Below, piece by piece: positions 1 through 23,000 of a DNA stretch of 23,000 bases. Every line of letters begins with the position of its first letter. The first letter of the stretch is position 1. The stretch is from a virus: positions 1-23,000 of the IMG/VR virus record IMGVR_UViG_3300035688_000070; one strand, 5' to 3'. Under the pieces are notes generated by a model that worked only from the letters and a program-made list of their open reading frames with translations, was not told the origin of the DNA and did not search any database. A program made the position numbers and the translations under genes.

Positions 1-152
1 AGCAACAATACGCTTACAGCAAAAGCGGACATCTACAGTTTAGTCATCCAGAAAACAGCCATGATGACATGTTGTGGTCCCTCGCATTAGGAGTTTACAC
101 AGGCACGCAGGCGCCTCCACCTGGAAAGGGCGCGGTTATGCTTCCACATTAA
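1..152 (+). CDS. terL: Terminase large subunit, C-terminal end (partial)
   Basis: The frame that starts at base 3 is open from the window edge and stops at TAA 150-152, giving 49 visible residues. It contains the motif SHPENSHDDMLWSLALGVYT. The HDDMLW..AL pattern is the last conserved acidic motif of the RNase H-like nuclease domain of tailed-virus terminases, which cuts the concatemeric genome during packaging. The ATPase domain lies upstream of the window. The tail after the motif is rich in Pro and Gly, as is common at the end of TerL. The next genes are portal and head genes, the usual order in a packaging and head module. The motif is seen directly; the family role is established knowledge. 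Confidence 0.83.
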   Translation, partial: QQYAYSKSGHLQFSHPENSHDDMLWSLALGVYTGTQAPPPGKGAVMLPH

Positions 153-174
153 ATGTAGTGTCAAAGTGACCTGA

Positions 175-372
175 ATGGAAGAAGAAATTTTCGTTGCTAA
201 TTCAAAGGGTGACGTGAAGGCATTAGGCATGAAAATAAATTGTGCTCCAACGGATCTTCACATCTTTGTCAATGGCGTGGACATCACAAAAAGTATCATT
301 CTCGAAGAAGTCCGCATTGTAGTGGATAGGATGCCTGAAAGTAAAGGTGTTGTCTTAACTGCTACAAAGTAG
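175..372 (+). CDS. Small protein between terminase and portal, unknown function
   Basis: This is a 65-residue ORF starting at ATG 175, 22 bases after the terminase stop and ending 7 bases before the portal start. The tight spacing between two packaging genes supports it being real. It is acidic at the N-terminus and has a likely beta-rich core with the stretch FVNGVDITKSI, followed by a second strand pair. There are no transmembrane segments, Cys pairs or signal peptide. I do not recognise a family. Its position suggests a head or packaging accessory protein, but that is context only. Confidence 0.45.
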   Translation: MEEEIFVANSKGDVKALGMKINCAPTDLHIFVNGVDITKSIILEEVRIVVDRMPESKGVVLTATK

Positions 373-379
373 CTAGAAA

Positions 380-1765
380 GTGAAAACTATGCCATGGAAA
401 AGCACTTTAAAAGACGGTTTCGAAGCTCAACGGCAAGTTCCGCCAGAGATTAGCAAAAGGCAGATTGAAGAGGAGATTCCTGTCAGCTGGAAAGCTGATG
501 GGATGCTTTGGGGCTACGTTACCAAATATATGCTTAAGGGCAGTGGAGCGGGCTTCGTCACTCCGCCTTATACGGCGTATTGGGAGCGCATCTGGGGAGC
601 GGTCCCGATTGAGGATCTTCCGAAGTATAAAGATCTTTTTACGTTTACTCCGTATATTTCCGCATGTATCAATGTAACGATTAACCTTGCACTTTCTAAT
701 GGATTCGAGTTGGAAGGCGGAGATGAAGCTGTTAAAGAGTGGTTGACTGATTGGCTTGATGAGCATAACATCTTGCAGACTCTACGCATAATTGGAACGG
801 ATATGCTTGTTTTTGGGAATGGAGAGTTTGAGATCTGCCGAGAAGAAGGTATGCCGCCTGAAGAATGGTGGCTTAAACCGTTGGATCCTGTGCACGTGCG
901 GGTTAGACGTGATGCTTATGGCAATGTGTTCGGTTACATTCAATTGTTGACTTTTCCGCCTGTAGTGTTTACAGCTCAGGACATTGTGCATTTTCGATGG
1001 GGCGCCAAAAGTTGGTGGTACGAGTTCAGCTATGGCACAAGCCTTCTGAGGCCTCTGTTGAAGATTCAGGCATTGATTGATCAGTTTGAAGATGACATGG
1101 CAATCATTATGCACCTTTACACTAAGCCAATGCTCGTAGTCAAAGCGGGAAGACCTGAAATGCCCTTCAGTGATCCGCAGCTTCAGCAACTTATGGAAGC
1201 TTTCCGTGATCGTCAGCCTGCTACAGACGTGTTTGTCCGCGGTGATGTTGCTGTTGATGTTGTGCCCAGCCTTACAAAAGATGTGAATGTTCAGTTTTGG
1301 CTTGATTATCTTTACAAGCAACGCGAAGCAGTCTTAGGCGTTCCGAAGATATTTTTAGGTGAGTCTCAAGGTACAAATCGTGCCACAGCTGAAATCGTGA
1401 TGCAAGAGTATGTCACGCGCTTGCGAATGTTACAGGAGCTCGTCGGCGACACGCTTGAAACAGACTTGTTTAAGCAACTCTTGGAAGCCAAGTTTGGAGA
1501 AGGCGTTGAAGTTCCCACTATAAAGTGGCGTCCGATATGGGAGCCCACGCTTGACGTGAAAGCCAAGTTCATCAGTGATCTTGTGGACAAGAACATTATT
1601 CTGCGAAGTGAAGCTCGGCCACAGTTAGGCTATCCAGAGCAGCCTACTGATGAAGCGTTAGCAGCTGAAAACATGCTTCCTCTTGCCAAGCCCAAGAGCG
1701 AAACCAGCAAGGCTGTCGATAAGACTGTGAACGGTGTTGTTGAGGCGTTACAGAGGGAGGAGTAA
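380..1765 (+). CDS. Portal protein
   Basis: A 461-residue protein of normal size for an HK97/SPP1-type portal, the dodecameric ring at the capsid vertex through which DNA enters and leaves. The start is GTG 380, shortly after the previous stop; an ATG at 389 is an alternative. Portal-like features are the central wing and stem region with FTPYISACINVTINLALSNG and the helix around residues 225-260 containing DQFEDDMAIIMHLY. The late motif GTNRATAEIVMQEYVTRLR resembles the conserved N-R-A-T-A/S stretch of many phage portals. The C-terminal part (WRPIWEPTLDVKAKFISDLV, then a Gly-Tyr-Pro-x-Gln-Pro stretch) also fits. It follows the terminase directly and precedes prohead genes, the standard order. 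Confidence 0.9.
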   Translation: MKTMPWKSTLKDGFEAQRQVPPEISKRQIEEEIPVSWKADGMLWGYVTKYMLKGSGAGFVTPPYTAYWERIWGAVPIEDLPKYKDLFTFTPYISACINVTINLALSNGFELEGGDEAVKEWLTDWLDEHNILQTLRIIGTDMLVFGNGEFEICREEGMPPEEWWLKPLDPVHVRVRRDAYGNVFGYIQLLTFPPVVFTAQDIVHFRWGAKSWWYEFSYGTSLLRPLLKIQALIDQFEDDMAIIMHLYTKPMLVVKAGRPEMPFSDPQLQQLMEAFRDRQPATDVFVRGDVAVDVVPSLTKDVNVQFWLDYLYKQREAVLGVPKIFLGESQGTNRATAEIVMQEYVTRLRMLQELVGDTLETDLFKQLLEAKFGEGVEVPTIKWRPIWEPTLDVKAKFISDLVDKNIILRSEARPQLGYPEQPTDEALAAENMLPLAKPKSETSKAVDKTVNGVVEALQREE

Positions 1766-1769
1766 AAAA

Positions 1770-2045
1770 TTGAAGATTCGGATCCGCATGCCCTGTCATA
1801 CTTTATGTGGCTATTCAAACAGTATGCATAGGCCTCATATTACGTGTCTATTCTGTCGCGTCAGACGGTTTTTCTATGGTAAAATGGATAAGAGCAAGTA
1901 TCATTACAACAGCAAGATGCGCATAGTGATGCCACAGGATTGTCAAACATATGTGCTTTTCATCGATAATAAACGTCCCCACGCAAAAATAAAAGAACAG
2001 GTCCTGAAGCGCTTGCTTACGATTTGCGAGTTCTTAGCTAATTAA
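1770..2045 (+). CDS. Small Cys/His-rich protein downstream of portal
   Basis: The likely start is TTG 1770, four bases after the portal stop; a GGGAGGAG Shine-Dalgarno lies at 1755-1762. This gives 91 residues. The frame is open further upstream inside the portal gene, but that part would have no ribosome site. ATG 1788 is an alternative start. The N-terminal third has Cys pairs in the order PCHTLC and then CLFC, with His residues between, so it could bind zinc. The remainder is basic. I do not recognise the family. The neighbouring gene starts 14 bases after its stop, consistent with a shared transcript. Confidence 0.5.
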   Translation: MKIRIRMPCHTLCGYSNSMHRPHITCLFCRVRRFFYGKMDKSKYHYNSKMRIVMPQDCQTYVLFIDNKRPHAKIKEQVLKRLLTICEFLAN

Positions 2046-2058
2046 TGCGAGTTGAAGA

Positions 2059-2373
2059 GTGATGCCTGGTCTTGAGGAAGCTAAAACAGTCTGGCGATAC
2101 AGAATCGCTGATCCAAGCAAATTTGAGAAGTTCAGGGTTAAGGAGCTTGGTAAAGGCGTCAAAATTACACTTGGCAAAGTGAAAGGCTCGGACCGGTGGG
2201 AGATCCAGAATTACATGTTTGAGAAGGAGTTATTTAAAAATCGTGAGCAAGTGCGAAAGTGGCTTGACCAACACTTGAAAAGCGAAATTCAGACTTTGCT
2301 CGATTTTAAGGCTTGGAATGAGTATCGCCGAAGGGTCATCAACGCTTACGTTCAGATTTCAGATGTAAAATAG
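2059..2373 (+). CDS. Prohead-protease-associated small protein
   Basis: The start is GTG 2059 or the adjacent ATG 2062; the product is 104 residues. The first 75 residues follow a pattern I associate with short phage proteins linked to the maturation protease. It runs W-R-Y-R-I-x-D-P-x-x-F near residue 13, then a glycine-led strand (KGVKITLGKVKG), then an aromatic strand IQNYMFEKELF, and a helix NREQVRKWLDQHLK. In other tailed viruses such a unit is often found near or fused to the protease gene, which here lies one gene further on. The C-terminal 30 residues are helical and basic. The assignment rests on remembered family patterns and position. Confidence 0.55.
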   Translation: MMPGLEEAKTVWRYRIADPSKFEKFRVKELGKGVKITLGKVKGSDRWEIQNYMFEKELFKNREQVRKWLDQHLKSEIQTLLDFKAWNEYRRRVINAYVQISDVK

Positions 2374-2377
2374 TGCA

Positions 2378-2671
2378 TCAGAATTTTTGCTCTGCCCAAC
2401 TCCTGTTATCGACAAGGAAAAAGTCCTTCATTTTGGCTACCACTAAAAGTGGTAAGTCGAAAAGCTTGGCCTGCTCCTTCGTTAGATCATCAGGCATGAA
2501 TATGTTTCTTAGTTCTTTGTTTAATATTTCGAATACTTCGTGGCTCACAAGCAAAGCTACTGGTTCTCTCCCTGCCTTATAACATAGGCTCATAGCTTCC
2601 TGAATTTGCCTTACTACAGGTATCTCTCTGATTTGCTCTGTCATATACGTCTGATGTGTCATGCTAATCAT
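2378..2671 (-). CDS. Minus-strand gene within the head module, unknown function (moron-like)
   Basis: A 97-residue ORF on the opposite strand to all surrounding genes. It fills the gap between two plus-strand head genes almost exactly. The protein reads as a real globular alpha/beta domain: a helix with EQIREIPVVRQIQEAM, the strand EPVALLVSHEVFEIL, an acidic helix, then LPLLVVAKMKDFFLVDN. The strand, helix, strand and D-N ending recalls small phage proteins of unknown function. Starts are possible at ATG 2671, 2662 or 2644; none has a good Shine-Dalgarno. The palindromic AT box at 2671-2680 sits about 30 bases upstream of ATG 2644, so a near-leaderless message from that start is plausible. 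The overlapping plus-strand ORF is low-complexity and looks like a shadow. Confidence 0.58.
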   Translation of the reverse strand: MISMTHQTYMTEQIREIPVVRQIQEAMSLCYKAGREPVALLVSHEVFEILNKELRNIFMPDDLTKEQAKLFDLPLLVVAKMKDFFLVDNRSWAEQKF

Positions 2672-2680
2672 TTAAATTTA
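2671..2680. promoter_or_regulatory. TATA-like box between divergent genes
   Basis: The sequence TTTAAATTTA is an AT-only, nearly palindromic stretch between the minus-strand gene and the plus-strand gene starting at 2704. Archaeal TATA boxes lie about 25-30 bases upstream of transcription starts. From this box the plus-strand start would fall near 2701 and the minus-strand start near 2649, matching ATG 2704 and ATG 2644 respectively. A GGTGAT Shine-Dalgarno at 2693-2698 also precedes ATG 2704, so that gene may additionally be read from upstream transcripts. The box is seen; its use in both directions is inference. Confidence 0.35.
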
Positions 2681-2703
2681 GTGTTTCCTAACGGTGATTT
2701 GAA

Positions 2704-3108
2704 ATGAGTTTCTACGCGAAAGAATGGAATACAGCATACATCAATGACCTACCAGATTCCGCATTCGCTCTGGTAGTTAAAGGTGAAAAACAAGAAGGCA
2801 AAACGGTTCCAAGAACAAACCGTAACCTACCACACCATGATAGCAGCGGAAAAGTTGACTTGCCACACTTGAGAAACGCTATGGCACGTGTGACACACAC
2901 AAACTTAAGCAAAGCCCAGCAGAAAGAAGCCCACGACCATCTTTTGAGGCACTACAGAGAGCTTGGTATGGAACATCCGAAGTGCAGTGTTCCCGGCTGC
3001 CAAGGCTATGCGCCGAAGAAGAGTATGCTCGAAGATACTGAAGCTTTCAGAGCGTATCAGGAAGCCTGGTTTAGATCGCAAGGTAAACGTGCAGTTTTGG
3101 TGACGTAG
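2704..3108 (+). CDS. Prohead-associated protein with LPHHD...HLRNA motif
   Basis: A 134-residue protein starting at ATG 2704, with GGTGAT at 2693-2698 as ribosome site. It contains the ordered motifs LPDSAFALVV, then NLPHHDSSGKVDLPHLRNAM, then a helix in which KEAHDHLLRHY resembles the end of the unit. This D-S-x-F-A, LPhhD, vDlphlrnAlaR pattern occurs in many tailed phages next to or fused with the prohead protease. A C-x4-C pair (CSVPGC) follows near residue 95, and the C-terminus is helical. It sits 3 bases before the protease start. I infer a role in head assembly; the exact biochemical role of this domain is not known to me. Confidence 0.62.
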   Translation: MSFYAKEWNTAYINDLPDSAFALVVKGEKQEGKTVPRTNRNLPHHDSSGKVDLPHLRNAMARVTHTNLSKAQQKEAHDHLLRHYRELGMEHPKCSVPGCQGYAPKKSMLEDTEAFRAYQEAWFRSQGKRAVLVT

Positions 3109-3111
3109 AAA

Positions 3112-4269
3112 ATGCAGCTTCGATATTTTGTTCCGTTCAAGGCTCAAGAAGGCGTTTCAGCAGAGTTTGCGCTGAAAGAGAAGCTTGTCAACATTGAAGG
3201 CGTGGCCATCGATACGAGCGTCAACGCTAACAAATGGCAAATTCCAGACGAAGACCTTGATTTCTTCGTTCAAAGTCTCCAAGGCGCCCAGTTACGTGTC
3301 GACCATGCTGAAAGCGCATTGATGGTTGTGGGTAAACTTACAGAGGCTAAACGCGATGGCAACAGGGTTCTTTTCCGTGCTGAAGTTGGGGAAGAGAAGC
3401 TTATCGAGAAAATCCTTCGCAATTATGTTAATCATGTCTCTGCTCAGGTTGACAGTGACGATGTAGAATGCAGCAAATGCAAGAAACCTACACGCAAAGA
3501 GGGCATGCTTGTGCATTTATGTCCTGGAGCTTGGGAGATCGTGCACAAGCCAAAAGTGAGGGAGCTCAGCATTGTTGCAAGCCCAGCTTACACGAACACT
3601 CAGTTTGAACCTGTTGGCTTTTTTGCTGCCATGAATGATTCTCAATATGATGCTATTTTAAAGAATATTCAAAATTCACAGTTATCGGAAGATAACAAAG
3701 ATGTGGGTTCTAGGCTAACGCCGCAAGAACCTGAAAACAAAAAGAGTGAAGCAAAAAAGGAGGTGAAACCTTTGTCTGAACAAAATGCTCAGGCGAAGGC
3801 TTCTCCGCATCAGGCACAAGGCGTAGTGAACGTGACGCCAGGCGAATCGGCGCCTAAACAAGTGACGTATCAAGAATTGATGGATCAAGTGACTAAACTT
3901 CAGAAGCAGATTGGAGACGGTGGCGCCGGCGCCACTGACTCTGAAATTGATGCCTTAGGCAAAAAGATCGCTGACATGGAAGCTGAACTGGGCAAGAGAG
4001 CTAAGAAAGCTGAGTTAAGCAAGAAACTCAGCGACTTGACTAAACAGCTTCAACAGCCAGAAGAGAAAGGCGAAGAGTCTAAGGTTCCGCCTAATGGTGC
4101 AGGAACTGGTGAAGAAGGCGAGCAAGCTGAAGCGTCCGTTAAGCGTGCTAGTGGCAAAGGCATCGTAGCGGTTGATGAGATACAGAAGGATGCACTGGGC
4201 AATTATGATTGGTTCAAGGATATTCTCAAAGCTCACAGGATGCTTCAAACTCAAGGCTTCAAGGGTTAG
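3112..4269 (+). CDS. Prohead maturation protease with C-terminal scaffold region
   Basis: A 385-residue protein starting at ATG 3112. The first ~185 residues look like the HK97-type prohead serine protease that trims scaffold and capsid proteins during head maturation. The candidate catalytic His is H65 in LRVDHAE, the candidate nucleophile is S110 in NHVSAQV, and VRELSIVASPAY matches the conserved strand before the domain end. An insertion after the Ser strand carries C120, C123, H135 and C137, a possible metal-binding knuckle. Residues ~200-385 are charged, Gln/Lys/Glu-rich and coiled-coil-like, as in phage scaffolds. An internal start at 3772 may produce this scaffold separately. The decoration and major capsid genes follow. 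Confidence 0.78.
   Translation: MQLRYFVPFKAQEGVSAEFALKEKLVNIEGVAIDTSVNANKWQIPDEDLDFFVQSLQGAQLRVDHAESALMVVGKLTEAKRDGNRVLFRAEVGEEKLIEKILRNYVNHVSAQVDSDDVECSKCKKPTRKEGMLVHLCPGAWEIVHKPKVRELSIVASPAYTNTQFEPVGFFAAMNDSQYDAILKNIQNSQLSEDNKDVGSRLTPQEPENKKSEAKKEVKPLSEQNAQAKASPHQAQGVVNVTPGESAPKQVTYQELMDQVTKLQKQIGDGGAGATDSEIDALGKKIADMEAELGKRAKKAELSKKLSDLTKQLQQPEEKGEESKVPPNGAGTGEEGEQAEASVKRASGKGIVAVDEIQKDALGNYDWFKDILKAHRMLQTQGFKG
3757..3774 (+). promoter_or_regulatory. Internal ribosome binding site and TTG start inside the protease gene
   Basis: AAGGAGGTGA at 3757-3766 is an extended match to the archaeal anti-Shine-Dalgarno. It is followed after five bases by an in-frame TTG at 3772-3774. It is the strongest such site I see in the window, and it lies inside the protease reading frame exactly where the protease domain ends and the scaffold-like region begins. 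This strongly suggests a nested translation start. Confidence 0.6.
3772..4269 (+). CDS. Nested scaffold protein (internal start)
   Basis: Translation from TTG 3772 in the same frame as the protease gives 165 residues beginning SEQNAQAKASPHQ. The region is hydrophilic, predicted helical and coiled coil (KLQKQIGDGG, then KKIADMEAELGKRAKKAELS) with a low-complexity linker and a more ordered C-terminus (NYDWFKDILKAHRML). That C-terminal helix would be the capsid-binding part in known scaffolds. A scaffold made from an in-frame internal start within the protease gene is known from lambda (C and Nu3) and others, so the arrangement is a familiar one. Independent production is inferred from the ribosome site and not proven. 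Confidence 0.55.
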   Translation: MSEQNAQAKASPHQAQGVVNVTPGESAPKQVTYQELMDQVTKLQKQIGDGGAGATDSEIDALGKKIADMEAELGKRAKKAELSKKLSDLTKQLQQPEEKGEESKVPPNGAGTGEEGEQAEASVKRASGKGIVAVDEIQKDALGNYDWFKDILKAHRMLQTQGFKG

Positions 4270-4277
4270 TGTTTTGA

Positions 4278-4661
4278 ATGAGTGCACCTCAATTAGAAGG
4301 AACAAGTCCGCTTGTCTCAGATCGTTACATTGTAACCCTTATCGCGGGCGAAGACATTAACATAGGCGATGTTCTCGAATACAGCGCAGATTGGACGGTT
4401 AAAAGGTCAACTGTCGTTGCGGGCACTAAGAAATTTGCAGGTATAGCTCTTACGAAGGCTCTAAGCGGCAAAAGCGTTAGTGTTGTGAAAAGAGGAATTT
4501 GCAGAGTAATCGCTTATGGCACTATCGCCTTCGGCGATCAAGTAAAACCACAGAATGGCACACGATTTGTAACAGACAACACGACTCTGAACACTACGAT
4601 CGTAGGTCAAGCAGCCGCAGGCGCCGCGAGCGGCGGCACCGCATACATTGATCTCTGGTAA
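4278..4661 (+). CDS. Capsid decoration (cement) protein, DUF2190-like
   Basis: A 127-residue protein starting at ATG 4278, between scaffold and major capsid genes where decoration proteins usually sit. It is Gly/Ala/Val-rich and beta-rich. It shows the typical order of this family: a strand with IAGEDINIGDVLEY, then FAGIALTKALSGKSVSVVKR, then YGTIAFGDQVKPQ, and the ending GQAAAGAASGGTAYIDLW. Such proteins bind at capsid threefold axes and stabilise the expanded head. There is no signal peptide or membrane segment. The DUF2190-like assignment is from motif memory; an alternative is a short unrelated head fibre. Confidence 0.62.
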   Translation: MSAPQLEGTSPLVSDRYIVTLIAGEDINIGDVLEYSADWTVKRSTVVAGTKKFAGIALTKALSGKSVSVVKRGICRVIAYGTIAFGDQVKPQNGTRFVTDNTTLNTTIVGQAAAGAASGGTAYIDLW

Positions 4662-4674
4662 AAGGTGATTTTAC

Positions 4675-5568
4675 ATGGCTATGATTCGTGATGCTTTTAC
4701 ATGGGTTGACACAGGCGCAATAGCGTATCCAGCATTGCACAAGCACATTATAGAATTGACCATGCCCGCTCTCGTTGTCAAGAAGCTCTTACCAGAGTTT
4801 CCGCTTGTTGCAGGTCGAACAGCCACATTTGTGAAGGAACAGGGCTCACGCAGTATCGGGATTAGTGAAATCAGCGAAGGAGCAGAAATTCCGATGGACT
4901 TTACACCTTTAACAACCGTAACTGTCACCCCATATAAGAAGGGCTTGCGAGAAAGGATTTCGCGTGAAGCAATCGAAGATTTGTATATTCCAGTGATTGA
5001 ACAGCAGCTCCGACGTCTTGCGAGACGTATGGCGTATCAGATCGACAAGGACTGCATGACTGTCATTGATCTTGCAGCTGTCGGCAGCAGCGCTGGCACG
5101 GGCAAGAGCCTCGGAGCGACAGGCACAGAGTACACCCTAAGTGGTGCCATTGGCACAAAGGATCTGCTTTGGGCTGAATCAAAAATTGCTAGTTACAACT
5201 TCATCGCTGATTCTTTGCTTTGCAATCCTATTAATGCACGCGATCTCAAGTACCTACCCCAATTTTCACTATATGCGCAGTATGGCGAGCCAGTGATTCA
5301 AACGGGCGCCCTAGGAACAGTCTACGGATTCCAATTCTACGTTAGCAACGTTGTCCCTGCAGGTACCGCTTACCTGCTTAGCACGGGGCAAAATTTGTCA
5401 GCGAGCTATGCACCATTAGGTTTCTTCGTCATAAAGCGACCTCTGCTAACTGATATTGACATTAAAAAAGAGTTTGACGCGGTGGACATAGTGCTTTCGA
5501 CAAGGTTCGCGCCGGTGATTACATGCGGAGAGGCAATTAGCAAGATTACTGGTTTGGCGACAACTTAG
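4675..5568 (+). CDS. Major capsid protein, HK97 fold
   Basis: A 297-residue protein starting at ATG 4675 with AAAAGGTGATT at 4661-4671 as ribosome site. Features matching HK97-fold capsid proteins are the amphipathic N-arm, the E-loop region with FPLVAGRTATFVKEQGSRSI, the spine-helix segment RERISREAIEDLYIPVIEQQ followed by a basic helix, and a P-domain-like stretch NPINARDLKYLPQFSLYAQY. The late VYGFQFYVSNVVPAGTAYLL resembles the conserved G-h-p-V-x-x-s strand before a loop and the A-domain. The size is normal. Its position after protease, scaffold and decoration genes supports the call. There is no obvious N-terminal delta-domain, which fits scaffold being supplied separately. Confidence 0.85.
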   Translation: MAMIRDAFTWVDTGAIAYPALHKHIIELTMPALVVKKLLPEFPLVAGRTATFVKEQGSRSIGISEISEGAEIPMDFTPLTTVTVTPYKKGLRERISREAIEDLYIPVIEQQLRRLARRMAYQIDKDCMTVIDLAAVGSSAGTGKSLGATGTEYTLSGAIGTKDLLWAESKIASYNFIADSLLCNPINARDLKYLPQFSLYAQYGEPVIQTGALGTVYGFQFYVSNVVPAGTAYLLSTGQNLSASYAPLGFFVIKRPLLTDIDIKKEFDAVDIVLSTRFAPVITCGEAISKITGLATT

Positions 5569-5631
5569 AATTAGTTTGAGCTTTTCGGATTCATTTCCCC
5601 ATTTTCTTATTTTCCACGTTTTTGTTTCAAT

Positions 5632-5654
5632 GCTTCAAGGTTTGCCCTTGAGGC
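5632..5654 (+). other. RNA hairpin after the major capsid gene
   Basis: GCTTCAAGG (5632-5640) pairs with CCTTGAGGC (5646-5654) over nine positions, one of them G-U, around a five-base loop. It lies 63 bases after the capsid stop and 39 bases before the next start. A T-rich stretch (5588-5630) comes before rather than after it. It is therefore more like an mRNA-stabilising or processing hairpin than an intrinsic terminator. The T-rich stretch itself could act as an archaeal U-tract terminator. Confidence 0.4.
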
Positions 5655-5693
5655 GGAACAAAAATAAAGCCTCATGGAGGTGAATAAAGAAAA

Positions 5694-6161
5694 ATGCCAT
5701 TGCAATTCAACTTGACGAAAGGCCTACTCTACGGCATAACTCTCGGCTTACTCTTCGGCGTTGCCATATTCGTTCTGGCTTCAAATGCTTATGGTCTGGG
5801 TTTCATTCCTGCTGCACTGACGCCAACTGTTATAGCTGGTCTCGTGTTCGGGAATGGTATCTTGACTGGCATTAGCTGGGAATACGGCAAATGGATAAAA
5901 GAGTCACACAACTACGGCTTAATGTTCTGCATAACAAACGGGTTCTTGGTGGGCATTACTTTCGGCATATACTTTGGACTGGGCATATTTGTTATTGCTG
6001 GAATCGCTTATGGGCTTGGCTGGCTCACTTTGACTCCAGTAGAAGTGGCAGGCATAGTTTTCGGAGCTTCCATACTAATGTTCGTAACAAACGAGTATGC
6101 CGACTGGCTGGATCGTCAAAAAGTGCAGACTTCAGCAACTGGCCCGCCTCCAACGCCATAG
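5694..6161 (+). CDS. Four-helix membrane protein with duplicated halves
   Basis: A 155-residue protein starting at ATG 5694 with GGAGGTGA at 5676-5683 as ribosome site. It has four hydrophobic segments at about residues 10-38, 42-60, 80-110 and 115-132. The two halves are internal copies: G14-I-T matches G87-I-T, YGLG at 33-36 matches 106-109, LTP at 42-44 matches 113-115, AGLVFG at 48-53 matches AGIVFG at 119-124, and E63-Y-x-x-W matches E134-Y-x-x-W. The segments are Gly-rich, suggesting close helix packing. The C-terminus is a short hydrophilic tail. A membrane protein between the capsid and connector genes is unusual. A holin, virion-membrane or host-membrane role cannot be decided from sequence. 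Confidence 0.72.
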   Translation: MPLQFNLTKGLLYGITLGLLFGVAIFVLASNAYGLGFIPAALTPTVIAGLVFGNGILTGISWEYGKWIKESHNYGLMFCITNGFLVGITFGIYFGLGIFVIAGIAYGLGWLTLTPVEVAGIVFGASILMFVTNEYADWLDRQKVQTSATGPPPTP

Positions 6162-6213
6162 TCAGAAGCCTGCGTATAAACCATAAAAAACTCCCCTTTT
6201 TTAGTCGCATAAA

Positions 6214-6233
6214 TTTTTCTCATGGGAGAAAAG
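6214..6233 (+). other. Hairpin just upstream of connector gene
   Basis: TTTTCTC (6215-6221) pairs with GAGAAAA (6226-6232) around the four-base loop ATGG, with a possible extra T-G pair. It lies right before the AGGTAGAT ribosome site of the gene at 6246. A run of six T after CCCC at 6192-6201 upstream could terminate part of the capsid transcript. Either a termination/reinitiation region or a translational control element is possible; the stem is AU-rich and may be weak at high temperature. Confidence 0.25.
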
Positions 6234-6245
6234 TAGGTAGATGAT

Positions 6246-6710
6246 TTGACCGTTCAATATGTGAGTTACACGGATATTCAGAGTCAGCTTAACGCGAGTT
6301 ATGACTCTTCAAGCTTAACATACACGGTTTTCGGTTTACCCGTCTCTCAAGCATCCTTTTTGGCACACGTTGATTTTGCAAATCTTTACGTTAACTCTAT
6401 TGTAGGTCAAGACCTGCAAACCACGGACCAGCGTTACAACTGGGCTAAAATGGCTGCATTAAACCTGGCTTCATTGCGTATTCTTGTGGCTGCTAGCGGA
6501 GGCATGCTGCTCGGCGCCTTTGATTATCGTTTAGGCGATCTTTTCATTACCAAAGCTACAATCGGCAGAGTAGCCTTTCAGAATGCAGCTCAGGGCTTTA
6601 AGGATGATCTTGTTAGAATGCTGATGAATTTTGCAACTCCCGTTATTGCCGCTGAAGCTTCAGCTAAGGATGAGGTCCCAACGTACCGCGGCGGGTTAGT
6701 GAATCCATGA
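6246..6710 (+). CDS. Head-tail connector (adaptor-like) protein
   Basis: A 154-residue protein starting at TTG 6246 behind AGGTAGAT. It lies downstream of the capsid gene, where the adaptor that binds the portal is usually encoded. Its layout fits: an N-terminal segment (YTDIQSQLNASYDSSSLTYT), then helices with LAHVDFANLYVNSIVG and RYNWAKMAALNLASLRILVA, then a flexible C-terminus. The helical bundle with a first helix that counts positions in the DNA-path ring is typical of gp15/gp6-like adaptors. Its stop overlaps the next start by two bases (ATGA). The assignment rests on position and predicted fold; direct sequence similarity to a named family is not evident. Confidence 0.58.
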   Translation: MTVQYVSYTDIQSQLNASYDSSSLTYTVFGLPVSQASFLAHVDFANLYVNSIVGQDLQTTDQRYNWAKMAALNLASLRILVAASGGMLLGAFDYRLGDLFITKATIGRVAFQNAAQGFKDDLVRMLMNFATPVIAAEASAKDEVPTYRGGLVNP

Positions 6711-6838
6711 GCAAAGTCTTAGGCAAAGGCAACTATATCGTTGCAAAAGTGAATGGCGTCAAGCAAGTTTTAACAAGCGCTGAGATGCAGCAGCTTATCA
6801 ACAATGGCTACGATGTTGAAGTAGTCACGCCAACCTAG
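6707..6838 (+). CDS. 43-residue protein, translationally coupled
   Basis: ATG 6707 overlaps the previous stop in ATGA, the classic sign of coupled translation. The product is 43 residues and contains NYIVAKVNGVKQVLTSAEM, then NNGYDVEVV. The pattern suggests a beta hairpin, one helix and a final strand, without membrane segments or Cys. I do not recognise a family. The tRNA-like fragment begins eight bases after its stop. Given the size and overlap, it is probably a small connector or accessory protein, but no function can be assigned. Confidence 0.6.
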   Translation: MSKVLGKGNYIVAKVNGVKQVLTSAEMQQLINNGYDVEVVTPT

Positions 6839-6845
6839 AAAATAG

Positions 6846-6885
6846 TGCGGGGGGTGGGATTTGAACCCACGAACCTGGCTTTTTG
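6846..6885 (-). other. tRNA 3'-end fragment (partial tRNA; possible attachment-site scar)
   Basis: Read on the minus strand this has a complete T arm. The stem GTGGG (6866-6870) pairs with CCCAC (6854-6858) around the seven-base loop TTCAAAT (6859-6865), matching the universal TTC-A pattern. Next come CCCCCGC (6847-6853) as the acceptor 3' strand and A as discriminator at 6846. Upstream are GGTTC as a five-base variable loop and a possible 3' anticodon stem. No matching 5' half (GCGGGGG on the minus strand) exists within 200 bases, and CCA is not encoded. Archaeal tRNA-Leu often has a GCGGGGG acceptor, but identity is uncertain. The fragment lies antisense between two structural genes. Confidence 0.62.
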
Positions 6886-6906
6886 AGGGCGGGGGAGATT
6901 TTACCA

Positions 6907-7026
6907 ATGATTGGTAAACTGAAGCGACTTAGCAAGCTTGTCTGTGAGAAGTGTTCTGTTACCGATTATTCCGTTTGCACTCATTGCGAGATTAAAAAGT
7001 TGATAAATGAGCTGATGGAAAAGTGA
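6907..7026 (+). CDS. 39-residue zinc-ribbon mini-protein
   Basis: ATG 6907 opens a 39-codon frame ending TGA 7024-7026, overlapping the next gene's GTG start (7023) in AAGTGA. The protein has C13-x2-C16 and C24-x2-C27 (CEKC, then CTHC), spaced for a single treble-clef or ribbon zinc site, followed by a charged helix EIKKLINELMEK. No family is recognised. A structural zinc ribbon or nucleic-acid-binding role is possible. The gene starts just after the tRNA fragment, so it may have come with the same DNA. Confidence 0.5.
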   Translation: MIGKLKRLSKLVCEKCSVTDYSVCTHCEIKKLINELMEK

Positions 7027-8642
7027 ACGTTCCACAAAGCTATTACGATTTCATAATGCATTACGCCCCGTACTTTTACGTTGTACCCACAGCTATAACA
7101 GCGGATGCGCCTTCAGGTCAGAAAAATGTAACTGTTGCGGATGGCACAAAATTTCAAGCGGGCTTTCCGGTGCAGATATACGATGACTCCAATAGCGAAT
7201 GGAACGTTGTCGTTAGTGTCAATGGTAACGTTGTGACTATGCAGAACAATCTCGCTTACACGTATCATGTCGCTAATGGCGGCGTGGTTGAAGGTCCAGA
7301 CCCAGCTTTTGGGCAAGGTGTGTTTCCTGCTGCCTTCGCCATTGACTTTCTTTATCAAGCTTACAGTGCACCGCAATTCAGCGCGAACCAGGCTGCCATC
7401 CTCGCTGAGATCGTGAGTCTTGCGAACTTTATTGTTTCGCAGCAGTGTACTAACGCCTCCAAAAAAGCGTATGGCGGGTTTGCAAGCAGCGTTGGCAGTA
7501 CATCATACTATAGCGTCGATGCGTGCCGCGTTATTCCATCACTTCTCAAAGCGTATAGTTTAACGAATACAGCGAGTTATCTCGTTGCTGCTGTTCTCGC
7601 CGGGCGGACTTTCCTTTACAATATGCAGCATCAGCCTAGCATCTTAGGCGTGCATGACAAGTATTATGGCGGCTTCGCAAGGTATGTCGACATTAATGAT
7701 TCTTGGCGTCGAGAGATGGATATTGAATGCTTGTACTGCTTCATAGGCTTGCAGATGCTCGCTCAAACTTATGACGTCGCTAACGCAGTTACCTACAACA
7801 GTATGATGAGTGACGCAGTCGGTTTCTTGCGAAGCGGCTTTGAGCAGTTGTATCTTGATTTTGATCCTAAACCTTCTGGTGACGGGAATTGGCACAGAGT
7901 AGGCAGCCCAGAGACTCAGGTTTACGATGACCCTATAAGCTTCGCTCTGCTAGGCTTGTATACGTATGAGGGCTGGAGCACATCCTGCCAAAGAGTGTAC
8001 AATTTTATTGAGACAATTCGGGCTTCAGCCCAGTATCCAGCGTACAACCCTGCTATCTGCTGGCCAGGATACATTGACATCGTAACTCGTTTTCCCGCAT
8101 GCGCTTATTACGATGCTCTCACAACGGGCATTCTTGGAAAGATACGAGCTGCTCACGATAAACCTGCTTACGCTCTGAGCATGCAGATCCTCAGTTCGTA
8201 CTATTCTCAATTCATGAATTGGGGTCCACAATTTACGGATTATTCACCGATAACTCCACAGAAAGCTATGGCGAATGTAACTTGGCTTGCACAGTTTTTC
8301 ATTGCTTATCAGGACCCGTCAACAGAGATAACGCATATTCTAAGCGTCAACGGCGAAAGTCTGCTTCTGTACCCTATTCAGCAGGCGGCTGACCAAGTGA
8401 CGTGGGGATCACCGCTTAATCTATTGGGCTTGGTGACTTTGGGCGCAGTGGGCGAGATTGTCTTGGAGCCTGGCTACATTACTGAGGACCATATTACTGT
8501 TTACACCTTCTTGCCAGTGCGTGTGCATGACAAGATAAGGCGTGCAGGCGTCGACTATGAAGTTATTACAGTGTCGGTTTCTGACTTGAACGGTGATCCT
8601 CAATTTTACAAGAGCGTCTGCAGGAAGTTGATCAGTCAATGA
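7023..8642 (+). CDS. Neck protein fusion: beta domain, alpha/alpha-toroid, head-closure-like C-terminus
   Basis: A 539-residue protein starting at GTG 7023. Residues ~20-90 form a small beta domain (GQKNVTVADGTKFQAGFPVQ), common in phage tail proteins. Residues ~95-415 are long paired helices with aromatic, Gly-rich turns: YGGFASSVGS, YYSVDACRVIPSLLKAYSL, YYGGFARYVDINDSW, MDIECLYCFIGLQMLAQTY, DDPISFALLGLYTYEG. This pattern resembles alpha/alpha-toroid enzymes such as six-hairpin glycosidases or lyases. Residues ~440-539 end with VHDKIRRAGVDYEVITVSVS, similar to head-closure proteins that act below the portal adaptor. The size is about five times that of an ordinary head-closure protein. The fold is inferred; no catalytic residues are certain. 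The next gene overlaps in ATGA. Confidence 0.6.
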   Translation: MNVPQSYYDFIMHYAPYFYVVPTAITADAPSGQKNVTVADGTKFQAGFPVQIYDDSNSEWNVVVSVNGNVVTMQNNLAYTYHVANGGVVEGPDPAFGQGVFPAAFAIDFLYQAYSAPQFSANQAAILAEIVSLANFIVSQQCTNASKKAYGGFASSVGSTSYYSVDACRVIPSLLKAYSLTNTASYLVAAVLAGRTFLYNMQHQPSILGVHDKYYGGFARYVDINDSWRREMDIECLYCFIGLQMLAQTYDVANAVTYNSMMSDAVGFLRSGFEQLYLDFDPKPSGDGNWHRVGSPETQVYDDPISFALLGLYTYEGWSTSCQRVYNFIETIRASAQYPAYNPAICWPGYIDIVTRFPACAYYDALTTGILGKIRAAHDKPAYALSMQILSSYYSQFMNWGPQFTDYSPITPQKAMANVTWLAQFFIAYQDPSTEITHILSVNGESLLLYPIQQAADQVTWGSPLNLLGLVTLGAVGEIVLEPGYITEDHITVYTFLPVRVHDKIRRAGVDYEVITVSVSDLNGDPQFYKSVCRKLISQ

Positions 8643-9625
8643 GCGCATACGAGGACCCTGTAACAACAGTAATCAGGCTTCTCAGCAAGAAAATCCAAGT
8701 AATCAAAGACGATAATTCAATAGCCACAATCTACGTCAGCAAAGAATGGTACGACAGAGAACTTTTCAAAAACTACGACGCACAGATAAGCGTGGGTTTA
8801 GCTCAAAGTCAAGATGAGATGCTCGAGATCTCTGGCAGAATACGGAGACGCATAGGGAGACTTCGTGTTAATATTTGGGCTACAGATAGACCTCAGACGT
8901 CTGATCCAGGCAGAACAATGCGTCAGAAGCTGGTTGAAGAGGTCAACCGTGTTGTTAGGCAAAACATGAAGACTCCAAATCAAGCATTTTATGACTTCTC
9001 CGGCTTAGGCTACCCTTCAGGCGATCCGCATAAAGCGTTCTCAGGCGCCGCAGCGACTGAGTTAGTGCCGAGTGATGCTGGCTGGGCTGAGCTTTCTAAT
9101 TTAGACTATCAAAAAATTTGGCATCCAGATAGCATTGACTACAGCAAGAGCACATCGGTGAATCTTCAGTATAGTATGATACTTTTCCGTTTCAAACTTG
9201 ATATGGATGCGTCAAAAGTTCAGCAGATCGTCTTGAGTTTTCTTGGCTACGGGACTGCTCCTGCAGGTAATGGCGCCACGATTAAAGTTTGGAATGCTGT
9301 TGCTTCTGCTTGGCAAAACGCTGCGAGCGGATCAGGTGGGACGAATGAGTATATTACTATCACGTTGACTTCAAACGTTACGAATTACATCGACTCTAAC
9401 GGGTATGTTTGGCTTCTCGTTCGAACAACAAACCCAAGCAACGGAACAACAGCAGCCGTGATAAACTGCGATTATGTCAGTTGCACAGTCTCGGTTAATG
9501 GCATCACATACCTAAATGTTGAGAGTTACCGTGATATTGACAAGGTTGATGTTAAACCTTTCATCTTCAGGACAGAGTTTATCCTGAAATCATGGTCCTT
9601 CGAGGACATTGGAGGAGTATTCTAA
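8639..9625 (+). CDS. Tail-completion (terminator-like) protein with inserted beta-sandwich domain
   Basis: A 328-residue protein overlapping the previous stop by ATGA. Residues 1-115 look like a tail terminator or completion protein: an N-terminal helix, strand DAQISVGLAQ, basic GRIRRRIGRLRVNIWAT, and helix MRQKLVEEVNRVVRQNM. Residues ~290-328 (ESYRDIDKVDVKPFIFRTEF) read as the last strands of the same domain. Between them, residues ~125-285 form an inserted beta-sandwich with MILFRFKLDMDASKVQQIVL, then an SGSGGTNEYITITL strand, then NGYVWLLVRTTNPS. It resembles carbohydrate-binding or DNRLRE-like adhesion domains. Normal terminators are about half this length. The insertion is inferred from pattern. 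Confidence 0.65.
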   Translation: MSAYEDPVTTVIRLLSKKIQVIKDDNSIATIYVSKEWYDRELFKNYDAQISVGLAQSQDEMLEISGRIRRRIGRLRVNIWATDRPQTSDPGRTMRQKLVEEVNRVVRQNMKTPNQAFYDFSGLGYPSGDPHKAFSGAAATELVPSDAGWAELSNLDYQKIWHPDSIDYSKSTSVNLQYSMILFRFKLDMDASKVQQIVLSFLGYGTAPAGNGATIKVWNAVASAWQNAASGSGGTNEYITITLTSNVTNYIDSNGYVWLLVRTTNPSNGTTAAVINCDYVSCTVSVNGITYLNVESYRDIDKVDVKPFIFRTEFILKSWSFEDIGGVF

Positions 9626-9648
9626 AAATTGAAAAAAGGTGAAAAAAC

Positions 9649-10524
9649 ATGAGTGTTGAAACATATGGCGCACACGAGTGCCGCGTCTATTTCGTGCAAG
9701 AATCAGTGTATGGACAGACACCAACGAATCCTACGATGCTGGGAATAAACAACGAAGGCCCAGAGCCAAAAATAGCCCCAAGCCTCATTGAAATCATGGG
9801 CGTGGGCAGCAGAGACCTTCAAGCCTTGGTCGCTGGCATGAGAAAGGTTGACTTGAAGATTCCGCACACATTGAGTCCTCTTGCTCCCATCAATTTCATC
9901 CAGCACGTGCAGACATTGAACAGCCTAAGTGTTCTGGTGGCTTACTACAAGGGCTTATTTACGAGCCCAACAAACGTCATTGCCTTTATGCATACTGGCT
10001 GCAAAATCGATAAAGTAAGCGTCTCATGCAAAATTGATGATATAGTTAAGGCAGACGTTGAGTTAATCGGTCGAGATGTCTCAAGGTCAACAGCGCTACC
10101 AACAGGCGCAACTTATGGCGACTACCCAGGCGGAATCCCGTTCTTTAACACTAAGGTGCAGAAAGGCGCTGCTGGCGGCGGAAGCTTAACTGATCTTACT
10201 GATGTCACGGACTGGAAGTTTGAGATTCAAAACAACCTGAAAGCTGTCGTTACAATTCAGAGCGGCGGAACAGGGCTTTTGCTGAAGTATCTACGCGAAC
10301 GCAACCGAACACTAAGCGGAGAGCTTACGCTCGAATTTGAGAGCGATTGGGCGCTAGCTGATCTTTTGGCTGATACTCAATTCAGCTTAAACTTCAACTT
10401 GAGTGGTGGAAAACAAGCTCTATTCACGTACTGCAAATGGGGAGAGTTCAATCCAACAGCAAAAATTAAGGATCTCGCAAGCGTTAAGCTGAAGTTTCTC
10501 GCTCAAACCGTAGCCATAAGTTAG
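9649..10524 (+). CDS. Tail tube (major tail) protein
   Basis: A 291-residue protein starting at ATG 9649 with AAAAAGGTGA at 9634-9643. It is beta-rich with periodic strands: an N-terminal YGAHECRVYFVQESVYGQTP start typical of archaeal and phage tail tube proteins, a central GCKIDKVSVSCKIDDIVKAD strand pair, and DVTDWKFEIQNNLKAVVTIQ with the C-terminal tube fold. The long insertion with hydrophobic strands is normal for siphovirus tube proteins. It polymerises into hexameric rings around the tape measure. It lies between the tail-completion protein and the assembly chaperones, as expected. Family membership rests on position and motif pattern. Confidence 0.78.
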   Translation: MSVETYGAHECRVYFVQESVYGQTPTNPTMLGINNEGPEPKIAPSLIEIMGVGSRDLQALVAGMRKVDLKIPHTLSPLAPINFIQHVQTLNSLSVLVAYYKGLFTSPTNVIAFMHTGCKIDKVSVSCKIDDIVKADVELIGRDVSRSTALPTGATYGDYPGGIPFFNTKVQKGAAGGGSLTDLTDVTDWKFEIQNNLKAVVTIQSGGTGLLLKYLRERNRTLSGELTLEFESDWALADLLADTQFSLNFNLSGGKQALFTYCKWGEFNPTAKIKDLASVKLKFLAQTVAIS

Positions 10525-10532
10525 GTGATTCT

Positions 10533-10871
10533 GTGCGAACGGAAACGCTTGAAGTTGATGAGCGTTTTGGTAAGGAATACGCTGGCCGCTACGTTTTCAG
10601 AGAGATCACGTGGGCTAAACGTAACCGCATACTGCAGAAGTACACACAGTACAGTACTAAAACGGGCACTGTCATAACAACGGATTACGTGGCGATCCAA
10701 GCGGAGACAATATGGGCTAGTCTCAAGGAGCAGCCGGATTGCAAGCCCTTATCGTTAGAAAAGCTGCTTGGCGAAGATGAGAATGGCATTCCCATAGGCT
10801 TAGGCGAATTACTCAGCAAGACAGCTAACAAGCTTAACGCGCTTTCGGTTGAAGAGACAAAAAACTCTTGA
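10533..10871 (+). CDS. Tail assembly chaperone, short form (gpG-like)
   Basis: GTG 10533 has AGGTGAT at 10523-10529 as ribosome site, overlapping the tail tube stop. The 112-residue protein is acidic with helices (ITWAKRNRILQKYTQYS, then DYVAIQAETIWASLKEQP, then SLEKLLGEDENGIPIGLGEL). This matches the helical N-terminal domain of lambda gpG-like chaperones that bind the tape measure. The gene lies between the tail tube and tape measure genes, the conserved location. Its last codons carry the slippery heptamer at 10859-10865, allowing a fraction of ribosomes to continue into the -1 frame (11065) and make a longer form. Confidence 0.75.
   Translation: MRTETLEVDERFGKEYAGRYVFREITWAKRNRILQKYTQYSTKTGTVITTDYVAIQAETIWASLKEQPDCKPLSLEKLLGEDENGIPIGLGELLSKTANKLNALSVEETKNS
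10859..10865 (+). other. Programmed -1 frameshift slippery site (A AAA AAC)
   Basis: In the phase of the upstream gene, the codons are ACA AAA AAC TCT TGA, so the heptamer A AAA AAC is in the canonical X XXY YYZ register. It is only one codon before the stop. A slip of -1 puts the ribosome in the frame of the ORF ending at 11065, which is open from here. A GGGC (10872-10875) and GCCC (10890-10893) pair could form a small stem six bases after the site. An alternative stem is GCGG (10882-10885) with CCGC (10892-10895). The heptamer and frame relation are seen directly. Confidence 0.7.
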
Positions 10872-11065
10872 GGGCGATGAGGCGGAGTAGCCCGCACCAG
10901 TCCGTCACAGAGTTTAGGTTGTGCAAAGAGTTCGGGTGGACTATTCAGCAGCTTTATCAGCAGCCGAGCAAGAAAGTCAGCGAGTTTCTCGTTATCTTAA
11001 GTGAAATAGATCGGCAGACGCAGGAAGAAATTGACAGGGCTAAGAGAGAGTCGAGGCGCCGTTAG
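10868..11065 (+). CDS. Tail assembly chaperone extension (gpT-like), probably expressed by -1 frameshift
   Basis: This frame begins near TTG 10868 and overlaps the end of the upstream chaperone. Its product alone would be 65 residues (ATG 10877 would shorten it to 62). It contains EFRLCKEFGWTIQQLYQQPS, then a helix VSEFLVILSEIDRQ, and a basic end RESRRR. This small, W-x-x-x-x-L-Y domain resembles the gpT part of lambda-type gpGT, which contacts the tail tube. No good Shine-Dalgarno precedes it; GAGGG is only two bases from ATG 10877. With the slip at 10865, the fusion would be 177 residues. Independent translation by coupling cannot be excluded. Confidence 0.7.
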   Translation: MRAMRRSSPHQSVTEFRLCKEFGWTIQQLYQQPSKKVSEFLVILSEIDRQTQEEIDRAKRESRRR

Positions 11066-11068
11066 AAA

Positions 11069-11443
11069 ATGAGTGTCCAGTTTCGTGTTGAGCTTAGCGG
11101 GTTTGAAGATTTTGCTGAGAAAATGCGTACACTAGATGAAGCCATGCAGGACTGTGTCCAAGACGCTTTGAATCAGACAGGTCAAATGGTTGTGCGTCGT
11201 GCTCAGGAGTTGGCGCCGGTAAGGACTGGTCGCTTGATTTCGGGGATTTACGCTCAGATCATTTACAAGTGGGTTGTCAAAGTCGCGTGCATGGTGCCTT
11301 ACGCTTTGTTTCAGGAGTTTGGCACAAGATACATTAGTCCACGTTATTTCTTAACGCGGGCTTTGGCGGAGAATGCGAGTAACTTTATGTTTATTGTGTC
11401 TGCGGCTTTGGAGCGTGCTGCAGAGGAGGCGGGTGCAGAATGA
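11069..11443 (+). CDS. HK97-gp10-like (DUF646-type) head/tail component
   Basis: A 124-residue protein starting at ATG 11069, three bases after the chaperone frame stop. It carries the family pattern: an N-terminal helix with FEDFAEKMRTLDEAMQDCVQ, then MVVRRAQELAPVRTGRLISG (the conserved A-x-x-x-A-P-v-r-T-G-x-L motif), then VPYALFQEFGTRYISPRYFL (Y-A-x-x-x-E-F-G-T, then P-R-x-F-L). These features define the HK97 gp10 family of tail-completion or joining proteins. In most siphoviruses the gene precedes the tail tube, but here it follows the chaperones. It may have a local tail-tip or joining role. The next gene starts in ATGA overlap. Confidence 0.8.
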   Translation: MSVQFRVELSGFEDFAEKMRTLDEAMQDCVQDALNQTGQMVVRRAQELAPVRTGRLISGIYAQIIYKWVVKVACMVPYALFQEFGTRYISPRYFLTRALAENASNFMFIVSAALERAAEEAGAE

Positions 11444-12357
11444 GTACAATGGGCGAGATAGCGGTTACGATTCGAGCGGTGAATGAGGCTACGCCCGAGT
11501 TTGAAGCTGTCGCAAGTGATGCTGCGCGTATGGCTTCAGAGGTTGGCGCTCAGGCCGTAACTATTCATACAGAGAATTTGGCAAGCCCAGAGATTAACAG
11601 GGTTGCTGAAGACGCTGCAAGAGTTAAGGCTGAGGTTGAAGGTTCGCCGATAACGATTTCTTTTGCGCCGATTGAAGTTCCACCCTTGCCGCCACTTGAT
11701 ACTACGCCTATCCAAGCAAGCCTTAACGAAGTCGGAGTTGCTGCAACAGGGATGGGTGCGGATGTTGAAGCTGCGTCGACTAGTTTTGATGATATGTCTG
11801 CGCATGCTGAAGCGACTATGGTAAGCTTGCGTACAGTTGCGGGTGGCATACGGAGCTTCAGTATGATGGGTATGGAGCTTACGACGGTAGCGACTGACTT
11901 CGGCATACTTGATAGAGAGACGGCGAAATACGTGCGTGGACTGATGGCTGTTATAATGATTGTTTCCACTGCTGCTCGTATGTACAGCTTCCTCACGCTT
12001 ATGACGACTGGGCATACTGCTGCTCTTGCCGTTGAAACTACCACGGAAACGGGGGCTACTGTAGCCGAGACTTCTCATTCAGTTGCTCATGGGATTTATG
12101 CGGCTGCTTGCAACATTGCAACGATGGCTGAAAACGCCTTAAACATTAGCCACGCAACATTTCTGGCTTTGACCGGCGTTGGAATAGGCGTAATCATTGC
12201 TGCTGCTGTTGCTATTTCCTATTTTGCCTCTCAAATGAATCAAGCAACAGAAAGTGTTAAAAATTATAATACGGCTGCTGCTGAGACGCCTGCCAGAACA
12301 AGCGGTATCACAAGAGCGCAAGAGCAATCTTTATCACGGAAAGGTGTTGAGCCATGA
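11440..12357 (+). CDS. Short tape measure protein
   Basis: A 305-residue protein overlapping its neighbours on both sides (ATGA at 11440 and at 12354). It is Ala, Thr and Val-rich with long helices. There is a repeated N-terminal unit: ATPEFEAVASDAARMASEV, then ASPEINRVAEDAARVKAEV about 35 residues later. Hydrophobic helices lie at about residues 165-190 (LMAVIMIVSTAARMYSFLTL) and 240-265 (FLALTGVGIGVIIAAAVAIS), as in tape measures that enter host membranes. Its position after the chaperones and before the tail hub supports the call. At about 1.5 angstrom per residue it would set a tail of only about 45 nm. Confidence 0.72.
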   Translation: MSTMGEIAVTIRAVNEATPEFEAVASDAARMASEVGAQAVTIHTENLASPEINRVAEDAARVKAEVEGSPITISFAPIEVPPLPPLDTTPIQASLNEVGVAATGMGADVEAASTSFDDMSAHAEATMVSLRTVAGGIRSFSMMGMELTTVATDFGILDRETAKYVRGLMAVIMIVSTAARMYSFLTLMTTGHTAALAVETTTETGATVAETSHSVAHGIYAAACNIATMAENALNISHATFLALTGVGIGVIIAAAVAISYFASQMNQATESVKNYNTAAAETPARTSGITRAQEQSLSRKGVEP

Positions 12358-13976
12358 GCGTTAACATTCCAAAGTGTGCCATTGTTTTTGGCAGTGTTAC
12401 TCCTCCTCAAGGCGACGTGATAGATTTGCGTGTGCATTTGGGCTGCACAAAAGAGGTTAGCAGTTTTGAGTGCTTGCTTCAGAACTGGAACAAAAAGTAT
12501 AGCTCCGGCGGAACTTTACCTATTAATGTGGGTATGGATGGAAGCATAAGCATCGGAAGAGGCGCAAATGTTCCGCAGATTATAACTTGTCGTGTTGAAA
12601 AGGTTCAATTTGAATCTCCTATATCAACGGAACATTATCTTCGTGTTAGCGGACGATGCTGGGGAGAGAAACTTTTCCGCAAAGTTGTAACAAAAACTTA
12701 TGATAATCAAAAAGGCGAAGCGATCGTTAAAGATCTGATAGATTATTATGTAGGCTTAAGCCATGTGCGAAATAGCGTAGAATTAATTGAAAACACTGAC
12801 ACTACTTTTACTCACTTAGACTATGAGAACAGTCCCGTATGGGATATTCTCAAGTATATTGCTCAAAGTTCCGATAAGGCTGGAGTTATCGGTTTTGACT
12901 TTAGAATTGCATCAGATGGGAAATTCGAGTTTTTCCCAATGAATGAAAAAGCATCATCGGTGAGCCTCAGCGGTAATATTGAAGTGAGCGAATACAGGAA
13001 AGACATCAGCAGGGTAAGAAACAAAATAATGATTTATGGCGTAGCTGATAAGTCTGCTCCATCCGACAAGGACGCTTGGACTGAGAGCCTAACGCCTGCT
13101 GACGGCAGCTGGAGCGGAGCCACCGGAAACACGCTGAGCCTCGACAGTGGTTCAAAGGCTAAGGGCTCCTACAGCATAAAAAACGTTCGCGGAACCGACG
13201 AGTATGCGGTCTCAACCCTCACTTTAAACAGCGACAAAGAAGTTAACGCCAACCTATACCCTGAACTCGGGGTTTTCTTGGCGGCTGACGCGGCCTATCC
13301 AATTAAAGTCCTATTATATGACACCTCAGGAAGGATTGCGTCTTACGGCAACAACATGGACGTCGGACTCGAAACTGTCGCTAATAAATGGACTCTCTTT
13401 AAGCGTAATGTTGGAGTGAACTATGCGGATCAATGGATCGTGGACGCTAACTTTGATTGGACTTTAATCAAGAAGGTCGAGTTTCAATATTTTGGGTACA
13501 GTGCTGGCGGTACAATCCTGTGGGTTGATGGTTTATATTTTGGCGGTTGTCGATACTCAGCCTTTAGAGAGGACACGGCAAGCGAGAACGCCTATGGCAC
13601 CCGTGAGCTTTCGGAGACGGATGAGGAGTTTGTAACCGACAACGAGTGTGACTTGAGGGCCAAGGCTCTGCTCGCCTACCTCAAAGACCCAGCGGAATCT
13701 CTCACCTTAACCAGCGCCGTCATAGACTATGGCACTACGCCGCTTCTCGCCGGAGACAAGATTCATGTGACACTGCCCAATGAGAACGTTGACTCTGATT
13801 TTCACATAGAAACCGTTGAGTATCGCGTGGACGCTAAGACTCAGACGCTTGAAATAACTTTGGAGCTTGGCAAACTTCCGCCACTGCTCGCCGACTACCT
13901 GTACGGCATGCGCACAATGTCCATAACCATTGAGAAGCTTGCACGGACAAAAGTTGGTAGAGGTGTTTTAGCGTGA
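12354..13976 (+). CDS. Tail hub (baseplate) protein with inserted jelly-roll domain
   Basis: A 540-residue protein starting in ATGA overlap with the tape measure. The first ~235 residues read like the N-terminal part of gp27/gpD-type hub proteins: FECLLQNWNKKYSSGG, the strand RVSGRCWGEKLFRKVV, and then YENSPVWDILKYIAQSSDKA. The C-terminal region after ~410 resumes the hub fold with YGTRELSETDEEFVTDNECD, then PLLAGDKIHVTLPNENVDSD, then EYRVDAKTQTLEITLELG. Residues ~240-405 are an insertion resembling a carbohydrate-binding jelly-roll (DGSWSGATGNTLSLDSGSKA, then LWVDGLYFGG). The inserted DNA looks more GC-rich than its flanks. Confidence 0.75.
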   Translation: MSVNIPKCAIVFGSVTPPQGDVIDLRVHLGCTKEVSSFECLLQNWNKKYSSGGTLPINVGMDGSISIGRGANVPQIITCRVEKVQFESPISTEHYLRVSGRCWGEKLFRKVVTKTYDNQKGEAIVKDLIDYYVGLSHVRNSVELIENTDTTFTHLDYENSPVWDILKYIAQSSDKAGVIGFDFRIASDGKFEFFPMNEKASSVSLSGNIEVSEYRKDISRVRNKIMIYGVADKSAPSDKDAWTESLTPADGSWSGATGNTLSLDSGSKAKGSYSIKNVRGTDEYAVSTLTLNSDKEVNANLYPELGVFLAADAAYPIKVLLYDTSGRIASYGNNMDVGLETVANKWTLFKRNVGVNYADQWIVDANFDWTLIKKVEFQYFGYSAGGTILWVDGLYFGGCRYSAFREDTASENAYGTRELSETDEEFVTDNECDLRAKALLAYLKDPAESLTLTSAVIDYGTTPLLAGDKIHVTLPNENVDSDFHIETVEYRVDAKTQTLEITLELGKLPPLLADYLYGMRTMSITIEKLARTKVGRGVLA

Positions 13977-14179
13977 GTCGATGGGCTGGCGAATCAATCC
14001 ACGATGCCATTCTAAGCCAGCTTGCAAGCGCTCCATTAGGCAAGAAAATCACAAAGTTAGTTGGTACACAGAACCCTGATGGAACAATTGCCACAATAAA
14101 AGCATATCAAGATACAGAGTTGCTTTTCACGCTTACATTCACTTGGACCGCGGATGGATGGATTATTACTCGAACATAA
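13973..14179 (+). CDS. Small tail protein after the hub
   Basis: GTG 13973 overlaps the hub stop by four bases (GTGA). The 68-residue product starts with a helix (SRWAGESIHDAILSQLASAP), followed by beta strands GTIATIKAYQDTELLFTLTF. Small proteins with a two-strand end such as this commonly follow hub genes in siphoviruses. I do not recognise a named family. A tail-tip role is inferred from position and coupling. Confidence 0.55.
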   Translation: MSRWAGESIHDAILSQLASAPLGKKITKLVGTQNPDGTIATIKAYQDTELLFTLTFTWTADGWIITRT

Positions 14180-14243
14180 TCGGCTCGATATGGTTGGCTT
14201 CAAAGCCTTCATGCGAGAAACCGAAAATTATGGAGGTAAAAAA

Positions 14244-14888
14244 ATGGAAAAAAGTGAAACCATATTAAAGCAAGTTGAATCAGATACACCGCCAAAAAAC
14301 ACTGGAACAGTTAAGCTTCATATTCTCGTGCATGACAAAGATGGGAAGCTCGTGAGAGAGAAGTTCATTGACAACGACATGTACCTGGACCAATGGGGCG
14401 CAATTATCGCTGCGCTGTTCAAGAACTTGGGCAACGGCACATATTCACTTTCAACGACTTACAGTTGCAAGAACTCTGGTGGAACCGCTGTAACTCTCGG
14501 AGGCGTCGCAGGAACAGGAAACAGTCCATTCTTTGCCACGGCGCTTGAAGGCTTAGCGGGACAGCTTAAAGTTGCAATTGGCACGGGAGCTGCTGCGGCA
14601 ACGCACACGGATTATTGGTTGCAAACGCCGATTAGCGGAGGGCAGGCTTATCCGTCAAGCGTCAGCGAGTCGAACCCGAGTGGCAACATATTATACGTAA
14701 GCTTCAGCGTTACGATAACATTAGCCACAGGCGCAACTGTAAGCGAGGCAGTGGTTCAATTGATCGTCTTGGATAGTGCTGGAGCACAGAAAGGATTGGC
14801 AATTACCCATGATGTTTTCACTGGCGTTGCTGTGCCAAGTGGCGGAAGCATAACGTTGAACTACACGTTCCAATATAATACAAGCTAA
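14244..14888 (+). CDS. Tail-tip/receptor-region structural protein
   Basis: The frame is open from 14154, but ATG 14244 is the likely start because GGAGGT (14232-14237) precedes it by six bases; this gives 214 residues. The first ~50 residues are hydrophilic. The body is beta-rich with Gly/Ala/Ser/Thr-rich strands: FIDNDMYLDQWGAIIAALFK, then LKVAIGTGAAAATHTDYWLQ, then LYVSFSVTITLATGATVSEA. The GTG...T..D..L pattern resembles a domain seen in many phage tail and minor structural proteins. The C-terminal strand FQYNTS ends the protein. A tail-tip or fibre-base role is inferred from position before the fibre gene. Confidence 0.6.
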   Translation: MEKSETILKQVESDTPPKNTGTVKLHILVHDKDGKLVREKFIDNDMYLDQWGAIIAALFKNLGNGTYSLSTTYSCKNSGGTAVTLGGVAGTGNSPFFATALEGLAGQLKVAIGTGAAAATHTDYWLQTPISGGQAYPSSVSESNPSGNILYVSFSVTITLATGATVSEAVVQLIVLDSAGAQKGLAITHDVFTGVAVPSGGSITLNYTFQYNTS

Positions 14889-14945
14889 ACACTAAATCCC
14901 CTTCTTTCTTTGTTTTCCTAACGCTATCGTAGAAGTGTTAAAGCT

Positions 14946-17375
14946 TTGACAACTACAGTTTCGACAGCAGTAGGTCAATATGCTACGGCTCTGGGTAACA
15001 GTCGCAAGTTGTTCAGGGATTCCTATGGCAAATACATCGCCGTATATAAAAACTCGACCGTTAGACTTGGCTACTGCAACAATGACCCGCCGACAAGTGG
15101 GTGGAGCGACAACACTTTAGGTTACGGTGTTGATGCGGGAGAAGCATTCGGAGTTGGAGCAGCTTATGATAGTACTAATGACCAGTTAATGGTTTGTTGG
15201 GTTCAATCAGCAAATCTTAAGTTAATGAGAATAACTTTTACACGAGATGGGAGCCATAATATTACGGCTTATTCGGCTGGAAGTCTTTTAGAGATTCCAA
15301 GAGTATATGACACCGTTCATAGTCCTTCCTTGTGGATGTTGCATAATGGCGAAGTTGCCTGTGTTTGGAGCGATGATAAAACAGGCGGTGCCAAGCACAG
15401 TGTCGTCAAGTTTTGCCGTGTAGTCTTCGGCAGCCCACCGACTTACAAGAATGCTGCTGGAACCGCAAGTAGTGTGGACACAATAAGCAGCGATTACACA
15501 TCAGGTTTTACTTTACGAGGTCCAAGCATTGTGGAACGCATTAATTCTGGGACTGGGCAATATGACCTGTTTGCTTTTTTTGGTAGTTCTTACTCTTCTG
15601 CTTATTTTAAAAAGAATAAAGCTTCATGGTCATCACCAAATTGGTCATGGGGAACGGAAGCTGACGTAAGTACAGCCTCTATTGCTTGTACTTTTGTAAA
15701 TTATGATACTGTGAATGGCTTAATTATAGTTGGGGGTTTCAAGGGAAGTCAGTTTATCGCCGATACAAGCATATATATTTACTCTATAGATGCTTCGGAT
15801 ACACAGACAACTATTTCTATTACTGGTTTAAGTTCTAAATATCGCTTATATGGTTCACTTTCAATTAACCAAGCAAATGGTGGTTATTATCTTTTTTACA
15901 CATTAGGTTCAGTAAGTTCTGGTCCTTTTGATGTCTATTATGCGAAGCGTTTAGGCGGTTCATGGGGCAGCGAAACCCAATTCACAACCACGACAAACGA
16001 GAACTACCCAAGCTGCAAGGTTGATGGCGCAGGCAACCGCATAGAACTGATTTGGACGCATTACACAGGCTCAGCATACAACGTATATTACGATTACCTA
16101 TCATTAGGCGCATTAACACAGAATATTTCAGAAACAGCGAGCGAAACCGGTGCATCAGCGACACAGAGCTTAAGTCAAGTCGCCAGTGGTTTGTTAAGCT
16201 GGATGGCAACGATTCCTCTAACGCAGATCGGTTCTCAACTTTTCTCTTATATAGCTACTATTCTATTGACGCAAACAGCAAGCGAAATGAGTGCGTCAGC
16301 AACACAAAATATAATGCAGAGTTCTATGGATAGCATCTTTTTATCGAATGTTTCAATTCCCCTAACTCAGGTTGGCTCTCAATCTTCATATTCTGCTACT
16401 ATTTCATTAACTCAAACTGCGATCGAAAGTTTTACGGCAGCTCTCTCAGGACTTTACGTAAACTTGACTGAAACGGGCTTTGAAACTATTTTTACGGCAA
16501 ACGTCTCTTTTCCGCTCGTAGAGATAGCTTCAGAACCTTTCTCTTACTATGCTACTATTCCGTTAACTCAAGCTTCGAGTGAAACTGGTGCATCAGCAAC
16601 TCAAAATATAACGCAGGTCAGTAGCTATTCGCTAAGCTGGATTCCAATAATTCCACTAACGCAGACAAGTCCACAAAGCTTCTCTTATGTCGCCACGATC
16701 CCATTAACGCAAACAGGAAGCGAGATAGGAGCGTCAGCAACTCAAAACATTACTCAAGCAGGTTTTCAAAGCTTCTCTTACGCTGCCACGATTCCGTTGA
16801 CTCAGGCTGCAGCCGAAAGTTTGCTGATGTCGAATGTCGCAATTCCCTTAACAGAGGTTGGTCAAGCACAAGTAATAGTTTCGAACATCACAATCCCCTT
16901 ATCTGAAATTTCCACCGAGACTGTGGCTGCAACTATTTCGGGACTTTCCGTAAGCTTGACTGAAACAGGTTTTGAAACTTTGTTCATGGCAAATATTGCT
17001 TTTCCACTCATGGAGATAGCAGCAGAAACAGCAGCGATAATTAACATTGCTTTTTCACTGACCGAAACAGGAACAGAGACAGCAACGATAATCAATATTT
17101 CTTTTTCGTTAACTCAAACAGGAACGGAAACCGGACAAACAGGGTTGGTCAACATTACGCAAGCTTCTATTCAGAGCGAGCAAATGACGAATGTCATGAT
17201 TCCTCTAAATCAAACTTCAACAGAGAATAGTTACACCGCCACATTCTCAATAATGGAATCCTCAATAGAGTCTTTCGCTCAATATGTTGGAGTTATCGTG
17301 TTTAAGCTGGAACTTGTGATAGGCAACGTAACCATTGATTTGAAAACGGGTAAAGTGGGATTTGTAGTTACTTAG
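14946..17375 (+). CDS. Long tail fibre: propeller-like head plus about 24 short repeats
   Basis: An 809-residue protein starting at TTG 14946; no better start is seen and no clear Shine-Dalgarno precedes it. Residues ~1-385 contain repeated W-rich beta blades (SGWSDNTLGYGV, WMLHNGEVACVWSDDKTGG, GGYYLFYTLGSV, GGSWGSETQFTTTTNENYPS, RIELIWTHYTGSAYNVYYDY), as in sialidase-type beta-propellers that bind glycans. Residues ~388-785 are about 24 repeats of 15-19 residues, consensus L-T-[QE]-x-x-x-[EQ]-[ST]-x4-A-x-I-P. The residue spacing suggests a beta-solenoid shaft. Many N-x-S/T sequons are present. A short C-terminal domain (VIGNVTIDLKTGKVG) closes it. It is inferred to bind the host surface. Confidence 0.75.
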   Translation: MTTTVSTAVGQYATALGNSRKLFRDSYGKYIAVYKNSTVRLGYCNNDPPTSGWSDNTLGYGVDAGEAFGVGAAYDSTNDQLMVCWVQSANLKLMRITFTRDGSHNITAYSAGSLLEIPRVYDTVHSPSLWMLHNGEVACVWSDDKTGGAKHSVVKFCRVVFGSPPTYKNAAGTASSVDTISSDYTSGFTLRGPSIVERINSGTGQYDLFAFFGSSYSSAYFKKNKASWSSPNWSWGTEADVSTASIACTFVNYDTVNGLIIVGGFKGSQFIADTSIYIYSIDASDTQTTISITGLSSKYRLYGSLSINQANGGYYLFYTLGSVSSGPFDVYYAKRLGGSWGSETQFTTTTNENYPSCKVDGAGNRIELIWTHYTGSAYNVYYDYLSLGALTQNISETASETGASATQSLSQVASGLLSWMATIPLTQIGSQLFSYIATILLTQTASEMSASATQNIMQSSMDSIFLSNVSIPLTQVGSQSSYSATISLTQTAIESFTAALSGLYVNLTETGFETIFTANVSFPLVEIASEPFSYYATIPLTQASSETGASATQNITQVSSYSLSWIPIIPLTQTSPQSFSYVATIPLTQTGSEIGASATQNITQAGFQSFSYAATIPLTQAAAESLLMSNVAIPLTEVGQAQVIVSNITIPLSEISTETVAATISGLSVSLTETGFETLFMANIAFPLMEIAAETAAIINIAFSLTETGTETATIINISFSLTQTGTETGQTGLVNITQASIQSEQMTNVMIPLNQTSTENSYTATFSIMESSIESFAQYVGVIVFKLELVIGNVTIDLKTGKVGFVVT

Positions 17376-17391
17376 TCGAGATGTTGACAAA

Positions 17392-17457
17392 ATGAAAAAT
17401 ATACACAAAAACTTGAAAAAGCAGCTTAAAGCCTTAAGCCGAGGCGATTTTACGTGA
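17392..17457 (+). CDS. Possible 21-residue basic leader peptide
   Basis: ATG 17392 opens a 21-codon frame ending TGA 17455-17457, which overlaps the next start GTG 17454 in ACGTGA. The peptide is rich in Lys and Leu (KNLKKQLKAL). The overlap could couple translation of the next gene. It could equally be a chance ORF: the AGGCGATT ribosome site at 17442-17449 belongs to the next gene, and only a weak site precedes this one. Confidence 0.2.
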   Translation: MKNIHKNLKKQLKALSRGDFT

Positions 17458-17834
17458 ATAAGAAAAAAGAAAGGCTTGAACCAGGAGACCTTGTCTGCAT
17501 ATTGTGGAACGACGCAAGCGTCGGATCCAGCTTCACCACCGCGGGAATTCCGGTTCCCGTTAAAAGCGTAGGCATATACGTAGGCTACGCTGGACAGCCA
17601 AAACATGCAATTCTCTGCCAAAACGACTTTTCCTACAACCCTGAATTGCACGATGTGGATTATACAGCAATCCCGTTTCCATGGTTCAAACAAACTCAAA
17701 TTCTCCATAAGGCTTTTGTAACAAGTGAAGAAGCAACGTTGATTCTCCAAAACGTTCTAACAGGCATGGGAACACGAAGAAGATGCAGAAGAATTTTCCA
17801 GATGAGGGCCAACAACCATGACAAGCTGGATTAG
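17454..17834 (+). CDS. Unknown protein with G-D-L-V...W-N-D-A and VGIYVG motifs
   Basis: GTG 17454 has AGGCGATT at 17442-17449 as ribosome site. The 126-residue product has EPGDLVCILWNDASVGSS, VKSVGIYVGYAGQPKHAILC, and ends in a helix and a basic tail (RRRCRRIFQMRA). The start and the V-G-I-Y-V-G strand recall NlpC/P60-like and related papain-like folds, but the His normally before VGIY is a Ser here, so the enzyme would be inactive or unrelated. Short proteins with a W-x-D-A motif also occur among phage accessory genes. The gene overlaps the following membrane protein by 17 bases. No function is assigned. Confidence 0.55.
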   Translation: MNKKKERLEPGDLVCILWNDASVGSSFTTAGIPVPVKSVGIYVGYAGQPKHAILCQNDFSYNPELHDVDYTAIPFPWFKQTQILHKAFVTSEEATLILQNVLTGMGTRRRCRRIFQMRANNHDKLD

Positions 17835-18075
17835 AAGGGCTTTAACAAAAAAGATAGCTCGCAAAGGACCAAAGGGAAAACAGCAAATAATAGTCATTGA
17901 ACCGAACGAAAAACTTGTTTTAATGGTGAAATTCGCAATAGCCATGACTGTTTGCCTCACAGCTCTCGAAGTTGCGCACATTGCTTTTCTGGGCAGATGG
18001 AATAGCGAAGTGTTCTCAGTCATAACAGGTCTAATAGGAACTATTTTAGGTGTATTAATTGGACAGCGTGCGTAA
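17818..18075 (+). CDS. Two-helix membrane protein, holin candidate
   Basis: ATG 17818 lies inside the end of the previous gene. The 85-residue product has a basic N-terminus (RRALTKKIARKGPKGKQQ), one transmembrane helix near residues 36-58 (VKFAIAMTVCLTALEVAHIA) and a second near 65-83 (VFSVITGLIGTILGVLIGQR). This size and topology match class II holins, which open the host membrane at the end of the lytic cycle. Its place after the fibre gene is a common site for lysis genes. No recognisable endolysin lies beside it, so the role is not certain. Confidence 0.48.
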   Translation: MTSWIRRALTKKIARKGPKGKQQIIVIEPNEKLVLMVKFAIAMTVCLTALEVAHIAFLGRWNSEVFSVITGLIGTILGVLIGQRA

Positions 18076-18139
18076 AAGAAAGCTTGAAGAGTTGCGCAAG
18101 AAACTGAAGGAACACCAATCAACAGGCGTAACCCGATAG
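18059..18139 (+). CDS. Possible 26-residue basic peptide overlapping the holin-like gene
   Basis: A frame from TTG 18059 (or GTG 18068, giving 23 residues) to TAG 18137-18139 overlaps the end of the holin-like gene. The peptide is almost entirely charged (RKRKLEELRKKLKEH), a possible short amphipathic helix. Its size makes chance likely. A coupled lysis accessory peptide is the alternative. Confidence 0.22.
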   Translation: MDSVRKRKLEELRKKLKEHQSTGVTR

Positions 18140-18160
18140 ATTTCTGTCGATTTTTGAGCA

Positions 18161-18167
18161 TTTTAAT
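18161..18167 (+). promoter_or_regulatory. TATA-like box upstream of the ABC-ATPase/GNAT gene
   Basis: TTTTAAT lies about 27 bases before ATG 18191 and 21 before ATG 18185. That spacing would give a transcript starting at or very near ATG 18191, i.e. nearly leaderless. It fits a gene expressed apart from the late operon. The CGATT (18148-18152) and AATCG (18165-18169) arms around it could also form a weak hairpin. The box is AT-only but short. Confidence 0.28.
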
Positions 18168-18184
18168 CGCTGTCAGCGGAGAGC

Positions 18185-19642
18185 ATGCACATGAGAAAAC
18201 ATGAATATTTTCAAATACAACAATATAGGAGACGATACGACCGCAAAACAGACAGATTCATAATTAACTTAGGCTACAAGACGGCTCCGCCGAAACCGAC
18301 AAGCAGAGTTGTGAGCGTTGCTGAAGGCTTCGGACTTGGCATGGATCAGTGGGAGAAGTTCATAGTTTACGATAATGTTGAGCTGAAAATAGGACGTACT
18401 GATATTACATATATCACGGGCGATTCAGGCTCAGGCAAAAGTGTGCTGCTTAAGGCTTTGGAAAAAGATATCAAAGGGGACATGGGCGTAAGCTGCATTA
18501 ACATTACCGACATCCAGCCTGAACCTGGCAAGCCTCTAATCGAAACAGTCGGCAAAACCCTCGAAGAAGGCTTGGAGCTTCTGAGTAAGGTAGGCTTAAA
18601 CGATGCTTTCCTTTTCCTTCGCAGTTATGAGCAGCTTAGCGACGGACAGAAATACCGTTATAAAATTGCGAAAATGATGGAGAGCCAAGCTCAATTCTGG
18701 GTTATGGATGAAGCTATGGCTACGCTTGACAGGGACACAGCTAAAATCGTTGCTTTTAACCTTCAGAAGCTCGCCAGGCAGCAGGGTAAAGCGGTTTTGG
18801 CAGCCACAACACACACAGATCTCTTCGAAGACTTAAACCCGTCAGTGCACATTCACAAGCGATTCGGCAAAGAAATAACAGTAAACTATTATCCAAACAC
18901 GCCGGCAAGGGAATGCAGTCTCATAAGAGAAATGCGAATAGAGCAAGGCACTGTTCAAGCTTGGCGCATGCTCGCAAGCTTCCACTACCGAAGCCACAAA
19001 ATAGCAGGACCGCGCAAAATCTTCTGCCTCAAACGTGGAGACGAACTCTGCGGAGTAATAGTCTATTGCTATCCGCCACCCACATGTTTTGGGCGCAGGC
19101 TCGTTCTGCCAAAAATGACCATGAAAGAATTGAATGAAAAGCTGAGCATCATCAGCCGAGTTGTTGTTCATCCGAAATACCGCACCATAGGTTTAGGCGC
19201 AAAACTCGTAAAGGAAACATTAGCAAAAGCTGGAACGCCATATGTGGAAATGCCAGCAGTCATGGCGAAATACAATCCCTTCGCGGAAAAAGCGGGCATG
19301 GAGAAAATAGCTGAGCAGCCACCGCCTAAAGAAGCCTTAAAGATTGCGGAAACCCTTCAGCATCTCGGCTTTAACATTCAACTTTTGGGGAGCGAGAAAT
19401 ACGTTTTGAATAAGCTGCAAACCCTAAGCGATGAAGGTCTAGAAAAAGTGCGAGAAGCATTCATTAAACATAGCCACTTACGGTTTATGAAGTATTTCTT
19501 CTGCCACATGCCTTTCGGAAGGAAGGAAGTTTACGCAAAAGAAGTAATGAAAGCCAGCCTTGAAAGGCTCTCGCACTTAATCAAAGTCTGCGGCTTCCTA
19601 ATGCAAACAAAAGTTTACCTTTTCTGGGAGCGACCAGTTTGA
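18185..19642 (+). CDS. ABC-type ATPase fused to a GNAT acetyltransferase (COG2401-type)
   Basis: A 485-residue protein. Starts at ATG 18185 or ATG 18191 are possible, with a weak GGAG site. The ATPase part has Walker A GDSGSGKS (residues 79-86), the signature LSDGQKYRYKIAKMM (from 151, Asp in place of the usual second Gly), Walker B FWVMDEAMATLD (171-182) and a switch His in TTHTDL. No transmembrane part exists, so it is a soluble ABC protein. The C-terminal part has RVVVHPKYRTIGLGAKLVKE (from 325), the acetyl-CoA-binding motif A of GNAT enzymes. The fusion matches COG2401, an archaeal family of unknown function. Acetylation substrate is unknown. A TATA-like TTTTAAT at 18161-18167 suggests its own promoter. 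Confidence 0.85.
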   Translation: MHMRKHEYFQIQQYRRRYDRKTDRFIINLGYKTAPPKPTSRVVSVAEGFGLGMDQWEKFIVYDNVELKIGRTDITYITGDSGSGKSVLLKALEKDIKGDMGVSCINITDIQPEPGKPLIETVGKTLEEGLELLSKVGLNDAFLFLRSYEQLSDGQKYRYKIAKMMESQAQFWVMDEAMATLDRDTAKIVAFNLQKLARQQGKAVLAATTHTDLFEDLNPSVHIHKRFGKEITVNYYPNTPARECSLIREMRIEQGTVQAWRMLASFHYRSHKIAGPRKIFCLKRGDELCGVIVYCYPPPTCFGRRLVLPKMTMKELNEKLSIISRVVVHPKYRTIGLGAKLVKETLAKAGTPYVEMPAVMAKYNPFAEKAGMEKIAEQPPPKEALKIAETLQHLGFNIQLLGSEKYVLNKLQTLSDEGLEKVREAFIKHSHLRFMKYFFCHMPFGRKEVYAKEVMKASLERLSHLIKVCGFLMQTKVYLFWERPV

Positions 19643-19696
19643 ATTCATAGACTGTCACGATCTTTTTAGCGCACGTGCTGTAGGCTCCCCTTGCTT

Positions 19697-19813
19697 ATGT
19701 CAGAATTTCTTAACAAAAAGTTAGACGGCCTAATAGGTCAAAAAGTAGCTGGGAAAGCGGGCAAAGGCTGGGCACTAACAACATTCCTACGAGAAGCATG
19801 GCTGCTAGGCTGA
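19697..19813 (+). CDS. 38-residue small protein, unknown
   Basis: ATG 19697 to TGA 19811-19813; residues include KKLDGLIGQKVAGKAGKGW and ALTTFLREAWLLG. It overlaps the next start at ATG 19798. No strong Shine-Dalgarno is seen. The overlap with the next frame and coding-like base pattern support it modestly. It may be the last intact gene of the viral segment. Confidence 0.35.
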   Translation: MSEFLNKKLDGLIGQKVAGKAGKGWALTTFLREAWLLG

Positions 19814-20007
19814 AACATGTTGCCCAGACAACCGTTGCTAAGCTTTTCGGACTTCATTCTACTCTAACCAAAACTCAGACTGAGATACAGCGGACTTACA
19901 CGGGTTTGGGCGCCGAGTTCGGTCAGCCTATAACGGCGGCTAACGTTGCTTTTGCTTTGAAGCGTGAGCCTGTAGCCCATAGGATAGTGTTTGCTGTGGC
20001 GCGCGTG
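19798..20007 (+). pseudogene. N-terminal stub of a possible second portal-like protein, broken at the junction
   Basis: From ATG 19798 about 65-70 residues read like real coding sequence. After a basic helix (KHVAQTTVAKLFGLHS) comes FGQPITAANVAFALKREPVA, then HRIVFAVARVL. This 'A-L-x-R-x-P-V-A-x-R-I-V-x-x-x-A' stretch resembles the start of DUF1073/gp6-type portals, where a residue-order of this kind precedes the wing. After ~20000 the frame continues to 20151 only as the antisense of a clear minus-strand gene, so the true gene is probably cut near 20000. The actual portal of this virus is at 380-1765 and is unrelated in this stretch. The portal-like call is tentative. Confidence 0.35.
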
Positions 20008-21141
20008 CTACCCTGTGGTGGTAAGCTTGAAAATGGCGTCTGCGTCCTTGTTCTCGGACCACATGGAGCCAGCGTCGAGGCTTGTGGTCAGTTGATGTTG
20101 AAGTCCGCCGTAGCCGATGGTTGGGTCGTAGCTGAACTCGTGTCCGAATAAGTAGTATGGGTTTTCAAGGTCCGTTTCTGGGGAGAGGAGGACGATCCTG
20201 TAGAGTTGCCCTGCCTTGAACGTTACAGGTGTGGGCAGGGTTGCTTCGACCCATGTCTGCCAGACTGTTAGCTGACCGCGTTCGGCGAAGACTCCTTCAG
20301 CAAGGACCTTGTTACCTGAATCCCTTACCTGGTAGTAGAGTTTGTCTTGGGGTGCGCCGGATTTGAGGCTGACGTCGAAGGCTATCTTTCCTACCTTGTA
20401 GTCTGAGGCGGGTATGAGAGTTTGGCCCACGTAAGTGGAGCCCCATACAACCCAAGGCGCAGGAGCGACGGAGTAGGGTTGACCCTCCAATCTGCCGTCT
20501 GAGTATCCGACGACGAAGATGGGCCATCTTTCTTGTTCCTGCCAACTCTGCCCGTCGTAGGAGAGGGTGTTCATCCTCGTGTCGTTCCAGAGGATGTCCG
20601 GGTCATCTGGATTGAAAGGTTGTGCGAAGCCGTTGGCCTGGTATGTGGTCATTGCGGCCGTGCCTTTCAATGGGTCCTCGGCTACCTCGACGACGACATG
20701 GTAGACCTGGCCCTTCGTGATACCAACGGCCGATTGAAGTTGAATGGTTCTGAAGCCGCGACTACTCGGTAATTGGATCGTGCCGAAGGCGTTTCCGCTC
20801 ATCCACTGCCCCGTCGGGTTGCCACCGTTATCTTCTTGGAGACCGATTCGGACTGTAGGTTGGCCCTCATAGGCGAAGGCGTAGATGACGAGCTTTGTCG
20901 CGGTGCCTGATAGCTTGGCGGTGAACCTGATCGAGACCTTCTCATTTGAATTCTGAATAAATACGAGGTTCATCCCGTTCATGAGCCCAGCATCAACGGG
21001 GAAGCCGATTACGTACCCCGGAGGGATCTGTTTACTCACATTCTTGAACTGTAGAATGAAGGCTACGGATGAGATGGCGAGGAGAAGTATTACAATGAGT
21101 GTAAGTAGAGTTTTATACTTGAGGACGGACTTCTTCCTCAA
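20008..21141 (-). CDS. Secreted, N-terminally anchored surface protein
   Basis: Starts at TTG (21141 reading leftwards), preceded by GGAGGG (21149-21154 on this strand) as ribosome site; 377 residues. The first ~30 residues are a signal anchor: a basic MRKKSVLKYK, then hydrophobic LLTLIVILLLAISSVAFIL. The rest is beta-rich, with two related halves. Each has a strand such as VSIRFTAKLSGTATKLVIYA or VGKIAFDVSLKSGAPQDKLY, then a GQ(V/L)Y(H/R)(V/I)V strand (GQVYHVVVEV, GQLYRIVLLS). This suggests two similar beta-sandwich domains. It is likely exported and facing outside the cell. No enzyme motif is seen. It is probably a host gene. Confidence 0.75.
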   Translation of the reverse strand: MRKKSVLKYKTLLTLIVILLLAISSVAFILQFKNVSKQIPPGYVIGFPVDAGLMNGMNLVFIQNSNEKVSIRFTAKLSGTATKLVIYAFAYEGQPTVRIGLQEDNGGNPTGQWMSGNAFGTIQLPSSRGFRTIQLQSAVGITKGQVYHVVVEVAEDPLKGTAAMTTYQANGFAQPFNPDDPDILWNDTRMNTLSYDGQSWQEQERWPIFVVGYSDGRLEGQPYSVAPAPWVVWGSTYVGQTLIPASDYKVGKIAFDVSLKSGAPQDKLYYQVRDSGNKVLAEGVFAERGQLTVWQTWVEATLPTPVTFKAGQLYRIVLLSPETDLENPYYLFGHEFSYDPTIGYGGLQHQLTTSLDAGSMWSENKDADAIFKLTTTG

Positions 21142-21378
21142 CTCTTAACCCTCCAATGCTTGATCGACGAAGTTCTTAAAGGTTGTTAACATTGGGAGCA
21201 AGCTGAAACGTGCGAACTTGCGTTTCTGGTTCGAACAAAAATTGTTAACTTTTAGTGAAATTATCGGAGTGTTCTACTCTTCGACATGATCTTTCTGAAT
21301 TTAAACAAAAAGGGGAGATAGGCGCCGACTTACAGCGCCTTGATACGTGCGTTCAGCATGTTGATCTTCGCTTGAAAC
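21142..21378. other. Intergenic region between two minus-strand surface-protein genes
   Basis: This 237-base stretch has no coding-like frame. It holds the ribosome site of the left gene (21149-21154), a GAAACG (21205-21210) / CGTTTC (21221-21226) inverted repeat, two copies of TTGTTAAC, and the terminator of the right gene. TATA-like candidates on the minus strand are near 21176-21180. No tRNA or attachment site is seen. Confidence 0.5.
21302..21340 (-). terminator. Terminator of the Ig-repeat surface protein gene
   Basis: On the minus strand, downstream of the stop at 21379, AGGCGC (21335-21340) pairs with GCGCCT (21320-21325) around a nine-base loop. It is followed by CCCC and a T5-G-T3 tract (21302-21315). 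Stem plus U-tract fits a transcription terminator for the gene on the right. Confidence 0.5.
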
Positions 21379-23000
21379 TTACAGTGGGCTATCCCAGTAG
21401 GGTATGCCCGTTTTTGCAAGCTTCTGTGAGTCCCTTGGTGTTGCGCTGCCTTCGTGGCTGGCCACGTCTGCTGGAAAGGCCAGTTTTTCTCCGATACCGT
21501 TATAGTCGTCAAGCAGTCCGGCGATCCGGGTCATTTCGTCACCGTTGGTTCCGCTGTAGGCCTTGTTTCCAGCAGTTATGATGTCATCACCTGTAACTGG
21601 ATCTTTTGGCAATGGCTGCCCGTTTGCGGCGTGATTCAGGATTGCTCCGACTAATTGCTGCAGCAAAATCATCCTCTTTTGATCTATATCGGGTGATCTG
21701 TCTGTGCGGTAAGAGTTCTTCGGTATGGAAGCGTAGAATGCCCCGAAGAGTTTTTCGTAAGTGTCGATGGTCTTGGCGTGAGATGTGCCCGAGTCTATCG
21801 TTATGAGACTATTCAGTTTATTATCAAAGACCCATTCCGTGAACTTCGTGTGTGTTTGCCAATATCCAATGGTTCGCGTTGGCACTAAAACCTGCAAAAC
21901 ATCCAAAGGTTCAGCAGTTTCGCCGCTCTCAGCAGGGTCATAGTTGCTATCGCCGAGATATTTGGCCTTGAAGTAGTAGGTGCCAGGTAGACTAGGCTTG
22001 TAGGGGATGGAAGTTGCCGTACCAGAAGCGTCCAAAGTCTCAGTGTCATACTTGGTCCAGACATCGCCAGGAGCCAGAACATAGAATTCAACGGTGCCCG
22101 TTGGACCTGGAAACGGTGCGGGCAGGCCAGTAACGGTAACCTTGTCAGTCACAGATTCGCCTAAATTGATTTTTGCAGCAGAAACCAAAGTCTCAACCTT
22201 AGGCGTGTAAGGCTTAACCTTCAAAGGCTCTTCTTTTGCACCGCTCTCAGCACCATTGTAGTTGCTGTCGCCGAGATACTTAGCTTTGAAGTAGTAGTCG
22301 CCAACAGCCAAAGGCGTGTAGCTGTCAGAGGTAGCTGAACCAGCAACAAGAGTCTTAGTAGCACCAAACTGTGTCCATGTAGAACCGCCATCAGTCGAAA
22401 CATAGAACTCAACGTCGCCAGTAGGATCTGGGAATGGAGCGGGCAAACCAGTAACAGTAACCTTGTCAGTTACAGAGTCGCCTAACGTAATCTCTGAAGC
22501 TGAAAGCAGAGTCTCCACCTCTGGAGTATATGGCTTGACTTCTAATGGCTCTGCTGTGTCGCCGCTCGTAGACTCCTTGTAGTTGCTGTCGCCAACATAG
22601 TGCGCCCTGAAGTAGTAGGTGCCAGTCTTCAGAGGCGTGTAGGCGATGGAAGTAGCTGTTCCTGAAGCATCCAATGCCTTGGTGTCAAACTTGGTCCAGA
22701 CACCGCCTGGAGGCAGAACCCAGAACTCAACATTGCCCGTTGGCATCGGATAGCTACCGCCCAAGCCAGTGACTGTGGCCTTGTCAGTGACGGATTCACC
22801 CAAAGTTATCGATGTTTTTGAAAGCTCAGTAGCAGTCTTAGAATCAGCAGGACCAACTTCTAGAGGCTCAGCAGTGTCGCCGCTCGTAGACTCCTTGTAG
22901 TTGCTGTCGCCAACATAGTGCGCCCTGAAGTAGTAGGTGCCAGTCTTCAGAGGCGTGTAGGCGATGGAAGTAGCTGTTCCTGAAGCATCCAATGCCTTGG
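21379..23000 (-). CDS. Ig-repeat surface protein, C-terminal part (partial)
   Basis: Open from the window edge to TAA at 21379 (reading leftwards), at least 540 residues; the 5' end lies beyond 23000. It starts with at least four Ig-like repeats of about 106 residues, each with ITLGESVTDKVTVTGL, then PTGxVEFYV, then GTYYF(K/R)A(K/H)Y, then GDSNY and ending in EPL(K/E/D)V. These are bacterial-Ig-like (Big_3 type) adhesion domains. The C-terminal ~160 residues begin TRTIGYWQTHTKFTEW, a G-Y-W-x-x-H domain that closes many archaeal and bacterial repeat proteins, and end at ...TGIPYWDSPL. The protein is probably exported and attached at the cell surface. No sorting motif is clear. Confidence 0.8.
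   Translation of the reverse strand, partial: KALDASGTATSIAYTPLKTGTYYFRAHYVGDSNYKESTSGDTAEPLEVGPADSKTATELSKTSITLGESVTDKATVTGLGGSYPMPTGNVEFWVLPPGGVWTKFDTKALDASGTATSIAYTPLKTGTYYFRAHYVGDSNYKESTSGDTAEPLEVKPYTPEVETLLSASEITLGDSVTDKVTVTGLPAPFPDPTGDVEFYVSTDGGSTWTQFGATKTLVAGSATSDSYTPLAVGDYYFKAKYLGDSNYNGAESGAKEEPLKVKPYTPKVETLVSAAKINLGESVTDKVTVTGLPAPFPGPTGTVEFYVLAPGDVWTKYDTETLDASGTATSIPYKPSLPGTYYFKAKYLGDSNYDPAESGETAEPLDVLQVLVPTRTIGYWQTHTKFTEWVFDNKLNSLITIDSGTSHAKTIDTYEKLFGAFYASIPKNSYRTDRSPDIDQKRMILLQQLVGAILNHAANGQPLPKDPVTGDDIITAGNKAYSGTNGDEMTRIAGLLDDYNGIGEKLAFPADVASHEGSATPRDSQKLAKTGIPYWDSPL
22556..22682 (-). repeat. 127-base perfect repeat, copy 1 (Ig-like unit)
   Basis: The same 127 bases recur at 22874-23000, 318 bases (106 codons) away. 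The copies look identical base for base and cover the GTYYFRAHY...GDSNY half of the Ig-like unit. The other two units visible in the gene are similar but not identical. This indicates a recent duplication or gene conversion. Confidence 0.75.
22874..23000 (-). repeat. 127-base perfect repeat, copy 2 (runs to the window edge)
   Basis: Identical to 22556-22682 by eye as far as the window allows, so the true repeat may be longer. It lies in phase with the first copy inside the surface-protein gene. Confidence 0.75.

Follow-up and report, generated by a model that had tools for sequence, protein, structure and literature searches.

Lambda-type frameshifting in the genes for tail assembly chaperones is textbook knowledge. 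For archaea, a 2021 review counted one demonstrated case of -1 frameshifting, the fucA1 gene of Saccharolobus solfataricus, along with a few haloarchaeal viruses recognized from sequence (PMC8211752). Among tail chaperones, -1 frameshifting had earlier been reported for HVTV-1 and for HCTV-1, -2 and -5 (PMC5009743, PMC8211752). A preliminary description of the locus presented here had called frameshifting only rarely documented in archaea; given these viruses, that statement is too broad for tail chaperones, in which it is less rare. No report of frameshifting for Bathyarchaeia was found in the open-access literature: the BATPV1 paper (PMC11705971) and a paper on Bathyarchaeia viruses (PMC10848311) do not mention it, and in a survey of archaeal tailed viruses (PMC8651126) it appears only in the title of a reference.

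The DNA analysed here, referred to as the window, is a stretch of 23,000 nucleotides from the IMG/VR virus record IMGVR_UViG_3300035688_000070. The arrangement found in it is of a kind already known. What is new is the Bathyarchaeia family in which it occurs, its scale, the use of U-run sites, and the repeated replacement of U-run sites by A-run sites.

Compared to the closest described systems, the locus exhibits several likenesses and differences. First, as with lambda gpG/gpGT, the chaperone gene directly follows the tube gene, and a short chaperone is extended in the -1 frame at a heptamer located shortly before the first frame ends. Unlike lambda, the heptamer is A_AAA_AAC in the window and U_UUU_UUA in most of its relatives, neither of which is lambda's sequence; the host is archaeal; and a gene resembling HK97 gp10 separates the chaperone from the probable tape measure gene of the window. 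Second, in HCTV-2, a Haloarcula tailed virus, the zero frame of the chaperone ends with GCA AAA AAC TGA, and the gene is annotated as a joined CDS. The two loci share the A AAA AAC near the zero-frame stop (directly before it in HCTV-2), the -1 extension and an archaeal host. However, the tape measure gene directly follows the chaperone in HCTV-2, the hosts are haloarchaea rather than Bathyarchaeia, and the N-terminal domain encoded in the window has no tblastn match in phage records.

Third, Bacillus phages of the Andromedavirus type (Andromeda, Finn) and phage Jayan carry a homologous C-terminal domain (35-46% identity, E values down to 7e-8). As in the window, this domain is read in the -1 frame downstream of an A-rich heptamer, located in these phages 10 nt before the zero-frame stop, and the gene order (tube, G, T, tape measure) is a further likeness. 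They differ in the heptamer, which is A AAA AAA or A AAA AAG, in their bacterial hosts, and in having the second frame annotated as a separate gene. Fourth, fucA1 is similar in that archaeal ribosomes shift by -1 at a slippery heptamer, but it is a cellular enzyme gene rather than a conserved two-product design; it is interrupted in two strains and has full-length homologues in other Sulfolobales (PMC8211752).

Layout of the locus and the encoded proteins

The features of the locus are as follows, in order of position.

9649..10524, + strand: tail tube protein, directly upstream of the chaperone (Pfam Phage_tube_2, E 3e-20; PHROG 290)
10533..10871, + strand: gpG-like tail assembly chaperone, zero frame, 112 residues (ORF, AlphaFold model, Foldseek matches)
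10859..10865, + strand: slippery heptamer A AAA AAC in -1 phase (sequence; canonical heptamer in all distinct loci)
10865..11065, + strand: gpT-like domain, -1 frame, 66 residues after the putative shift (PHROG 9001, tblastn, conserved -1 frame)
10872..10895, + strand: possible weak hairpin region, tentative, with an inner stem of 10882-10885 and 10892-10895 (stem excess in A-run lineages)
11069..11443, + strand: HK97-gp10-like or tail completion gene, directly downstream (PF04883, E 9e-8; PHROG 5, E 1e-20)
11440..12357, + strand: probable short tape measure protein, 305 residues (weak PHROG 339 match, E 0.023, plus position)

The zero-frame ORF starts with GTG at 10533 and closes with GAG ACA AAA AAC TCT TGA, the stop codon occupying 10869-10871. 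Its heptamer, composed of the last base of ACA followed by AAA AAC, is in exact slippery phase for a -1 shift. The -1 frame is open through 11062 and stops at 11063-11065, so a shift at the heptamer would give a fusion of 177 residues. The slippery phase, the open frame and the length of the fusion, all named in the preliminary description, were reproduced from the sequence. However, AAAAAAC occurs five times in the window, compared to 8.75 expected, and because the motif is not rare there, a lone heptamer proves nothing; its significance rests on conservation.

The two parts of the predicted fusion were identified by different means. For the zero-frame domain, sequence searches revealed no family, a profile search against PDB sequences returned nothing relevant, and Pfam gave nothing useful for either chaperone domain. 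The AlphaFold model of this domain (pLDDT 87) aligned with YqbN (3klu; Z 8.6, rmsd 2.3, 81 residues aligned) and with the HK97 tail assembly chaperone (2ob9; Z 6.5, rmsd 3.2, 80 residues aligned). In a Foldseek search of a viral library, the model matched several tail assembly chaperones, including that of HCTV-1, with a probability of 1.00. A lone Z score of this size is weak, and it is the consistency of the match lists that supports assigning the modelled domain to the tail assembly chaperone fold. The -1 domain, for which a helical model is predicted, matched PHROG 9001 (tail assembly chaperone) with an E value of 3e-10 for the window, and 45 of 45 members tested matched this family (best E 1.4e-15). 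By sequence homology, including the tblastn matches to the Bacillus phage chaperones, it is a gpT-like tail assembly chaperone domain. The lambda-like gpG/gpT reading proposed at the outset is thus backed by fold for the N-terminal part and by family for the C-terminal part.

The chaperone pair lies between the tube gene and the probable, weakly identified tape measure gene, with the gp10-like gene intervening. An HK97-gp10-like or tail completion gene is usually expected elsewhere. A gp10-like homologue was found downstream of the slip site in 151 related loci, which are all those with enough flanking sequence, typically about 200 nt after the site. At the place of the tape measure, several relatives with a T-run heptamer have an ORF of about 180-250 residues, compared to 305 in the window. 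If the identification is right, the short probable tape measure suggests an unusually short tail.

Two other ORFs of the window were observed in passing. In the ORF at 18185-19642, an ABC-type ATPase domain is fused to one resembling GNAT acetyltransferases. On the minus strand, at 21379-22998, a long ORF is made up of mutually similar repeats, Ig-like in appearance when inspected by eye, and runs off the end of the record; it probably encodes a surface or adhesion protein.

Conservation and turnover of the heptamer

Related loci were gathered by two scans of viral contigs, one scan of genome contigs and one scan of 257 genomes of the class, yielding 170 usable loci, of which 157 are distinct at the DNA level. 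Nineteen of the 20 genome matches are Bathyarchaeota records, some of them in contigs of 1.7-2.2 Mb. Relatives are thus integrated in archaeal genomes, and the earlier assignment of the window to an archaeal virus is supported, the hosts being uncultured Bathyarchaeia. The twentieth (L101, JAQTNX010000020.1) belongs to a metagenome-assembled genome labelled Candidatus Bipolaricaulis (Bacteria), a label that may reflect mis-binning or an unusual host. One locus (L094) belongs to contig JAAKEZ010000002, which carries the published provirus BATPV1 (PMC11705971). The chaperone gene is present in 32 of the 257 genomes of the class, and several of them carry more than one copy (five in G004, four in G100, and multiple copies also in G098, G097 and G128), so Bathyarchaeia often carry several related proviruses.

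A canonical in-phase heptamer is present in 157 of 157 distinct loci, its position varying by no more than one codon. The loci are related to one another, so the counts are not independent trials. No relative was found that keeps both genes but has lost the heptamer. The heptamers comprise T6A (112 loci), A6C (26), T6G (13), A6T (4) and A6A (2), referred to below as T6 and A6 types, while A_AAA_AAG, the bacterial favourite, occurs in none of the 157. The residues encoded at the site differ (Lys-Asn in A6, Phe-Leu in T6). The codon preceding the slip codons is NNA in all A6 loci (six codons: ACA, TCA, GCA, CTA, GTA and CAA) and NNT in all T6 loci (10 codon types), and these preceding codons span many amino acids. 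Among pairs encoding the same residue, codon identity at the heptamer is 1.0, compared to means of 0.52 (A6) and 0.48 (T6). As a background, in the parts of these genes upstream of the site, nine codon pairs out of 16,269 form an in-phase XXXYYYZ pattern, and two of these nine are of A6 or T6 type. We hold with very high confidence that the slip signal is under selection.

These data also bear on two other explanations of the broken frame. Metagenomic contigs and homopolymers are prone to error, and the frame break might be an artefact of sequencing or assembly, or the mark of gene decay; the same -1 break, however, is present in 157 distinct sequences from many assemblies, and the -1 frame is under protein-level constraint (see below), which leaves this explanation with a negligible chance of being correct. 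Alternatively, RNA polymerase might stutter on the six-base A or T run, producing a mixed mRNA pool from which standard translation gives both proteins, and a homopolymer run is indeed present at every locus. However, polymerase slippage usually needs longer runs. The run is exactly six in 152 of the 157 loci and seven in five, with no drift to longer runs, and the X XXY YYZ phase is kept even though the run differs in base and, by one codon, in place. Transcriptional slippage is known for other genes (PMC5009743) but is very improbable as the explanation here. Slippage of the ribosome by -1 is, with high confidence, the reading of the signal that its sequence pattern favours.

The two types of site are distributed over the family in an informative way. 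In a quick tree that included 31 A6 loci, and in which many branches are long, the well supported branches require no fewer than two switches between T6 and A6. On this tree, the A6 type arose at least twice among T6 lineages, and the spread of T6 over the tree suggests that it is the older of the two. When the proteins are aligned, the A6 site lies one codon earlier than the T6 site. Because of this offset, one type of site is taken to have replaced the other without base-by-base mutation in place; judged by the alignment, the heptamer of the A6 lineages was replaced, not lost.

Expression of the second frame

At T6 loci, the zero frame continues for about 40 codons past the slip site (median overlap 136 nt), which allows the two frames to be compared over the same DNA. 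Amino acid identity in the overlap is 0.70 in the -1 frame versus 0.43 in the zero frame, and in the -1 frame codon position 3 is the most variable (0.53 versus 0.73 and 0.84). The -1 frame is the constrained one, because its amino acid identity is higher and its third positions vary most.

The second frame could instead be a separate gene, translated by coupling from a TTG at 10868, which overlaps the stop (TTGA), or from an ATG at 10877, with the heptamer being incidental. The window does hold both start codons, the ATG being preceded by GAGG (10870-10873). Furthermore, the A6 lineages, including the window, have ATG or GTG 18 nt after the first base of the heptamer, and each of the 31 A6 loci in the tree encodes Met or Val there. 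However, the spacing between GAGG and ATG is only 3 nt, lineages other than A6 do not conserve the ATG, and the corresponding codon is Ile in most T6 loci. Moreover, 107 of 125 T6 loci have no start codon within 60 nt of the slip site, and in 17 of the 157 loci no ATG, GTG or TTG is present anywhere in the -1 frame; therefore, independent initiation cannot be the general route. A separate gene would also leave the invariant synonymous bases at the heptamer unexplained. This explanation is accordingly rated as highly unlikely, and an extra internal product may be made from the ATG or GTG in the A6 lineages. The proposal that the second gene lacks a usable ribosome site is borne out by the relatives, none of which has a good one, but needs qualification for the window, in which the possible starts are poor rather than absent.

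Collectively, these results point to a lambda-type chaperone gene pair whose expression very probably involves programmed ribosomal frameshifting by -1. The majority of ribosomes would read AAA AAC TCT and terminate at TGA, producing the gpG-like protein of 112 residues. In the remaining, smaller share, the tRNAs paired with AAA (P site) and AAC (A site) would both move back by one base and re-pair with AAA AAA; reading would resume with CTC TTG AGG, giving the 177-residue gpG-gpT-like fusion. By analogy to lambda, the short form would coat the tape measure and the fusion would bring in tail tube subunits; because of this division of labour, the slip frequency would set the ratio of short form to fusion.

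Elements that might stimulate the slip were also sought. A G-C stem beginning six bases after the site had been suggested, and a GGG does start at 10872, but the downstream region of the window folds no more stably than its shuffles (z 0.18 and -0.59). RNAalifold gave no consensus stem in either the A6 or the T6 group, and these nulls, together with the window values, speak against a downstream pseudoknot or stem as a general feature. An Rfam search gave no match. In the A6 lineages, 45-nt windows are somewhat more stable (mean z -1.28 versus -0.10 upstream), and short stems are longer than in codon-shuffled controls (3.63 versus 3.10, reached in 0 of 300), an excess that is inflated by the relatedness of the sequences; the T6 lineages show no excess of short stems or stability of this kind. 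We regard the A6 stems as a lead only, because of this kinship and because Arg-Gly-Lys-Pro-His codons favour G-rich and C-rich arms.

An upstream Shine-Dalgarno-like stimulator was rejected. GAGG is present within 22 nt upstream of the site in 60 of 121 T6 and nine of 31 A6 loci, about what Glu codons give, and the variability of the Glu codons in these alignment columns is unremarkable, so the element is not conserved.

Slippage rules and implications

Slippage in E. coli is far weaker at A_AAA_AAC and U_UUU_UUA than at A_AAA_AAG (PMC5009743), and bacteria may use A_AAG motifs even when they have a CUU tRNA (PMC4066793). The sites favoured here, A_AAA_AAC and U_UUU_UUA, resemble eukaryotic rather than E. 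coli preferences (compare PMC5009743, PMC4066793). A survey of tRNA-Lys genes in one Bathyarchaeia genome gave one Lys(CUU) gene with an intron and did not identify Lys(UUU). In Bathyarchaeia, a heptamer on its own (U_UUU_UUR or A_AAA_AAY) might suffice, with no conserved stem or Shine-Dalgarno element, and the slippage rules might be largely eukaryote-like. This idea is tentative and somewhat doubtful, as the 13 U_UUU_UUG loci do not fit eukaryote-like rules and there are only two independent origins of A6.

The family has several implications for the study of these viruses. First, the likely annotation of such viruses would be corrected, as the second frame would not be a separate gene. Second, the fusion offers a junction peptide that could be sought in sediment metaproteomes, predicted to read EETKNLLRAM around fusion residues 109-114 of the window and ETAFLIRAI in its T6 form. 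Third, the 157 loci, with two types of heptamer and two independent A6 origins in another archaeal phylum, constitute a large natural series, through which the rules of slippage in archaea can be tested comparatively.
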